This document shows, in pieces, positions 1 to 64,000 of a DNA stretch of 64,000 bases (the stretch's first letter is position 1; each line of letters begins with the position of its first letter). The DNA lies in the NCBI RefSeq assembly GCF_000423045.1, contig NZ_AUHF01000001.1, positions 248,001-312,000 on the forward strand, read 5' to 3'. Source of the DNA: Christiangramia portivictoriae DSM 23547 (GTDB lineage Bacteria > Bacteroidota > Bacteroidia > Flavobacteriales > Flavobacteriaceae). The notes under the pieces are model-generated. The model was not told where the DNA came from and made no database searches. It saw only the letters and a list, made by a program, of their open reading frames with translations. The position numbers were made by a program, and so were the translations under genes.

Positions 1-1313
1 GGTTGAGTTTCACCATATCCTTCAGAAGTCAATCTGTTAGATGGTACACCATTCTCTTCAAGGAAAGTAGCTACAGAAGCAGCACGTTCTTTAGAAAGAT
101 TCATGTTATAAGAATCACTTCCTGAGCTATCTGTGTGACCACCAATGTGGAAGATAGTTTGTGGGTACTCATTCATGATATCAACGATAGACTTAAGAGC
201 TTCTTCAGATTCAGATCTGATAGTTGCTTTATTCAAGTCAAATAATACAGTCTTAGAGTATTCGTTAAGTTCTGAAATTACTTCAGCAGTAGGCTCTGGA
301 CATCCGTTAGATGCAGCAACACCAGCTACTTCAGGACAGTCATCATCCTTATCAAGGATTCCGTCACCGTCAGTATCAGGCCATGGGCATCCGTCGTTTT
401 CAGCTGGACCAGCTTCTTCTGGACACTCATCTTCATCATCTCTTACACCATCACCATCAGCATCAGGACAACCGTTCATTTCAGCAAGACCTGCAACTTC
501 TGGACAATCATCATCAGGATCAGCTACACCATCACCGTCAGAATCAGGACATCCGTCAAATTCAGCAAGACCAGCTTCGTTAGGACATGCATCCTGACGA
601 TCTTCGATCCCGTCACCATCAGAGTCTGGGCATCCGTTAAATTCAGCAAGACCTGGTTGTTCTGGACACTCATCATCTTTATCGTATATTCCATCACCGT
701 CAGTATCAGTTCCACCGAACATGAATTTGACACCAGCAGCATGCTGGAAGTGAGAAGCCATTTCAGCTTCAAATACGTGCTTGTACTTAGATTCTACAGT
801 AAGAGCGATGTTATCTGAAAACCAGAAGTTCAATCCTACTTTACCGTTAAGAGTTGCAGCATCAAGGTTAGAGATATCTTCTCCATCCTGATCACCTATC
901 CAGGTATAACCACCACCAACTCCAACAACAGGATCAATCCACCCGTCATTAAGTAGTGCTCTAAGGCTATAATCTAATCCAAGGTCAACACCGTAGTAAG
1001 AAAGATCCTGAACACCTCTGTCACCATATTTATCGATCTGGTTGATAGTACCACTCAATTCTCCTACAAATCCAGCTCCAATATATCTGGACACAGAAAG
1101 CTTGGAAACCGATGGAAGAATATTCCAGTGATCTCCGGTATCAAAATACTGGTCGAACCATCCACCTAGAGGAGCATCCTCACCGGTTGGATAAAAATCG
1201 ACTGCATTGGCACCAATACCAATTGCCCATGGGTTGTCAGCATCCTGTGCTTGAGCTGTAGTAAAGCCCAAAAACAGCAAAGAAGCCAATACAATTTTGC
1301 TAAGATGTTTCAT
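1..1313 (-). CDS. OmpA-family outer membrane protein with TSP3 repeats (C-terminus cut by window edge)
   Basis: The protein starts with a clear signal peptide (about 22 residues, ending AQA before QD). An outer-membrane beta-barrel-like region of about 180 residues follows, then five calcium-binding thrombospondin type-3 repeats (DxDGDG...D..CP), then the start of an OmpA peptidoglycan-binding domain with [15 protein letters not shown] and the region around [12 protein letters not shown]. In this family the barrel sits in the outer membrane, the TSP3 stalk crosses the periplasm and the OmpA domain grips peptidoglycan. The last residues lie beyond base 1. The start is fixed by the signal peptide and by a canonical promoter 35 bases upstream. 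The family assignment is firm; any specific ligand is unknown. Confidence 0.93.
297..707 (-). repeat. Five tandem 81-bp repeats encoding TSP type-3 units
   Basis: Each unit is 27 residues long, with pattern DxDGDGxxDxxDxCPxxxGxAxxxGCP. Unit four carries two extra residues (WP), so the array is 5 x 81 + 6 bases. The units differ at the linker residues but keep every Asp of the calcium loops and both Cys. The array lies inside the OmpA-like gene. Confidence 0.93.
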
Positions 1314-1347
1314 ATTTAATAGTTTAGTTTTAAGTGTTAATAGTAAG

Positions 1348-1378
1348 CAAAAGTATATGCTTAATGCATATTAACAAA
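1348..1378 (-). promoter_or_regulatory. Bacteroidetes-type promoter of the OmpA-like gene
   Basis: On the minus strand TTTG (1375-1378) is followed after exactly 19 bases by TACTTTTG (1348-1355), a perfect match to the TTTG-N19-TAnnTTTG consensus. The expected transcript start is about 27-30 bases before the ATG. Confidence 0.82.
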
Positions 1379-1494
1379 AGTAAAAATAATAAAGTTTTCT
1401 TAATTAGAGCGGGATTCCAAAGGGTTTCCAGCTTTGTGATTGACTGGTTTTCAATGAATTCGAGCTTCTTCGATCATTAAATAAGAAGTTAATT

Positions 1495-2691
1495 TTAGCC
1501 AATCACACCTAATTCCTTACCTACTTTAGTGAAAGCCTGGATCGCCTTATCTAGATGTTCCTTCTCATGGGCAGCAGATAATTGAACTCTAATTCTTGCT
1601 TTTCCCTTTGGTACAACCGGATAGAAGAAGCCTATCACATAGATCCCCTCTTCGAGCAACTTGTCTGCCATATCCTGGGATAATTTCGCATCATGAAGCA
1701 TTACCGGTACAATGGCGGCCTCGCCATCAATGATCTCAAATCCTGCATCTTTAACACCTTTTTTGAAGTAATCAGTATTCTCCTTTAACTTTTTTCTCAA
1801 ACTGGAATCATTTTCCAGCATATCAAACACTTTGATCGAGGCGCCAACAATTGCAGGTGCCAGTGAATTTGAAAACAAGTATGGTCTCGATCTTTGTCTT
1901 AATAGTTCAATGATCTCTTTTTTGGCCGTCGTGTAACCTCCCATGGCGCCACCAAGTGCTTTTCCTAAAGTACCGGTGATGATATCAACTCTTCCCAGTA
2001 CATTCTTTTCTTCCAGCGTTCCAATACCATTTTCACCAATAAATCCAGTGGCGTGACATTCATCGATCATTACCAAAGCATCATACTTATCTGCCAGGTC
2101 ACAAATAGCATCCAGTGGAGCTACAAGGCCATCCATGGAAAATACACCGTCTGTCACGATGATCTTAAATCGGGCACCGTTTTCATTCGCTGCTTTTAAT
2201 TGCTCTTCAAGATCATTCATGTCACCATTCTGGTAGCGATAGCGAGCAGCTTTACATAGTCTCACACCATCAATAATGGAAGCGTGATTTAATGAATCTG
2301 AGATGATGGCATCTTCTTTAGTAAGCAGTGGTTCAAAAATTCCACCGTTGGCATCGAAACATGCAGCGTATAATATGGTATCTTCAGTTCCGTAGAAATC
2401 GGCGATCTTTTGCTCCAGTTCTTTATGGATATCCTGAGTTCCACAGATAAACCGTACGCTGGACATTCCAAAACCATGCGTGTCCATGGTGTCTTTTGCG
2501 GCCTGTATTACCTCTGGATGTGAAGACAATCCCAGGTAGTTGTTAGCACAAAAGTTAATCACTTCCTGACCGGTAGATATTTTGATCACCGCATCCTGCG
2601 GTCCGGTGATAATGCGTTCTTTTTTAAAGAGTCCGTCGTTTTTGATCTCTTCAAGTTCTTTCTCTAAATGCTCCTTTATTTTTCCGTACAT
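1495..2691 (-). CDS. kbl: Glycine C-acetyltransferase (2-amino-3-ketobutyrate CoA ligase)
   Basis: This PLP-dependent alpha-oxoamine synthase of 398 residues, the normal family length, converts 2-amino-3-ketobutyrate plus CoA to glycine and acetyl-CoA, the second step of threonine breakdown through threonine dehydrogenase. The PLP lysine is K244 in GTLGKALGG. The cofactor residues D210 and H213 (MIDECHATG) and the substrate region around [10 protein letters not shown] are all present. The gene lies 43 bases downstream of the helicase gene on the same strand. No tdh gene is in the window. The close relatives AONS (bioF) and serine palmitoyltransferase are the alternatives, but the N-terminus and overall pattern fit Kbl best. 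Confidence 0.9.
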
Positions 2692-2734
2692 ATCAATATT
2701 TTAATTTTTGCTTGGTTGCAAAGTTATGATTCTT

Positions 2735-5700
2735 TTATACAATCCTAATCTGGACAGGTTCGTTCGTATATACCAGCAGAGATTTCTCTACTTCGTAACC
2801 CATATGACTCATGGCTTTCGCATATTCTGAAACCTGGCGGGTATGCGTATCCACAAAACCACCGGTTTTATAGTCTATGATCGTGACCTTATTATTGTTG
2901 AAGTTCAGCCTGTCTGGTCTTAGTCTGTTACCATCACTGGTAATAATTTCTTTTTCATTTTTGTTCTGTACATCATCTGCAAAAAATTGTTTAAGTGCGG
3001 TGTGCTGGATGATATTCTGAATACTAATTGTAATCTCTGGTCTGGACTCTTCCCGAATCAATCCTGAATTTACGGCCCAATCCATGGCTTTTTCAAGGTC
3101 ATTATAGGAATTGATCCTGGCCAGGATTTCATGGGCAATTTCTCCTTTTTCGATCGCTTCCTGCTGTTTAGTGTCCCACATGGCGCCAGATCGGGTGACT
3201 ATATTTACAGCTTTGTTTTGAACTGGTGAGCTATGAAACTGTTCCGGAACTATCGCTGTTTTACTTTTATTCTCTTCGGAAGAATACTTTCGCTTTTCTC
3301 CGAATTCGCAAACCAGGGAGTCATCATATCTGGATTCAGATTCGAGGAAGTTTCTTAGGATTCCTGAAATATTAAGGGTTTTTTTATCTGAAGATTCGTG
3401 ACTGGTCATAATATAAAGTTGTTCCGCAGCACGCGTGCAGGCAACATAGAGTACATTGAGAGTATCCAGTTCGTTCTTGCTCAACAGGTCCTGGTACTTT
3501 TCCACCGCTTCCTCATTCCAGTTTAGTAATTTTTTGGAAGCGCTTACATACGCCAGGGGAATATGCTCATCTGGAACGCTTAACCAGAGGTTGTCCATCT
3601 TTGTATTTTGCAGGTCTGCATCTGCAAATGGGTAAATGACGACAGGAAATTCAAGTCCTTTGGATTTATGAATGGTCATGATCTGTACAGCGTTATCGGT
3701 CTCAGGAACCACGATGCTAAGTCGATCCTTTTTGCGCTCCCAGAGTTCCAGGAAAGCATGCAGACTGTTCGAGGTTTTTTGAGCAGATTCAAATACAAAA
3801 TCCAGAAAAAACTGGATATACGCATTAGATCGCTGCACGAGTTCAAAACTTCTTACAATATATTCTGCTGCTTCATAGATGGACATTTTTTTGATCTCCA
3901 TTAGATCAAAATTTACCGTATCAGAATCCAGCCAACCCAGAAATTCCTGTCCGTTTTTAGGTAAATACTCCACCAGTACCGGAAAACTGTCTTCTTCGGA
4001 AATGCAGCGTGGTGATAACTGCTCGAAAATCTTCAGTTTTAGCTGATCGTCTTCGGGATAAAGTGAAAACTTCAGCAAATCTGCGATCAGTCTTACTTCT
4101 GAAGACTGGTTCACAAGAAGGGTTTCCGAAGAAATTACTGAAATCCCTTGTTCAGATAAATATTCAGCAATAGCAATACCTTCTTTTTTCCTACGGGTAA
4201 GGATACAGATATCCTGCCTGGAATAGCCTTGTGCTTCAAGGTTTAAAATAGTTTCGTGAATCTTTTCAGGATAGATTTCCAGTTGCTCTTCGGCATTTTT
4301 GGCCTCTATGAAGTTTACGTTCACATAACCAAATTCACCTCTCTTTGGCGATTGCGCAGAATTCTTAAATAGATCGGCATATTCAGGATGTGTCAGCACT
4401 GTAGCAGCATACTGGAAAAAGCTATTATTGAAGTTCACGACCGTGGAGCCACTTCTAAAATTGTTCGGCAGGTTTTCGAGAATCTGTTCTACCTGAAACG
4501 GACTCGTCTTTTTATTACTCAGGTCAATTAACTGTTCTGCACGGCCGCCTCGCCAGCGATAAATACTCTGCTTCGCGTCTCCAACGATCGTGATTCCAGA
4601 TGCTTCTTCACCCTGGCTAAGATTATGGCTAATAAGTGGCACCAGATTTTCCCATTGCATGGTGGAGGTGTCCTGAAATTCATCAATAAAATAGTGCTGG
4701 TAACGTTCTCCCAGTCGTTCATAAATAAAAGGAGCAGGCTGGTCCTTTACCTGTTCACTTATCTTCGGATTAAATTCTGATATGAGAATGACGTTTTTTT
4801 CCTTCTTGATCAATTCTATTTCCCGGTTAATCTCATTGATCAAAGAAAGCTGAACGAGATTCTTCCGGATCTCGGTAAGAAATTCCAGGTGAAAGAACAG
4901 TTTTTTAGAATTTTCAAAGATCTCTACAATCTCAGGTTGTAAAGCATCCATGCTCAATTGAGTATCCATGCTGGCTTTGGTCTTGGCATACATCGGGACG
5001 TCTGCAATGTTCTGTGCCCAGGCACTGTCGAAATTCACCGACATGTCGGCTTGCTGTAGCTTTGAAAAATGTTTCGGTATATACCCGCCTTTAAAATCTG
5101 TTGCTGTAAGACCAGCATTCTGGATAACCTCAAAGAAATGATCTCCAAAAGTTTTCAACCCATCTTCTGCTTCCTGCATATCCGCTTTCATTTTTCTGGC
5201 GAATGCGGCAAAATCCTCAAGAGTTCTGGTCTTTAGAATTGCAATCTCTTTCTGGTGATTTTCATTGATGAGCAAGCGCGAAATATCGTAGAGATCACGA
5301 CTTATATCCCAGCTTCGATCATCATCTGTCTTGGAAAGTGTGTAGTTTACCAGCACCCTAGTTAATTTCTCGTCGTTCCCGGCCCTGTTAATGAGCCTGT
5401 CTACCGCTTCCATAAGAATATCTTCGGCTCCAATTTCAACTTCAAAATTCATGGGGATGCCAAGGTCACGTGCGAAAGTGCGTATTACACGATGAGTGAA
5501 TCCATCGATAGTCGATATTTCAAAGGCTGCATAATTATGTATGATGCTCTTCAAAATTTCCCTGGATTTTTCTCTTATCTGCTCTTCTGAAAGTTTGGTG
5601 TCTTCCATAATAGCTGTCATCAAAGCATCTGGCGCACTCGATTCTTCTTTGGCAAAACTTGCCAGGCTTTCAATGATCCTCTTTTTCATCTCACCAACCG

Positions 5701-5854
5701 CTTTATTGGTGAAGGTGATCGCGAGGATATTTTTATAGCTATCCTTTCGGCTGGAATTGAATAAAATACTGAGATAACGTTTTACCAGGGTAAAGGTTTT
5801 TCCAGAACCTGCAGAGGCATTATAGATATGAAAGAAATTTTCCAAAGTCGGCAA
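2735..5854 (-). CDS. AddA/RecB-like UvrD-family helicase-nuclease
   Basis: A 1039-residue superfamily-1A DNA helicase. Visible motifs: Walker A SAGSGKT (residues 14-20), Ia with TFTNKAVGEM, Walker B DEFQDTS, III with VGDAKQSIYRWRGG, V with TIHKSKGLEFP and VI with LYVACTRAAEQLY. The C-terminus carries a PD-(D/E)XK nuclease core with GEIAHEIL, then RPDRL and the catalytic IIDYKTG. This is the AddA/RecB architecture of double-strand-break end processing. The usual AddB partner is not in the window; it may lie elsewhere. The start gives a compact N-terminus directly before the Walker A loop, as is normal. The gene is divergent from sodA, with 168 bases between them. Confidence 0.9.
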   Translation of the reverse strand: MPTLENFFHIYNASAGSGKTFTLVKRYLSILFNSSRKDSYKNILAITFTNKAVGEMKKRIIESLASFAKEESSAPDALMTAIMEDTKLSEEQIREKSREILKSIIHNYAAFEISTIDGFTHRVIRTFARDLGIPMNFEVEIGAEDILMEAVDRLINRAGNDEKLTRVLVNYTLSKTDDDRSWDISRDLYDISRLLINENHQKEIAILKTRTLEDFAAFARKMKADMQEAEDGLKTFGDHFFEVIQNAGLTATDFKGGYIPKHFSKLQQADMSVNFDSAWAQNIADVPMYAKTKASMDTQLSMDALQPEIVEIFENSKKLFFHLEFLTEIRKNLVQLSLINEINREIELIKKEKNVILISEFNPKISEQVKDQPAPFIYERLGERYQHYFIDEFQDTSTMQWENLVPLISHNLSQGEEASGITIVGDAKQSIYRWRGGRAEQLIDLSNKKTSPFQVEQILENLPNNFRSGSTVVNFNNSFFQYAATVLTHPEYADLFKNSAQSPKRGEFGYVNVNFIEAKNAEEQLEIYPEKIHETILNLEAQGYSRQDICILTRRKKEGIAIAEYLSEQGISVISSETLLVNQSSEVRLIADLLKFSLYPEDDQLKLKIFEQLSPRCISEEDSFPVLVEYLPKNGQEFLGWLDSDTVNFDLMEIKKMSIYEAAEYIVRSFELVQRSNAYIQFFLDFVFESAQKTSNSLHAFLELWERKKDRLSIVVPETDNAVQIMTIHKSKGLEFPVVIYPFADADLQNTKMDNLWLSVPDEHIPLAYVSASKKLLNWNEEAVEKYQDLLSKNELDTLNVLYVACTRAAEQLYIMTSHESSDKKTLNISGILRNFLESESRYDDSLVCEFGEKRKYSSEENKSKTAIVPEQFHSSPVQNKAVNIVTRSGAMWDTKQQEAIEKGEIAHEILARINSYNDLEKAMDWAVNSGLIREESRPEITISIQNIIQHTALKQFFADDVQNKNEKEIITSDGNRLRPDRLNFNNNKVTIIDYKTGGFVDTHTRQVSEYAKAMSHMGYEVEKSLLVYTNEPVQIRIV

Positions 5855-5951
5855 TATGATTGAAGTTTGAGCGCTTGTAAAATGCTTAAAGTTAAAATAA
5901 AAATGACTGCAAACCGGGCATTGCTTTTAAGTAATTTATAACAGTAAAAAA

Positions 5952-5982
5952 TTTCCATTAAATGCCTTAATGGCTAAATTTG
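5952..5982 (+). promoter_or_regulatory. Promoter of sodA
   Basis: TAAATTTG at 5975-5982 matches the TAnnTTTG -7 box perfectly. At the right distance upstream (19 bases) stands TTTC (5952-5955), one base from the -33 consensus. The predicted leader is about 35 bases. Confidence 0.7.
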
Positions 5983-6022
5983 AAGGAATATAAAGTACTA
6001 ATCACAAAAAAATCAGATAATT

Positions 6023-6631
6023 ATGTCTTTTGAATTACCAAAATTGAAATATGCTTTTGATGCATTGGAGCCACATATAGATGCAAAAACAATGGAAATT
6101 CACCATGATAAGCATCATGCCGGTTATACTAAAAAACTGAACGATGCTATCGAAGGTACAGATATGGAAGGAAAGAATATCGAAAATATTCTTCAAAACC
6201 TTGATATGTCTAATAAAGCGGTGAGAAACAACGGTGGTGGTTTTTATAATCACAGCCTCTTCTGGGAAGTAATGTCTCCAGATGGTGGAGGAAAACCAGA
6301 AGGCGAGCTGGCTACTGCGATAGACAACGCTTTTGGTTCATTTGAGGCTTTTAAGGAAGAATTCTCTAAAGCCGCTGCCGGACAGTTTGGATCTGGATGG
6401 GCATGGCTATGTGTACATAGTGGTGGAAAAGTAGAAGTTTGTTCTACTGCGAACCAGGATAATCCAATCATGCCAGAAATTGGTTGTGGAGGAACTCCGG
6501 TTCTTGGTTTGGATGTTTGGGAGCATGCTTACTATTTGAACTACCAGAACAAGCGTCCTGAATATATCGATGCATTCTTTAACGTGATCGACTGGAAAGA
6601 AGTTTCCAGCAGATACGCAAAAGCGAAATAA
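6023..6631 (+). CDS. sodA: Superoxide dismutase, Fe/Mn family (Mn-type by signature)
   Basis: A cytoplasmic 202-residue enzyme that dismutates superoxide. The metal ligands are H27, H77, D164 and H168 (DVWEHAYY). A glutamine in the ANQD stretch (Q145) and the GGGFYNH segment point to a Mn-using or cambialistic enzyme rather than the classical Fe type, although metal use cannot be proved from sequence. It is a single-gene unit with its own promoter and a strong terminator. Confidence 0.95.
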
Positions 6632-6657
6632 TTTAGAATTGATTTTCTAAAGATTGA

Positions 6658-6684
6658 GACCGCCAACTGGCGGTCTTTTTTTTT
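6658..6684 (+). terminator. Rho-independent terminator of sodA
   Basis: The stem is GACCGCC / GGCGGTC (7 bp, AACT loop), followed by nine T. Confidence 0.9.
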
Positions 6685-6697
6685 GAATTGTATGCAT

Positions 6698-6768
6698 AAA
6701 AAAAGGTGGATAAAGATCCACCTTTTTTTGCCCCAAATCTACCATGAACTTAACCTACTTATGCTATG
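6698..6768 (-). ncRNA. Candidate small RNA, tandem copy A
   Basis: Read leftward, this unit has a -7 box TATCTTTA (6775-6782), then a 40-base block (6730-6769) beginning CCATAGCATAAG, and ends in a terminator hairpin AAAAAAAGGTGGAT / ATCCACCTTTTTTT (6698-6729). The 40-base block is identical in copy B and differs at one base in copy C, while the sequence between copies is much more diverged. The predicted start of transcription falls at the first bases of the block. CCAT at the 5' end can pair with ATGG near the middle, giving a short stem ahead of the terminator. Function is unknown. A match to the Rfam Flavo-1 motif is worth testing. Confidence 0.6.
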
Positions 6769-6910
6769 GTGATATAAAGATAATGTCTTAGATCGTTTTC
6801 TCTCGAACTTTTGGATGAAGTACCTGAAAATTAGATGAGTAGCTTAAAAATACTGATTGTTTAATTAAAATATTTTAGTCTTAAACAATATAAATTTGAA
6901 TTATATGAAT

Positions 6911-6981
6911 AAAAAAAGGCGGATCAAGATCCACCTCTTTTTGCCCCAAATCTACCATGAACTTAACCTACTTATGCTATG
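6911..6981 (-). ncRNA. Candidate small RNA, tandem copy B
   Basis: Same design as copy A: -7 box TATATTTA (6988-6995), five-base gap, 40-base conserved block (6943-6982), terminator hairpin (6911-6942). The hairpin has a T-to-C change in the right arm that replaces a Watson-Crick pair with a G-U pair in the leftward RNA, so pairing survives. CTACCAT and ATGGTAG flank the block, making the longest outer stem of the three copies (7 bp). Confidence 0.6.
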
Positions 6982-7110
6982 GTAGTATAAATATAAAACG
7001 AATGTCTATGGCAAAATAGATTTTTGGATGAACTACCTGAAAATTAGTTAACCGGTTTAGAATAAGATATTTAATTTTCAGGTGTTAGCAATTATTTCTG
7101 AACCGGAAAT

Positions 7111-7182
7111 AAAAAAAGGCGGAATGAATCCACCTTTTTTTGCCCCAAATCTACCATGAACTTAACCTACTTATGTTATGGC
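7111..7182 (-). ncRNA. Candidate small RNA, tandem copy C
   Basis: The most upstream copy in the direction of transcription and the one with the best promoter. The 40-base block (7142-7181) differs from copies A and B by one base. The terminator arms (GGTGGA / TCCGCC with flanking A and T runs, 7111-7141) still pair although loop bases have changed. Conserved structure with changed sequence supports an RNA product rather than a DNA site alone. Confidence 0.6.
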
Positions 7183-7188
7183 ATGGTA

Positions 7189-7219
7189 CTAATGTAGACA
7201 GATAAAATCGAGTCGCAAA
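7189..7219 (-). promoter_or_regulatory. Promoter of small RNA copy C
   Basis: TTTG (7216-7219), 19 bases, then TACATTAG (7189-7196), one mismatch from TAnnTTTG. Copies A and B keep the -7 box but have a poorer -33 box. Confidence 0.62.
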
Positions 7220-7261
7220 CATTATTAGACCAAATGCTTATTTAATAGTTAAAAGACCAAT

Positions 7262-9160
7262 TTAATATGCTCTGTCTTTATTTCCTTCATAGAAATTTAT
7301 AAAGGCTCGGTTTACCACCCGGTTCCCGCCAGCTGTGGGATAATCACCAGTAAAGTACCAGTCTCCCAGGTTTTTAGGACAGGCTTTATGTAGGTTTTCT
7401 ACCGTTTGATAAATGATCTTGACGTCAGCATTTACATCTGTATCGCATAATAGTTCAGATATTTTATCTGAAATCTGTTCATTGGTAAATGGATCGTACA
7501 TTTCCTTTACAAAATTCTGTACATCAGAGTCATCCAGCTCTAGCTGTTGTTTACACTTCTTATACACCTTCTCCACGATCTCATACTGGCCAGTTTCCTT
7601 TAGCAATTCCAATGCCGCTCTAAAAGCAACGAGATCTTCCAGTCTGGCCATATCAATACCATAACAATCTGGATATCGTATTTGAGGAGCAGAAGAAACC
7701 ACGACGATCTTCTTCGGTTTAAGCCTGTCCATCATTTTAATGATGCTTTTCTTCAGCGTAGTTCCGCGAACAATACTATCATCGATGATGACCAGGTTAT
7801 CGTCGGGTTTTACCACGCCGTAGGTGACATCATAAACATGGGCCACGAGGTCATCTCTGCTGCTGTCTTCAGTAATAAAGGTTCGTAATTTTACATCCTT
7901 GATCGCGATCTTTTCAGTTCTTAACCTGTGCGACAAAATTTCCTGCAGCCTGGCGTCAGTTAGAGTTTCCTTTTCCTCAAGGATGGCTTCATTCTTCTGT
8001 TTGTTGAGCTCATCCTGTGCTGCTTCCACCATTCCGTAGAAAGATGTTTCCGCAGTATTAGGAATAAAAGAGAAAACCGTTTTCAGGGTGTCATGTTCAA
8101 TGCTTTTCAATACATCTGGCATAAGCAGTCTTCCCAGCATTTTGCGCTCTTCATAGATTTCAGCGTCACTACCACGAGAAAAGTAGATCCTCTCGAAAGA
8201 GCAGGCTTTGCGTTCCAGTGGTTTGATGATTTCAGTGATCTTTACATCCCCGCTTTTTTTAGTTATGATCGCGTTACCCGGAGGTAATTCATGAACATCC
8301 TTAAAATCTACATTGAAGACGGTTTGTATCACCGGCCTTTCTGAAGCGACCACCACCACTTCATCATCCTTGTAATAATAAGCGGGACGAATTCCTGCAG
8401 GATCACGAAGTACAAAGGAGTCACCGTGACCAATCATTCCTGCCATGGCATAACCACCATCCCAGTTCTTACTGGATTTTTTCAGGATCTTCGCCACATC
8501 AAGCTGTTCTGCAATATGTGGAGAGGCCTGTTTTTTGGAAAAGCCTTCTTTCTTCAGCTTTTTATATAATTTTCTTACTTCAGAATCCAGGAAATGACCA
8601 ATCTTTTCCATCACCGTCACAGTGTCTGCACGTTCTTTAGGGTGTTGTCCAAGTTCAACCAGGTTATTGAATAACTGGTTTACGTTGGTCATATTGAAAT
8701 TTCCTGCCACTATAAGATTACGGTGCATCCAGTTATTCTGTCTCAGGAATGGATGTACGCTTTCTATACTATTCTTTCCAAAGGTTCCGTAGCGAACATG
8801 GCCAAGGAAAACTTCGCCCAGGTAGGGGATATATCTCTTCTGAAGCTCAGTATCATCTGCATATTCGGGATTCGCCAGGATCTCATCGTTAATCCTTTGA
8901 TTGATCTGTTCAAAAATATCCTGAATTGGCTGTGCAGCATTAGATCTTACGCGACTAATGTAGCGCTCACCCGGTGCTGTATTCAATTTGATACTGGCAA
9001 AACCTGCACCATCCTGACCACGGTTGTGCTGTTTCTCCATAAGCAGGTACATTTTGTTTACACCATAGAAGGCGGTACCGTACTTCTTTTTATAGTAATC
9101 TAATGGTTTAAGAAGCCTTATCTGTGCAATTCCACATTCGTGTTTGATAGCGTCACTCAT
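7262..9160 (-). CDS. purF: Amidophosphoribosyltransferase (PurF-type, long form)
   Basis: First step of de novo purine synthesis: PRPP plus glutamine gives phosphoribosylamine. The N-terminus has the class-II glutaminase start ECGIAQIRL, whose Cys9 would become the nucleophile after trimming, with the QHNRGQDGAG and GHVRYGT segments. The middle holds the phosphoribosyltransferase PRPP loop VIIDDSIVRGTTL. At 632 residues it exceeds the roughly 500 of E. coli PurF, with additions in and after the transferase half, a long form seen in Bacteroidetes. It stands next to the purN operon, but a terminator at 9202-9226 lies between them, so it probably has its own promoter, which I could not place. 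Confidence 0.88.
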   Translation of the reverse strand: MSDAIKHECGIAQIRLLKPLDYYKKKYGTAFYGVNKMYLLMEKQHNRGQDGAGFASIKLNTAPGERYISRVRSNAAQPIQDIFEQINQRINDEILANPEYADDTELQKRYIPYLGEVFLGHVRYGTFGKNSIESVHPFLRQNNWMHRNLIVAGNFNMTNVNQLFNNLVELGQHPKERADTVTVMEKIGHFLDSEVRKLYKKLKKEGFSKKQASPHIAEQLDVAKILKKSSKNWDGGYAMAGMIGHGDSFVLRDPAGIRPAYYYKDDEVVVVASERPVIQTVFNVDFKDVHELPPGNAIITKKSGDVKITEIIKPLERKACSFERIYFSRGSDAEIYEERKMLGRLLMPDVLKSIEHDTLKTVFSFIPNTAETSFYGMVEAAQDELNKQKNEAILEEKETLTDARLQEILSHRLRTEKIAIKDVKLRTFITEDSSRDDLVAHVYDVTYGVVKPDDNLVIIDDSIVRGTTLKKSIIKMMDRLKPKKIVVVSSAPQIRYPDCYGIDMARLEDLVAFRAALELLKETGQYEIVEKVYKKCKQQLELDDSDVQNFVKEMYDPFTNEQISDKISELLCDTDVNADVKIIYQTVENLHKACPKNLGDWYFTGDYPTAGGNRVVNRAFINFYEGNKDRAY

Positions 9161-9201
9161 AGGGTCTTATCTGGAATTTGTTGTGTTGTTGTTTATGTCA
9201 C

Positions 9202-9226
9202 AAAAAAAGCCCTGAAATTACAGGGC
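9202..9226 (-). terminator. Terminator of the purN-rnhA-pfkB operon
   Basis: On the minus strand GCCCTG / CAGGGC with a six-base loop is followed by seven T. It sits right after the pfkB stop codon. Confidence 0.85.
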
Positions 9227-9234
9227 ATGTCTTA

Positions 9235-10158
9235 CTAGTCTAATTTTGTTTCGAAGTGTGTTAACTTCTTGAAATCGTGAAGCCGTTCATTCACTTCCTC
9301 GCGAGTTAATTTCTGCATTCGCTCAGTACCAAATTTTTCAACGCAGAAGGAGGCGAGATTGGATCCATAGATAACTGCATTCTTCATGTTCTCAAAAGAA
9401 ATGTCATTCGTTCTGGCAAGATACCCAATAAAACCACCAGCAAAGGTGTCACCTGCGCCAGTTGGATCAAAGACTTCTTCCAGGGGAAGGGCAGGAGCAT
9501 GGAAGATCTGATCTTCATGAAAAAGCAGCGCTCCATGTTCTCCTTTTTTGATCACAATATATTTAGGACCCATTTCAGCGATCTTTCTGGCAGCTTTAAC
9601 CAGAGAGTATTCGCCTGAAAGTTGTCTTGCTTCCTCATCATTGATGGTGATCACATCTACTTTAGCAATTACTTTATCAAGCTCTTCAGGAGTGTTATCC
9701 ATCCAGAAATTCATGGTATCAAGAACCACCAACTTAGGATTTTCGATCTGTTCTAAAACACTTAATTGCACTAGCGGATGTAGATTCCCGAGCATTACGT
9801 ATTCAGCATCCTTATAATTTTCAGGAACTACTGGCTGAAAATCTGCAAGCACATTCAATTGCGTGTCCAGGGTATCCCTGCTATTTAGGTCATTATGGTA
9901 GCGACCACTCCAGAAAAATGTTTTACCGCCTTTTACAACTTCGATCCCTTCAATATCGATCTTATTGTTTTTCATGAGGTCAAGATATTCCTGGGGGAAA
10001 TCATCTCCCACCACAGATACCACTGCGCTGTCTATATCGAAATTGGCTGCAGACAGGCCTATGTAGGTTCCTGCTCCACCTAAAATTTTATCTGTTTTTC
10101 CAAAAGGAGTTTCAATAGCATCAAAAGCTACAGTTCCTACAATAAGTAATTTACTCAT
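9235..10158 (-). CDS. PfkB-family carbohydrate/nucleoside kinase
   Basis: A 307-residue ribokinase-fold sugar or nucleoside kinase. The N-terminal signature is GGAGTYIGLSAANF and the C-terminal one DPTGAGDTFAGGF, where the Asp is the catalytic base and the Gly-rich run forms the anion hole. I chose the ATG at 10158 because it gives the typical beta-strand start SKLLIVGTVAFD; an in-frame upstream start would add 15 atypical residues. It is the last gene of the purN-rnhA-pfkB unit. The purine neighbours suggest a nucleoside or ribose substrate, but the substrate is not determined by sequence. Confidence 0.85.
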   Translation of the reverse strand: MSKLLIVGTVAFDAIETPFGKTDKILGGAGTYIGLSAANFDIDSAVVSVVGDDFPQEYLDLMKNNKIDIEGIEVVKGGKTFFWSGRYHNDLNSRDTLDTQLNVLADFQPVVPENYKDAEYVMLGNLHPLVQLSVLEQIENPKLVVLDTMNFWMDNTPEELDKVIAKVDVITINDEEARQLSGEYSLVKAARKIAEMGPKYIVIKKGEHGALLFHEDQIFHAPALPLEEVFDPTGAGDTFAGGFIGYLARTNDISFENMKNAVIYGSNLASFCVEKFGTERMQKLTREEVNERLHDFKKLTHFETKLD

Positions 10159-10232
10159 AACGGGTTTTAAATTGTCGCTGCAAATATACAGTTTGTTTTC
10201 CAAGCTGTAAACCTGATTGCCAGGTTCAATTG

Positions 10233-10697
10233 TTAAGCTTTGTAACCATCGTCTGCAGGAAGGTCCTTTCCTTTGGAGGCCATTACTGCCAGTGCATCAC
10301 AACGCTCATTCTGTGGATGATCATTATGACCTTTGATCCACTGGAACTCAACTTTATGTCTTCGGAAGACCTTAAGAAAAGCTTTCCAGAGATCAGCATT
10401 TTTACGATTTACAAAATTTTTCTTTTCCCAGCCGAAGATCCAGCCTTTGTTCACAGCATCTGAAACATAGCGGGAATCTGTAAAAACTTTAGCGGGTGTT
10501 CCGGGTGTTTTTAATTTGCTCAAGGCGACGATCACAGCCATAAGTTCCATCCTGTTGTTGGTGGTAAGTTTAAAACCCTGAGCGAATTCTTTCTGGTACG
10601 GTTTGCCTACCCATTCCATCACGATACCAAAACCACCGGGACCTGGATTGCCCCTTGCAGCACCATCTGTATAAATATGCACCTTTGGTGTTATCAC
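10233..10697 (-). CDS. rnhA: Ribonuclease HI
   Basis: A 154-residue RNase HI, which removes RNA from RNA-DNA hybrids. Catalytic carboxylates are visible in TDGAARGNPGPGG, in NRMELMAVI, in FTDSRYV and in GHNDHPQNERCDALA. It has full family length with no extra hybrid-binding domain. The gene starts 5 bases after the purN stop, so it is co-transcribed with it. Confidence 0.94.
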   Translation of the reverse strand: MITPKVHIYTDGAARGNPGPGGFGIVMEWVGKPYQKEFAQGFKLTTNNRMELMAVIVALSKLKTPGTPAKVFTDSRYVSDAVNKGWIFGWEKKNFVNRKNADLWKAFLKVFRRHKVEFQWIKGHNDHPQNERCDALAVMASKGKDLPADDGYKA

Positions 10698-10702
10698 GTA
10701 GT

Positions 10703-11293
10703 CTATTTTTGCAGGAGTTGCTGTATCACTTCCGGGAAATGTCTGTACTCCAGCGCGTGAATCTTCGTGGCAAGACTATCTGGCGTATCTTCTTCGGTGA
10801 TTGGAGTAGTTGCCTGGAAAATGATATTCCCTTCATCATAATGTTCATTTACGTAATGAATACTGATGCCGCTTTCCATTTCCCTGTTTTCGATAACCGC
10901 CTCATGTACCTTGCTGCCATACATACCTTTTCCGCCATATTTAGGTAGTAGCGCGGGATGAATATTAATGATACGATCGGGGAACTCTGCAATGATCTTG
11001 GAAGGGAATAACCATAGAAAACCTGCAAGAACTATAAGATCTGGGTTCATGTCTTTTAGAATATGAAGTACATCGTTGTTCTGGTAGAAAGATTCGCGGT
11101 CAAAATGTAGTGCTTTCACCTGCAGATCATGTGCTCGTTTCAATGCACCCGCATACTTTTTATTGGAGAATACGGCTAGTACCTTTGTGCTGGTAGATTC
11201 CTGAAAGTATTTAATGATGTTCTCGGCGTTCGTGCCGGAGCCTGAAGCAAAAATGACAATCTTCTTTGGGGTCGTATTTCTTTTGTCACTCAA
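10703..11293 (-). CDS. purN: Phosphoribosylglycinamide formyltransferase
   Basis: A 196-residue GAR transformylase, using 10-formyl-THF to formylate GAR in step three of purine synthesis. FASGSGTNAENI forms the phosphate loop. INIHPALLPKYGGKGMYG holds the catalytic Asn and His with the folate loop, and a late SIHYVNEHYDEG segment contains the catalytic Asp. It is the first gene of the unit that continues with rnhA and pfkB, and is divergent from acpP. Confidence 0.94.
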   Translation of the reverse strand: MSDKRNTTPKKIVIFASGSGTNAENIIKYFQESTSTKVLAVFSNKKYAGALKRAHDLQVKALHFDRESFYQNNDVLHILKDMNPDLIVLAGFLWLFPSKIIAEFPDRIINIHPALLPKYGGKGMYGSKVHEAVIENREMESGISIHYVNEHYDEGNIIFQATTPITEEDTPDSLATKIHALEYRHFPEVIQQLLQK

Positions 11294-11402
11294 AATAAGG
11301 CTGTTAACAATTATTAGGATGTAAAATTAACTGCTTTGAGTGAATTTATGTAAATTACCATCACATTTTTGGAGTAAAAATCGGTTTTAAAATAAAAGTT
11401 TT

Positions 11403-11410
11403 TATTTTTG
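11403..11410 (+). promoter_or_regulatory. -7 box of the acpP-fabF-rnc operon
   Basis: TATTTTTG is a perfect TAnnTTTG box 29 bases before the acpP ATG. I see no good TTTG at the -33 position. Confidence 0.6.
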
Positions 11411-11439
11411 CCACCTAATCAAAATTAAAATAAAAAATT

Positions 11440-11676
11440 ATGTCAGACATTGCATCAAGAGTAAAAGCTATAATCGTTGACAAATTAGGAGTTGACGAGA
11501 ATGAAGTTGTAAACGAAGCCAGCTTCACCAACGACTTGGGTGCTGATTCACTAGACACAGTTGAACTGATTATGGAATTCGAAAAGGAATTCGACATTCA
11601 GATCCCAGATGATCAGGCAGAGAACATTGCAACTGTTGGTCAGGCAATTTCTTATATCGAAGACGCTAAAAAATAA
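11440..11676 (+). CDS. acpP: Acyl carrier protein
   Basis: An acidic 78-residue carrier protein of type II fatty acid synthesis. S37 in [10 protein letters not shown] receives the 4'-phosphopantetheine arm. Length and helix pattern are those of the housekeeping ACP. It is followed 14 bases later by fabF, the usual order. Confidence 0.97.
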
Positions 11677-11690
11677 ATCAAAGACACCAT

Positions 11691-12944
11691 ATGGAGTTGA
11701 AGCGAGTAGTAGTTACAGGCCTTGGTGCCTTAACCCCAATAGGTAACAATTTACAGGAATATTGGGAAGGACTTAAGAGTGGAAAAAGTGGTAGTGCACC
11801 TATCACCTATTTTGATACTGAAAAGTTCAAGACTAAATTCGCTTGTGAACTCAAAAATTTTAATCCTTTAGATCATTTTGATCGTAAGGAAGCCCGAAAA
11901 CTTGATAGGTTCGCTCAGTACGCAATGGTATCTGCAGACGAAGCTATCAAGGATTCTGGTATAGACCTGGAGACGGTAGACAAGTATCGCGTTGGCGTTA
12001 TTTGGGGTGCCGGGATAGGTGGACTGGAAACTTTCCAGAACGAAGTCATTAACTTTGCTGAAGGTGATGGTTCTCCAAGATTCAATCCTTTCTTTATTCC
12101 AAAAATGATCGCAGATATTGCCCCAGGTAATATCTCTATCAAACATGGATTTATGGGAGCAAATTACACCACGGTATCTGCCTGTGCTTCATCTGCAAAT
12201 GCGATGATAGACGCACTGAACAATATTAGGCTGGGTTATAGTGATGTGATTGTCTCAGGAGGATCTGAAGCTGCCGTTACACTGGCAGGAATGGGTGGAT
12301 TTAACGCAATGCATGCCCTTTCTACCAGAAACGAAAGCCCGGAGACCGCTTCAAGACCATTTGATTCCACACGAGATGGATTTGTACTGGGTGAAGGAGC
12401 CGGAGCTCTTATTCTTGAAGAATATGAGCATGCGAAAGCCAGAGGAGCCAAGATCTATGCTGAGTTACTTGGCGGTGGTCTTTCTTCAGATGCCTATCAC
12501 ATGACTGCTCCGCATCCAGAAGGAGACGGTGTCGTGGCAGTGATGCAGAATTGTCTTAAAAATGCAGGTTTAAAACCTGAAGATGTGGATGTGATCAATA
12601 CACATGGTACTTCCACGCCTCTTGGAGATGTAGCTGAGCTTAAAGCGATCACCAAGGTTTTTGGAGATCATGCCAAGAACATGAATATCAATTCAACAAA
12701 ATCCATGACCGGTCACCTGCTTGGTGCAGCCGGAGCTATTGAAGCTATTGCATCGATATTATCCATGCAACATGGTTTGATACCACCTACCATTAACCAT
12801 GAAAACATTGATGAAAATATCGATCCTGATCTAAATCTTACCCTGAACAAAGCTCAGGAAAGAGAAGTCAAGATCGCTATGAGCAACACTTTTGGTTTTG
12901 GAGGTCACAACGCCTGCGTTGTATTTAAAAAATTAGACGAATAG
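11691..12944 (+). CDS. fabF: Beta-ketoacyl-ACP synthase II
   Basis: A 417-residue condensing enzyme that elongates acyl-ACP with malonyl-ACP. The Cys-His-His triad is complete: C165 (VSACASS), H305 (NTHGTSTPLGD) and H342 (MTGHLLGAAG). Its neighbours acpP (upstream) and rnc (3 bases downstream) form the conserved acpP-fabF-rnc operon. Confidence 0.96.
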   Translation: MELKRVVVTGLGALTPIGNNLQEYWEGLKSGKSGSAPITYFDTEKFKTKFACELKNFNPLDHFDRKEARKLDRFAQYAMVSADEAIKDSGIDLETVDKYRVGVIWGAGIGGLETFQNEVINFAEGDGSPRFNPFFIPKMIADIAPGNISIKHGFMGANYTTVSACASSANAMIDALNNIRLGYSDVIVSGGSEAAVTLAGMGGFNAMHALSTRNESPETASRPFDSTRDGFVLGEGAGALILEEYEHAKARGAKIYAELLGGGLSSDAYHMTAPHPEGDGVVAVMQNCLKNAGLKPEDVDVINTHGTSTPLGDVAELKAITKVFGDHAKNMNINSTKSMTGHLLGAAGAIEAIASILSMQHGLIPPTINHENIDENIDPDLNLTLNKAQEREVKIAMSNTFGFGGHNACVVFKKLDE

Positions 12945-12947
12945 ACC

Positions 12948-13679
12948 ATGAGCGTCATTCGGAACATATTAAATTCCCGCTCTTATAAAGGCGGGAATTT
13001 TTTTAATATCCTAACTCAAATTCTGGGATTCAAACCCAAAACACTTTCCCCTTATAAAAAAGCCTTTACCCATCGTTCTCTTAATCGCAAGGACGAAGAT
13101 GGAAACGCGATCAATTTTGAACGCCTGGAATTTCTAGGGGATGCCATGCTCAGTTCAGTGGTTGCTTCTCATCTTTTTAAAGCAGTACCCGGAGGAAATG
13201 AAGGGTATCTCACCAAGATGCGCTCCAAGGTGGTAAGTCGAAAACATCTGAATGAATTAGGCAAGGATCTTGGGCTTATTCAACATGTTCAAACCAACAT
13301 TCCCGTTACTCAATTTGGAGTGAATATCCATGGAAACTTATTTGAAGCTCTGGTGGGAGCCATCTATCTTGACCGGGGTTATAAGTACTGTGAACGCTTT
13401 ATTTATGAACGGGTAATAGATCCATATGTGGATATAGAACAGCTCGAGGGCAAGGTGATTAGTTACAAAAGCCTGGTCATAGAATGGTGCCAGAAAGAGA
13501 AGAAAGAATTTGATTTTGAAGTTTACGAAGATACCGGCAATGACGAACTGAAGCATTTTGCCGTAAAGCTTCGAATTGAGAATCGCGTGGTAGCCAAAGC
13601 AAGGGCAACTTCAAAAAAGAAGGCGGAGGAAAAGGCATCAAAAAGAGCTTATTATGCGCTTCAGTCTAAAATAAAGTAA
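12948..13679 (+). CDS. rnc: Ribonuclease III
   Basis: A 243-residue double-strand-specific endoribonuclease for rRNA and mRNA processing. The signature ERLEFLGDAML carries catalytic carboxylates, with a second acidic cluster in LFEALVGAIYLDRGY. A double-stranded RNA-binding domain fills the last 70 residues, ending with the lysine-rich KKKAEEKASKRAYYAL. The gene is coupled to fabF by a 3-base gap. Confidence 0.95.
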   Translation: MSVIRNILNSRSYKGGNFFNILTQILGFKPKTLSPYKKAFTHRSLNRKDEDGNAINFERLEFLGDAMLSSVVASHLFKAVPGGNEGYLTKMRSKVVSRKHLNELGKDLGLIQHVQTNIPVTQFGVNIHGNLFEALVGAIYLDRGYKYCERFIYERVIDPYVDIEQLEGKVISYKSLVIEWCQKEKKEFDFEVYEDTGNDELKHFAVKLRIENRVVAKARATSKKKAEEKASKRAYYALQSKIK

Positions 13680-13797
13680 ATTGCGAAATTAACGTAAGCT
13701 ATAACGTTTTCGTAGAAAATTATGAATTTTAGACCCCTAATATCTTCATTTCAGCAATGATATATTATCTTTAACCTTAAATTCCGAATTTGTGCTT

Positions 13798-14277
13798 ATG
13801 CATAAGGAACTGCTTGAGTTTGAAGATGAGAGCTTTCAATTGATCGCGATCTACTCTTCTCTGGAAGGGTACAGGCTAGCTTATTTAATCAATAAGTATT
13901 TGCGAACAAAGCTGGAGAGAGAGGCGACAGATATCGATTTTAATTTTGCTGAATACCACGCTTTCTACGCACTCTACTCTTTTAAAGATCCTAAAGCTTA
14001 CTACCATGTAGAACTGGTCGCAAACAAGTTCAAAGGAGAGCCCAAAAGAATTTTAAGTACGGGATCCCTTTTTGGTGAAGAAGAATTTAGTACTAAAGAA
14101 ATTAATCTGATACCTGAATACAGTAAAGTTGATTTTTTTCTGAAGATTAGCGAGGAAATTCTACCCAAAGAATTCATCAGGATTCTCAACAGGATCAATC
14201 AAATTCCAGGAGTACAGGCAGCTTATTCCATAGAGATGGAGAAGCTGAAGAACAAACAAAATCTAATTTTCGAATAA
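13798..14277 (+). CDS. IPExxxVDY family protein
   Basis: A protein of about 159 residues with the family hallmark I105-P-E, three residues, then V-D-F (here IPEYSKVDF, so the last position is Phe instead of Tyr). The family is restricted to Bacteroidetes, has no known function and is typically found, as here, between rnc and pyk. No signal peptide or membrane helix is present. I prefer the ATG at 13798; a GTG six bases upstream in frame is possible. The stop overlaps the pyk start by one base (TAATG), so the two are translationally coupled. Confidence 0.82.
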   Translation: MHKELLEFEDESFQLIAIYSSLEGYRLAYLINKYLRTKLEREATDIDFNFAEYHAFYALYSFKDPKAYYHVELVANKFKGEPKRILSTGSLFGEEEFSTKEINLIPEYSKVDFFLKISEEILPKEFIRILNRINQIPGVQAAYSIEMEKLKNKQNLIFE

Positions 14278-15707
14278 TGCCGACCAACAAGAAAACAAAA
14301 ATAGTTGCCACACTGGGCCCTGCAACCAGTAGCAAGGATACTTTAAAGAGAATGTTGCAGGAAGGTGTCAACGTGTTTCGTATCAACTTTTCACATGCAG
14401 ATTATGAAGATGTGAAAGAGCGAGTACAGATGATTAGAGAACTAAACGAGGAAGAAGGTTTTAATGCTGCGATTCTTGCCGATCTTCAGGGTCCAAAACT
14501 TCGAGTAGGAGTCATGAAGGAGGAAGTAGTAGTCTCTGAAGGTGACCAGATCACATTTGTGACTGGAAAACCTTTTAAAGGGACATCGGAGCGGGTCTAC
14601 ATGAACTACGAGACTTTTCCTCAGGACGTAAAAGCTGGAGAAAGAATACTGCTGGATGATGGGAAGCTGATCTTCGAAGTGGTTAAAACCAATAAAAAGG
14701 ATGAGGTTACAACCAAGGTTATTCAGGGTGGACCATTAAAATCGAAAAAAGGTGTAAACCTTCCAAATACAAATATTTCTTTACCTGCGCTTACAGAGAA
14801 AGATGTCAAGGATGCCAAATTTGCCTGCGAACTGGCGGTGGACTGGATGGCGCTTTCTTTTGTTAGACATGCTGAAGATCTTATGGAACTTCAAAAATTG
14901 ATCAGTGAGCATTCAGAATTTAAGATTCCAATCGTTGCCAAGATCGAGAAACCTGAAGGTGTAGAAAATATCGATAAGATCGTTGCTTATTGTGACGGAC
15001 TCATGGTAGCTCGAGGAGATCTGGGAGTGGAAATTCCTGCTCAGGAAGTTCCTCTAATTCAGAAGAAACTGGTTCTAACTGCTAAAAAAGCTCGTATCCC
15101 GGTGATTATCGCAACTCAGATGATGGAAACCATGATCACGAGCCTTACACCAACAAGGGCAGAGGTGAATGATGTGGCAAACTCTGTGATGGATGGTGCT
15201 GATGCTGTGATGCTTTCCGGAGAAACTTCCGTAGGACAATATCCGGTACAGGTAATTCAGAAAATGGCGCAGATCCTGGAAAGTGTGGAAAACTCACCAC
15301 TTATTAAGGTGCCACATGAGCCACCGCATGTTAGAACGAAAAGATATATTACGAAAGCGGTTTGTTATCACGCTGCGCACATGGCCAACGAAATCAAGGC
15401 AAAAGCAATCTGTACGTTAACCAATAGTGGTTATACAGCTTTCCAGATCTCTGCCTGGAGGCCGGAAGCTCATATTCTTGTATTTACTTCAAATAGAAGG
15501 ATACTAAATCAACTAAGCTTGCTATGGGGGGTTAAAGCCTTTTATTACGATAAGTTCGTGAGTACAGATGAAACCATCGATGATATCAATGATATGGCGA
15601 AGCAATATAAATTTGTGGAAGTTGGAGACTTTACTATCAACCTTGCCGCTATGCCAATAACCGCCAAAGGAATGGTGAATACATTAAGAGTTTCAGAAAT
15701 AGAATAA
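14277..15707 (+). CDS. pyk: Pyruvate kinase
   Basis: A 476-residue glycolytic enzyme, PEP + ADP to pyruvate + ATP. Visible are the N-terminal KIVATLGPAT, the catalytic-lysine region VAKIEKPEG, MVARGDLGVE, and the potassium/magnesium region with ATQMMETMI and PTRAEVNDVANSVMDGADAVMLSGE. The regulatory C-domain is complete. The start overlaps the preceding stop by one base. Confidence 0.96.
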   Translation: MPTNKKTKIVATLGPATSSKDTLKRMLQEGVNVFRINFSHADYEDVKERVQMIRELNEEEGFNAAILADLQGPKLRVGVMKEEVVVSEGDQITFVTGKPFKGTSERVYMNYETFPQDVKAGERILLDDGKLIFEVVKTNKKDEVTTKVIQGGPLKSKKGVNLPNTNISLPALTEKDVKDAKFACELAVDWMALSFVRHAEDLMELQKLISEHSEFKIPIVAKIEKPEGVENIDKIVAYCDGLMVARGDLGVEIPAQEVPLIQKKLVLTAKKARIPVIIATQMMETMITSLTPTRAEVNDVANSVMDGADAVMLSGETSVGQYPVQVIQKMAQILESVENSPLIKVPHEPPHVRTKRYITKAVCYHAAHMANEIKAKAICTLTNSGYTAFQISAWRPEAHILVFTSNRRILNQLSLLWGVKAFYYDKFVSTDETIDDINDMAKQYKFVEVGDFTINLAAMPITAKGMVNTLRVSEIE

Positions 15708-15733
15708 AACCTTCAAAGTTCAGATATAAAACA

Positions 15734-15768
15734 ACCGGGTATCCGCAAAAGCAGGTATCCGGTTTTTT
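15734..15768 (+). terminator. Terminator of pyk
   Basis: A 10-bp stem, ACCGGGTATC against GGTATCCGGT with two G-U pairs, is followed by six T. The G-U pairs form only in the rightward RNA. Confidence 0.8.
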
Positions 15769-16267
15769 AATGGTGAAAGTAGCGGTCACCGATATCCAGG
15801 TCTTCCCGAACAAGAATATCTTTGATCAATCTACTCTTATTTCCGTATTGATTATGCCTGAATACAACCTCCAGTGTGTCCATAGTTAACTTCAGGATCT
15901 TGAAGTCTTTGTATTCTTTACCGGTACTTAGGAGTTCGGGAATTTGCGGACTCGTAATTCGCAGATAGGGTTCGTTTTTAGCCCCTTTCTTAAATTCCCA
16001 GGTGCCAACGAGACTCGGTCCACAATTCTTATTTTCGCCATTATTGTCTCGAACGCTATGATCATTCGAAAAACTCTGGCGATACTCCATAAAACAGGGT
16101 CCCATGTTCATTCGAACGTTATTATTCAAACGCCTGGCAAGCTTCCAGGTTTTGGTATCTCCATCTGTAAGTAAAGATTCTGCATCTTCTGGCAAGCTGT
16201 ACACCTGCTCTTCCTGGCAGGAAAGTATGAGAATCATCATCATCAATATTGAAATTGAATTCTTCAT
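15767..16267 (-). CDS. Lipocalin-like lipoprotein of unknown function
   Basis: A 166-residue exported lipoprotein. A short signal runs to the lipobox LILSC, then a globular region with TWKL near its start and GTWEFKKG in the middle, a pattern common to small lipocalin-like lipoproteins of Bacteroidetes that measure material missing on the cell surface. No catalytic motif is seen. Its ATG overlaps the dinB stop by one base, so it is translated from the dinB transcript. Function unknown. Confidence 0.75.
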   Translation of the reverse strand: MKNSISILMMMILILSCQEEQVYSLPEDAESLLTDGDTKTWKLARRLNNNVRMNMGPCFMEYRQSFSNDHSVRDNNGENKNCGPSLVGTWEFKKGAKNEPYLRITSPQIPELLSTGKEYKDFKILKLTMDTLEVVFRHNQYGNKSRLIKDILVREDLDIGDRYFHH

Positions 16268-17358
16268 TAGAATTTGAATTTTAATTGTACCGATACTTCC
16301 TTTTCCGCCTCTTTACTATCCGATTTTTCAGTATTGAGATTGGACAGCGAAATGCCTAATAATCGTACTGAATTTTTCATTTTTTCCTGGTACAATAATT
16401 CTTTCGCTATCTCCAGGATCAGATCTTTGTTTGAAATGTAGTAGCTAATAGTCTTACTCCTGGTTTGCTGGGTAAAATCACTGTATTTGATCTTTAAAGT
16501 AATTGTTTTCCCGGCAACATCAGATCTTTTGAGTCTGCGTTCTATCTCTTCAGCGATATTCTGAAGTTTCTCCAACATAAAGATTTCAGAAGAAATATTC
16601 TCATTAAAAGTTCTTTCAGCTCCGAGCGATTTTCGGGTTCTGTGCGGTTTTACTTCACTATGATGAATGCCGCGCACTACCCTGTAAAAATGTCTGCCGC
16701 TCTTTCCAAAATGTTCACTCAGGTATTCTTCTGTTTTAGACTTCAAATCTTTACCGTTAAAGATGCCTAGCCGATACATTTTTTCAGCAGTTACTTTTCC
16801 CACACCGTAGAACTTTCTAATGTCCAGCTCTTCCAGGAACTCTAAAACTTCTTCCGGAGCTACTGTTTTTTGTCCGTTTGGTTTATTAACATCACTGGCG
16901 ACCTTCGCTATAAATTTGTTCACAGATATTCCTGCGGAAGCGTTTAATCCAGTTTTTTCCTTGATCTGGTCTCTTATCTTTTTCGCGATAAGTGTCGCGC
17001 TCATCAGGCCTTTTTTGTTCTCGGTTACATCAAGATAAGCTTCGTCAAGCGATAAGGGTTCCACCAGGTCTGTATACTCATAAAATATTTCCCTGATCTG
17101 TGCTGAAATTTCGCGGTATCTTTCAAAGTTTGATTTTACAAAGATAAGATCGGGGCAATTCCTTTTAGCCATGACGCTGCTCATCGCGCTTCGCACACCA
17201 AATTTCCGGGCTTCATAACTGGCTGCGCTTACCACTCCGCGTTGTGAACTTCCACCTACTGCGACAGGCTTACCCCGAAGTTCGGGATTGTCCAGTTGCT
17301 CGACTGAAGCATAGAAGGCATCCATATCCACATGGATAATTTTGCGAAGTTTTTCCAC
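16267..17358 (-). CDS. dinB: DNA polymerase IV (Y-family)
   Basis: A 363-residue translesion polymerase. Catalytic carboxylates are D11 (HVDMDAFYASVE), D105 and E106 (SLDEAYLD). The steric-gate tyrosine region FYASVE is present, as are a helix-hairpin-helix region and the little-finger domain. The extreme C-terminus ends VSVQLKFKF, consistent with a beta-clamp-binding tail. It is divergent from the NAD-binding gene at 17404, with 45 bases between starts. No clear SOS box was found. Confidence 0.94.
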   Translation of the reverse strand: MEKLRKIIHVDMDAFYASVEQLDNPELRGKPVAVGGSSQRGVVSAASYEARKFGVRSAMSSVMAKRNCPDLIFVKSNFERYREISAQIREIFYEYTDLVEPLSLDEAYLDVTENKKGLMSATLIAKKIRDQIKEKTGLNASAGISVNKFIAKVASDVNKPNGQKTVAPEEVLEFLEELDIRKFYGVGKVTAEKMYRLGIFNGKDLKSKTEEYLSEHFGKSGRHFYRVVRGIHHSEVKPHRTRKSLGAERTFNENISSEIFMLEKLQNIAEEIERRLKRSDVAGKTITLKIKYSDFTQQTRSKTISYYISNKDLILEIAKELLYQEKMKNSVRLLGISLSNLNTEKSDSKEAEKEVSVQLKFKF

Positions 17359-17403
17359 CTTGTAAATTTAAGTAATATCTTAGTCTCTTTAATAGCTATA
17401 GCA

Positions 17404-18075
17404 ATGGAACAGGCAAAAACAGCGATCATTCTCGGGGCTACCGGTCTTACTGGTGGTATTCTTCTGGACAAATTAGTCAAGGATGATCGATATCGAAAGA
17501 TCAGGATTTTTGGAAGAAATCATGTGGCTCAAAAAAGTGAAAAGATCGAGGAATATTTGATTGATCTTTTTGAAATGGAGAAAGTCCAGGAACTTTTTAA
17601 AGGAGACGAGGTGTTCTGCTGCATAGGAACTACAAAAAGCAAAACTCCAGATAAGGAATTGTATCGACAAATTGATTTCGGAATTCCTGCGACCGCGGCC
17701 AAACTGGCCAAAAGGAACAATATTGACACTTTTATGGTCATCTCGGCATTGGGAGCCGATGAGGACAGTAACATTTTTTACAACAAAGTAAAAGGAGAAA
17801 TGGAAGGTGCTGTACTAGAGCAGAAAATCCCGAATACTTATATACTACAACCATCTTTGATCGCTGGTGACCGGGCAGAGAACAGGCTCATGGAGTCGAT
17901 TTTTATTAAATTGATGAAATTTGGTAATCACCTGCTTATTGGCAATCTTAAAAAGTACCGGACTATAGAACCAGAGGAGATAGCCAATGCCATGCAATAC
18001 CTGGCAAATCATCAATATCCTGGTGGCAGGATAGAATCTGATAAACTCAAGGCTTTCAGCAACAATTCAGCATGA
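17404..18075 (+). CDS. NAD(P)-binding, TIP30/HTATIP2-like oxidoreductase
   Basis: A 223-residue atypical short-chain dehydrogenase with the nucleotide-binding loop GATGLTGG close to the N-terminus, then a Rossmann core and a VISALGAD strand. The conserved CIGTTKSK stretch is typical of the TIP30/YwnB-like group. I chose the ATG at 17404, which begins just before the first beta strand; an upstream in-frame start would overlap dinB and add unconserved sequence. It overlaps the CYTH gene by four bases (ATGA). Substrate unknown. Confidence 0.82.
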   Translation: MEQAKTAIILGATGLTGGILLDKLVKDDRYRKIRIFGRNHVAQKSEKIEEYLIDLFEMEKVQELFKGDEVFCCIGTTKSKTPDKELYRQIDFGIPATAAKLAKRNNIDTFMVISALGADEDSNIFYNKVKGEMEGAVLEQKIPNTYILQPSLIAGDRAENRLMESIFIKLMKFGNHLLIGNLKKYRTIEPEEIANAMQYLANHQYPGGRIESDKLKAFSNNSA

Positions 18076-18545
18076 TAGAAATAGAAAGAAAATTTTTAAT
18101 TACTTCAGAGGCATATAAAAGTGAAGCCAGTAGTAAAACATTATTCGTTCAGGCTTATTTAAATACGCATCCGGAAAGAACCATCCGCATACGCATCAAA
18201 GCTGAAAAGGCATTTATGACCATTAAGGGCAAAAGCTCTGAAAATGGCGTTTCCCGTTACGAGTGGGAGAAGGAAATACCGGTTAATGAAGCTGAAGAAT
18301 TGCTTAAACTTTGTGAACCCGGCAAAATTGAAAAGTATCGTCATCTCGTGAAAGCTGGAGCACACGTTTTTGAAGTAGATGAATTTCTTGGAGAAAATAA
18401 TGGACTTACGATCGCAGAAGTGGAACTAAGTACTGAAAACGAACCTTTTATAAAACCAGAATGGCTGGGTGAGGAAGTCACCGGCGACCATAAATATTAC
18501 AATTCACAGCTTATTCTTTATCCATATAAAAACTGGGAAAAATGA
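18072..18545 (+). CDS. CYTH domain protein (triphosphate tunnel metalloenzyme)
   Basis: A 157-residue protein made of one CYTH domain. EIERKFL opens it, followed by RIRIK, MTIKGK, the basic RYEWEKEI strand, KYRH, the acidic EVDEF and IAEVEL, which line the tunnel of triphosphate-cleaving enzymes. The likely activity is inorganic triphosphatase; class IV adenylate cyclase activity is less likely in this short form. It overlaps both neighbours by four bases and so belongs to a tight three-gene operon. Confidence 0.87.
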   Translation: MIEIERKFLITSEAYKSEASSKTLFVQAYLNTHPERTIRIRIKAEKAFMTIKGKSSENGVSRYEWEKEIPVNEAEELLKLCEPGKIEKYRHLVKAGAHVFEVDEFLGENNGLTIAEVELSTENEPFIKPEWLGEEVTGDHKYYNSQLILYPYKNWEK

Positions 18546-19042
18546 AAAATCTAGTAGTAGTAGCAATCCTGTCCTTATTCTTATCCTGTGATCAATCTGC
18601 CAACAACTCTTCTGAAGAAATCGTAGAAAATACGAAGGATACAACCGTAATAAAAAGCGCTGATGTAAAATCCATCGAAGAAGATCTTAAAAAGAAAGGT
18701 TACCAGACTTTTAGTTATAAGGAAGGAGATACGACCTATCTCATGCAGCAGTATTATATGGTTTTCCTGAAATCGGGTCCTGAAAGAAGCCAGGGTTCTA
18801 CAGAAGCTGCAGAACTTCAAAAGAAGCATATGGCGCACCTCGAGCGTTTGGCTACTGAAGGTTATACCAGTTTAACCGGACCTATGGGTGATGATGGCGA
18901 TCTTCGTGGAATTGTAGTGTTCAATACGGCAACACTAGCGGAAGCAGATAGTCTCGCCAACCTGGATCCTATGGTGAAAGCAGGCAGGCTCAAAGTGGAA
19001 ATACACCCTTGGTGGGTTGCAAAAGGCGGGAAGCTTAAATAG
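18542..19042 (+). CDS. Lipoprotein with YciI-like domain
   Basis: A 166-residue protein with a lipobox (LFLSC, Cys about residue 16), an acidic Ser/Asn/Glu-rich linker and, in the second half, a YciI-type fold: FLKSGPERSQG, a helix with KKHMAHLERLATEG, GPMGDDGDLRGIVVF, then DPMVKAGRLKVEIHPWW. YciI-like proteins are usually cytoplasmic, so a membrane-anchored copy is unusual. It overlaps the CYTH gene by four bases. Its 3' end overlaps the convergent thioredoxin gene by 8 bases. Confidence 0.8.
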   Translation: MKNLVVVAILSLFLSCDQSANNSSEEIVENTKDTTVIKSADVKSIEEDLKKKGYQTFSYKEGDTTYLMQQYYMVFLKSGPERSQGSTEAAELQKKHMAHLERLATEGYTSLTGPMGDDGDLRGIVVFNTATLAEADSLANLDPMVKAGRLKVEIHPWWVAKGGKLK

Positions 19043-19331
19043 AATTTATTATGCTTACAATATCATGTTTGGGCAATAAACCAGATTGTCTCCAGAATTG
19101 TTTGCCATCTTTGAACAGGATCATGGTTGGAACACCTCTAACCTGATACTTTGAGGCCAGTTCCTGGTTCTTGTCCACATCGATCTTCACGATCTTCACA
19201 CCTTCCCCAAGATCGTTTTTCACTTCTTTAAGTATAGGCGCCAAAGATTTGCACGGTCCACACCAGTCGGCATAAAAATCTACCAGTACTGGTGTATCTC
19301 CGGAAATAATATCACTAAAACTACTTTTCAT
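19035..19331 (-). CDS. trxA: Thioredoxin
   Basis: A 98-residue cytoplasmic thioredoxin with the classical active site WCGPC (C24, C27), the buried Asp in VDFYADWCGPC and the cis-proline loop RGVPTMILF. It has no signal peptide. It is a single gene with TAACTTTA as a probable -7 box about 15-20 bases upstream, and is convergent with the YciI lipoprotein. Confidence 0.93.
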   Translation of the reverse strand: MKSSFSDIISGDTPVLVDFYADWCGPCKSLAPILKEVKNDLGEGVKIVKIDVDKNQELASKYQVRGVPTMILFKDGKQFWRQSGLLPKHDIVSIINSI

Positions 19332-19383
19332 GTTTTTCTTTTAAAGTTAAGAAATGCCTGGTCTTAATTATTTTAAAATCAGG

Positions 19384-20241
19384 TTAAAAAGTACCTACGA
19401 TCCCTACACGGCCAAGACCAACCTGCATTTTCCAGCTTATTTTATTTGGATTCTGTACTCCGTAGTTACGTTCGTTTTTCAGGTATTTGTCGATACTGTC
19501 CACCACTGCTACGCTAATAGCGATACTAAGTCCCACATCGGTAAGCCAGTGTGCTCCAGACCAAAGCCTGGAAACCGGCGAGACCATTCCAACTCCAATA
19601 AGTCCAGCCTTTACAAAAGGATTGTCAAATTGTTTGGATAAAGCGTACAGAGTGGTGAATGAAAGTATCGTATGACCCGATGGAAATGAGTGGTATTTTC
19701 CTTCATTGCTGAAAGGAGCAAAACTTGCTTTGCCCTCACCACCTGTTGGACGTGCTCTTCCTACTACCGTTTTTGAAATGGATTGAATAATTCCTGAAGC
19801 TGTAGCTGCTGAAATCATTAACACTCCTGTTTGCCTTATCTTTTCATTCTTTGTAAAGAGACCAACCAGGTAGACCGCACTGGTAACCCCGTAATTGTTC
19901 TGCGGACTCCCAAAATACCATCCAAAATCCTTTACGAGCTCAGGGACGTCTTCACCCTGTTCCATGAAATAATCACTGGTCTCTTCATCAAAAATGTAGA
20001 GTGCAGCAGTTCCGGCAACTACAGCTCCGGCGGTGATAAAATCATCTTTTTGCCATCTAAGGGGAGAAGAATAGGCATTCTTGATTCCGCCAAAAGCGCT
20101 GGCGCCATCATATTTCAGCAATTCCCAGGTCGTGGGAACACTGTCCTTTTCAATTTCCAATGTGTCCTGCTGAGACCAGGTAATCGATGAGAGCGTAAGA
20201 AACGCCAGGCAAAGTGATAGAGATTGTAATTTTCTAAGCAT
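19384..20241 (-). CDS. PAP2-superfamily membrane phosphatase
   Basis: A 285-residue protein with a signal peptide (cleavage probably after TWS) and the three acid-phosphatase motifs: K157 to R162-ARP, PSGH (187-190) and SRLWSGAHWLTD, with H231 and D235. Such enzymes remove phosphate from lipid phosphates (undecaprenyl-PP, phosphatidate) at the periplasmic face. Its position downstream of the efflux operon terminator suggests separate transcription. The exact lipid substrate is unknown. Confidence 0.86.
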   Translation of the reverse strand: MLRKLQSLSLCLAFLTLSSITWSQQDTLEIEKDSVPTTWELLKYDGASAFGGIKNAYSSPLRWQKDDFITAGAVVAGTAALYIFDEETSDYFMEQGEDVPELVKDFGWYFGSPQNNYGVTSAVYLVGLFTKNEKIRQTGVLMISAATASGIIQSISKTVVGRARPTGGEGKASFAPFSNEGKYHSFPSGHTILSFTTLYALSKQFDNPFVKAGLIGVGMVSPVSRLWSGAHWLTDVGLSIAISVAVVDSIDKYLKNERNYGVQNPNKISWKMQVGLGRVGIVGTF

Positions 20242-20252
20242 ATTATAATTTT

Positions 20253-20288
20253 AAAAAAGTGACCTCAAACCCTAAAGCCCGAGGTCAC
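20253..20288 (-). terminator. Terminator of the RND efflux operon
   Basis: On the minus strand GTGACCTC and GAGGTCAC form an 8-bp stem with a 14-base loop, followed by six T. It lies between tolC and the PAP2 gene. Confidence 0.8.
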
Positions 20289-20327
20289 CATCAACCAACA
20301 ACTAACTATGAAAAAACTAAATTTTAA

Positions 20328-21725
20328 TTATTTCCAGCCGCCGCCTAAGGCCGCGTAAAGATCGACAATTGATTTTAATTGATTGTACTTTGCATTCGCA
20401 AGATCCAAACTAGAGTTCAGGGCATTCTGTCTTGCCGTTAAAACCTCAAGGTAATTGGCGAGTCCATTGTTCAGTAATTCTTCAGAATAATCTGTCGCGA
20501 GATCATAAGCCTGGAATTCTTTCTGTTTGACATCAATCTTTTCTGAAGCAGCTTCATAAGAATACATGGCATCTGAAACCTCTTTGCTTGCCGTTAGTAT
20601 CGCTCTTCTAAACTCAAGCCTGGCCTGTTCCTGCTCAGCCTGTGACACTTCATACTCTGTTCTAATGGCTCTACCGTTGAGGATTGGTTGTGCCAGCCCA
20701 CCAACTACAGTTGCGAAAAGGGAATTGGGATCAAAAAGGTCTCCTTTGTCCAGAGCCTGTAAACCACCAGTTGCATTTAAAGTAAGCGAAGGATAGAAAT
20801 TGCTTTTCGCCACATTGGTCAACTCAAAAGCATTTACAAAATTATATTCCGCAGCAATGACATCGGGGCGGTTGCGTAAGAGTTGTACTGGAACACCAAT
20901 ATGGAGTTCTGTCGTGATTTTCTGCTCATCCAGATTTGATCGTTCAATCAACCTGGGTGCCTCACCCAGAAGTATGGAAAGCGTATTTTCAAGTAATCTC
21001 GCTTCGTTTTTAAGATCAATCAGGATCGCCTTTGCGGTGTATAGCTGAGCTTCAGTTTGCTGCACACCAACTTCAGTAAGAGTTCCGGCTTCTTTCAAGG
21101 CTTTTGTAGTTTCAAGACTGTTCGCCCTGGTTTCTACTGTTCTTTTCGTGATATCGATCTGCTCGTCCAGCGCTAACAATTGATAGTAGGTTGAAGCGAT
21201 ATCAGAGATCAACCTTGTTTTTACGGCCTGGTGTGCAGCAATACTTTGTAAGTACCTGGCATCAAAAGCCCGCTTTCTGCTTCTAATTTTACCCCAGATA
21301 TCTGCTTCCCAGGAAAGATCTGCACTTAACTGATACTGATCCAGCGAGCTGAATAAACTACCAAACTGGCTGTTTTGTGAAAGCTCCTGATGAGTAAAAG
21401 TGGCATTGGCCCCAAGAGTTGGAAGATAACCGGCTTTACCTTGCTTTACGTAGGCTTCCGCAGCATTAATCTGCTGCACTGCCACCCGAATGTCAATATT
21501 GTTTTCCAGCCCTTCAGAGATATATTCCTGCAGAAGTGGATCTGTAAACATCTCTTTCCAGGAAATGTTAGCCATGTTCAGGCTATCCTGTTCTATCTCA
21601 TCGGTCCTGTAAGTTGCTTCTTCGATGACCTCCGGCTGTTCGTAGTCCTTTGCGACAAAACAGGACTGAAGGCTTAGAAGTACAACTCCAAGCAAACCAA
21701 ATTTCGTGTTATGTAATACGTTCAT
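20328..21725 (-). CDS. Outer membrane efflux lipoprotein (TolC/NodT family)
   Basis: The outer-membrane channel of a tripartite RND pump, about 465 residues. A lipobox (LSLQSC) marks it as a lipoprotein of the OprM/NodT subgroup. Two outer-membrane efflux repeats follow, with the usual LRNRPDV and GLAQPILNG strings. The ATG at 21725 begins MNVLHNTK; a TTG six bases upstream is possible. It starts 8 bases after the pump stop codon, so all three components come from one mRNA. Confidence 0.92.
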   Translation of the reverse strand: MNVLHNTKFGLLGVVLLSLQSCFVAKDYEQPEVIEEATYRTDEIEQDSLNMANISWKEMFTDPLLQEYISEGLENNIDIRVAVQQINAAEAYVKQGKAGYLPTLGANATFTHQELSQNSQFGSLFSSLDQYQLSADLSWEADIWGKIRSRKRAFDARYLQSIAAHQAVKTRLISDIASTYYQLLALDEQIDITKRTVETRANSLETTKALKEAGTLTEVGVQQTEAQLYTAKAILIDLKNEARLLENTLSILLGEAPRLIERSNLDEQKITTELHIGVPVQLLRNRPDVIAAEYNFVNAFELTNVAKSNFYPSLTLNATGGLQALDKGDLFDPNSLFATVVGGLAQPILNGRAIRTEYEVSQAEQEQARLEFRRAILTASKEVSDAMYSYEAASEKIDVKQKEFQAYDLATDYSEELLNNGLANYLEVLTARQNALNSSLDLANAKYNQLKSIVDLYAALGGGWK

Positions 21726-21733
21726 GTTCAATG

Positions 21734-24700
21734 TTATTTAGTTTCGACAGCTTCAGGCTTTTTACCTACTTTTTCCTGTAACCACTGGAAGAGAATAAAC
21801 AGAATAGGAATTACAAATACTCCCAGAATAGTTCCTATTAATAGTCCTCCCGCGGCACCCGTACCAATGGAACGGTTACCTTCTGCTCCAACTCCAGTAG
21901 CAAGCACCAGTGGTAGCAAACCGAGAATAAAGGCAAAAGAGGTCATAAGAATGGGTCTTAGCCTTGATTTTGCTCCATCGATGGCGGCCTCTACGATCGA
22001 TTCCCCCTGTCGTCTTCGCTGCAAAGCAAATTCCACGATTAGAATAGCATTCTTGGCAAGCAGGCCAATAAGCATGATTAATGCGATCTGGAAATAGATG
22101 TTATTCTGCAATCCAGAGAACTTTGTCGTGATGTAGGCACCAAAAACTCCAAGAGGTAAAGAGAACAGCACTGAAAAAGGCAATAAATAGCTTTCATATT
22201 GTGCCGCCAGTAGGAAGTAAACAAATACGATAGATAATAGGAAAATCGTAGTCGTTTGATCGCCGGCATTCACCTCTTCCCGGGTTAGACCACTGAAGGC
22301 AGTCGTATAATTTTCAGGGAGTGTGCTGGCAACTTCTTCGATAGCTGTAATCGCGTCTCCTGAACTAAAACCAAGATTCGTGGCTCCACTCAGCTTAGTA
22401 GAGTTGAACAGGTTGAAACGGGTTACAGATTGCGGCCCATAAACCCTTTTAAGATTCACAAACTGTGTAATAGGACTCATCTCTCCGGAAGACGTGCGGA
22501 CGTACAGTTTATTAAGATCAGATTTTTGTGCTCGATCTTCAGGATAAGCCTGTACGTAAACCCGGTATTGTTTTCCGAATTTGGAGAAATCGGCAGCGTA
22601 AACTCCACCAATGTAGCCCTGAAGTGTGCTGAAAATCTCATTTACCGTAACGCCTTTTTCTTTAGCCAGCGGAACATTCAGTTCCAGTTCATACTGAGGG
22701 TAATTGGTGTTAAAAGAACTTTGCGCATATTGAATTTCAGGTCTTTCAGATAGTTTCCTGATAAATTCCTGGTTGGCTTCATCCAGCTCGTTAAAACCTG
22801 CTCCAGATCTATCCAGTAAATTCACTTCAAATCCGGAAGAATTTCCGAAGCCAGGAATACTGGGAGGAGAGAAGAAAATAATATTTGCTTCCGGGATGGT
22901 TGCTGCTACACCAAAAAGCTTTCCGGTGATGCTTTCAATGGATAACTCATCGGTATCACGTTCATCCCAGTTGTCTAGTTTTATAAAACCAAGACCATAG
23001 TTGCTACCTGCACCGCTAATCAAACTTCTACCGGCAATCACAGAAACTCCCTGAATTCCATCAATATCTTTCACTTTCTGGTAAAGGAGATCATTCACCT
23101 CCTGGGTTCTGTCTATCGAAGCACCTGCTGGTAATTCCAGGTTCACGAATATGAGTCCGCGGTCTTCATCGGGAACAAAACCTGAAGGAGTTGTGGATGC
23201 AGACCACCAGATTCCTCCAATGGCAAGAATAAGGATCAAAGCGGTTACCCACTTATTCCTGTAGAGAAACTTCAGCGATCTTCCATATCTCTCGATAGTC
23301 GCGTTGAATCCGCGGTTAAAACCGTCATAGAATTTCTGAAGAAAACTTTTCTTTCCGTTTTTCTTTTCGTCGTGCGTTTTCAGAAACAATGCACAAAGAG
23401 CAGGGCTCAGGGTCAAAGCGTTTATTGCGGAAATGAATATCGCTACAATTAGTGTAATTCCAAACTGTTCATAAAAGACACCTGTAGGTCCCTGGATAAA
23501 AGTTACCGGAATAAACACCGCTGCCATAACCAGGGTAATCGAGATGATCGCTCCAGAAATTTCGTTCATGGCGGTTGTGGTGGCCTGTTTGGCACTTTTA
23601 GCACCTTCATCCAGTTTCGCGTGTACGGCTTCCACCACCACAATGGCGTCATCTACCACGATCCCGATGGCCAGCACCAGGGCAAACAGGGTCAATAAGT
23701 TGATACTGTATCCAAAAAGATTCAGGAAGAAAAAAGTACCAATAATAGACACTGGAACCGCAATAGCCGGGATCAAGGTCGACCTGAAATCCTGTAGAAA
23801 TATGAAAACTACGAGAAAAACAAGTATAAATGCTTCAATAAGCGTATGTGTCACTTTGTTAATCGAGGCATCCAGAAATTCGTTGGTATTGTAGGGTACG
23901 TAGATTTCCAGTCCTTCAGGAAGATCCTTCTCCACTTCTGCGAGTCGGTCTTCAATTTCCAGGATGATATCACGTGCATTAGATCCCTTGGTCTGGAAAA
24001 CACCCATATTAACCGCGGGATATCCTTTGGTCATGGAACTTCCGCTATAACTTTGAGCGTCCAGTTCGATCTCTGCGATATCTTTTAGTCTAAGAAATTC
24101 ACCATTCCCAAGAGCTTTTATAACAATGTCGCTGTACTGCTCTTCTGTATTGTATCTACCGCTGTATTTTATCGTGTAGTTAAAAGCCTTACCGTCATTT
24201 TCTCCAAGAGAACCGGCAGCAGCTTCCAGACTCTGCTCATTTAAAGCACCAATCACATCTGCGGGAACAAGATTGTAGGCTGCTAGTTTATCAGGTTGCA
24301 GCCATATTCGCATGGCATAATCCTTACTTCCAAACACCTGTACATTTCCAACACCGTTGACCCTTTGAATTTCAGGAATCACATTTATTTTCAGGTAATT
24401 CTGAATAAATGTGTCATCAAAATCCTGATTCTTACTCAAAAGAGAGAAGAACATCAGGGCACTTGTTTGCTGTTTCTGGGTGGTGACCCCGGTTTGTTTT
24501 ACCTCTGCAGGCAACAGAGGATTTGCACGGGCTACCCTGTTCTGTACGTTCACTGCAGCAATGTCTGGATCTACCTGCTGATCGAAATAAACCGTGATCT
24601 CTGCAGTACCGTTATTGGTAGCTGTTGAGGTCAAATATGTCATTCCCTCCACTCCGTTAATCTGTTCTTCAATAGGAATGATCACACTTTCCAGTACCGT

Positions 24701-24865
24701 TTCTGCATTGGCACCTGGATACGAAGTGCTTACAGTGATGGTTGGAGGTGCGATGTCAGGATATTGCGTGATAGGAAGGTTGGAAAGTCCAAGAACTCCC
24801 AGGATCACGATAATGATGGAAATCACCGTAGAGAGTACGGGTCTTTCTATAAATGTTTTTAGCAT
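21734..24865 (-). CDS. RND multidrug efflux pump, inner-membrane subunit (AcrB/MexB-like)
   Basis: A 1043-residue HAE1-type RND transporter, a proton-driven exporter of hydrophobic compounds. The start MLKTFIERPVLS is the family N-terminus, so I place the ATG at 24865 rather than further upstream. Twelve transmembrane segments are arranged as two repeats with large periplasmic loops. The proton-relay region in TM4 reads ALVLAIGIVVDDAIVVVEAV with the Asp pair. It is preceded by the adaptor (22-base gap) and followed by tolC (8 bases). Confidence 0.95.
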   Translation of the reverse strand: MLKTFIERPVLSTVISIIIVILGVLGLSNLPITQYPDIAPPTITVSTSYPGANAETVLESVIIPIEEQINGVEGMTYLTSTATNNGTAEITVYFDQQVDPDIAAVNVQNRVARANPLLPAEVKQTGVTTQKQQTSALMFFSLLSKNQDFDDTFIQNYLKINVIPEIQRVNGVGNVQVFGSKDYAMRIWLQPDKLAAYNLVPADVIGALNEQSLEAAAGSLGENDGKAFNYTIKYSGRYNTEEQYSDIVIKALGNGEFLRLKDIAEIELDAQSYSGSSMTKGYPAVNMGVFQTKGSNARDIILEIEDRLAEVEKDLPEGLEIYVPYNTNEFLDASINKVTHTLIEAFILVFLVVFIFLQDFRSTLIPAIAVPVSIIGTFFFLNLFGYSINLLTLFALVLAIGIVVDDAIVVVEAVHAKLDEGAKSAKQATTTAMNEISGAIISITLVMAAVFIPVTFIQGPTGVFYEQFGITLIVAIFISAINALTLSPALCALFLKTHDEKKNGKKSFLQKFYDGFNRGFNATIERYGRSLKFLYRNKWVTALILILAIGGIWWSASTTPSGFVPDEDRGLIFVNLELPAGASIDRTQEVNDLLYQKVKDIDGIQGVSVIAGRSLISGAGSNYGLGFIKLDNWDERDTDELSIESITGKLFGVAATIPEANIIFFSPPSIPGFGNSSGFEVNLLDRSGAGFNELDEANQEFIRKLSERPEIQYAQSSFNTNYPQYELELNVPLAKEKGVTVNEIFSTLQGYIGGVYAADFSKFGKQYRVYVQAYPEDRAQKSDLNKLYVRTSSGEMSPITQFVNLKRVYGPQSVTRFNLFNSTKLSGATNLGFSSGDAITAIEEVASTLPENYTTAFSGLTREEVNAGDQTTTIFLLSIVFVYFLLAAQYESYLLPFSVLFSLPLGVFGAYITTKFSGLQNNIYFQIALIMLIGLLAKNAILIVEFALQRRRQGESIVEAAIDGAKSRLRPILMTSFAFILGLLPLVLATGVGAEGNRSIGTGAAGGLLIGTILGVFVIPILFILFQWLQEKVGKKPEAVETK

Positions 24866-24887
24866 AACGTTACTTTTTCCTGAAAAT

Positions 24888-26015
24888 TTATCTGAATACC
24901 TTATCAATAGGCTTAGCCACACTATCGAAAGCGACGGGTTGTGGCTGGATCTGGGTGTCTGGTCGTAGTTTTGCCAGACCTTTCGCTACAATGGTATCTC
25001 CCTGTTTTACTCCAGATTTTACCACATACAAATTATCTATGCTCGTTATGATCTCCAGGGTGGAACTGCTCACCTTATTTTCGGCTCCAAGCTTATAGAC
25101 CAGAACGTTGCCCTGTCTCTCAAAGGTGGATTCCTGCGGAACGATCAATGCATTTTCGTAGGTCTTCGGAATTCTTATCTTACCGCTGTTTCCATTGGAA
25201 AGAAGTCTCGAAGGATTGTCAAAAACTGCTCTGAAGGAGATAGAACCTGTATTTTCGTTTACCTGTGAATTAATGGTTTCGATCTTTCCCTTTTCAGAAT
25301 AGGAAGATCCATTCGCAAGAATCAATTCTACTGCCGGCATATTAGCGATCTTATCCTGAACTTTTTCCCCTTCATATTCTTTTAAAAAATCAAGGTACTC
25401 AGTTTCATTCATGGAAAAGTAGGCGTAAACCTTGCTGATGTTACTAACCGTAGTAAGTGGCTGAGTGCTGGTTGGGCTCACCAAAGCACCTTCACGAAGT
25501 CTTATGGAACCTACTAAACCATCGACAGGACTTTTAATGTTGGCGTAACCAATATTTGCCGCGATACTGTTATAACTACTCTGAGCCTGTTGTAATTTTG
25601 CTTTTGCCGTTTCCAGTTGCACCTCGCTAATAATGTTCTTTTCAACCAAAGGCTTCAGTTTATCTACCTCTACCTGCGCTGCATTTACATTTGCTTTTGC
25701 CGCTGCGGCATCCTGGTTTAATGACTGGGTTTCGAGTTTGAAAAGCAACTGTCCTTTTTTTACTTCCTGGCCTTCGTCTACTAGAACATCAGTAATATAG
25801 CCGGAAACCTTCGCTCTAACTTCACTATTTACGATACCTTCTATGTTCACCGGGTAGGTGGTATGACCGGTAACGGTTCTCTGCGGAACTTCGGTTACCG
25901 GAAATGGTTTTGCCTGCGGTGCAGCAGCCTGAGCTTGTGATTCACCATCATTTCCACAGCTCGCCAGTAGCAGTATTAGGCTGAATAATCCTGCGATTGA
26001 AACTATTTTTTTCAT
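24888..26015 (-). CDS. RND efflux periplasmic adaptor (membrane fusion protein)
   Basis: A 375-residue adaptor linking pump and outer-membrane channel. The lipobox is LLASC at about residue 20. A barrel-sandwich half (GYITDVLVDEGQEVKKGQLLFKLE), a helical hairpin rich in Ala/Lys, the second half-hybrid SPVDGLVGSIRLREGALV, and beta-barrel and membrane-proximal domains follow. It is the first structural gene after the regulator, whose stop lies 19 bases upstream. Confidence 0.93.
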   Translation of the reverse strand: MKKIVSIAGLFSLILLLASCGNDGESQAQAAAPQAKPFPVTEVPQRTVTGHTTYPVNIEGIVNSEVRAKVSGYITDVLVDEGQEVKKGQLLFKLETQSLNQDAAAAKANVNAAQVEVDKLKPLVEKNIISEVQLETAKAKLQQAQSSYNSIAANIGYANIKSPVDGLVGSIRLREGALVSPTSTQPLTTVSNISKVYAYFSMNETEYLDFLKEYEGEKVQDKIANMPAVELILANGSSYSEKGKIETINSQVNENTGSISFRAVFDNPSRLLSNGNSGKIRIPKTYENALIVPQESTFERQGNVLVYKLGAENKVSSSTLEIITSIDNLYVVKSGVKQGDTIVAKGLAKLRPDTQIQPQPVAFDSVAKPIDKVFR

Positions 26016-26034
26016 TTTTATTCTTCTTCAATAA

Positions 26035-26517
26035 TTAATTTTCCAGTTCCTGGGTCATTAGTTCGATCGTGCGTTCCAGGTTCTCTTTTTGTGATTTCAA
26101 ATACTCTATATACAGGCTGCCAACACCACCAGATCTTTTAAACTTCTCTTCATTGTGAGTAGAATTGAACTCGTGGATCTTGTTAATGATCCTGATCTCT
26201 TCTTTGGTCCTGATCATTTCATCATTCAGGGTGTTTTTCAGGTAAGTCCTGCTGGCCCTGAAATAGCGCTTTCGATCTCCCGATTTGGTGAAATATTCCA
26301 CCTTCTTGGTTTGTAAAAGCAAATTCAGCTGGGTGGAGACAGAGCTTTTACTCGCCTGGGTGATCTCGATGATCTCATCGAAAGTATGACCGTCATTGGG
26401 AGACAATATCATAATGATGTAGATCCTTGCCGATAATGGCGCGAGGTTATGTATTCTTTCAAAATGAACCCCAATCTCTTCGATCAGTTTTCGCTTTTCC
26501 GGTGAACAACAATCCAT
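26035..26517 (-). CDS. GbsR/MarR-family transcriptional regulator
   Basis: A 160-residue winged-helix protein. The helix-turn-helix lies about residues 40-90 (LSARIYIIMILS..., EIIEITQASKSSVSTQLNLLL), then a wing with KSGDRKRYFRAS and a C-terminal helix for dimer contacts. It begins MDCCSPEKR, with two adjacent Cys near the N-terminus that might sense redox or metal, which is speculation. It is the promoter-proximal gene of the efflux operon, and a perfect palindrome overlies its promoter, so it probably represses its own operon. Confidence 0.88.
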   Translation of the reverse strand: MDCCSPEKRKLIEEIGVHFERIHNLAPLSARIYIIMILSPNDGHTFDEIIEITQASKSSVSTQLNLLLQTKKVEYFTKSGDRKRYFRASRTYLKNTLNDEMIRTKEEIRIINKIHEFNSTHNEEKFKRSGGVGSLYIEYLKSQKENLERTIELMTQELEN

Positions 26518-26539
26518 GCAATTATTTTAAATGAGCTTG

Positions 26540-26571
26540 CAAAGATACACTCAGTTCGGAACTAACCGAAC
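26540..26571 (-). promoter_or_regulatory. Efflux operon promoter with palindromic operator
   Basis: The -7 box TATCTTTG (minus strand, 26540-26547) is perfect. Overlapping the -33/spacer region is GTTCGGAACTAACCGAAC (26554-26571), two exact 6-bp half-sites separated by 6 bases. The geometry fits a dimeric winged-helix repressor blocking sigma binding. No other copy was noticed in the window. Confidence 0.72.
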
Positions 26572-26668
26572 CAAACAAACTTAAATGTTCGTTAAAAGTG
26601 TGAATTCTTCAGATTCAATGCATTTTTCTCCAGAAGGATTTCAGAATCGGGACATCGGCAAATTTTGA

Positions 26669-27505
26669 TTATCTGGTTTTAAGGATGTTGAGGTCTGTAG
26701 ACTTGATAACGTAGCCAATTCTAACCATGCTGGTGTATTTGTCATAATCAATAAGGCTTTCCGCATAACCCGCGAACCACTCCAGCATCAAATACTGGTT
26801 ACCAGAATTATTAAATAGTCTATAATAAAGTTTGGTACCTACAGATCCTTTCCAGTCTTTCAATCCTTTTCTTAGCGTTATCTCGCCAATAAAAAGTTCT
26901 CTGAAGAATGTCTGTTCTACCTTGACTTCAGCCAAACCAACGTAATCCAGCAGATCCGGATGGTTTTCAGTATAAGCAAAAGGAACCCAGGCCTTCGCGC
27001 TCAGCATGGTGCGCCTTCCCAGCGGTGTATGAAACATCCCGGAAACCCTGTTCCAGCTTCTGCTCACCAGGCTGTCTCTTCCATTGGATTCGTGTTCCAG
27101 CTGCAGTTCTGCCAGTGCAATGATTCTATTGGATTTATCGAAAATTGGCTTGCCAACTCCTATAGCGGGATTAAAATTGATTTCTTCAAACGGGCTGGAT
27201 TTATCATAGATATTCCAGAATGCTTTTTGTGTGTAGCTCACGAACAAATGGCTGTCAAACGGCAGCGTAGCCCTGGAGATCAGTTGCTTGAAACTTATCT
27301 GGTACTTGATATCTGAATTTACTTTGTTGGCAGGCATGTTCGTGGGAATTCCACTTATCAGGTAATTATCATGATAACTGCTGAAAGATGGCATGCTTTG
27401 GATCGTATCATTCACTTCCTCACGCGTCATTCGCTGTGCATGTACTTTTATTGAACTGCATAAAATGATAACCAGGAGGCCAGTCTTTGTGATAAATGAC
27501 TTCAT
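26669..27505 (-). CDS. pldA: Outer membrane phospholipase A
   Basis: A 278-residue beta-barrel enzyme that hydrolyses phospholipids that have reached the outer leaflet. A signal peptide ending VHAQ follows the ATG at 27505; a longer in-frame version lacks a signal. The catalytic block is LEHESNGRDSLVSRSWNR, with H138 and S140 as His-Ser and the following Asn-Gly, the OMPLA signature. The rest alternates as beta strands. It stands alone between the efflux promoter and the peptidase terminator. Confidence 0.88.
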   Translation of the reverse strand: MKSFITKTGLLVIILCSSIKVHAQRMTREEVNDTIQSMPSFSSYHDNYLISGIPTNMPANKVNSDIKYQISFKQLISRATLPFDSHLFVSYTQKAFWNIYDKSSPFEEINFNPAIGVGKPIFDKSNRIIALAELQLEHESNGRDSLVSRSWNRVSGMFHTPLGRRTMLSAKAWVPFAYTENHPDLLDYVGLAEVKVEQTFFRELFIGEITLRKGLKDWKGSVGTKLYYRLFNNSGNQYLMLEWFAGYAESLIDYDKYTSMVRIGYVIKSTDLNILKTR

Positions 27506-27598
27506 GTTAGGACTTTGTAGGGAAATTTGTAGAAGCAAAGGTAAGTCTAAAGTCGCTTTAAATCTAATTTGAAGAATGGACAGGATTGTTATTAATTC

Positions 27599-27625
27599 CA
27601 AAAAGCTCCCGATTTCAGGAGCTTT
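27599..27625 (-). terminator. Terminator of the isoaspartyl peptidase gene
   Basis: On the minus strand AAAGCTCC and GGAGCTTT flank an 8-base loop, followed by TTTTT. It lies 21 bases after the stop codon. Confidence 0.78.
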
Positions 27626-27646
27626 AAATTGTATATACCAGTGAAT

Positions 27647-28714
27647 TTATTTTGCGTTATTTTCTTTATAGATCCCAAGTTGAAGATCACCACTGGCGTT
27701 CATGCTCGCACGATACATGCCTGCGGTATTGAATTCCATCGCTACATTTCCCTGGTGATCGATAGCGATGATCCCTCCATTTCCACCCAGTGCCGGTTGT
27801 TTTTTCTGAATGACTTCCCGGGCCGCTTCCTGCAGACTCAGGCCTTTGTATTCCATCATGGCTGAAATATCGTAAGCGACCACTCCGCGAATAAAGAATT
27901 CTCCCCAGCCAGTACTTGAAATGGCGCAGGTGGCATTGTTGGCATAGGTGCCAGCTCCAATAATTGGAGAATCCCCAATACGATTATATTTTTTATTGGA
28001 CATTCCGCCGGTAGAGGTACCTGCAGCAAGATTTCCATTCTTATCCAGAGCAGCACAGCCTACAGTTCCAAACTTTTCATCTTTTACAAAAGGATCATAA
28101 TACGCAGTTTTGTTCTGCTCCCGGTCTCTGGCTCTTTCCATGGCTTTAAACCTGTTCTCTGTATAAAAATATTCCGGGTCAACAATTTCAAGCCCTCTTT
28201 CTTTTGCGAAATCTTCAGCTCCTTTGCCAGATAAGAGAACATGTTCAGAATTTTCCATCACTTCAAAAGCCAGGTTGATTGGGTTTTTAACATTGGTCAC
28301 CCCGGCGACCGCACCGGCATTCAGGTTTTTTCCTTCCATGATCGAGGCATCGAGTTCGTTCTTACCTTCGTTGGTAAATACGGCACCTTTAGCCGAATTA
28401 AACAACGGACTATCTTCCATAATATTAATAGTTCGCTGCACGGCTTCTACGGCTGTGCCACCATTCGCCAGGATTTCGTGCCCTGTTCTAATGGCTTCCT
28501 CCATCTTGTCCTTATAAGCCTTTTCAAGACTATCGCTCATATTTTCCTTCAGGATGGTACCAGCACCACCATGGATCACGATCCCAAAATTTTGCACTGT
28601 ATCGGTATCCGTTTTATTTTTTTCTGCGGAAGTGGAAACCTTCGAACGATTTTCAGAATTCTGATCACAGGATATCAAAGTGAGCAAACTGAATAAGAGA
28701 AGAATTTTTTTCAT
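27647..28714 (-). CDS. Isoaspartyl peptidase/L-asparaginase (Ntn hydrolase), lipoprotein
   Basis: A 355-residue type-2 asparaginase-like enzyme that self-cleaves before T217 (FGTVGCAAL), which becomes the nucleophile of the beta chain. IHGGAG near residue 47, the TSTGGMSNK substrate loop and the GDSPIIGAGTYA segment are all present. Uncommonly for the cytoplasmic E. coli IaaA, it has a lipobox (LTLISC, Cys16), so it acts in the envelope on isoaspartyl peptides or on asparagine/beta-aspartyl dipeptides. It is a single gene with its own terminator. Confidence 0.9.
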   Translation of the reverse strand: MKKILLLFSLLTLISCDQNSENRSKVSTSAEKNKTDTDTVQNFGIVIHGGAGTILKENMSDSLEKAYKDKMEEAIRTGHEILANGGTAVEAVQRTINIMEDSPLFNSAKGAVFTNEGKNELDASIMEGKNLNAGAVAGVTNVKNPINLAFEVMENSEHVLLSGKGAEDFAKERGLEIVDPEYFYTENRFKAMERARDREQNKTAYYDPFVKDEKFGTVGCAALDKNGNLAAGTSTGGMSNKKYNRIGDSPIIGAGTYANNATCAISSTGWGEFFIRGVVAYDISAMMEYKGLSLQEAAREVIQKKQPALGGNGGIIAIDHQGNVAMEFNTAGMYRASMNASGDLQLGIYKENNAK

Positions 28715-28840
28715 GATGCATATTTGTCTGAAAGTTATAAAATTTCAGATAGACTGCTGAAGCAAACTCTTAATTCAATTTTAATAGATGTTCTTCAGAA
28801 GCTTTAAAGAGGATTCAGTAATTTTAGGAAAAAATCAAAT

Positions 28841-29383
28841 ATGCCTGTAGAAGGACCTTTTAACCTGAATAAGTGGATCGAACAGAACCGTGAACACTTA
28901 AAGCCACCCGTTGGAAATAAGAATTTGTACAAGGAATCTGGCGACTATATTGTCATGATCGTAGCCGGGCCAAATGCGAGAAAGGATTATCATTATAATG
29001 AAACGGAGGAATTGTTCTACCAGCTGGAAGGAGAGATCGAAGTTCATATTCAGGATCATGGAGAAAAGCGCACCATGAAATTAGGACCTGGTGATATGTA
29101 CCTGCATCCAGCTAGAGTGCCGCATTCCCCAGAAAGAAAAGAAGGATCTATTGGTCTGGTTGTGGAACGCAAGAGATTGAACGAAGCAGGTGAGGATGGT
29201 TTACTTTGGTTTTGCGACAATTGCAATCACAAATTATATGAAGTTTACTTTCCACTTCACGATATAGAAACCGACTTTCTAAAACATTTCAAACACTTTT
29301 ACAACACAAAGGAATTGCGTACCTGCGATAATTGTGGGGAGGTTATGCCCGCCGATGAACGATTCACGGCTCCGGAGGAATAG
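28841..29383 (+). CDS. nbaC: 3-hydroxyanthranilate 3,4-dioxygenase
   Basis: A 180-residue cupin dioxygenase that opens the ring of 3-hydroxyanthranilate to give aminocarboxymuconate semialdehyde, in tryptophan degradation and quinolinate/NAD formation. Catalytic iron ligands are H51, E57 and H95 (YHYNETEELFY, RVPHSPER). The C-terminus has the bacterial-type second metal site CDNC (125-128) and CDNCG (162-165), rubredoxin-like. No other kynurenine-pathway gene is in the window. The ALDH7 gene follows after 60 bases on the same strand. Confidence 0.93.
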   Translation: MPVEGPFNLNKWIEQNREHLKPPVGNKNLYKESGDYIVMIVAGPNARKDYHYNETEELFYQLEGEIEVHIQDHGEKRTMKLGPGDMYLHPARVPHSPERKEGSIGLVVERKRLNEAGEDGLLWFCDNCNHKLYEVYFPLHDIETDFLKHFKHFYNTKELRTCDNCGEVMPADERFTAPEE

Positions 29384-29443
29384 CCGTTTATTTTTACTAT
29401 TTTCGCAATAACTACACAAAATAATCGCTAAAAACGCAATTTA

Positions 29444-30997
29444 ATGAGCAAAATCGCTGAAGAATTCGGGATCAAACAAGCCCTGAAAGATTTAGGTTTA
29501 AACGACGTGAATAACGGAACATCTACCGGGAAAGACTGGTTTAGCAATGGAGATATCATCGAATCTTATTCACCAGTTGATGGTGAACTCATAGGAAAAG
29601 TGAAAGCAACTACCAGTGAGGATTATGAAAAGACAGTTTCTACAGCTGCCAAGGGATTCAGGGAATGGAGAACCTGGCCAGCACCTCAGCGTGGGGAAGT
29701 TGTACGCCAGTTCAATGATGAACTGAGAAGATTAAAAGAGCCATTGGGGAAACTGGTTTCTTATGAAATGGGAAAATCTTACCAGGAAGGTCTTGGCGAA
29801 GTTCAGGAAATGATCGATATCTGCGATTTTGCAGTAGGACTTTCCAGACAATTACATGGTTTGACCATGCATAGTGAACGCCCTGGACATCGCATGTACG
29901 AACAATATCATCCCCTGGGAGTTGTTGGCATCATTTCAGCATTTAATTTCCCGGTGGCTGTATGGTCATGGAACACGGCTCTGGCCTGGGTTTGTGGAGA
30001 CGCCTGTATCTGGAAAGGTTCAGAGAAAACTCCGCTGACTTCCGTGGCCTGTCAGAACATAGCTGCTAAAGTATTCGCTGAAAATAATGTACCTGAAGGT
30101 ATCTCCTGTTTGATCACCGGTGATTACAAAGTTGGCGAAATGATGACCAAAGATGAGCGCGTACCATTAATTTCGGCTACAGGTTCTACCAGAATGGGTA
30201 AAATTGTCGCTAAAGAAGTAGCCGGAAGATTAGGAAAAACTTTGCTGGAACTTGGCGGGAACAATGCGATCATTGTGACTCCAGATGCAGATATTAAAAA
30301 TACGGTGATTGGTGCTGTTTTTGGTGCAGTTGGAACTTGTGGACAGCGTTGTACCTCTACAAGAAGATTGATCATTCACGAAGATATCTATGATAGAGTG
30401 AAGGATGCGATCGTAAACGCTTACAAGCAGATCAGGATTGGGAACCCGCTGGATGAGAATAATCACGTAGGTCCTTTAATTGATAGAGACGCTGTTAAAA
30501 ATTATCAGCATGCATTGAAAAAGGTAGTAGAAGAAGGCGGAACTATTTTGGTTGAAGGTGGTGTGCTAGAAGGTGATGGTTACGAAAGCGGGTGTTATGT
30601 AAAGCCTGCGATTGCTGAAGCAAAGAACGACTTTGAGATCGTACAGCATGAAACCTTTGCACCGGTATTGTACATTATGAAATATTCTGGTGATGTAAGC
30701 AATGCGTTGGAATTACAAAATGGAGTAAGACAGGGGCTTTCCTCAGCGATCATGACTAACAATCTAAGAGAAGCGGAACGTTTTCTTTCTACGGAAGGAT
30801 CAGATTGTGGAATTGCCAATGTGAATATTGGAACTTCAGGCGCTGAAATTGGTGGAGCATTTGGTGGTGAAAAAGACACCGGTGGTGGCCGCGAATCGGG
30901 TTCTGATGCCTGGAAAGTATATATGCGAAGACAAACCAATACGATCAATTACACTACCGAGCTTCCACTGGCTCAGGGAATCAAGTTTGATCTGTAA
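29444..30997 (+). CDS. amaB: Aldehyde dehydrogenase family 7 (L-aminoadipate-semialdehyde/piperideine-6-carboxylate dehydrogenase)
   Basis: A 517-residue NAD-dependent aldehyde dehydrogenase. The catalytic Cys is C303 in GQRCTSTRRL and the general base is E269 in LLELGGNN. The C-terminal GGAFGGEKDTGGGRESGSD is the ALDH7/antiquitin signature, as is SERPGHRMYE in the middle. This points to oxidation of alpha-aminoadipate semialdehyde in lysine catabolism. Its place beside the 3-hydroxyanthranilate dioxygenase might suggest an aminomuconate semialdehyde role, but the sequence class argues for ALDH7. It ends with a strong hairpin. Confidence 0.88.
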   Translation: MSKIAEEFGIKQALKDLGLNDVNNGTSTGKDWFSNGDIIESYSPVDGELIGKVKATTSEDYEKTVSTAAKGFREWRTWPAPQRGEVVRQFNDELRRLKEPLGKLVSYEMGKSYQEGLGEVQEMIDICDFAVGLSRQLHGLTMHSERPGHRMYEQYHPLGVVGIISAFNFPVAVWSWNTALAWVCGDACIWKGSEKTPLTSVACQNIAAKVFAENNVPEGISCLITGDYKVGEMMTKDERVPLISATGSTRMGKIVAKEVAGRLGKTLLELGGNNAIIVTPDADIKNTVIGAVFGAVGTCGQRCTSTRRLIIHEDIYDRVKDAIVNAYKQIRIGNPLDENNHVGPLIDRDAVKNYQHALKKVVEEGGTILVEGGVLEGDGYESGCYVKPAIAEAKNDFEIVQHETFAPVLYIMKYSGDVSNALELQNGVRQGLSSAIMTNNLREAERFLSTEGSDCGIANVNIGTSGAEIGGAFGGEKDTGGGRESGSDAWKVYMRRQTNTINYTTELPLAQGIKFDL

Positions 30998-31013
30998 TCC
31001 GTGTAAAATTTTC

Positions 31014-31048
31014 AAAAAACCCGCTTTCCATGGATTGCGGGTTTTTTT
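31014..31048 (+). terminator. Terminator after amaB
   Basis: AAAAAACCCGC and GCGGG plus seven T form an 11-bp symmetric hairpin with a 12-base loop. The A run on the left arm lets it work on both strands. Confidence 0.85.
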
Positions 31049-31155
31049 ATATCTAGCTTTTGACTAAATCGTTAAATCATACTTAAATACATGACCCGAT
31101 TTTGAATCAGGCTTAGATAATCTTTATTTTCGAGCATTACAAACCAAAAGAAATC

Positions 31156-31557
31156 ATGAGCGAATTTTCAAAAGAACAGGCTGAAAAGGAACACCAGAAA
31201 AGAACAGAAGACTTTTCGAAGGAAGATGTGGGAAAGGTGATCGAAGAGGAGGAAAAGATTCTCAATAAATTCGAAAGTAAAGGAAAGTTAAAACGATATC
31301 TTGATGATGCGATCATTCTCTTTTCCCTGGTAAAGGATTATGCCAAAGGCGATTACAGGGAGATACCTTTTAATATCATTGCAGCAGCAGGAGCAGCACT
31401 TTTATATGTATTGTCACCGATAGATCTTATTCCAGATTTCATACCGGTGCTTGGGTATCTGGATGATGCTGCGGTAATCGCTTTCTGTCTAAACTTAATG
31501 GAGAAGGACCTGGCAACTTATAAGCTCTGGAAGCAAAATTTCACAAAACTCAGCTAG
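31156..31557 (+). CDS. YkvA family (DUF1232) membrane protein
   Basis: A 133-residue protein with a charged N-terminal half (Lys/Glu-rich helices) and one hydrophobic hairpin holding the DUF1232 signature, in which LSPIDLIPDFIPVLGYLDDAA is the core. The function of the family is unknown. It is a single gene flanked by hairpins on both sides. Confidence 0.85.
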   Translation: MSEFSKEQAEKEHQKRTEDFSKEDVGKVIEEEEKILNKFESKGKLKRYLDDAIILFSLVKDYAKGDYREIPFNIIAAAGAALLYVLSPIDLIPDFIPVLGYLDDAAVIAFCLNLMEKDLATYKLWKQNFTKLS

Positions 31558-31573
31558 TGCGAAACACTAAGAA

Positions 31574-31607
31574 TAAAAAAAGCCGATTCATTTGAATCGG
31601 CTTTTTT
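31574..31607. terminator. Bidirectional terminator between the YkvA and barrel genes
   Basis: AGCCGATTC / GAATCGGCT forms a 9-bp stem with a three-base loop, flanked by A and T runs on both sides. It serves two convergent genes. Confidence 0.85.
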
Positions 31608-31624
31608 GTATAAGAATTTGAATC

Positions 31625-32173
31625 TTAGAATCTATAACCAATGTTTAAACCTGCATTAAACTCGATTGCAGAAAACCTGTCCTTTACTTCATCGCTGAAA
31701 TTTCTTCCAATATTTACGAAAGGTCCTATCACAAATGTATCATTGAAATTCCATTTATAACCTCCACCAAGGCCAATAATAAAGGAATCCATCTCTGTAA
31801 TTAGATCACCATTAAATTCAGCATCTGGTGCAGCCTCGCTAAATTCACCACTTCTGTATTTTAAAAAAGGATTTACATATAAACCCGATGCGGCGTATTC
31901 TTCTCCAAAATAATAATTATAACCAACCTTGAAACTGTTGGTTTCAAATTTTCTGGAACCACTTTCAGAATGGTAATTAATACGGTCATTGATAAGGATC
32001 ATCCCTTCGATAGATTGGTGATCATCCAGAAATCTTTCGTAACCAAATTCCACAGACGCGATCGCGATCGTATTGGCGATATTGAGTTTGATCTCATTAT
32101 TTTTTTCTGCGCTCTGTGCATTTGCAAAACTGGTTGTTACCAGGCATATAAGAGCGAAAGCAATTTTTTTCAT
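31625..32173 (-). CDS. Small outer-membrane beta-barrel protein
   Basis: A 182-residue protein with a signal peptide (AFALICLVTTSFANAQ, cleavage after ANA) and then alternating beta strands with aromatic ends, closing with a C-terminal Tyr-Arg-Phe (NIGYRF), the normal ending of an outer-membrane barrel. It is about eight strands long, as in the DUF3575/OmpW-like group. No specific ligand can be named. It has its own upstream region and shares a bidirectional terminator with the convergent gene. Confidence 0.8.
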   Translation of the reverse strand: MKKIAFALICLVTTSFANAQSAEKNNEIKLNIANTIAIASVEFGYERFLDDHQSIEGMILINDRINYHSESGSRKFETNSFKVGYNYYFGEEYAASGLYVNPFLKYRSGEFSEAAPDAEFNGDLITEMDSFIIGLGGGYKWNFNDTFVIGPFVNIGRNFSDEVKDRFSAIEFNAGLNIGYRF

Positions 32174-32205
32174 GATATAAGTTTCCTATGTATAAAGCTA
32201 TAGAT

Positions 32206-32235
32206 TAAAAAACCCTGCAATTGGACTGCAGGGTT
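32206..32235 (-). terminator. Terminator of the acyl-ACP desaturase
   Basis: On the minus strand AACCCTGCA / TGCAGGGTT (9 bp) is followed by TTTT, 21 bases past the stop codon. Confidence 0.85.
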
Positions 32236-32256
32236 CATACTTTTTATGCAGAACGA

Positions 32257-33261
32257 TTACAACATCCCGTTATTGGAAACCCATTTAAAGGTATGAGGAT
32301 CCTGTGGAACTGCGATTCTACTGGCGATTCTGGTCATTCTGTCTGGTAATGCCATCAGGTAGTCACGGGCTTTTTCAGCATCATCATTAAGATCACGCAT
32401 TTTATCAATTTCCCAGTAATCATTCAGCTTTTTCAGAATATCGATATAATCCATGGTTGTATAAACTCCTAATCTCTGCGCAGCATTTGAAAAGTTTTCA
32501 AAAGCTTCCGCAATACCCTGTCCAGATTCTCTGATAAATTGTGCAGGCATTACGATCTTCTTCTTCATCATATCAACATATGCCAGCATCATTTCACTTG
32601 GATCATGCTCGAAAATGGTTTTTACAAATTCTCTGTAAGCCATATAATGTCTCATTTCGTCTCCAGCAATGATATTACACATTTTTGCCAGCATTTTATT
32701 CCCCTTTCGCTTAGCCAGTTGTCCCACACGTTTGTGCGAAATGTTGGTAGCAAGCTCCTGGAAACTGGTATAGACAAAATTTCTATAGGGATCTCTGCCA
32801 GTTCCAATATCAAAACCATCATTGATAAGATGCTGGGTGGTTTTTTCGATCTCTTTCATATCTACTCTTCCAGAGAGGTATAGATATTTATTTAAGGTAT
32901 CACCGTGTCTGTTCTCTTCTCCTGTCCAGTGTCTTACCCATTTTGCCCACGAATTGGATTTTCCCTGGCTGGCATCATGTTGTTCCACACCTTCCATATC
33001 CATTAACCAGGATTCGTAAGTTGGCAATGCTTCTTCTGTAACCATATCGGCTACTAAAACAACCCAGAAATCGTATCCCAGCTCTTTTGCTTCTTCTCGA
33101 ATCTGATGAACGCCCTCAAAACCTTCCTCTGTTTGTAGATTAGGTAAAAGGTCTGTTGGTTGCCAGATCTCTTCAACCGGGATCAGGTATTTATCGATGA
33201 AACCCTGTACAGATTTCTCCACCGTGTTCATCACTTCTAAACGTATATTGTCTAATGCCAT
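32257..33261 (-). CDS. Acyl-ACP desaturase (soluble, di-iron)
   Basis: A 334-residue ferritin-like di-iron enzyme, the stearoyl-ACP desaturase type, which introduces a cis double bond. The metal ligands are in EENRH (115-119) and DEMRH (201-205) with the further Glu residues of the four-helix bundle. Soluble desaturases of this type are found in actinobacteria and many Flavobacteria. I chose the ATG at 33261 (MALDNIRLEV), which gives the family N-terminus; an upstream start adds 24 residues with no such pattern. It is a single gene. Confidence 0.87.
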   Translation of the reverse strand: MALDNIRLEVMNTVEKSVQGFIDKYLIPVEEIWQPTDLLPNLQTEEGFEGVHQIREEAKELGYDFWVVLVADMVTEEALPTYESWLMDMEGVEQHDASQGKSNSWAKWVRHWTGEENRHGDTLNKYLYLSGRVDMKEIEKTTQHLINDGFDIGTGRDPYRNFVYTSFQELATNISHKRVGQLAKRKGNKMLAKMCNIIAGDEMRHYMAYREFVKTIFEHDPSEMMLAYVDMMKKKIVMPAQFIRESGQGIAEAFENFSNAAQRLGVYTTMDYIDILKKLNDYWEIDKMRDLNDDAEKARDYLMALPDRMTRIASRIAVPQDPHTFKWVSNNGML

Positions 33262-33428
33262 TCTGTAGTTCTTTGTAGATTTTCGACTGCTAATTAAAGC
33301 CTGTTTGCCCAATATATTACAATAAACATGCAAATTTTTACAGAAACTTTAAAAACTGCAGTTTATTGGCTCAAAAACTTGAACTTCAAAGATATGAATA
33401 AGGAAATAGAAGCTATCGTAAATGAATG

Positions 33429-34154
33429 CTAATTTCTACCCTGTTCATCTGGATAAAGCGTATAAACCGGGTCGCTTTGTACGATTTCTTTCGAATTTAT
33501 ATCAATTGCCGTGATAGGACCCTTAAATGCAGCCCCGGTATCTACATTCCAGATATTTGCTTTGTTTACAGGTTTTGTCTCACCAATTCTGGTCACGGGA
33601 GTGTGCCCAATAAATATCTCATTAAAATGAGCTAATCTTTTTGGATAGAACATGTCACCGGGTTTAATCGATGGATCCATGGCTAATGCCATTTCCCATA
33701 AGGTACGATCCCAGTAGAAACCTTTGTCTGAATACTCATAATCTGGACCATGTAAATTGGTGAATCCGGCATGTACAAATAAGCGATCATCCTGTCGATA
33801 AAAATTCAGAGTATCTTTGAAAAATTGAATGTGAGCTTCGATCTGTTCAGGCGTAAATGTACGATAGGCATCGATACTGGACTGGCCACCGTGTTCCAGC
33901 CATTTTTCGTTCATTTCCCCACCTTCCAGCCATTTCTGCGCAAGATCGTCATGATTTCCGCGAATAAAAATACAGGAATTTTGCCGGGCCAGCTTGATCA
34001 GGTAGCTCACCGTATTTGCAGAATCGCTCCAGCCATCTACATAGTCACCCAGAAAAATCAGGGTATCCTCAGGCTTCAGGTCTATCCTTTCAAGTAACTG
34101 AATGAGCGCTTTCATTCCTCCATGTAAATCTCCAATAGCGAAGGTTCTTGACAT
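33429..34154 (-). CDS. Serine/threonine-type metallophosphoesterase
   Basis: A 241-residue protein with the complete PPP-family metal motifs: GDLHGG (8-13), GDYVDGW, RGNHDD, and later His residues in FVHAGFTN and FIGHTPV. Such enzymes resemble lambda phosphatase and bis-nucleosyl tetraphosphatase (ApaH), so either protein-phosphate or Ap4A hydrolysis is possible. It follows the AlbA_2 gene with only one base between stop and start, so the two are co-translated. Confidence 0.88.
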   Translation of the reverse strand: MSRTFAIGDLHGGMKALIQLLERIDLKPEDTLIFLGDYVDGWSDSANTVSYLIKLARQNSCIFIRGNHDDLAQKWLEGGEMNEKWLEHGGQSSIDAYRTFTPEQIEAHIQFFKDTLNFYRQDDRLFVHAGFTNLHGPDYEYSDKGFYWDRTLWEMALAMDPSIKPGDMFYPKRLAHFNEIFIGHTPVTRIGETKPVNKANIWNVDTGAAFKGPITAIDINSKEIVQSDPVYTLYPDEQGRN

Positions 34155-34155
34155 T

Positions 34156-35292
34156 CTAATTGTATTTTACTTTTCTTAAAATTCTCATACTGTCTTTGTA
34201 AGACTGGTGATATTCAGCTCCAAAATTCTTCAGATAGGGCCGGGCTTCTTCCAGTCTGTCCAATGCGTCTGAAAAATCGTTCAGGTAGCAAAGAAGGTAC
34301 GTAGAAGGCAAATTCCGTAGATCCTTGAGGTCTTCCGCAGTAAGCTCGATACCGTTTCTCAGTTTCTCAACGAGACTGCGATTGGTATTGAATATATGAT
34401 AGAGCGTTTTTTTATCGAACTTTGGAGCTTCAAAAATAACATTACTTTCAATTTCATAACTTCCATTATTTCTGAAACTAATGCTTACTTCTTCCAAAGG
34501 ATAGTACTTAAACTGGTCGTGCAGTCCTAAATGAACATATTCCAGAATCTTAAAACTATCGTCATTTTGAATGATACTCACCTCATCAAGTGCAGAGTAA
34601 AATAATTTAACCTGTTCATTGATAAGCTCGATGTCTACCCGGGAATAATAGGATTGCTGTTTGATCTTTTTCTCCTTTCCTGCCCAGCATACCACAAAAT
34701 ACTCTTTGAATACCTTATAGCTGGGGTTATAATCCTTTCTTTTCCGCATAAAATCGAATACCCCGTCCAGGGTGTATTCAATATTATTATGTGAATGATT
34801 TTCAATAGACGATACCTGGGCTGAGTTTACATCCTGAATGGCGATATCAAAAACTTTAGGCATAGATATACTGCCATCCCGCATAAAAACAGACCCGCCA
34901 TAATATTTCCAGATATTTTTTCTGAAGGAACAGATCTTTCCATGGTTAGGTTTTATGGTTACCAGTCCAACTACCAGGTGATCTGGTAAGTGTGGAAAAG
35001 GTATATTTTCATAAGATATTCTTGGGGGATTACTTAAGTAGGCATTCACCAGGTTCTGAATCTTACTGTCATCAAAAAAATCGATGCCTACGATCTTGCT
35101 ATCTTCATCCTCGACCCCTATCACGATGTAAGAATTGTTTTCGGGATTGGAGTTGGAAAGCGCGCAAATATGTTTTAGAAATTTCGCCTTACCTTCTCTT
35201 TCGCCAATATTCAATTGCCGCTTCTTATCGTAGAAGCTGTTCTCATCATTATGAGCCAGCAGGTTTTTAATAAGAAGTCGTTTATTGATCAT
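34156..35292 (-). CDS. AlbA_2 (Schlafen-like) domain ATP-binding protein
   Basis: A 378-residue protein. The first about 150 residues match the AlbA_2/Schlafen fold: an N-terminal GEREGKAKFLKHICALSNS, then SYIVIGVEDEDSKIVGIDFFDD and a PPRISYENIPFP strand. The C-terminal half is helical with no motif I recognise. Proteins with this domain include nucleic-acid-binding regulators and, in other contexts, defence factors, but this copy sits in an ordinary operon (SDR, AlbA_2, phosphatase) with 10-base and 1-base spacings. Function unknown. Confidence 0.75.
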   Translation of the reverse strand: MINKRLLIKNLLAHNDENSFYDKKRQLNIGEREGKAKFLKHICALSNSNPENNSYIVIGVEDEDSKIVGIDFFDDSKIQNLVNAYLSNPPRISYENIPFPHLPDHLVVGLVTIKPNHGKICSFRKNIWKYYGGSVFMRDGSISMPKVFDIAIQDVNSAQVSSIENHSHNNIEYTLDGVFDFMRKRKDYNPSYKVFKEYFVVCWAGKEKKIKQQSYYSRVDIELINEQVKLFYSALDEVSIIQNDDSFKILEYVHLGLHDQFKYYPLEEVSISFRNNGSYEIESNVIFEAPKFDKKTLYHIFNTNRSLVEKLRNGIELTAEDLKDLRNLPSTYLLCYLNDFSDALDRLEEARPYLKNFGAEYHQSYKDSMRILRKVKYN

Positions 35293-35302
35293 CGCGTTTG
35301 TC

Positions 35303-36055
35303 TCACTGATTTTTATCCACTATGGTACTACTGGCCTGTGCCGTGCACATCACCGTAAGATCGGCAATGTTTACATGATAAGGCCTGGTCACCGTAAAAT
35401 GTATAATATCTGCAACGTCTTCTGGCTGTAAAGCCTTGTAACCTTTATAAACTTTTTCTGCCTTTGCAGCATCACCTTTAAAGCGTACATCACTGAACTC
35501 AGTTTCTGTAAGACCAGGATTGATTGCACCAACCCTGATGCCGTTCCCATTCAGATCGATTCGCATTCCCTGGTTAATGGCATCTACCGCATGTTTGCTG
35601 GCACAGTATACGTTTCCATTGGGATAAACTTCCTTTCCCGCAGTAGAACCAATATTGATAATATGGCCAGACTGTCTTTCTATCATTCCAAGGATCACCG
35701 CCTTGCTCATGTAAAGCAGCCCTTTTACATTGATGTCCAGCATATTGTCCCAGTCGTCCATATCGCCAAACTGTATTGGATCCAATCCATGTGCATTTCC
35801 CGCGTTATTCACAAGTATGTCGATCTGCCTGAATTCCTCCGGAAGACTTTCTATATTATCAAATACTTCCTGTCGATTTCTTACATCAAAGTTGAGGATA
35901 TGTACCTGGGTTTCCACAGCGAGTTCCTGCTGTAACTGCTGCAGTCTTTCGAGTCTTCTGCCACAAAGTATCAATCTAAATCCTTCCACCGCAAAACGAA
36001 TAGCAGTAGACTTTCCTATTCCGCTTGTAGCGCCGGTTATAAGGGCTGTTTTCAT
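35303..36055 (-). CDS. SDR-family NAD(P)-dependent oxidoreductase (YdfG-like)
   Basis: A 250-residue classical short-chain dehydrogenase: TGATSGIG nucleotide loop (7-14), NNAGNAHG, and the triad S137, Y150 and K154 (YCASK). The segment with NRQEVFDNI resembles YdfG/serine 3-dehydrogenase-like enzymes that reduce 3-hydroxy acids, but the substrate cannot be assigned. It is the first gene of the SDR-AlbA_2-phosphatase unit. Confidence 0.9.
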   Translation of the reverse strand: MKTALITGATSGIGKSTAIRFAVEGFRLILCGRRLERLQQLQQELAVETQVHILNFDVRNRQEVFDNIESLPEEFRQIDILVNNAGNAHGLDPIQFGDMDDWDNMLDINVKGLLYMSKAVILGMIERQSGHIINIGSTAGKEVYPNGNVYCASKHAVDAINQGMRIDLNGNGIRVGAINPGLTETEFSDVRFKGDAAKAEKVYKGYKALQPEDVADIIHFTVTRPYHVNIADLTVMCTAQASSTIVDKNQ

Positions 36056-36215
36056 ATTTGAAATTTATTTTCTAAAGTAAGAAAGTATTGCTTAGCATCG
36101 GGGATTCCTGTATTAAAGCGTGGTTAAGTTGCGTTAAAATAAGTTAAAGCGTCTTTTTGATTAAAATTTAGCATGGGAATTGCCGTTCTCCGCATGAACC
36201 AAATAAAATCAATAT

Positions 36216-37064
36216 ATGAAATACCTGAATGTAAGTTTTAAAAGCCTGCTGTTGGCAACGTTAATTTCTGTTGGACTTGTGAGTTGTAATGACGATGATT
36301 CTGAAGGTTCTGCCGCCGGAATGGCAAATCTTAGTATCCGTATGACCGATGCTCCTGGAGATTACGATGCAGTTTTTGTGGATGTGCAGGGAATTGAAAT
36401 TCAGCTTGAAGCTGATGAAGATCTTGATGCAATTGATGACGATGCAACTGAAGGTAGCCAGTGGGTGACTCTGGATGATGTGGATACAGGGATCTACGAT
36501 TTGCTGGAATTAACGGGTGGAGTATCACAACTTCTGGCAAATACTGAAGTTGAAGCCGGTTATGTTGGACAGATGAGATTGATCTTAGGGCCAGACAACA
36601 CGGTGGTGATAGATGGTGAAACCAAAGCCTTAAATACTCCAAGTGCACAACAATCTGGTCTTAAATTACAATTGAATCAGCGTTTGGAAGCTGGTGAAAA
36701 CTATGCATTTCTTTTGGATTTTGATGTAGACCAGTCCATCGTAGAGACAGGAAACGGTAGCTATAATTTGAAGCCTGTGATCAGGTTAAGCGCTGAAGCC
36801 AATGCGGGAATGGTCGTAGGGACCACTGTAGTGCCTGCAGCATTGAACAGCGATGTACAGTCGCTGGTTGTACTAACCGGTAATGGAATTACCGTATCGG
36901 CGTATACGAATGCCAATGGTGATTTTGCTCTAAACGGAGTGCCAGCAGGAACTTATGATGTGAAAATCACGCCTCAAATTTCTTCTGGTCTTACAGTTTA
37001 TACGGTAAGCGATGTGGAAGTTCGTCCAAACGAAACAACAGATCTTGGTGAGATAGAGCTATAG
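36216..37064 (+). CDS. DUF4382 domain lipoprotein
   Basis: A 282-residue exported lipoprotein: lipobox VGLVSC, then an acidic GDDD tail, a DUF4382 domain (MADLSIRMTDAPGDYDAVFVDV-like start at about residues 36-57 through residue 190) and a C-terminal carboxypeptidase-regulatory-like Ig fold (SVVAL, NGDFALNGVPAGTYDVKIT). It is secreted to the outer envelope. The molecular function is unknown; the Ig-like part is a common adhesion or stability module. Confidence 0.82.
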   Translation: MKYLNVSFKSLLLATLISVGLVSCNDDDSEGSAAGMANLSIRMTDAPGDYDAVFVDVQGIEIQLEADEDLDAIDDDATEGSQWVTLDDVDTGIYDLLELTGGVSQLLANTEVEAGYVGQMRLILGPDNTVVIDGETKALNTPSAQQSGLKLQLNQRLEAGENYAFLLDFDVDQSIVETGNGSYNLKPVIRLSAEANAGMVVGTTVVPAALNSDVQSLVVLTGNGITVSAYTNANGDFALNGVPAGTYDVKITPQISSGLTVYTVSDVEVRPNETTDLGEIEL

Positions 37065-37086
37065 GCATCTGCTCAAAATACAATGG

Positions 37087-37116
37087 AAAAGGCAGTACTT
37101 CAGGGTACTGCCTTTT
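37087..37116. terminator. Terminator after the DUF4382 gene
   Basis: A perfect 12-bp stem, AAAAGGCAGTAC / GTACTGCCTTTT, with a six-base loop, 22 bases past the stop codon. The A and T flanks make it usable in both directions. Confidence 0.85.
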
Positions 37117-37162
37117 CTATTTTAACCTTTTTTTAACCAACGTAAATCCAATAAAATAACAA

Positions 37163-37194
37163 TTTGCGACGCTTACATGTTGTACGTATATTCA
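37163..37194 (+). promoter_or_regulatory. Promoter of the Bat (aerotolerance) operon
   Basis: TTTG (37163-37166), 20 bases, then TATATTCA (37187-37194), which keeps TAnnTT but not the last two bases. It lies 22 bases upstream of the moxR start. Confidence 0.5.
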
Positions 37195-37216
37195 CGACAT
37201 CAAAATCTGAAAAATC

Positions 37217-38221
37217 ATGATGGAAAACGATTCATCTGTTGATATAGCCAGTATTAACGAAAAAATTGAAAAAGAGAGTGCTTTTGTAGACCTGCTAACC
37301 CGGGAGATGAACAAGGTCATCGTAGGGCAGCATCATATGGTTGAACGCCTTTTAATCGGGTTACTTGGCCAGGGACATATTCTTCTGGAAGGAGTTCCCG
37401 GTCTGGCGAAAACTCTGGCGATCAACACCTTATCTCAGGCTGTTCAGGGGAGTTTCAGCCGGGTACAGTTCACTCCAGATCTTTTACCTGCAGATGTTGT
37501 GGGAACCCTCATCTATAATATGAAGGAGAATGACTTCAGTATAAAAAAGGGACCAATATTCGCCAATTTTGTGCTTGCAGATGAGATCAACCGAGCTCCG
37601 GCAAAGGTACAATCGGCTTTACTGGAAGCCATGCAGGAGAAGCAGGTAACCATAGGTGATGAAACTTTTGTTCTGGATAAGCCTTTCCTGGTTATGGCCA
37701 CTCAAAACCCGGTGGAACAGGAGGGAACCTATCCACTGCCAGAAGCACAGGTAGATAGATTCATGCTGAAGACGGTGATCAAGTATCCTAAAATGGCAGA
37801 AGAACAATTGATCATTCGTGCCAATCTCAAAGGTGCATTTGAAAAAGTGAACCCTGTGGTAAGTCTTGAACAGATTTTGCGTGCGCAGAGTGCAGTTCGT
37901 GAAGTTTATATGGATGAGAAGATCGAAAAGTATATTCTCGATATCATCTTTGCAACAAGAAACCCGGAGAATTACAACCTGTCTGATATCAAACCTTTGA
38001 TTAGCTTTGGCGCATCACCAAGGGGAAGTATCAACCTTGCTGTAGCTTCCAAATGCTATGCTTTTATTCGTCGTCGCGGTTATGTGGTGCCTGAAGATGT
38101 ACGTGCCGTGGTACATGACGTGCTTAGACATAGAATTGGAATCACCTATGAGGCTGAAGCTGAAAATATTACTTCGGAAGATCTTATCAACAAGATCGTG
38201 AATGAAATCGAAGTGCCATAA
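37217..38221 (+). CDS. MoxR-family AAA+ ATPase
   Basis: A 334-residue chaperone-like ATPase: Walker A EGVPGLAKT, Walker B VLADEINRAPAKVQSALLEAMQE, sensor 1 VMATQNPVEQEGTYPLPEAQ (the arginine of the sensor is in the same block). It probably remodels the VWA proteins encoded downstream. First gene of the Bat operon; the DUF58 gene starts 71 bases later. The protein may start at the first or second Met (MM). Confidence 0.94.
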   Translation: MMENDSSVDIASINEKIEKESAFVDLLTREMNKVIVGQHHMVERLLIGLLGQGHILLEGVPGLAKTLAINTLSQAVQGSFSRVQFTPDLLPADVVGTLIYNMKENDFSIKKGPIFANFVLADEINRAPAKVQSALLEAMQEKQVTIGDETFVLDKPFLVMATQNPVEQEGTYPLPEAQVDRFMLKTVIKYPKMAEEQLIIRANLKGAFEKVNPVVSLEQILRAQSAVREVYMDEKIEKYILDIIFATRNPENYNLSDIKPLISFGASPRGSINLAVASKCYAFIRRRGYVVPEDVRAVVHDVLRHRIGITYEAEAENITSEDLINKIVNEIEVP

Positions 38222-38292
38222 CGATCAAAATCGTGCAAGGCCGAAGATTGGTGACTGAAGTTACCGGTTCATAAACATTGTTGAAGGTATAG

Positions 38293-39159
38293 ATGGATAC
38301 AAAAGAGCTTCTTAAGAAAGTACGCAAAATAGAGATCAAAACCCGCAGACTGAGCGATCATGTCTTTGGTGGGGAATATCATTCTACTTTTAAAGGACGC
38401 GGAATGACCTTTAGCGAGGTAAGATCTTACCAGTTTGGGGATGACGTTCGAAATATCGACTGGAACGTTACCGCGCGTTACAATGAGCCATTCGTAAAAG
38501 TATTTGAGGAAGAACGGGAACTTACCATGATGCTTATGGTAGATGTTTCAGGATCTGAACTTTTTGGTACCCGCGAGCAATTCAAAAAAGATGTAGTGAC
38601 CGAAATTGCTGCTACACTGGCATTTTCAGCAACAAATAACAATGACAAGATTGGTTTGATGTTATTTACAGATAAGATCGAACTATATATTCCGCCAAAG
38701 AAAGGACGTTCTCATGTACTCAGGATTATTCGGGAATTACTCGAATTCCATCCTCAAAATTCAGCAACAGATATTACGGGTGCTTTAAAGTACCTGTCTA
38801 ATGTGATGAAGAAAAAGGCGATCGTTTTTATTCTGTCAGATTTTATGGATGAGGACTATCAGCATACTCTGAAAATTGCCGCCAACAAACATGATGTTAC
38901 CGGGATCAGGATATTTGATAAAATGGAAGAAAGCATTCCAAACCTTGGTCTTGTACAAATGCAAGATGCTGAAAGTGGTAATTATATAACTGTAGATACC
39001 GGTTCTAAAGCTGTGCGCCATTCCTATTCCAAATATTACCAGGAGCGCCTGGATTATTTTCTGCAAAGTTTCTCTGTAAGTGGCGCGGGAACTATCAATA
39101 ACAGAACAGACGAAAATTACGTAAAGAAACTACTGGGCTATTTCAAAAGAAGAGCTTAA
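38293..39159 (+). CDS. DUF58 domain protein
   Basis: A 288-residue cytoplasmic VWA-related protein of the MoxR-adjacent group: the DUF58 hallmark around residues 40-60 reads SEVRSYQFGDDVRNIDWNVTAR, and a MIDAS-like DVSGSELFG lies about residues 78-86. It is thought to be a partner of the MoxR ATPase; no catalytic motif is seen. It is followed 3 bases later by the two-helix BatD-like gene. Confidence 0.9.
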   Translation: MDTKELLKKVRKIEIKTRRLSDHVFGGEYHSTFKGRGMTFSEVRSYQFGDDVRNIDWNVTARYNEPFVKVFEEERELTMMLMVDVSGSELFGTREQFKKDVVTEIAATLAFSATNNNDKIGLMLFTDKIELYIPPKKGRSHVLRIIRELLEFHPQNSATDITGALKYLSNVMKKKAIVFILSDFMDEDYQHTLKIAANKHDVTGIRIFDKMEESIPNLGLVQMQDAESGNYITVDTGSKAVRHSYSKYYQERLDYFLQSFSVSGAGTINNRTDENYVKKLLGYFKRRA

Positions 39160-39162
39160 CTC

Positions 39163-40797
39163 ATGAACTCAAGTAAGATCTCCACATATCGCCAACAAAT
39201 AGTAAGGATCCTGCCCGGGATTCTGGCCATGTTGCTATTTCAAGGTCTCTGGGCTCAGGAAGTTACTTCCAGTATAGATTCAACCAGCATTAAAATTGGT
39301 GAGCAGATCACTTATAAGATTGAAGTGAACTCAAGTCCTGAAGATCTTGTTGTTTTTCCTGAAGGTGAAACTTTTGCTCCACTGGAAATGGTGGAAAGTA
39401 AAGATCCGGATACACTTCGAGAGCAGGGAAAATTCAGGCTACTGAAGGAATATTTTTTAACGCAATTTGATAGTGGTAAATACGTAATTCCTTCCCAGGA
39501 AGTGCTTATTCAAAACAGGACGTATCGTACAGATTCTTTCGCTGTAGAGGTAAAGGATGTGATTGTAGATACTACCAAGCAGAATTTATTTCCTCTAAAA
39601 CCATCGGTAACAGTTTCACCAGGATTCAGTATTCCCGACTGGTTATGGTGGTTGCTGGCAATCCTGGCAGTCGCCGGAGCAGCAGTTTACCTGATCGTGC
39701 GAAAAAGAAAATCTGATGATAAGGTGCGTGAACTTCCACCTTATGAAGAAGCCATGGAACAACTTCAGCAATTGGATAACTCCGGACTCCTGGAAAAGAG
39801 GGAGATTAGAGAATATTATTCGCAACTGAGTTTTGCCGTGAGAAAATACCTGGATCGCAAGATCTATGATCATGGGCTGGAAAGGACTACCGGAGAACTC
39901 ATTATCTATTTGCAGGCACAGCGGGAGTCTGGCAAGCTGAATCTTAGCGAAGATACTATTCGAAATTTTGAAAAAATACTTAATAGAGCCGATCTGGCGA
40001 AGTTTGCCCGATCCAAACCAGATGTGATTACCGCAAAGGATGATCGTTCCAAGACCCAGTTAATTATTGATGATCTCCGTGCTTCGGTTCCTAAGCCTAC
40101 TCAGGAAGAATTGCTGCAGGATGAGGAGTATCTGGAAGCTCAGCGCAAAAAGAGAAAGAAACGCAAAATCATTCTGGGTGTTCTGGTTGGTGCAGCCATT
40201 GTCATCATAGGAGTGACTACCCTTATAGCCACCAAAGGTATTACCTATGTGATGGATACTTATATTGGACATCCTACCAAAGAATTGCTGGAAGGTGAAT
40301 GGATTCGCAGTGAATATGGGAATCCTTCGGTTGCGGTGACTACCCCACAAGTACTGGTTCGAGGTGAGATCGAAATGCCGGAAGATGTGCAGCGCATGAT
40401 GGTAGGCTCTGAAACTTTTATCTACGGAAGCTTGCTAAGTAATTTCTATTCCGCAGTGACCACTATTAAATTCCATGGAGAAGTGCAATTTGATCTGCAA
40501 AAAGCTGTTGATGGAATTTACACCAACCTGGAAGCGCAGGGTGCAACGAATATCGTCATGAAGCAGGAGGAATTTACGACGCTGAACGGCGCCAAAGGTC
40601 TTAAGGTTTTTGGAACGCTCCAGGCTCAGAATCCTGTTACCGGAGAGGCGATCCCAAATGAATATGTAATTCTGAATTTTGCTGAAAAGGGTGGTTTTGA
40701 ACAGATTATTGTCATCTTCAATGAAGATGATAACTATGCTGAAGAAATCTCGCAAAGGATCATCAATTCAGTTGAAATAAATAACCTGAAAGAATAA
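39163..40797 (+). CDS. BatD-like membrane protein with an extra C-terminal domain
   Basis: A 544-residue membrane protein with four parts: a signal peptide (about 31 residues, ending LWAQ), a BatD-like beta domain (40-140), a transmembrane helix at 158-178 with a cytoplasmic helical segment (190-330) containing a FAVRKYL region also present in BatD-type proteins, then a second transmembrane helix at 336-357 and an extracytoplasmic globular domain (380-544). That last domain has no motif I recognise. The usual Bat operon has a shorter gene here. The start is supported by the signal peptide; the stop overlaps the batA start by one base. Confidence 0.72.
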   Translation: MNSSKISTYRQQIVRILPGILAMLLFQGLWAQEVTSSIDSTSIKIGEQITYKIEVNSSPEDLVVFPEGETFAPLEMVESKDPDTLREQGKFRLLKEYFLTQFDSGKYVIPSQEVLIQNRTYRTDSFAVEVKDVIVDTTKQNLFPLKPSVTVSPGFSIPDWLWWLLAILAVAGAAVYLIVRKRKSDDKVRELPPYEEAMEQLQQLDNSGLLEKREIREYYSQLSFAVRKYLDRKIYDHGLERTTGELIIYLQAQRESGKLNLSEDTIRNFEKILNRADLAKFARSKPDVITAKDDRSKTQLIIDDLRASVPKPTQEELLQDEEYLEAQRKKRKKRKIILGVLVGAAIVIIGVTTLIATKGITYVMDTYIGHPTKELLEGEWIRSEYGNPSVAVTTPQVLVRGEIEMPEDVQRMMVGSETFIYGSLLSNFYSAVTTIKFHGEVQFDLQKAVDGIYTNLEAQGATNIVMKQEEFTTLNGAKGLKVFGTLQAQNPVTGEAIPNEYVILNFAEKGGFEQIIVIFNEDDNYAEEISQRIINSVEINNLKE

Positions 40798-41801
40798 TGT
40801 TTGCAAATTTTAATTTCGAGAATCCGGAGTTTTTCTGGTTACTGTTGCTGCTTCCGCTGGCAATAGGCTGGTATATCTGGAAGCGAAACAAGCAAACTGC
40901 TGCACTTAAGATTTCTACAACTAAAGGATTCAAGGGGAAATCTGGCCTGCTTCCTAAATTTCGACCGGTACTTTTTGTATTAAGATTACTTACACTGGCC
41001 TTGATCATTACGGCCATGGCGCGACCAAGAACGGTTGATGTTTCGACGCAGTCCAGTAGTACACAGGGAATCGACATTGTTATGGCAATAGATGTTTCGG
41101 CCAGTATGTTGGCGAGAGATTTACAACCCACCCGTTTAGAGGCTACTAAAAATGTGGCAGAAGAATTTATAAAAGGTCGTCCTGCAGATAGAATTGGTCT
41201 GGTGGTTTATGCCGGAGAAAGTTTTACCAAAACTCCAATTACCAGTGATAAGTCTATCGTGTTGGACGCACTGGAAGATATAGAATATAATAATGTACTG
41301 GAAAATGGAACCGCAATAGGTTCCGGACTGGCTACAGCAGTAAATAGAATAAAAGACAGCGATGCTGAAAGTAAAGTGATCATTCTACTTACCGATGGGG
41401 TGAACAACTCCGGGTTTATAGATCCTAATACCGCCAGTGAGCTGGCATTGGAATTTGGGATCAGGGTTTATACTATTGGCGTTGGTAGTAACGGTACCGC
41501 TTTATCTCCAACGGCCATTTTACCTAACCGAAGGTTTCAGTATGGAAATGTGCCGGTAGAAATTGACGAAGAATTACTTAACCAGATCGCTTCCACAACT
41601 GGAGGAAAATATTTTAGAGCGACCGATAACGAAAAACTGGAAGCTATTTACGAGGAAATTGACGCTCTGGAAAAGACAGACATTGAAGAATTTCGATACT
41701 ATAATTATGACGAAAAATACAGACCATTGGTGCTGCTTGCCGGTGGTTTGCTTTTGCTGGAAGTGCTATTACGAATGACGGTTTTTAGAAGCTTTGTTTG
41801 A
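40797..41801 (+). CDS. batA: BatA, VWA-domain aerotolerance protein
   Basis: A 334-residue membrane protein: two N-terminal transmembrane helices, a periplasm-facing von Willebrand A domain with the MIDAS motif DVSAS (about residues 98-102) and a Thr/Asp set (LTDGVNNSG), and one more helix near the C-terminus. Bat proteins are needed for aerotolerance and envelope stability in Bacteroides. It overlaps the preceding gene by one base and its stop lies one base before the batB ATG. Confidence 0.9.
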   Translation: MFANFNFENPEFFWLLLLLPLAIGWYIWKRNKQTAALKISTTKGFKGKSGLLPKFRPVLFVLRLLTLALIITAMARPRTVDVSTQSSSTQGIDIVMAIDVSASMLARDLQPTRLEATKNVAEEFIKGRPADRIGLVVYAGESFTKTPITSDKSIVLDALEDIEYNNVLENGTAIGSGLATAVNRIKDSDAESKVIILLTDGVNNSGFIDPNTASELALEFGIRVYTIGVGSNGTALSPTAILPNRRFQYGNVPVEIDEELLNQIASTTGGKYFRATDNEKLEAIYEEIDALEKTDIEEFRYYNYDEKYRPLVLLAGGLLLLEVLLRMTVFRSFV

Positions 41802-41802
41802 T

Positions 41803-42864
41803 ATGATGTTAGAAGAAAAAATATGGTTTTGGTTGTTGCTGGTGATCCCACTAGTGATCTTGCTGTATCTTCTACTGGTATTCTGGCAGAGAAGAACACG
41901 GCGAAAATTTGCAGATAGCCACCTTTTAAAAAGTCTTGTTCCCGATCGGTCCAGAAGTAAACCTTTTCTAAAACTTTTATTGATCCTGCTTGGGATCGCT
42001 GCGTTGGTTGTAGCGCTGGTGAATCCTAAAATAGGTTCTAAAATGGAAACTGTCAAGCGGGAAGGGGTTGATATCGTTTTTGCCATAGATGTATCCAAAA
42101 GCATGGAGGCCGAAGATATTGCGCCAAGTAGAATTGAGAAGTCAAAACAACTGGTAAGTCAGATTTTAAACAATCTCGGAAGTGACCGCGTTGGGATTAT
42201 CGCGTATGCCGGTGGTGCGTTTCCGCAATTGCCAATTACGACCGATTATTCTTCCGCTAAAATGTTCCTGCAGGCTTTGAACACAGATATGATCTCTTCG
42301 CAGGGAACGGCTATAAGCGATGCGATAGAACTGGCGACCACGTATTATGACGATGCCCAGCAAACCAATCGGGTGCTGTTCATCATTAGTGATGGAGAGG
42401 ATCATGAAGGCAATGTGGAGGATATCGCTGAAAAGGCTGCGGAAGATGGAATACGCATCTTTACCATTGGAGTAGGAACCGAGAAAGGTGGGCCAATTCC
42501 TATTAAACGTAACGGTATTATACAGAATTATAAGAAAAATAACCAGAATCAAACCGTTATCACAAAGTTGAATTCTCAAACCCTTCAGGAGATTGCAGAT
42601 GCTACTGAAGGTGCTTATATCGAAGGCAATGTTACCGGAGATGTTGTGGATGAAGTTTTGAGTCAGCTTCAGAATATAGAAAAAACAGAATTTGAAGCCA
42701 AGCAGTTTGCCGACTATGAATCTCAATTTCAGTGGTTTCTGGGAATAGCTTTGGCATTATTTTTTCTAGATATTTTTGTATTGGAGAAAAGTACCGCCTG
42801 GTTAAGAAAATTGAATCTTTTTAATGAAGGTGGCAGAAAAAAGGAGAAGAACGATGCAGCATAA
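41803..42864 (+). CDS. batB: BatB, VWA-domain aerotolerance protein
   Basis: A 353-residue membrane protein with the same layout as BatA: N-terminal helices (FWLLLVIPLVILLYLLLVFW), a VWA domain with MIDAS DVSKS and ISDGEDHEG, and a C-terminal helix. The ATG at 41803 is preferred to an in-frame TTG nine bases upstream. Its 3' end overlaps the batC start region by about ten bases. Confidence 0.9.
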   Translation: MMLEEKIWFWLLLVIPLVILLYLLLVFWQRRTRRKFADSHLLKSLVPDRSRSKPFLKLLLILLGIAALVVALVNPKIGSKMETVKREGVDIVFAIDVSKSMEAEDIAPSRIEKSKQLVSQILNNLGSDRVGIIAYAGGAFPQLPITTDYSSAKMFLQALNTDMISSQGTAISDAIELATTYYDDAQQTNRVLFIISDGEDHEGNVEDIAEKAAEDGIRIFTIGVGTEKGGPIPIKRNGIIQNYKKNNQNQTVITKLNSQTLQEIADATEGAYIEGNVTGDVVDEVLSQLQNIEKTEFEAKQFADYESQFQWFLGIALALFFLDIFVLEKSTAWLRKLNLFNEGGRKKEKNDAA

Positions 42865-43729
42865 TACCGGTTTTAAGATCATACTTAGTATTCTATTGTT
42901 CCACTTCGGAATCATCGGCGTTTTCGCACAAAAGGACCAGGAGAAGCTTCAGCAGGAATCCAATGAATATATTGTAGAGGCGCAGGAGGCACTTTCAGAA
43001 AATAAATTTGCGAATGCGGAAGCATCTTATAGAAAAGTCATTGCCAAGGATCCTTCCAATATGAAGGCAAAGTATAATATGGGAAATCTGTATTATGCCA
43101 AAGAAAAATCCCTGAATGCAGAACAACGTTTAAAAGAGGCAGCCGAAATCGCTGAAACCAAGGAAGAAAAACATCAGATCTTTCATAATCTTGGTAATTC
43201 TTACATGCAGCAAAAGAATTATCAGGAAGCTGTAAATGCTTATAAAAATGCCCTACGGAATAATCCTGCCGATGACGAAACTCGTTATAATCTGGCATTA
43301 GCTAAAAAGAAACTGGAAGAGGAAAAACAAAATCCAGATCAAAACGACGAGCAGAATCAGGATAAGCAGGATAACAAGGAAAATAAAGACCAGAACCAGG
43401 ATCAGAAAGATCAGAATAATGATGGGGAAGGTGGTGACGACGAAAAGCAGGATCAAAAGCCTAAGGACGAGGGAGAGAACGAAAAAGATAAGAAAGAGGG
43501 CGACCAGAACGAAGATAAGGACAAGCAGGACGGGGACGAGAATAAAGATGATAAAGGCAAGGGTGATGAAAAGCAACAGCAAAAGCCAAAGCCAGCGCAG
43601 GGAAAGCTTTCTCCTCAGCAAATACAAAGCCTGTTAGAAGCCATGAACAATGAAGAAAAGAAGGTTCAGGATAAAATCAATGCCCAGAAAGCTAAGGGCG
43701 TGAAAGTTAAAGCCGAAAAAGACTGGTAA
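42854..43729 (+). CDS. batC: BatC, TPR protein with a charged low-complexity tail
   Basis: A 291-residue exported protein: signal peptide ending VFAQ, three TPR-type repeats (about residues 40-155, with YMQQKNYQEAVNAYKNALRNNP), then about 90 residues made almost only of D, E, K, N and Q, and a final helical piece SPQQIQSLLEAMNNEEKK. The ATG at 42854 is placed to give a clean signal peptide; an in-frame ATG 30 bases earlier adds only charged residues. It overlaps batB. Confidence 0.86.
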   Translation: MQHNTGFKIILSILLFHFGIIGVFAQKDQEKLQQESNEYIVEAQEALSENKFANAEASYRKVIAKDPSNMKAKYNMGNLYYAKEKSLNAEQRLKEAAEIAETKEEKHQIFHNLGNSYMQQKNYQEAVNAYKNALRNNPADDETRYNLALAKKKLEEEKQNPDQNDEQNQDKQDNKENKDQNQDQKDQNNDGEGGDDEKQDQKPKDEGENEKDKKEGDQNEDKDKQDGDENKDDKGKGDEKQQQKPKPAQGKLSPQQIQSLLEAMNNEEKKVQDKINAQKAKGVKVKAEKDW

Positions 43730-43772
43730 GATTCTTTAAAATTTCTGACTAAAAATTGCGTTGATACAGATA

Positions 43773-45533
43773 ATGATGAAAACAAAATTATTGATTTTAA
43801 GTTTTTTGATGTTTACCGGAGGTTTGCTCCAGGCGCAGGTGCGTTTTGAAGCGAAGGTAAGCAGGGAGAAGCTGGGAATTAATGAACGGCTTCGGGTTGA
43901 TTTCGAAATGAACGAAGATGGAGACAATTTTAATGCTCCTACCTTTTCAGACTTTACCGTGGTTGGTGGACCTAATCAAAAGATTAGTACGAGCATCCTG
44001 AACGGGAAAATGGCTTATTCCAAGACCTACAGTTTTTATCTGCAGCCGAAAAAGCGAGGAACACTCACCGTTGGACAGGCAGAAATCGTTATCGATGACA
44101 AGGTCTATAAAACTTCACCCATAGATATAGAAGTGACCGCGGCGGTCGACAAACCTACTGATGGGAATAATACTGAATTGATTGCCGAAGACAATCTGCA
44201 TCTCGTCGCAGAAGTCTCAAAAGCGAATCCTTACCTAAATGAAGCGATCACCGTGGTTTACAAGCTGTATGTGAGTCCGCGAATTAGCGTAAGCAACTGG
44301 AGAGAGCTGGATAACCCAAAATTTAATGATTTCTGGAGTCAGAGTGTTGATATCAAACAGCTTCGGGTAGAAAATGGAGAATATCGCGGAGAGCCTTATC
44401 GTTATGTGGTTCTCAGAAAAACGATTTTATATCCTCAAAAAACCGGTGAATTAAATATTGAACCGCTTACATTATCTGTGGCGGTCGATGTTCCCAGTGA
44501 ACGCCGGGATATTTTTGGAAGCAGGATCTATAAAACGGTCAACAAAACCGTGGCAGCAGATAATAAGAAGATCAATGTGAAATCATTGCCTTCAAACGCC
44601 CCTGAGAACTTTACCGGTGCTGTTGGAAAATTTGATTTCAGCGTTAGCAGTAACAAAAAAGAATTGAACGCCGGGGAAAGCCTGGAAGCTAAAGTGGAGG
44701 TAAAAGGGAATGGAAATCTCAAGTTATTTGATCTGCCTGAGTTAACTGCTCCGTCCTCGCTGGAAATGTATGATCCAGAACGTCGGGAAAATGTAAATAC
44801 GAACCTGAATGGCATGCAGGGAAGTATTTCGAATTCCTATACCATTGTGCCAACGAGAAAAGGAAAATATCCAATCCCGGCATTGTCTTTTTCATATTTT
44901 GATCCAAAGAGCGAGACTTATATCACCCACACTTCAGACGAAATGCTAATTAGCGTGGATAGCGGACCCCTTGCGGGTTCCAGTAATATGAGCAGTCCCG
45001 GAGTGAACAAACAACCGGTCGCGTTTAATGACAGTCAGTTTAGATTCATAAAGCTGAATACTTCTTTAAGATCTCTGGACGATACAGGATTCTTCGGTTC
45101 AGCAGGTTTCTGGACAGCTTTAGTGCTACCGTTGGCGGCAATTCCTTTATTTATTCTCTTCGGAAGAAAAAGAGATAAAAGAGCGGCTGATGATACAGGA
45201 AACCGACTCCGGAAGGCAGATAAACTTGCCCGGAAATATCTTTCAGAAGCAAAACGAAATTTAGGTAATCAAAAGGAATTCTATCTTGCCCTGGAAAGGT
45301 CCATGCATAATTATCTGAAAGCAAAACTGGGTATCACGACCAGCGAAATGAGTAAGGACAGAATTCAGCAGATACTCAGCGAAAAGCAGGTGGATGAGCA
45401 AACCACGACAGAGTTTCTCGCTCTTTTGTCCAGTTGTGAATTTGCCCGCTATACCCCTGCTTCATCAGACGCTATGCAGCAGGATTATGACAAAGCTGTA
45501 AGAGTAATTTCAACCTTGGATAAACAATTATAA
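43773..45533 (+). CDS. batD: BatD, membrane-anchored beta-rich aerotolerance protein
   Basis: A 586-residue protein with a signal peptide (LSFLMFTGGLLQAQ), several beta-sandwich (oxygen-tolerance BatD) domains with the conserved AEVSKANPYLNEAITVVYKLYV segment, a transmembrane helix at about 448-470, and a cytoplasmic helical tail. The ATG at 43773 is taken instead of an in-frame TTG four codons upstream. It follows batC by 43 bases and precedes batE by one. Confidence 0.88.
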   Translation: MMKTKLLILSFLMFTGGLLQAQVRFEAKVSREKLGINERLRVDFEMNEDGDNFNAPTFSDFTVVGGPNQKISTSILNGKMAYSKTYSFYLQPKKRGTLTVGQAEIVIDDKVYKTSPIDIEVTAAVDKPTDGNNTELIAEDNLHLVAEVSKANPYLNEAITVVYKLYVSPRISVSNWRELDNPKFNDFWSQSVDIKQLRVENGEYRGEPYRYVVLRKTILYPQKTGELNIEPLTLSVAVDVPSERRDIFGSRIYKTVNKTVAADNKKINVKSLPSNAPENFTGAVGKFDFSVSSNKKELNAGESLEAKVEVKGNGNLKLFDLPELTAPSSLEMYDPERRENVNTNLNGMQGSISNSYTIVPTRKGKYPIPALSFSYFDPKSETYITHTSDEMLISVDSGPLAGSSNMSSPGVNKQPVAFNDSQFRFIKLNTSLRSLDDTGFFGSAGFWTALVLPLAAIPLFILFGRKRDKRAADDTGNRLRKADKLARKYLSEAKRNLGNQKEFYLALERSMHNYLKAKLGITTSEMSKDRIQQILSEKQVDEQTTTEFLALLSSCEFARYTPASSDAMQQDYDKAVRVISTLDKQL

Positions 45534-45534
45534 T

Positions 45535-46284
45535 ATGAGACAGGTATTCGTTCTTATCTTTCTATTGGTTTCCCTTTCCGGGTTTTCCCAGAACCAGGAA
45601 TTATTTGAAATAGCAAACCTTGCATACCAAAATGGGGAGTTTGAAGCTGCCATTTCCAGTTATGAAAAGATCCTTAAGGATGGTGAGGCTTCTGCCGAGC
45701 TTTACTATAATCTGGGGAACGCGCATTATAAATTAAATAATGTCGCACCAAGTATCTATTATTTTGAGAAAGCGCTTCAGCTTGAACCAAAGGATGAGGA
45801 TATTCTCAACAATATTGAGTTTGCGAGAAATATGGCCATCGATGATATTGATGAGGTGGAGGAAACTGGACTATCAGCTTCTTTCGACCGAATGATCGCG
45901 AACTATTCGGCTTCAGGATGGGCAGTTTTTGCTATCGCATTTTCGGTAATTTTCGTGATTTTATTCTTATTGTATTATATATCCAGAAACTCGCTCAAAA
46001 AAAGAGTCTTCCTGGGATTAGCTAGCCTTAGTTTATTGGCGTGTATCATCACTGTAGTTTTTGCTTTTCAACAGGAGACCTTTGTCGAGAATAACAGATA
46101 TGCGATCATTTTCGAAGAAGTTGTAGAGGTGCGTGATGAACCAAATTTGCGAGGTGAAGCCAGTTATGAGCTTCATGAAGGTACCAAGGCAAAGGTTCTC
46201 GAGAATTTCCAGGAGTGGTCCAGAATACAGCTTTCTAACGGCGCGCAGGGATGGGTCCAGACACAAAACATCAGGAAACTGTAG
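45535..46284 (+). CDS. batE: BatE, TPR plus SH3 protein
   Basis: A 249-residue protein: signal peptide ending GFSQ, three TPR repeats (20-90) with the LYYNLGNAHYKLN motif, two transmembrane helices (about 122-175), and a C-terminal bacterial SH3 domain (VEVRDEPNLRGEASYELHEG, GWVQTQNIRKL). SH3 domains of this kind often bind cell-wall peptides. It is the last gene of the Bat operon and lies one base after batD. Confidence 0.88.
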   Translation: MRQVFVLIFLLVSLSGFSQNQELFEIANLAYQNGEFEAAISSYEKILKDGEASAELYYNLGNAHYKLNNVAPSIYYFEKALQLEPKDEDILNNIEFARNMAIDDIDEVEETGLSASFDRMIANYSASGWAVFAIAFSVIFVILFLLYYISRNSLKKRVFLGLASLSLLACIITVVFAFQQETFVENNRYAIIFEEVVEVRDEPNLRGEASYELHEGTKAKVLENFQEWSRIQLSNGAQGWVQTQNIRKL

Positions 46285-46361
46285 ATAATTTTGATAAAGT
46301 CTTCGCAATTCAGTATTATAGTTACCGCTATTGTTCTGAAATTTGACTTAGTTTTACCATT

Positions 46362-46652
46362 GTGAAGAAGACCACTCTTATCCTGGCTTTAGTATTTACA
46401 GCATTTCTGTGCACTCCCAGCATTATTGCGTTGATAGACAGAAATGTTGATATTTCCATTGCCTACGATGTAAATGAAGAAGAAAGTTCTTCCAAGAATC
46501 AGATTAGCCTGGAATATACCCTGGAACAGCAGGAATCCAATTATCATAGCATACAATATCTTCAAAATAGAACTCAGGAAGGTCATTGGTATAAAGAGAG
46601 CCGTTACAAGGTTTTTCTTTCCATCACTTCTCCTCCGCCAAAACAGGCATAG
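46362..46652 (+). CDS. Small exported protein of unknown function (GTG start)
   Basis: A 96-residue protein that begins GTG AAG AAG, with a hydrophobic stretch from residue 4 to about 24 and then a strongly acidic/polar, Glu- and Ser-rich segment; no lipobox is seen. It has the composition of a secreted or membrane-anchored peptide and no motif I recognise. It stands between the Bat operon and sulP, 93 bases upstream of sulP. It is supported mainly by the signal-like N-terminus and coding-like composition. Confidence 0.5.
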   Translation: MKKTTLILALVFTAFLCTPSIIALIDRNVDISIAYDVNEEESSSKNQISLEYTLEQQESNYHSIQYLQNRTQEGHWYKESRYKVFLSITSPPPKQA

Positions 46653-46745
46653 TATTCCAATATCATTTTCACACAACTTTTCGTGAGCCTTTTCTAATTT
46701 TCAATTTTAAGATTACAGGATTTATCCTGAAATAATACATTATAT

Positions 46746-48320
46746 ATGTTTAAGCATTTAAATAAAGATTTTCCGGCAAGTATTGTCGTGTTTTTTGTCG
46801 CGATCCCGTTATGTCTTGGGATTGCTCTTGCCAGTGGTGCTCCGCTATTTTCCGGATTAATTGCCGGAATCATTGGTGGTATTGTAGTTGGTGCCATAAG
46901 CGGTTCGAGCTTAGGAGTTAGTGGTCCGGCAGCCGGTCTTGCAGCCATAGTCCTGGCAGCGATCACAAACCTTGGTTATGAGAATTTATTACTGGCAGTA
47001 GTAATTGGAGGGGCGATCCAGATTGGGTTTGGGCTCCTGAAGGCCGGTATCATAGGATATTATTTTCCGAATTCAGTAATCAAAGGAATGCTTACAGGTA
47101 TCGGGATCATCATTATCCTGAAACAGATTCCTCATTTCTTTGGTTATGACGATGACCCGCAGGGAGACTGGGCGTTTTTCCAGGTAGATGGCGAGAATAC
47201 CTTTTCTGAGATATTTAATATGGTAAACGGGATTAGCCCCGGAGCTACCATAATTGCAGTCATAGCTATGATCATCCTTGTTTTATGGGAAACTGTGCTT
47301 AGCAAAAAAGGCAAATTCTTTAAACTCGTACAGGGGCCTTTGGTGGCGGTAGCTGCGGGAATCATTTTCTATCTCTTAACACAGGGCGACGATACCCTGG
47401 GAATTTCCAAAGAGCACCTGGTAAATGTTCCTGTGCCGGATAGCTTTGATTCCTTTATTGGTCAATTTACCTTACCATCCTTTGAAATGATCGGGACGTT
47501 ACAGATCTGGATCACTGGTTTTACCATCGCTCTGGTTGCCAGCCTGGAGACATTACTTTGTGTGGAAGCGACCGATAAGCTGGATCCTCACAAGAGAACA
47601 ACTCCAACCAACAGGGAACTTTTCGCACAGGGAACAGGAAACATGCTTTCAGGTATGATTGGAGGATTACCAATTACACAGGTGATCGTAAGAAGTTCTG
47701 CCAACATACAGTCTGGAGGACAGACTAAAATGGCAGCGATTTTGCATGGTTTCTTATTGCTTATTTCGATCATTATTATTCCGAATATTCTTAACTATAT
47801 ACCGCTTTCTGTACTTGCAGCGATCCTGTTTTTAGTTGGATATAAACTTGCAAAACCAGCATTGTTCAGGGAAATGTATTTAAAAGGATGGAAGCAGTTT
47901 ATCCCATTCATCGTCACTATCGTAGGGATCGTGTTCGGAGATCTATTGATTGGAATTGGTCTGGGACTTGCTGTTGGAATCGTGGTCATTCTTATCAAAT
48001 CCTACCAGAATTCTTATTTTCTTCATATTGAAAATGAAACTGCCGAGAACAAGACTGTGAAAATGACTCTTGCTGAAGAGGTTACTTTTATCAATAAAGG
48101 AGCGATCATCAAGGAACTGAATAAATTGAAAGAGAATTCCAACCTGATTATGGATGTGCGGAAAAGCAGGTACTTAGATAACGATATTATTGAAATTCTT
48201 GATGATTTCAGAGTAAAAGCTGCGGAAAAGAATATAGATATAAAAATCATTTCTGAAAGAGGCACAGTGGAGAATCCAGATAGTTATCAGGAGTTTTTTG
48301 CACAGAAGAAGATTAGTTAA
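46746..48320 (+). CDS. SulP-family anion transporter (bicarbonate candidate)
   Basis: A 524-residue membrane protein with about 11-12 hydrophobic segments (ASIVVFFVAIPLCLGIALASG at the N-terminus), the SulP motif region, and a cytoplasmic C-terminal region of about 90 residues that resembles a STAS domain. The carbonic anhydrase gene follows 39 bases later, the arrangement known for BicA-type sodium/bicarbonate transporters. Sulfate is the main alternative substrate. Confidence 0.86.
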   Translation: MFKHLNKDFPASIVVFFVAIPLCLGIALASGAPLFSGLIAGIIGGIVVGAISGSSLGVSGPAAGLAAIVLAAITNLGYENLLLAVVIGGAIQIGFGLLKAGIIGYYFPNSVIKGMLTGIGIIIILKQIPHFFGYDDDPQGDWAFFQVDGENTFSEIFNMVNGISPGATIIAVIAMIILVLWETVLSKKGKFFKLVQGPLVAVAAGIIFYLLTQGDDTLGISKEHLVNVPVPDSFDSFIGQFTLPSFEMIGTLQIWITGFTIALVASLETLLCVEATDKLDPHKRTTPTNRELFAQGTGNMLSGMIGGLPITQVIVRSSANIQSGGQTKMAAILHGFLLLISIIIIPNILNYIPLSVLAAILFLVGYKLAKPALFREMYLKGWKQFIPFIVTIVGIVFGDLLIGIGLGLAVGIVVILIKSYQNSYFLHIENETAENKTVKMTLAEEVTFINKGAIIKELNKLKENSNLIMDVRKSRYLDNDIIEILDDFRVKAAEKNIDIKIISERGTVENPDSYQEFFAQKKIS

Positions 48321-48359
48321 ACCAGTAGTTCAATAGAACCTACACCTAAAAAACAAATT

Positions 48360-48983
48360 ATGATTAAAGATATTATCAATAAGGAAAAACAAACCCAATT
48401 GAGCCCCGATGCCGTGCTGAAGGATCTAATGGAAGGAAATGAACGTTTTTCCAACGCAAAAATGCACCAGAGGGATTATGCCTCCCAGGTAGAACTAACA
48501 AAAGGTGGTCAATGGCCACAGGCGGTCGTACTTGGTTGCATAGACTCAAGAGTGCCACTGGAAACTATTTTTGACCAGGGAGTGGGTGATATATTCTCTG
48601 CGAGGGTGGCCGGAAATTTTGAAAATACCGATATCCTGGGAAGCCTGGAATATTCCTGCAAGGTAGCCGGAAGTAAACTGGTAATGGTACTTGGACATGA
48701 AGCCTGTGGTGCGGTGAAAGCGGCCTGTGATGATGTGGAACTTGGAAATATCACACATTTACTAAGCAATATAAAGCCAGCCGTAAAAGCTACTGAAACC
48801 AGTGGCGAAAGAAACTCCAGTAATTCTGACTTCGTAGCTGGCGTAGTTGAAAATAACGTAAAACTTACCATGGATAGAATCAGGGAAAAGAGCCCGATCC
48901 TTAAGGAAATGGAAGATAATGGTGAGATTAAAATCGTTGGAGGAGTATATTCAATCTCTAATGGAAAAGTGAGCTTGCTATAA
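48360..48983 (+). CDS. Beta-carbonic anhydrase
   Basis: A 207-residue zinc enzyme interconverting CO2 and bicarbonate. The zinc ligands are C60, H113 and C116 (GCIDSRVP and GHEACGA), with D62 and R64 as the catalytic dyad. Length and motifs are those of plant-type beta-CA. It is co-oriented with the SulP transporter and ends in a strong terminator, so the two form a unit for inorganic carbon handling or pH control. Confidence 0.94.
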   Translation: MIKDIINKEKQTQLSPDAVLKDLMEGNERFSNAKMHQRDYASQVELTKGGQWPQAVVLGCIDSRVPLETIFDQGVGDIFSARVAGNFENTDILGSLEYSCKVAGSKLVMVLGHEACGAVKAACDDVELGNITHLLSNIKPAVKATETSGERNSSNSDFVAGVVENNVKLTMDRIREKSPILKEMEDNGEIKIVGGVYSISNGKVSLL

Positions 48984-49006
48984 GTTAATTAGTAAGAGAC
49001 AAAATT

Positions 49007-49046
49007 AAAATCCGGGATCGCTGAACAGGTGGTTCCGGATTTTTTT
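49007..49046 (+). terminator. Terminator of the SulP-carbonic anhydrase unit
   Basis: AAAATCCGG and CCGGATTTT form a stem with a 19-base loop, followed by further T. The T run reaches the stop codon of the convergent cvpA gene. Confidence 0.75.
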
Positions 49047-49569
49047 ATTCAGCTTCCTCCTCAGTGTCCCAAAGGTCTCTTTCTTTTACCTGTTTGATGA
49101 TAGATGGTAATATGATCGGGGCGATGACCGCTACCGGTTCATAAAGTACAGATTCTTCTAGGGTTTCAGTTTCTACGAATTCAAGTGTTTTAATACTGCT
49201 CATAAAAAACATGATGATCACGCTGGCGATAAAAGCAGATTTCAGTAATCCAAATGCCGCTCCCAATAATTTGTTTACGATACCCAGTGCAGCAAAATCG
49301 GCTACTTTGGTAAGCATCTTACCAACCAGGGAAACTACGAAAATGATAATCAGGAAAGTGATGGCCAGGCTCGCGAGATTGATGATTTCGATATCCCAGT
49401 CTACATGTTGCGAAAGAAATTCGCCGGCGTAATATGAAAAGTGAATAGCACCATAGATCCCAGCTACAAGTCCTACCAGCGAAGCAAGCTCGGTTAAAAA
49501 CCCCCTGAAAAAACCACGTACCAATCCATAAAGCACGAAAATTCCCAGGATTATATCCACTGTATTCAT
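49045..49569 (-). CDS. CvpA-family membrane protein
   Basis: A 174-residue inner-membrane protein with four predicted helices; the N-terminal GLVRGFFRGFLTELASLVGLVAG is the CvpA family hallmark, a group linked to colicin V production, biofilm and envelope stress. I chose the ATG at 49569 (MNTVDIILG) because it places the first helix at the N-terminus; a longer in-frame start adds Cys-rich, unlike sequence. It is divergent from the 118-residue gene, 46 bases away. Confidence 0.84.
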   Translation of the reverse strand: MNTVDIILGIFVLYGLVRGFFRGFLTELASLVGLVAGIYGAIHFSYYAGEFLSQHVDWDIEIINLASLAITFLIIIFVVSLVGKMLTKVADFAALGIVNKLLGAAFGLLKSAFIASVIIMFFMSSIKTLEFVETETLEESVLYEPVAVIAPIILPSIIKQVKERDLWDTEEEAE

Positions 49570-49603
49570 GCACCAAATATAATAATTATAAAATCTTAGA
49601 TGA

Positions 49604-49611
49604 TATCTTTG
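49604..49611 (+). promoter_or_regulatory. -7 box of a possibly leaderless transcript
   Basis: TATCTTTG is a perfect -7 box, only four bases before the ATG at 49616. In Bacteroidetes the transcript starts about 5-7 bases after this box, so the mRNA would begin at or within a base or two of the start codon. Confidence 0.6.
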
Positions 49612-49615
49612 CAAT

Positions 49616-49972
49616 ATGGCAAGAGATGAACAATTAAAGGAGCGCTGGCAGGAATTGCAAACCAAGTTATCCCAGCAATTTGCAGATGGAGATACGTTGG
49701 AACTGGATGCTATTATTTACTTAATCGGGGTACAGGAACTGGGTCAGGTTCACCGGAAATTTAAAAAAGACCATAAACTGGATTTGATGCATATCGCCAT
49801 ATGTACCTTGCTGGAACCCTATGGCTATTACGAATTCGATTATTTTGATGAAGACAGCTGGCCACATTTCAAGGTCAAGGAGCAGCTGCCAAGTTTGAAA
49901 GCCGGTGAGCAGTCGATTTTAATGAAGGAAGCAATCGTTCATTATTTCATCGAAAAAAAGTATATTTCTTAA
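49616..49972 (+). CDS. Conserved-looking cytoplasmic protein of unknown function
   Basis: A 118-residue soluble protein without signal or membrane helix, with YLIGVQELGQVHRKFKKDHKLDLMHIAICTLLEPYGYYEF as its central helical region (about residues 35-75). I do not recognise the family with certainty. It appears to be co-transcribed with the CREST-like gene, whose ATG directly follows its stop codon (TAAATG). Confidence 0.7.
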   Translation: MARDEQLKERWQELQTKLSQQFADGDTLELDAIIYLIGVQELGQVHRKFKKDHKLDLMHIAICTLLEPYGYYEFDYFDEDSWPHFKVKEQLPSLKAGEQSILMKEAIVHYFIEKKYIS

Positions 49973-50680
49973 ATGATGCCTTTGCTAAGTATGGATGTGT
50001 TTCCCAACGATAGTGGTCCCATTTATCAGGAAACTATGGCCGGAAGATTACCGGTAGAACCGTTTAATACTTTTAGCAACGTCTTTTTTTTACTTATCAT
50101 CATTTACTTTTCCCTGAAGGTCTACAATGACTATCGGCATCACAGGTTCCTGGCATGGAGCCTTCCCGTACTATTTCTGGGCTTTGTTGGAGGCACAGTA
50201 TATCATGCTACCCGTAGTCACGATTTTTGGATGTACCTGGACTGGCTGCCCATCATCATTTTATGCCTGGCAGTTTCGGTATATTACACGGTCAAACTGG
50301 AAGTGAACAACCGTAAGAGAATTTGGCTTATCGCTTTAATTTTACTGCTCGTGTTTGGAGTACGGGCGCTTCCCTGGGATGATAGCATGCAAACCTCTGC
50401 CGGATATGTTGGTACCGCTTTGGGACTTTTACTGCCGGTGATCACCTATTTCCTAACCACAAGGTCTAAGAACTGGATTTATATCTTACTTGCATTTCTC
50501 AGTTTTGGGTTCGCCATTAGCTTTAGAGTACTGGATGGATTTATGTACCTGATTCCAATGGGGACACATTGGTTATGGCATAGTTTCGGAGCGCTTTCCG
50601 TATTTTTCCTGATGACCTTTATTTACCGGGACCGGTTGCTGGTGAAGTCTCTTTCTTCGGAAGTGGCCACTTCAGAATAA
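49973..50680 (+). CDS. CREST-superfamily (ceramidase-like) membrane hydrolase
   Basis: A 235-residue protein with seven predicted transmembrane helices. It shows the CREST/ceramidase pattern: E30, N32 and N36 in EPFNTFSN before the first helix, H78 in GGTVYHATR, D90 in YLDWLP and H199/H203 in THWLWH at the last helix. These positions coordinate the zinc in alkaline ceramidases and related hydrolases. The substrate is unknown; a lipid amide is a fair guess because Bacteroidetes can make sphingolipids. The start may be the first or second Met. Confidence 0.65.
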   Translation: MMPLLSMDVFPNDSGPIYQETMAGRLPVEPFNTFSNVFFLLIIIYFSLKVYNDYRHHRFLAWSLPVLFLGFVGGTVYHATRSHDFWMYLDWLPIIILCLAVSVYYTVKLEVNNRKRIWLIALILLLVFGVRALPWDDSMQTSAGYVGTALGLLLPVITYFLTTRSKNWIYILLAFLSFGFAISFRVLDGFMYLIPMGTHWLWHSFGALSVFFLMTFIYRDRLLVKSLSSEVATSE

Positions 50681-50716
50681 GCATTTAAAGCGAAGGATTT
50701 TCGGTATTAATTTTAC

Positions 50717-50724
50717 TAAATTTG
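50717..50724 (+). promoter_or_regulatory. -7 box of pheS
   Basis: TAAATTTG matches the consensus fully, 22 bases before the pheS ATG. No good -33 box is seen. Confidence 0.6.
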
Positions 50725-50746
50725 CGCTTCTGAAAAGACTAGACCA

Positions 50747-51766
50747 ATGATTGATAAGATTAAAGGGCATATTGCAGATGTTGAAAGCTTTAATGCTGCT
50801 ACGAATGAAGAAATAGAAACTTTCCGAATCAAATACCTTGGAAAAAAAGGGATTCTGAATGACTATTTCGCTGAATTCAAGAATGTTCCTAATGAGCAGA
50901 AGAAAGAATTTGGGCAGGTGATCAATCAGCTTAAAAATGCCGCTACCCAGCGAGTAAATTCTTTAAGGGAAAGTCTGGAGAACAGTCAGGAGGAAAAAGG
51001 AGTGTATGGTGATCTTAGCAGACCGGGAGAACCGGTTGAAATAGGTTCCAGGCATCCAATTTCTATTGTAAAGAATCAGATCACCGAGATCTTCAGCAAT
51101 ATTGGTTTCAATGTTTCCGAGGGACCAGAGATGGAAGATGACTGGCATAATTTTACGGCATTGAACCTTCCCGAGTACCACCCGGCAAGAGACATGCAGG
51201 ATACGTTTTTTATACAGACAGATCCTGATATTTTGCTTAGAACGCATACGTCTTCTGTTCAGGTTCGCTACATGGAGGAGAATAAACCGCCAATTAGAAC
51301 GATCTCTCCGGGAAGAGTTTTCAGAAATGAAGCGATTTCGGCAAGATCACATTGTATTTTTCACCAGGTAGAAGGATTATACATCGATAAGGACGTGTCT
51401 TTTGCAGATATGAAACAAACGATCCTGTATTTTACAGAGCAACTCTTCGGAAAATCTAAAATACGCCTGAGACCTTCTTATTTTCCATTTACAGAGCCAA
51501 GCGCCGAAGTTGATGTTTACTGGGGACTCGAAACGGAAACCGATTACCGAATCACCAAAGGAACCGGCTGGCTCGAGATCATGGGCTGCGGAATGGTTGA
51601 TCCCAATGTTCTACGAAACTGCAATATAGATCCACAGGAATATTCTGGATTTGCATTCGGGATGGGAATAGAAAGAATCGCCATGCTACTTTACCAGATC
51701 GAGGATATCAGGATGTTCTACGAGAATGACCTAAGATTTCTTGAGCAATTTAAATCTGCCCTGTAA
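50747..51766 (+). CDS. pheS: Phenylalanine-tRNA ligase alpha subunit
   Basis: A 339-residue class II synthetase subunit: N-terminal coiled coil (about 1-90), then motif 1 (GSRHPISIVKNQI), motif 2 (RVFRNEAISARSHCIFHQVEGL) and motif 3 (GFAFGMGIERIAMLLY). pheT is not adjacent, the usual situation in this phylum. Its stop overlaps the start of a 58-residue gene by one base. Confidence 0.95.
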   Translation: MIDKIKGHIADVESFNAATNEEIETFRIKYLGKKGILNDYFAEFKNVPNEQKKEFGQVINQLKNAATQRVNSLRESLENSQEEKGVYGDLSRPGEPVEIGSRHPISIVKNQITEIFSNIGFNVSEGPEMEDDWHNFTALNLPEYHPARDMQDTFFIQTDPDILLRTHTSSVQVRYMEENKPPIRTISPGRVFRNEAISARSHCIFHQVEGLYIDKDVSFADMKQTILYFTEQLFGKSKIRLRPSYFPFTEPSAEVDVYWGLETETDYRITKGTGWLEIMGCGMVDPNVLRNCNIDPQEYSGFAFGMGIERIAMLLYQIEDIRMFYENDLRFLEQFKSAL

Positions 51767-51942
51767 TGAAAAAGTATGCGATCCTTATTATTGGTGCCAT
51801 TATTTTGGGAATCATTATATATGTAACCTTTGTGATCGCGGTCATAAAGATCACGCTGGGATTGATCCTGCTGGCTGTTGCTGCAGCTATTTTATACGGG
51901 CTATGGATCAAGATCAAACATAAAGCTGAAGATACATTTTGA
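51766..51942 (+). CDS. 58-residue membrane microprotein coupled to pheS
   Basis: A short reading frame beginning in the pheS stop (TAATG) with two hydrophobic segments: residues 5-27 (AILIIGAIILGIIIYV and on) and 29-48, then a basic tail WIKIKHKAEDTF. That is a hairpin membrane protein. It is too short for many gene callers. Its stop overlaps the next gene by four bases (TTGA), which argues for real translation. No function can be assigned. Confidence 0.6.
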   Translation: MKKYAILIIGAIILGIIIYVTFVIAVIKITLGLILLAVAAAILYGLWIKIKHKAEDTF

Positions 51943-52334
51943 GAAAAGATATTGATATTCCGGAAGTGGAAGAGGTATACCTCGCTGCGGTCTATGTATT
52001 AAACGAACAGTTTGAGACCTATGAATGGAATGCCTATTTGATCAATGCTTCTTCTGAAGCTTTGGAAATGGCTCTTATCGTATCCAGAGGTTATGATAAG
52101 AAGAAGGAAACTTCTACCATGCGACACAAGATCGAAGTATTGCCCGCGAAGAATTTCGCTAAGATCGAATTTCTTCAGCAAGATGTGCTTAAACTGAACA
52201 ATGAGTTCAAGGTCACATTCTTCCAGAATAATAAAATGTATGAGAAGACTTTTGTTTTTAAGGCAAATAGCATTCGGGAAAATGCACGGGTGGAAATCCC
52301 GGTGATTCCGGAAAAAGGAATTCTCGCGAAATAA
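51939..52334 (+). CDS. Cytoplasmic protein of unknown function downstream of pheS (TTG start)
   Basis: A 131-residue soluble protein starting at TTG within the preceding stop (TTGA); the first residues are RKDIDIPEVEEVYLAAVY. It has a mixed alpha/beta composition and no signal. A gene in this position next to pheS is common in Flavobacteria and is sometimes mislabelled as a synthetase; nothing in its sequence supports that label. It ends in a strong terminator. Confidence 0.72.
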   Translation: MRKDIDIPEVEEVYLAAVYVLNEQFETYEWNAYLINASSEALEMALIVSRGYDKKKETSTMRHKIEVLPAKNFAKIEFLQQDVLKLNNEFKVTFFQNNKMYEKTFVFKANSIRENARVEIPVIPEKGILAK

Positions 52335-52351
52335 TGACTCAATTATAGCAC

Positions 52352-52380
52352 AAAAAAAGCCTCCGTTTGGAGGCTTTTTT
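52352..52380. terminator. Bidirectional terminator
   Basis: GCCTCC / GGAGGC with a GTTT loop, preceded by seven A and followed by six T. It lies between two convergent genes. Confidence 0.9.
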
Positions 52381-52403
52381 AATTCTTTATAAGTCAAGAT
52401 CTT

Positions 52404-54098
52404 TTAGAATCTGTCATTAAGGTCTTTGAATTCTCCTTCAAGAGCAGCACCATCATCAACTTTTACTGTTCCTCCAACATAGATCTTTGAACCTTCACCA
52501 ACAAATTCCAGCTTTCCATTGCTCTGGATATTCAGGTCTCCGTGAATTTCAACCAGTCCGTTTACTCTAAGTGTACTTCCCGAAGTGATCGTAAGATTTT
52601 CAGCAGATCTGTTATTACCAAGATACATAGCACCGGAAACATTCATTTCTCCGCCACTACTTAGATTAGCACTTTTTTCAATGAACATGGTTCCGCAGAA
52701 ATTAAGCGTACCATTAACATTTAGATTTTTTACGTTCATAACTCCGGAGTATGACTCTGAAGCAGAAGGCGTGATGGTAAGATTTTTGTCTCCGTCAAAT
52801 ACCGGGTAATCTGAACAGCTTAGAAATTCTTCCGGGCTATTGTTCGGAGTATCTTCCGCAGAAATGATACGAAGAATTTTCAAACCTTTTCCAGAAGCAA
52901 CATAAATATATTCCCCTTTCGCCTGTACGAAGTTGGCACTACCTTCAATTTCTGCTATCCCTTCAGCAAGAGGATTTAAATCCTCACCAAGCTTTAAGAT
53001 ATCAAGTCCTGCACCTCCATTAGCCATATATACAAAATTTCCATCAGTAGAAACTGCGTTAGTCACAGCATCTTCAATAGAAACAGTAGCAGCATCGGGA
53101 TGCATTTGAAGTGGGAGGTTGCCTACTTTGGAATTCGTCTCAAAACTATAGATCCCGGCACCATCTGTACCTTCAGAAACTAGGATATTGTCTCCATACC
53201 AGGCAATCGTTCTTTTTGATTCTGCAGTTAATGGAGCGGTGCTTATTTGAGAATCAAGCACAAACCCATCAGCAACGTTGAAGTTCATGAGTCCGTCAAC
53301 GCCACTTAAAACAGCCAACGTGTTGTTTTTGAGTGCAGCATATCTAAGGTCTCCAATTTCTTCTGTAGAGATTCCTTCAAAAGCAGTAATCATTCCAGGA
53401 TATTCAAATCTTGTGATCGCACCTGCATCTCCACTAATTGCGATAGCTTCGCCATCTATAGGCAGCACATGAACACCTGCATTTCCAGAATTCCCGAAAT
53501 CAAGATTATAGTTAACTTCTACTCGAATGTCATCTACTTCCTGAACGAGAGTGGAAGGTAAATTACCGTTTTCAAGGTTGAAATACGCCATCATCGTGCG
53601 ATTTCCTGTTCCGCGATTCTCTTTTGCTGAAGCCCCAGTTAGTACAAGAACATTATTACTATCTACAAATAATGAGTTGATATCTGCAATCGTAGTGGTC
53701 ATTCTATTAACTAAAACAGGATTGTATTTGTCCTGGATGTCGATTACATCTACAGCTCCAAGATAAGTTGCGCCTTCTTTGTTATAAGAAACATAGGCGA
53801 AATTACCTTTTACATCTACATGTGTAGCTCTTAATTTTACACCATCAACTTCAGGAGCTTCCAGCGAAGCGATCTGCTCGATACCAAAAACGGTAGAAGC
53901 ATCTGAATTTCTATTGTTGCTAACAGAGGCAAAACCAATAACACCAGTTTCGTTAAAATTGATCGCGGAGCTAAGTTCTGAAGCATCTGCAATACTGAAA
54001 TCAGATTCCTGAGAAGGTTCGTCTGTAATACTGCTCTTTTCGCAGGATGCAAATAATAGGATAGCACTTAGGCTTAATCCGAATAGTCTTTTATTCAT
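52404..54098 (-). CDS. LVIVD beta-propeller lipoprotein with C-terminal beta-helix module
   Basis: A 564-residue exported lipoprotein: lipobox LFASC (Cys19), then LVIVD-type propeller repeats up to about residue 420 (for example KGNFAYVSYNKEG, DVIDIQDKYNPVLV, VYMANGGAGLDI), and a separate C-terminal module (428-564) of short alternating beta units resembling bactofilin/right-handed beta-helix proteins. That module begins CSDYPVFDGD and has a second Cys exactly 40 residues later (NFCG). The same module occurs in the next gene. Ligand and partner are unknown. Confidence 0.75.
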   Translation of the reverse strand: MNKRLFGLSLSAILLFASCEKSSITDEPSQESDFSIADASELSSAINFNETGVIGFASVSNNRNSDASTVFGIEQIASLEAPEVDGVKLRATHVDVKGNFAYVSYNKEGATYLGAVDVIDIQDKYNPVLVNRMTTTIADINSLFVDSNNVLVLTGASAKENRGTGNRTMMAYFNLENGNLPSTLVQEVDDIRVEVNYNLDFGNSGNAGVHVLPIDGEAIAISGDAGAITRFEYPGMITAFEGISTEEIGDLRYAALKNNTLAVLSGVDGLMNFNVADGFVLDSQISTAPLTAESKRTIAWYGDNILVSEGTDGAGIYSFETNSKVGNLPLQMHPDAATVSIEDAVTNAVSTDGNFVYMANGGAGLDILKLGEDLNPLAEGIAEIEGSANFVQAKGEYIYVASGKGLKILRIISAEDTPNNSPEEFLSCSDYPVFDGDKNLTITPSASESYSGVMNVKNLNVNGTLNFCGTMFIEKSANLSSGGEMNVSGAMYLGNNRSAENLTITSGSTLRVNGLVEIHGDLNIQSNGKLEFVGEGSKIYVGGTVKVDDGAALEGEFKDLNDRF

Positions 54099-54233
54099 GG
54101 TAAATAGGTTAGTTAAAGTATTTGGGCAGGTAAAAATAGTAATTAAACCGAGTTATAAAAACCAAACTAGTTGAACTACAGGCTTTTTCGATAAAGTGTA
54201 AGAATTAACGGATAAGAAATTACTTATAATGAA

Positions 54234-54255
54234 AAAAGCCGGCAGATAGCCGACT
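54234..54255 (-). terminator. Terminator of the 211-residue lipoprotein gene
   Basis: On the minus strand AAGTCGGC / GCCGGCTT with one T-G pair, followed by six T, about 29 bases past the stop. Confidence 0.7.
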
Positions 54256-54283
54256 TTCTCAATATAACGAAATAATGAATTTT

Positions 54284-54919
54284 CTAGTGTTCGTGGTCTT
54301 CCTCACCTTCGTAGGTATTGTACATACCGTAGATAAAGGAGTAATCGGCAGTTCTAATATCTCCCATCACCCATAACCAGTTGTGCTCCAAATCATCATT
54401 AAGGAACTGTAGGGTTGCTCCGGTATTTAGAATCAAATCACCTGTAACTATAAGGGCTCCGTTTATATTGAAATGCCCTCCATAGTTAATCACAAGATCT
54501 TTAGGTTCTTCTTCAGATCCTATAATAGCAAGACCAACAGTAGTCATCTCACCGTTACGTCTAATAACAGTATTTTTTTCTGTTTCAATCTCACCACAAA
54601 TATTCAGTTCACCGGCAACACGAAGATTTTCCAGATGAGTGTGATCACTGAAGTCCATAACGTCACCTTTGCCAACATGAAGATCCTTTGGACCGTCATA
54701 GATTGGGAAAGTATCACAATCCTCGAAACCGTTCTTTAGGAATACCGGCTCATGTATACCATTCAGGAATACTGGCTCATGGATTTTAGTTACAGCAGTT
54801 TTAGACTCTTTTACCGCGGAATTAGTTTCTGAAGTAATATCCTCAGAAACAGCATCGGTCTCACACCCGGTTAGGAATAGGCCAAGTCCTAAGCCGAGAA
54901 AAAGTAATTTTTTGTTCAT
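54284..54919 (-). CDS. Lipoprotein with cysteine-paired beta-helix module
   Basis: A 211-residue exported lipoprotein (lipobox LFLTGC, Cys19). A short linker has IHEPVFL repeated twice in tandem (nine residues apart, 46-61). Then comes a module (68-211) aligned with the end of the LVIVD protein: DCDTFPIYDGP opens it, C108 follows C68 by exactly 40 residues, and the strands GELNICGEI, RRNGEMTTVG, DLVINYGG and ALIVTGDLILNTGATLQF correspond one to one. The ATG at 54919 is chosen for its lipobox. Function unknown. Confidence 0.75.
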   Translation of the reverse strand: MNKKLLFLGLGLGLFLTGCETDAVSEDITSETNSAVKESKTAVTKIHEPVFLNGIHEPVFLKNGFEDCDTFPIYDGPKDLHVGKGDVMDFSDHTHLENLRVAGELNICGEIETEKNTVIRRNGEMTTVGLAIIGSEEEPKDLVINYGGHFNINGALIVTGDLILNTGATLQFLNDDLEHNWLWVMGDIRTADYSFIYGMYNTYEGEEDHEH

Positions 54920-55047
54920 GATAATTTTTGGTTTAAAAAGATTTGGTGGAGTAAAAGTAATATATAAGATGATAATAGCGTAAATAAATCGCTGAAAAGT
55001 TTGCTGCACAGGGATTTATAAATCGCTATGTAAGAAAAAACCTATAA

Positions 55048-56043
55048 TTAATCCAGTTTATCTACCAGTTTATTAAAGACCTTTTTAGGATTCTTGCCTT
55101 CATAAAGTATGGCGTACACAGCGTTGATAATGGGAGTTTTTGCTCCTTTCTCCTTGTTGATCTTATAAGCACTCTCGGTGGCATAATAACCTTCAGCAAC
55201 CATGCTCATCTCCATCTGTGCGCTTTTTACGGTATAACCTTTCCCGATCATATTCCCGAACATCCGGTTACGGCTGAATACGGAGTAACCGGTAACCAGC
55301 AGGTCGCCCAGGTAAGCGCTGTCATTGATATTGCGCTTCATTTTATGTACTTTCTTGATGAACTTCTTCATTTCTCTGATGGCGTTACTCATAAGCACGC
55401 TCTGGAAATTATCTCCATACCCCAGGCCATGAGCAATTCCTGCTGCGATCGCGTAGATATTCTTTAAAACAGCGGCATATTCTGTGCCTATGACGTCATC
55501 TGTAGTTTTACAGGTGATGTAATCACTGCCAAGATAACCTGCCACCAGCTGGGCTTTTTGCTCATCCTGGCAGGCCACAGTAAGATAGGATAGTCTTTCC
55601 AGCGCAACCTCCTCTGCGTGACAGGGTCCGGTAAGTACTCCAATACATTCCATTGGAACATCAAAATACTGGTTAAAATGCTCACCTACTATAAGACTCG
55701 TTTCGGGAACAATTCCTTTGATCGCAGAAAAAACAATTTTATCATGCAGGGGAATTGTAAGGGCATCCAGCTCCCTTTTCAGGAATGCGGAAGGAATCGC
55801 GAAAATGATGAATTCTGATGCTTTCACGACCTCGTTGATGTCGTTGCTAAGCGTAAGCTGGTCGTTATTGAATTCTACTGAACTCAGATAATTAGGATTA
55901 TGATCCTGTTTTCTAATGTGTTCCACGGCGTATACACTGCGCATATACCAGTTAACATTATCCAGATTCTCACATAACATCTTTACAATAGCCGTTGCCC
56001 AGCTACCTCCACCAATAACACCAAAACTCGGAGCTTTATCCAT
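55048..56043 (-). CDS. gpsA: NAD(P)-dependent glycerol-3-phosphate dehydrogenase
   Basis: A 331-residue enzyme making sn-glycerol-3-phosphate for phospholipids from dihydroxyacetone phosphate. GGGSWATAI opens the Rossmann fold; the catalytic lysine is in AAVLKNIYAIAAGIAHGLGYGDN, and SRNRMFG and MVAEGYYA follow. It is a single leftward gene, with a perfect -7 box (TATTTTTG) on the minus strand at 56063-56070. Confidence 0.94.
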   Translation of the reverse strand: MDKAPSFGVIGGGSWATAIVKMLCENLDNVNWYMRSVYAVEHIRKQDHNPNYLSSVEFNNDQLTLSNDINEVVKASEFIIFAIPSAFLKRELDALTIPLHDKIVFSAIKGIVPETSLIVGEHFNQYFDVPMECIGVLTGPCHAEEVALERLSYLTVACQDEQKAQLVAGYLGSDYITCKTTDDVIGTEYAAVLKNIYAIAAGIAHGLGYGDNFQSVLMSNAIREMKKFIKKVHKMKRNINDSAYLGDLLVTGYSVFSRNRMFGNMIGKGYTVKSAQMEMSMVAEGYYATESAYKINKEKGAKTPIINAVYAILYEGKNPKKVFNKLVDKLD

Positions 56044-56062
56044 ATAATTACATTCTCTTCTT

Positions 56063-56070
56063 CAAAAATA
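56063..56070 (-). promoter_or_regulatory. -7 box of gpsA
   Basis: TATTTTTG on the minus strand is a perfect TAnnTTTG box, about 20 bases before the gpsA ATG, with CTTT at the -33 position. Further upstream, 56101-56131 contains TGGCATT / AATGCCA, a 7-bp inverted repeat that might be an operator. Confidence 0.6.
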
Positions 56071-56269
56071 GTCAATTTTAAAAGTATTGAAAGAATTGTT
56101 TGGCATTTCAGTCCTATTATTGAGAATGCCATAATGGAGCTGTCTAAAGATTAACATTTAAAAATTAGGCAATAGTACAATTTGATGCATCTGTGATCGT
56201 TCTAACAATGTGCTTTACATTCATTTAGTAAAGTAACATTCTTAGTTTTTTTGGTTGGTTATTTAGTTG

Positions 56270-56302
56270 AAAAAAACCGTTTCGAAAGGAGCGGTTTTTT
56301 TT
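56270..56302 (+). terminator. Orphan terminator hairpin in the gpsA-lysM gap
   Basis: In the rightward RNA ACCGTTTC / GGAGCGGT pairs over 8 bp, including two U-G pairs, around a GAAA tetraloop, and is flanked by A and T runs. Two of the pairs do not form in the leftward RNA, so the terminator is rightward. No known gene ends here, so it suggests an unannotated short transcript starting somewhere after 56150. Apart from this, the gpsA promoter, the 56101-56131 repeat and the lysM -7 box, I see nothing in the 353-base gap. Confidence 0.7.
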
Positions 56303-56364
56303 ATGCTACTCAATTTTGAGAAAACTTTAGGATGGACAAGAGAAACCAATCTGCAAGGCTTTTG

Positions 56365-56372
56365 TACATTTA
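56365..56372 (+). promoter_or_regulatory. -7 box of the BON-LysM gene
   Basis: TACATTTA, one base off the consensus, 24 bases before the ATG and downstream of the orphan terminator, so the two transcripts are distinct. Confidence 0.5.
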
Positions 56373-56396
56373 AATAACTAACTATAAATCACAATA

Positions 56397-56897
56397 ATGG
56401 GATTATTTTCGTTCATTAAGAATGCAGGAAAAAAGATCTTTGGTGCAGATAAACCGAAGAACAATGAAGTAAGTACAACAGATAACCAGTTAAAAGAGAA
56501 GAAGGAAAACGAAAGAGTTTCCAGGAATCTGGAAGAAACCATTCGAGATCTAAATCTTAAAGCTGATAATCTTCATATCAATATTGAACATGATATGGCA
56601 ACGATCACCGGAACTGCTTTAGACCAGGCAACTCGCGAAAAGATCGTACTGGTTGTAGGTAACTCTGAAGGAATCGCGCAGGTAGACGATCGAATGGATG
56701 TTGAAAACAAGGAACCTGAAGCTACTTTTCATACAGTAGAAAGAGGGGATACCCTGAGTAAGATTTCTAAAAAACATTATGGAGATCCAAACCAGTATCC
56801 ATTGATCTTTGAGGCAAACAAGCCTATGCTGGATGATCCAGATAAAATTTATCCGGGGCAGGTTCTAAGAATACCCCCAATGGATAGTAAAAGATAG
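56397..56897 (+). CDS. BON and LysM domain protein (YgaU/Kbp-like)
   Basis: A 166-residue protein: charged N-terminal segment, BON domain (about 45-105: LEETIRDLNLKADNLHINIEH, VGNSEGIAQVDDRMDV) and LysM domain (112-160: HTVERGDTLSKISKKHYGD). The architecture equals the E. coli potassium-binding protein Kbp (YgaU), so a cytoplasmic K+ sensor is likely, although binding to peptidoglycan cannot be excluded from LysM. No signal peptide is present. The gene lies immediately upstream of the inverted-repeat element. Confidence 0.88.
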   Translation: MGLFSFIKNAGKKIFGADKPKNNEVSTTDNQLKEKKENERVSRNLEETIRDLNLKADNLHINIEHDMATITGTALDQATREKIVLVVGNSEGIAQVDDRMDVENKEPEATFHTVERGDTLSKISKKHYGDPNQYPLIFEANKPMLDDPDKIYPGQVLRIPPMDSKR

Positions 56898-56902
56898 ATT
56901 TC

Positions 56903-57035
56903 AAAGACTGTTTAAAAGTCCTGAGAATATTAAATTGAGAGCAGTCGACGTTCTTATGCTTGTAGTTCCACAATGAAAAAAGTAGGTTCAATCAGCAAAC
57001 CAGTATATTCAAAAACGGATTTTTAAACAGTCTTT
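56903..57035. repeat. 133-bp element bounded by 19-nt inverted arms
   Basis: The left arm AAAGACTGTTTAAAAGTCC (56903-56921) and right arm GGATTTTTAAACAGTCTTT (57017-57035) are complementary over 19 positions; 15 outer bases match perfectly and one pair inside is G-U. About 95 bases lie between them and contain no good reading frame. No target-site duplication is visible. The element fills the space between the lysM and nadD genes. It could be a MITE-like remnant or a long-range RNA stem. Confidence 0.7.
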
Positions 57036-57037
57036 AC

Positions 57038-57622
57038 TTATTTATAGAAATTCATTTGATCTATATATTCCCAAACCCCCTCAGGTAACAGGGGTGTGAC
57101 ATTTTTTTCTTCGGAAATGGATTTTCTAATAAACGTGGCTGATATTTCTATTATGGGAGCATTCACTCTGATAATGCTGGGGTGATCTTTAAATCGATCT
57201 GCCACCATACCTTCAGCTATTCTGGGATATATGTACAATTGATGATTCTCCAGTATAACTTCAAAATTCTTCCAGCGATGGAAGCTTTTTAAATTATCCT
57301 CACCCATGATCAGGCAGAACTCATTTGTAGGAAACTTTTCCTGTAAGTGAGCCAGCGTATTTACGGTATAATTTGGTTGTTCAAGCCCAAATTCAATATT
57401 ACTGGGTTTGAGATTTTCATAATGTTCACACGCTTTGTAAACCATCTCGAGCCTGTGATGATTATCAAGTAAAGTGCTTTTTTTCTTGTGTGGATTATGC
57501 GGAGTCACTACCAGCCAGACCTCATCAAGATCTGAATATTCCACCATATGATTGGCTATGATCAAATGGCCAATATGGATAGGGTTAAAGGATCCAAAAA
57601 ATAAACCTACTTTCCTGTTCAT
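57038..57622 (-). CDS. nadD: Nicotinate-nucleotide adenylyltransferase
   Basis: A 194-residue nucleotidyltransferase that makes deamido-NAD from nicotinate mononucleotide. GSFNPIHIGHL carries the HxGH catalytic motif; the C-terminal ISATFIRKSI is the ISSTxxR motif, with the usual Ser replaced by Ala. Its ATG overlaps the gmk stop by four bases, so it is translationally coupled to gmk. Confidence 0.93.
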   Translation of the reverse strand: MNRKVGLFFGSFNPIHIGHLIIANHMVEYSDLDEVWLVVTPHNPHKKKSTLLDNHHRLEMVYKACEHYENLKPSNIEFGLEQPNYTVNTLAHLQEKFPTNEFCLIMGEDNLKSFHRWKNFEVILENHQLYIYPRIAEGMVADRFKDHPSIIRVNAPIIEISATFIRKSISEEKNVTPLLPEGVWEYIDQMNFYK

Positions 57623-58206
57623 TCCTTTATGTTATCTGCGCCAACATAATTGGAAACCAGATTATAAGCTTCCTTTAAAGCAGTTCCAAGGTGATTGTTT
57701 TCGATAATGAAATCAAATTGAGGTGCAGTCGCCAGTTCAATAGAAGCTTTTGCGACGCGCATATTGATCTTGTCATCGCTTTCAGTCTTACGCTTCTTCA
57801 ACCTGATCTTTAACTCTTCGATACTTGGTGGTTTTACGAATACCGCCAGCGTTCTGTCTGGATAGATATGTTTGATATCCAAACCGCCAACAACGTCTAT
57901 ATCAAAAATAACATGCTTCCCTTTTGCCCAGATCCTTTCTACTTCGCTTTTTAAAGTTCCGTAGAAATTATCGCGATAAACTTCTTCCCATTCCAGGAAC
58001 TCGTCATTTTTGATCTTCTGTTTGAAATCTGAAAGAGACAGAAAATAATAATCCTTTCCATGTTCTTCTTCACCTCTTGCTTCCCTGGAGGTTGCTGAAA
58101 TTGAGAAATCAAGTTTTAATTCCTCGTGTTTTAGAAGATGTCTTACGATGGTGGTCTTTCCTGAGCCTGAAGGTGCCGAAAAAACGATCAATTTACCGTT
58201 ATCCAT
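57619..58206 (-). CDS. gmk: Guanylate kinase
   Basis: A 195-residue kinase converting GMP to GDP. The P-loop reads SAPSGSGKTT, the GMP-binding region contains SATSREARGEEEHGKDYYF, and LKKRKTESDDKINMR is the lid. It overlaps yicC by one base upstream and nadD by four downstream. Confidence 0.96.
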   Translation of the reverse strand: MDNGKLIVFSAPSGSGKTTIVRHLLKHEELKLDFSISATSREARGEEEHGKDYYFLSLSDFKQKIKNDEFLEWEEVYRDNFYGTLKSEVERIWAKGKHVIFDIDVVGGLDIKHIYPDRTLAVFVKPPSIEELKIRLKKRKTESDDKINMRVAKASIELATAPQFDFIIENNHLGTALKEAYNLVSNYVGADNIKE

Positions 58207-59063
58207 TACAATACGTTTAAGATCTGTTCTTTAATCTTTTCAAGTTCATCCTTCATCTGCACCACCATTTGCTGCATGGGAGCATAATTAGACTTACTGC
58301 CAATGGTATTGATCTCCCTTCCAATTTCCTGGGAAATAAAGGCAAGTTTTCGTCCATTGGAATCTGAAGAATCCAGGGTCTTCTGAAAATAATCCAGATG
58401 ATTGTCCAGTCTTACCTTTTCTTCAGTAATATCAAATTTTTCGATATAGTATACGATCTCCTGCTCAAAACGATTTTCATCGGCCTGTTCCTTTATTTCC
58501 TCTATGCCCTTCCGAAGTCGCTCTCTAACAGCTTCGACACGATCTGGATCGATCCTGATCACATCTTCCAGTAAGGCTTTGATGTTATGAATACGAAGCT
58601 GAAGGTCTTTCTCCAGCGCCTTGCCTTCATCAGTCCTGAAATTGTTGATCTCTTTTAGGGCGTCTTTTACCGCGGTTTCGATCACCACAAACTCTTCTTC
58701 ATCGATCTCTTCACGTTCTGTTTTAAGCGCATCGGGCATTTTAACTGCCATTTTCAACAGCTCGATTTCGCTGGCATCAACAATCTTCCGAAGTTGATCC
58801 ATATAGATCTGTACTACTTCAGTATTTACATTTGTGGAGGTTTGTTCTGCTGTAGATTCCACATAAATGGAAAGATCTACTTTTCCCCGGCCAAGAGAAT
58901 CGGAAATAATATTCCGAAGGTCCAGTTCTTTTTCGCGGTATTGGGACGGAATGCGGGCATTCAGGTCAAAATTCTTACTATTGAGGGATTTAAGTTCAAC
59001 AGTGATTTTCTTCGTGGGAATTTGTGTAACGCTCTTCCCAAAGCCTGTCATCGATTGGATCAT
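58206..59063 (-). CDS. yicC: YicC/YloC-family endoribonuclease
   Basis: A 285-residue protein with the YicC N-terminus (IQSMTGFGKS) and the C-terminal DUF1732 end (GREINTIGSKSNYAPMQQMVVQMKDELEKIKEQ). Members are RNA endonucleases acting on small RNAs such as RyhB in E. coli. It is the first gene of yicC-gmk-nadD, and each start overlaps the previous stop. Members are usually next to gmk. Confidence 0.92.
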   Translation of the reverse strand: MIQSMTGFGKSVTQIPTKKITVELKSLNSKNFDLNARIPSQYREKELDLRNIISDSLGRGKVDLSIYVESTAEQTSTNVNTEVVQIYMDQLRKIVDASEIELLKMAVKMPDALKTEREEIDEEEFVVIETAVKDALKEINNFRTDEGKALEKDLQLRIHNIKALLEDVIRIDPDRVEAVRERLRKGIEEIKEQADENRFEQEIVYYIEKFDITEEKVRLDNHLDYFQKTLDSSDSNGRKLAFISQEIGREINTIGSKSNYAPMQQMVVQMKDELEKIKEQILNVL

Positions 59064-59137
59064 GCCTGAATTTTAAAAGCTTGCGCAAAGATAATCAATT
59101 CTATAGCATGTACAATTGAATGCCTTACAGATACCGG

Positions 59138-60100
59138 CTAATCTAAAAGTGCGCTCATAAAGCTAGCGATCCTTTTTTCATGATAATAGCAATTGTTTTT
59201 ATCTACAAAACCTACATGACCGCCAAAAGCAGGCATATCAAGATTTATTTTCTCTGAATTTTCAGCAAGCTTAACAGGGTAACAGCCGGCAGATAGGAAA
59301 CTATCATTTTTTGCACTTATAAGTAAGGTTGGCACCTCGATGTTCTGAAGAAAATTCTGGGCACTCGCCTGGGCGTAATAGTCATCAGCATTTTTATACC
59401 CATGTGCCCTCGAAGTGTAAAGTTCGTCTATATCCCGAAGAGACTTGCAGGAGGCAATTTTTCTTCGATCCAGGTGATCCGGAAATTTTTGCGCACGCTT
59501 TAAGAGGTGTTGCTTTAAATTGATCTCGAATCTTTTGCTATAGATAAAATTTCGTGTTCTGTTAATTGCGCCAAGAGATCCTGCAAGGTCACATGGAACC
59601 GATACTCCGGCGGCACCCAGGATTTGCTCCGGCCTGCTGCGATTTTCACCAAGATACTTCATAAGAAGATTTCCACCCAGGCTAAATCCAACCAGGGCAA
59701 TCTTATGATATTTATCTAAGGATAAGACATGCGTTATTACTTCGGCCAGATCATCGCTGGCACCGGCATGATAACTTTGAAAATAGCGGTTCATTTCTTC
59801 GCTGCAGCCACGAAAATTCATGGCTACCGCATCCCAGTCCATATCGTTGAAAGCTCGTGCCATTCCCTGCATATAGGGCCGGTTTGCGCTACCTGCCAGA
59901 CCATGAAGCAGGATGACCAGTAATTCTGAATTCCCTTTGCAGTGACTCCAGTCCAGATCGATAAAATCTCCATCGCTTAAGGTAATACGTTCCCGGGTAT
60001 AGGATAAATCTACCTTCCGGAGTTTGCCGGCGTAAATGGTGGAGGTGTCTGCATTCTTGAAAATACTGGAGGGATGGTAGTTGCTTGTGAGCAGCGGCAT
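59138..60100 (-). CDS. YheT-family alpha/beta hydrolase
   Basis: A 320-residue alpha/beta hydrolase of the YheT (ABHD1/3-like) group: HGLAGSANRPYMQG oxyanion region, nucleophile in GFSLGGNLLMKYLG, catalytic Asp in SAKNDSFLS and His in FGGHVGFV. Members may act on lipids or short esters; none is well characterised in this phylum. Single gene. Confidence 0.88.
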   Translation of the reverse strand: MPLLTSNYHPSSIFKNADTSTIYAGKLRKVDLSYTRERITLSDGDFIDLDWSHCKGNSELLVILLHGLAGSANRPYMQGMARAFNDMDWDAVAMNFRGCSEEMNRYFQSYHAGASDDLAEVITHVLSLDKYHKIALVGFSLGGNLLMKYLGENRSRPEQILGAAGVSVPCDLAGSLGAINRTRNFIYSKRFEINLKQHLLKRAQKFPDHLDRRKIASCKSLRDIDELYTSRAHGYKNADDYYAQASAQNFLQNIEVPTLLISAKNDSFLSAGCYPVKLAENSEKINLDMPAFGGHVGFVDKNNCYYHEKRIASFMSALLD

Positions 60101-60182
60101 GAATCTAATTTAATATAAACTTAGGCAAAATTTGTTATGCATGCATACTATTTATTGGTAGTTTTGAATAAAAAGTAAGATC

Positions 60183-60680
60183 ATGTATACCAAAAAATTC
60201 GAGATAAGATGGAGTGACCTCGACGCCAACAGGCACCTGGCCAACTCTGCCTATATAAACTTTATGAGCCATACCAGAATGGGCTTTTTAATGGAAAATG
60301 GATTTGGACAGAAACAACTTGCTCATTACAACCTTGGACCAATCGTATTCTACGAGCACATCTATTATTTCAAAGAGATCTTTGCCGGGGAACCGGTCAC
60401 GGTGAGTCTCGAGTTAAACGGACTATCTGAAGACGGAATGTACTTTGAGTTCATTCATAAGATCTATGATCACAAGGGTAGGAATTGTGCAACCTGTGAG
60501 ATGATGGGATCATGGATAGACCTGGAAGAACGAAAACTTACCACTCTCCCGGAGGAGCTTTTTCAGCAGTTGGACAATACCCCTAAAACTAAGGAATTCA
60601 GAATCCTGACCAAGGAAGATACCCGTAAGTACGGGAAACGACCAGACAATTTGAGCAGCGAAGAGCTGGCGAAACTTTAA
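60183..60680 (+). CDS. Acyl-CoA thioesterase (hotdog fold, 4HBT-like)
   Basis: A 165-residue single-hotdog protein with RWSDLDANRHLANSAYINFM, in which the catalytic Asp and the following helix are visible, as in 4-hydroxybenzoyl-CoA thioesterases (TesC/YbgC-like). It would release acids from CoA thioesters. A perfect -7 box TAGTTTTG lies at 60159-60166, with TTTG 24 bases before it. It has no clear partner. Confidence 0.86.
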   Translation: MYTKKFEIRWSDLDANRHLANSAYINFMSHTRMGFLMENGFGQKQLAHYNLGPIVFYEHIYYFKEIFAGEPVTVSLELNGLSEDGMYFEFIHKIYDHKGRNCATCEMMGSWIDLEERKLTTLPEELFQQLDNTPKTKEFRILTKEDTRKYGKRPDNLSSEELAKL

Positions 60681-60740
60681 AAAAAATCCAGAATTCAGTA
60701 CAAAGATAAAAGGCCGGTATTGTAGCTTCCCGCTGCGATA

Positions 60741-61640
60741 TCAGGCCTTTACTTTTGTCTTTTTCATACTTACCATATACACTCCCACAAATACCAGGGT
60801 CGCTGCAATTCCTTTAGTCCAGTTCAGAGAATCTGCACCAACCATGATCGCAAATGTGATCGCAATCAATGGCTGTAAATATATAAAAGCACTAATGGTA
60901 GATGCAGAAAGCTGCTTCAGGGCATAAATATTCAGTAAATAGGTCATAAAGGTGGTTCCCAGAACTACAAATCCCATTTTCCAGATCGCATCGAATGGTA
61001 AATTGTTCCAGTCCACAGCAACAAATTCAGAATAAGTTATAGGAAGATTAATGAATACGGCAATGAGGAACAACCATTTCATCAGGGTGATCGCGTGGTA
61101 TTTTTTGGTAAGTGGTTTTACCAGAATTAGATACAGGCCATAGGAAAAGGCATTGACGATAAAAAGTACATTTCCCATCGGGATGTTTGGAGCATTTTGA
61201 TTCTGGTCTGAGCTAAAAAGCACCAGCACCAGCGCGCCGGCCATTCCTATAATGATCCCAATAGTTTTTAGCAGCGTGATACGTTCTTTGATCAATATCG
61301 ATGCAAGTATCAAAACCATCACCGGCGATAGCGTGATAATAACCGAACTATTGATAGGAGTGGAAAGGCTGAGACCTTTGAAAAAGAACAGCATGTTAAT
61401 GACCATCCCGAAGACAGCACAGCCAACAATACGTGGCCAGTCGGAAGTCGCGATCTTTTCCTTAGGTGCAAATACGCTGATGCTCCAGAAAAGTATGGCT
61501 GCCCCGGTCACTCTTAATAAAATAAAACCAAAAGGTTCAATATATAACGGCATAAGACCTTTCGCCAGCGTATGATTGATCCCGTAGATCGTGCTGGCTC
61601 CAACTGCTGCCAGAATGGCCAGTAACCGGCTGTTATCCAT
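60741..61640 (-). CDS. DMT/EamA-family transporter
   Basis: A 299-residue transporter with ten hydrophobic helices in two EamA repeats. The first starts ASTIYGINHTLAKGLMPLYIEPF and the second begins near FSYGLYLILVKPL. It exports small metabolites or drugs; the substrate cannot be read from the sequence. The start at 61640 (MDNSRLLAILAAV) places the first helix at the N-terminus. It overlaps the preceding ArsC-like gene by eight bases. Confidence 0.86.
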   Translation of the reverse strand: MDNSRLLAILAAVGASTIYGINHTLAKGLMPLYIEPFGFILLRVTGAAILFWSISVFAPKEKIATSDWPRIVGCAVFGMVINMLFFFKGLSLSTPINSSVIITLSPVMVLILASILIKERITLLKTIGIIIGMAGALVLVLFSSDQNQNAPNIPMGNVLFIVNAFSYGLYLILVKPLTKKYHAITLMKWLFLIAVFINLPITYSEFVAVDWNNLPFDAIWKMGFVVLGTTFMTYLLNIYALKQLSASTISAFIYLQPLIAITFAIMVGADSLNWTKGIAATLVFVGVYMVSMKKTKVKA

Positions 61641-61986
61641 GAACAGATGTTTTAGCAGCTTCCACGGTCTTTTTAGAATTACCAATAAAGATCTCCTCTT
61701 CATTAATAAGTACTGGTCGCTTCAGGAATGTATAATGCTCAAGTATAAGTTCTTTATAATCGGCTTCCTCTAAGGTCTTATTTTTTAAGTCCCGGTCTTT
61801 ATATAGTCTTGCCCTTTTGCTGAAAAGACTCTCATAAGAACCAGCTAATTCACGCATTTGCTCCAATTGTTCCTTAGAAATAGCTTCGGCTTTGATGTCC
61901 TGTAATTCAAAATCCTTGGGAAGATCCAGCTCTTTCAGGATACGTTTACAGGTATCACAGGTGGAAAGATGGTAGATTTTTTTCAT
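61633..61986 (-). CDS. ArsC/Spx-family protein
   Basis: A 117-residue thioredoxin-fold protein with the ArsC-type CDTCKR (Cys9 and Cys12 pair) and a later RPVLINEEEIFIGNS segment. Arsenate reductases share the first motif, but the family also includes Spx-type transcription regulators and YffB, and no arsenic transporter or regulator is nearby, so I would not call it arsenate reductase. It overlaps the transporter start. Confidence 0.8.
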   Translation of the reverse strand: MKKIYHLSTCDTCKRILKELDLPKDFELQDIKAEAISKEQLEQMRELAGSYESLFSKRARLYKDRDLKNKTLEEADYKELILEHYTFLKRPVLINEEEIFIGNSKKTVEAAKTSVHG

Positions 61987-62056
61987 GGCTAGTAGTTTTC
62001 GGGATATACTGTGAGCGCAAGTTCGTTAAAATCCTGTATTATAACCGGCACTCCTT

Positions 62057-62818
62057 CTAAAATTTGAGATATTCTGAGATTTCTGCTTTCGAATAAGTCA
62101 TCCTAAAGCTTCCAGCGGAATAAGGGGCGATCTCATAAGCATTATAATGCAGTACGATTTTGCCTGGATAGATCCCGATATTTGCCGGAAGGTGAAATTT
62201 CTCATCTTCAAAAAAGAATCCGGTGTCATTGATGCTGGCACCTTCAGGAATATTCTGTTTTACTCTGAAATCCTGAGCGGCTTTTTCTGTAAATTCTGAA
62301 GAAAAAAGGTTTTCCACGACCAGTAATTTGCCAGTTTCAGCATCAAAATTGAGATAATTTATACTGTTGTAACCATGGGCTCCACCAGTAAACATATCTA
62401 TGGTAAATTCCATCGAAATCAGTTTTTCGTTCTGCTGAATTACTTTTCCAAGGATCGTGGCTTCCCAAGGAAGTTCGTAATCGGGGAAATCATTTGCGGT
62501 TCTTTCGTAATTCAGTAAAAATTGATCTACGAGGTCCAGCGTGGATTGTATACGTTCAGACTCCGTAAAATCCACGGTATTCTGTATAAAACTTTCGATC
62601 TCCAGATTGATCTTCTGGGAAATTCTTCCACCGCCCTCGGCTACCGGGAAGCTAAGGCTGATAAATGTGCAGTCTCCTTTTTCAGGATCACAATTTTTGT
62701 AGCTATTCTCAATGTTTTTCTGTTCGAATGCCAGGGTCTCGATTTCGGGTTTTTTCTCCTCATTCGCACAGGAGAACAGGGTCAGGCTTATAAAAGCTGA
62801 AAGAATTGCTTTTTTCAA
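62057..62818 (-). CDS. DUF3298 domain lipoprotein
   Basis: A 253-residue lipoprotein (lipobox TLFSC). The N-terminal half has GDCTFISLSFPVAEG, and the second half the DUF3298/RsiV-like FTGGAHGYNSINYLNFDAETGKLL. RsiV-type domains bind lysozyme and control sigma factors in Bacillus, but here no sigma factor is beside it, so the role is unknown. Its promoter has TTGA-N19-TACCTTTA on the minus strand, inside the metB intergenic region. Confidence 0.83.
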   Translation of the reverse strand: MKKAILSAFISLTLFSCANEEKKPEIETLAFEQKNIENSYKNCDPEKGDCTFISLSFPVAEGGGRISQKINLEIESFIQNTVDFTESERIQSTLDLVDQFLLNYERTANDFPDYELPWEATILGKVIQQNEKLISMEFTIDMFTGGAHGYNSINYLNFDAETGKLLVVENLFSSEFTEKAAQDFRVKQNIPEGASINDTGFFFEDEKFHLPANIGIYPGKIVLHYNAYEIAPYSAGSFRMTYSKAEISEYLKF

Positions 62819-62858
62819 GGATATTGGGTGTTAATTAGAGGATAAAGGTAAATTGAAT

Positions 62859-62890
62859 TTTGTGAATGCTCAACGAGCTGATTACATTTG
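62859..62890 (+). promoter_or_regulatory. Promoter of the metB-like gene
   Basis: TTTG (62859-62862), 20 bases, then TACATTTG (62883-62890), a perfect -7 box. The transcript would have a leader of about 70 bases before the TTG start. No S-box or other SAM riboswitch pattern was recognised in it. Confidence 0.75.
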
Positions 62891-62968
62891 TTTATCATGA
62901 TTTCCAGGAATTGCAACCCTAAGTTTCAAGAATGAAGATCGCTTTGTTTCACTACCAAAACTGCCAGT

Positions 62969-64000
62969 TTGAAATTTAATACCAAAACGATACATGGAGG
63001 CCAGGAAAATATAGATCCTGCTTACGGTGCAGTCATGCCGCCAATCTACCAAACCACTACCTATTCTCAACGTTCCCCTGGGGAACACCAGGGTTATGAA
63101 TATTCCCGAAGTGCAAATCCTACGAGAAACGCACTGGAGAAATCCCTCGCCAGTCTTGAAAGTGGGGAATATGGTCTGGCATTTGGATCAGGGCTTGCAG
63201 CGATCGATGCGGTGCTTAAATTGTTTACACCCGGGGATGAAATCATCTCTACCAACGACCTTTATGGAGGATCCTATCGTTTGTTCACGAAGATTTTTGA
63301 AGGTCTTGGAATCAAATTCAAATTTGTAGGAATGCAGGCTGCGAAAGAGATCGAGCAGTATATTACTGAAAGAACGAAGCTTATCTGGGTGGAAACTCCT
63401 ACCAATCCTATGATGAACATCATCGATATTAAAGCAGTTTCAAAGCTTGCGAAAAAGCATGATCTGCTTTTAGCTGTTGATAATACTTTTGCCACTCCTT
63501 ACCTCCAGAGACCCTTGGAGCTCGGAGCCGACATTGTAATGCACAGCGCTACTAAATACCTGGGTGGTCATAGCGATGTGGTAATGGGTGGACTGGTGGT
63601 GAAGGACAAAGAAATTGCTGATAAACTCTATTTTATTCAGAATGCCAGTGGTGCGATTTGTGGTCCACAGGATAGTTTCCTGGTATTACGGGGCATTAAA
63701 ACCCTACATCTAAGAATGCAGCGACACTGCGAGAATGCACAAGCCATTGCAAAATTTTTAAGATCCAACGCCAAAATAAAGGACGTGTACTGGCCAGGCT
63801 TTGAAGACCATCCAAATCACGAGATCGCTAAAAGCCAAATGACTGGATTTGGAGGGATGATTTCCTTTAATACCAAGGAAAACACACTGGAAAGCGCGCG
63901 TAGGATCGTCGAAAAACTGAAAGTCTTTACGCTGGCAGAATCTCTTGGTGGCGTAGAATCTCTGGCAGGACATCCCGCCAGTATGACCCATGCCTCTATT
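62969..64000 (+). CDS. metB: Cystathionine gamma-synthase/lyase (C-terminus beyond window)
   Basis: A PLP-dependent Cys/Met-metabolism enzyme, cut at 344 codons. The cofactor lysine is K196 (SATKYLGGHSDVV), with D171 (VDNTFATPY) and the phosphate loop GSGLAAID. It either joins homoserine derivatives with cysteine or cleaves cystathionine; the sequence does not decide. The only supported start is TTG at 62969 (LKFNTKTIHGG), since an in-frame stop lies at 62933 and no ATG occurs before the conserved core. Confidence 0.9.
   Translation, partial: MKFNTKTIHGGQENIDPAYGAVMPPIYQTTTYSQRSPGEHQGYEYSRSANPTRNALEKSLASLESGEYGLAFGSGLAAIDAVLKLFTPGDEIISTNDLYGGSYRLFTKIFEGLGIKFKFVGMQAAKEIEQYITERTKLIWVETPTNPMMNIIDIKAVSKLAKKHDLLLAVDNTFATPYLQRPLELGADIVMHSATKYLGGHSDVVMGGLVVKDKEIADKLYFIQNASGAICGPQDSFLVLRGIKTLHLRMQRHCENAQAIAKFLRSNAKIKDVYWPGFEDHPNHEIAKSQMTGFGGMISFNTKENTLESARRIVEKLKVFTLAESLGGVESLAGHPASMTHASI

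Follow-up and report, generated by a model that had tools for sequence, protein, structure and literature searches.

Three tandem direct copies of a short conserved element were found on the minus strand of the window (the whole 64,000-nucleotide stretch of the Christiangramia portivictoriae DSM 23547 genome analyzed here) at positions 6698-7182, between two genes that we take to be purF and sodA from their sequences. The sequence is best explained if every copy encodes a non-coding RNA of 72-73 nt, with a 5' hairpin, a single-stranded AGAUUUGGGGC and an intrinsic terminator, in that order. We lean towards reading the array as a set of sibling regulatory RNAs whose transcription would be driven by a LytTR regulator and which would act by base-pairing in trans. 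The elements of the array and its neighbors are as follows.

6023..6631, plus strand: sodA, superoxide dismutase, convergent conserved neighbor
6656..6677, plus strand: terminator of sodA
6698..6770, minus strand: sRNA copy A (model match and folding), predicted start 6770; 5' hairpin 6741-6770, single-stranded AGATTTGGGGC 6730-6740, terminator 6698-6729
6775..6782, minus strand: -7 box of copy A, TATCTTTA, 4 bases upstream of the first conserved base
6809..6845, minus strand: 20-bp-period direct repeat of copy A, putative LytTR site
6911..6983, minus strand: sRNA copy B (model match and folding), predicted start 6983; hairpin 6954-6983, linker 6943-6953, terminator 6911-6942
6988..6995, minus strand: -7 box of copy B, TATATTTA
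7022..7058, minus strand: direct repeat of copy B, putative LytTR site
7111..7182, minus strand: sRNA copy C, nearest purF, first conserved base 7182; hairpin 7153-7182, linker 7142-7152, terminator 7111-7141
7189..7196, minus strand: -7 box of copy C, TACATTAG, 2 bases farther upstream than in A and B
7223..7259, minus strand: direct repeat of copy C, putative LytTR site, which stops 3 bases short of the stop codon of purF
7262..9160, minus strand: purF, amidophosphoribosyltransferase, upstream conserved neighbor on the sRNA strand

The three-copy array

A preliminary description of this DNA had proposed three leftward tandem copies, and the model matches at 6698-6770, 6911-6983 and 7111-7182 confirmed them, with start-to-start distances of 213 and 199 bases. 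Alignment bore out its further statement that the inner block is identical in two copies and one base off in the third, the single difference being an A-to-G change in copy B, while the spacers have drifted. The hairpin and T-run closing every copy and the -7 box before each were found as described, and the fixed promoter distance, the hairpin, the terminator and the tandem siblings supported the proposed duplicated leftward sRNA gene. Each of the three boxes carries 5 of the 6 fixed bases of TAnnTTTG. Since the box of copy C lies 2 bases farther upstream, its start would be 7184 by the box rule; the 5' stem of this copy has ACAT in place of GCAT. The spacer segment CTACCTGAAAATTAG, noted earlier as common to copies A and B and taken as a relic of unequal duplication, is indeed shared, but it is more than a relic; it forms part of a 20-bp-spaced repeat found upstream of most copies in the family. 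Searches of the genome of this strain returned no copies beyond the three.

Folding and conservation of the RNA

In the sense orientation the RNA reads (A/G)CCAUARCAUAAGUAGGUUAAGUUCAUGGU for the 5' hairpin, followed by the single-stranded AGAUUUGGGGC and an A-rich, U-tailed terminator. The folding z-scores of the three copies were -4.12, -4.29 and -4.30, and none of 200 shuffles was as good for any copy. Among 25 sequences, the pairing of the terminator is maintained by two-sided changes at 4 pairs and in 23 cells, values that were reached by 4 of 500 shuffles for the pairs and by 0 of 500 for the cells; further pair types in the terminator were not above shuffles (462/500). Sliding the terminator partner reduced the pairing from 98.8% to at most 56.8%. 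The near-invariant 5' half showed no compensatory changes in the 25 sequences, only G-U-compatible ones, and most of the diverged 5' hairpin variants listed still fold. The linker is near-invariant and predicted to be unpaired.

The identity between loci of other genera was 0.92 for the loop and linker, 0.90 for the 5' stem, 0.64 for the -7 box and 0.34 for the spacer, and within the genus of the window it was 1.00, 0.95 and 0.42 for the loop and linker, the 5' stem and the spacer, respectively; the loop and linker values are biased upward because the 202 copies compared were picked by part of these segments. The siblings have diverged recurrently. ACAT and GCAT distinguish them within the genus, with one exception (L014), and UUCAUGG versus UUUAUGG separates first from second copies in many genera. 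In G108, a third, diverged paralogue (AUCAUGACAUAAGUAGGUUAAGUUUAUGUUUAGAUUUGGGAAC) with another terminator follows right after the second copy (L047, around 1864, minus strand).

A peptide encoded in the block (ATG GTA GAT TTG GGG CAA ...) was considered and rejected, as A-tract indels and an extra A in GGTAAGATTTGGGG break the frame across copies and genera. The block could also be a DNA-level element, an operator or a terminator array after purF, that makes no functional RNA. Its position just after the purF stop codon fits this, as does the core itself, which barely varies and so shows no covariation. Yet the order of promoter, core and terminator is the same in the copies read, the -7 box keeps a constant spacing to the first conserved base, and one copy (L132) has neither purF nor sodA within 13 kb. 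The preliminary description had named a block conserved only as a DNA site, with no covarying stem, as the outcome that would speak against an RNA, whereas the terminator stem covaries. A DNA-level element is thus highly improbable. The copies combine a promoter of their own, a covarying terminator and a conserved non-coding core, the features of an intrinsically terminated sRNA gene.

Distribution in the Flavobacteriaceae

The sRNA was present in all 24 genomes of the genus, where 78 copies were counted in 24 loci, with 2-5 copies per locus and the exact 36-nt core in 70 of the 78. With one genome per genus, 121 of 149 genomes of the family were positive (blastn, E <= 0.001), or 107 of 125 among the good assemblies; carriers among the matches listed include Flavobacterium, Aquimarina, Winogradskyella, Salegentibacter and Kordia. 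Samples of the order (246 genomes) and of the class (295 genomes) were searched with a covariance model of 25 sequences under stricter filters, at which weak matches are lost, and all matches with E < 1e-10 in both samples came from the same family. Twenty-four weaker hits in the class were fetched and rejected. These hits are terminators and resemble the 30-nt core no more than random sequence does, with 11-16 mismatches in the match zone compared with a mean of 14.5 and a minimum of 11 in random 300-mers; L107 and L111 have nothing in common with the core but TAGGTTAAG. Viral contigs were searched with a 21-base core pattern, and none matched. The exact sRNA core was also seen in a MAG labeled Lentimicrobium (L269), outside the family, which is likely a case of binning contamination.

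At 73 of the 82 loci, purF and sodA are both present within flanks of about 1.5 kb, and one of them is found at the remaining 9, several of which stop at a contig edge. Where the two genes lie apart (L127 and L128 in G161; L129 and L130 in G030), both genes still have sRNA copies next to them, so the array was probably tandem before purF and sodA became separated.

Promoters and 20-bp direct repeats

The flavobacterial -7 box spans -12 to -5, as given in an excerpt of PMC9723704. In 183 of 202 copies, a box with five or all six of the fixed bases stands no more than 2 bases away from its usual place, and in 158 of 202 it sits at the commonest offset, which puts +1 at the first conserved base. 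TTG at the -33 place occurs in 64 of the 202 copies, more commonly than at most other offsets, so that about a third of the promoters may have a -33 box and about two thirds would be without one.

The -7 box is preceded by direct repeats with a unit like GCATTTCATCTAAAA and a period of exactly 20 bp, the unit boundaries being set from sequence. For a one-unit profile the score was 8.2 in place, 3.3 when shifted upstream by exactly 20 bp, and -2.6 or less at all other offsets. The double-repeat score at the fixed offset had a median of 23.1, with a quarter of the copies at 4.1 or below, and some late tandem copies are without the double repeat. In G069, TGCATTTCATCTAAAAAA occurs twice, 20 bp apart, before the sRNA, and the two units are identical over 18 bases. 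According to the part of PMC4847170 that deals with such sites, LytTR regulators bind two repeats of 9-11 nt with spacers of 11-13 nt, and YpdB of E. coli binds GGCATTTCAT repeats. The paired-repeat layout of a LytTR-controlled promoter was thus found here, with 20 bp as the lower limit of that range (9 + 11), and the upstream repeats resemble LytTR response-regulator sites.

A candidate LytTR regulator

Judging by these repeats, the array may be driven by a LytTR-type regulator. The genome of this strain has 8 LytTR matches, and the choice among them was guided by small genomes that carry the sRNA. In three of the nine such genomes searched (G069, G115 and G160), there is a single LytTR gene, and it is the orthologue of the gene that sits between priA and rpsF-rpsR-rplI in this strain (the flank in G115 reached priA only); G088 and G162, which are 88% and 86% complete, have the sRNA and no LytTR match. 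The gene at L143:5883-6611 has orthologues in G066, G069, G083, G115, G122, G160 and G043, which adjoin priA and, as far as the flank extended, rpsF-rpsR-rplI, even in genomes of 1.6-2.3 Mb. No kinase gene was seen next to it at L143.

At E < 1e-55, a cut-off chosen after the E-values were seen, the priA-rpsF LytTR was found in 113 of 121 sRNA-positive genomes versus 2 of 28 negative ones (Fisher p ~8e-20, from counts that ignore shared descent). At the search's own cut-off of 1e-38, the counts were 117/121 and 13/28, which are less specific because the looser value admits other LytTRs. For comparison, another LytTR of the same genome (E <= 1e-60) was present in 56 of 121 positive versus 5 of 28 negative genomes. 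The strict cut-off is passed by two negatives, G033 and G135 (64% complete). Synteny was read for three negatives fetched from below it: G025 and G056 have other LytTRs, and G159 has a true syntenic orthologue. The match in G070 has the coordinates of another LytTR. Among the positives, G043, G066, G122 and G160 carry syntenic orthologues weaker than 1e-55, and the four without an orthologue (G088, G102, G111 and G162) are all drafts, 81-88% complete.

A LytTR of a phosphorelay linked to H-NOX and FIST, of the nitric-oxide type, was favored at first as the regulator, in which case the RNAs would answer to NO. In G161, the sRNA pair beside sodA is directly preceded by genes for H-NOX, a kinase and this LytTR, and the genome of this strain has a like operon with FIST on contig C3. 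This adjacency was seen at one locus only (L128), only 56 of the 121 sRNA-positive genomes have the H-NOX-linked LytTR and 51 have H-NOX, and genomes without that LytTR, such as G029 (L043), keep the repeats. The idea was dropped on these presence tables and is now considered very unlikely. The operon of this strain (L138:6297-12828) encodes a receiver, H-NOX, a PAS kinase, FIST, a kinase, an Hpt-like protein and a LytTR, a putative nitric-oxide phosphorelay; the Hpt-like match is below the curated cut-off.

Taken with the priA-rpsF LytTR as the most likely regulator, the comparison suggests the following course of events. The regulator would bind two repeats 20 bp apart, about 40-75 bp before the start, and would help promoters that mostly have no -33 box. 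Transcription would begin on the conserved (A/G)CCAUA or no more than two bases from it and would end at the intrinsic terminator, and the tandem copies would serve as sibling sRNAs that raise the dosage.

Mode of action and possible targets

The mode of action is the least secure part of this reading. The RNAs probably act by base-pairing, the leading mechanism because of the analogy with known Bacteroidota sRNAs, as far as these are described in excerpts of PMC7366714 and PMC11697453. Pairing in trans would use the near-invariant apical loop (GUAGGUUAAG), UUYAUGGUA and the single-stranded AGAUUUGGGGC, and might take place over translation starts, a weakly supported placement. Among 438 5' regions in 547 kb of the genome of this strain, no 7-mer complementary to the sRNA was enriched, so many strong targets in that sixth of the genome are unlikely. 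Ranking by RNAduplex gave plausible but unselective matches; 4 of 30 shuffles reached the best energy, and the excess of duplex energy over shuffles arises partly because CAU of the RNA faces AUG. Start-codon targeting across the genome was rejected on these two results.

A second promoter of similar design was found elsewhere in the window.

54165..54221, minus strand: promoter with three repeats at 20-bp spacing, before the lipoprotein gene 52404-54098

The repeats are visible by eye in 11 of 14 orthologous leaders. The promoter scan scored 21.5 here and 21.7 at a probably spurious intragenic hit (L141), and because the two score alike the case for the lipoprotein promoter is its conservation in orthologues, to which the scan adds nothing. 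The sRNA linker is complementary to CCCAAAT, which is present in 9 of 14 lipoprotein leaders (CCAAAT in 11 of 14), and TACCATGAA over the start codon in 4 of 14 only. With both motifs in its leader, the lipoprotein gene is tentatively proposed as a target. Its product has a match to the LVIVD repeat, and the adjacent gene at 54284-55009 (minus strand) encodes another putative lipoprotein with a related C-terminal part.

Some RNAs, such as 6S and CsrB, titrate or sequester a protein. An RNA acting mainly in this way, by binding a protein or the ribosome and not by pairing with mRNAs, would account for a near-total invariance over more than 30 nt, which exceeds the usual need of a seed, for the dosage given by tandem copies and for the lack of target k-mer enrichment; the likely regulator gene also adjoins rpsF-rpsR-rplI. 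The invariance fits pairing with many targets too, though, no known binding motif was recognized in the RNA, and there is no candidate protein, RRM_1, the family searched, being found in 0 of 100 genomes. We regard protein or ribosome binding as the main mode of action as unlikely, while giving it real weight as the main rival, and continue to prefer base-pairing. A wider version of the pairing model is doubtful, though somewhat less so: a core Flavobacteriaceae circuit in which the orphan LytTR beside rpsF-rpsR-rplI would drive near-invariant tandem sRNAs that reset the translation of many envelope or metabolic mRNAs, with no RRM partner.

Comparison with known systems

The preliminary description had recognized no family, and the Rfam 15 scan agreed with it, as the whole window was without a match at the gathering thresholds. 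Its one candidate, Flavo-1 (which we take to be RF01705), was not borne out, since no Rfam search returned it at the gathering threshold or at E up to 10. FopS, the closest described family found in the phylum, reached at best 20.9 bits against a curated cut-off of 56.

The RNA might be a Flavobacteriaceae branch of the Bacteroides FopS/GibS family. UUCAUGG and UAGAUUU, with a 3-base gap, are common to the RF04319 consensus and the window RNA and could in both lie over a start region, and the three copies score 20.9, 18.3 and 17.0 bits. Both kinds are short RNAs of Bacteroidota with an intrinsic terminator, and FopS is likewise multicopy and pairs near start codons, as described in excerpts of PMC11697453 and PMC7366714. 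These scores are far under the cut-off, and the shared stretch is within chance: an equal alignment was obtained in 2690 of 20000 shuffles of the window RNA and in 2456 of 20000 shuffles of FopS. No intermediates were found among the 295 genomes of the class. The 5' end of FopS, which carries the R1 seed, is single-stranded according to the excerpt of PMC11697453, whereas a 5' hairpin is predicted in all three copies here. The partner of FopS, RbpB, is an RRM-1 protein, and PF00076 was found in 0 of 100 family genomes, while the control matches include a Bacteroides. Membership thus fails on score, structure and partner; the likeness is a resemblance only, and common descent is improbable. The window RNA differs further in its tandem arrangement at one mostly syntenic locus and in its LytTR-like repeats.

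Rfp18 of Flavobacterium psychrophilum is, like the window RNA, a conserved sRNA of the same bacterial family; as described in an excerpt of PMC9723704, it pairs through a third stem-loop, whereas the window RNA has two, and the two are set apart on this description. The site of E. coli YpdB in PyhjX (excerpt of PMC4847170) resembles the repeats of the window in consisting of direct repeats with GCATTTCAT. The repeats here have a period of 20 bp and precede an sRNA, not yhjX. The period of the YpdB repeats is 21 bp.

The Qrr RNAs are tandem or sibling sRNAs under a response regulator. As with these, near-identical RNAs each have their own putative activator site in the window, but the repeats are of the LytTR type, there is no sigma-54 promoter, and the bacteria are others. 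No description of this RNA was found in the open-access literature searched. Because it is present nearly letter for letter in 121 of 149 sampled genera, absent from Rfam 15 and undescribed in the open-access papers searched, it should have a central role, and as a possible new control RNA of the whole family it is a good candidate. Since there is a named candidate regulator and the address between purF and sodA is mostly fixed, its expression, regulator and targets lend themselves to direct tests. Set against the systems above, the RNA is probably a new family of a known kind, that of sibling sRNAs with intrinsic terminators, here probably controlled by a response regulator.
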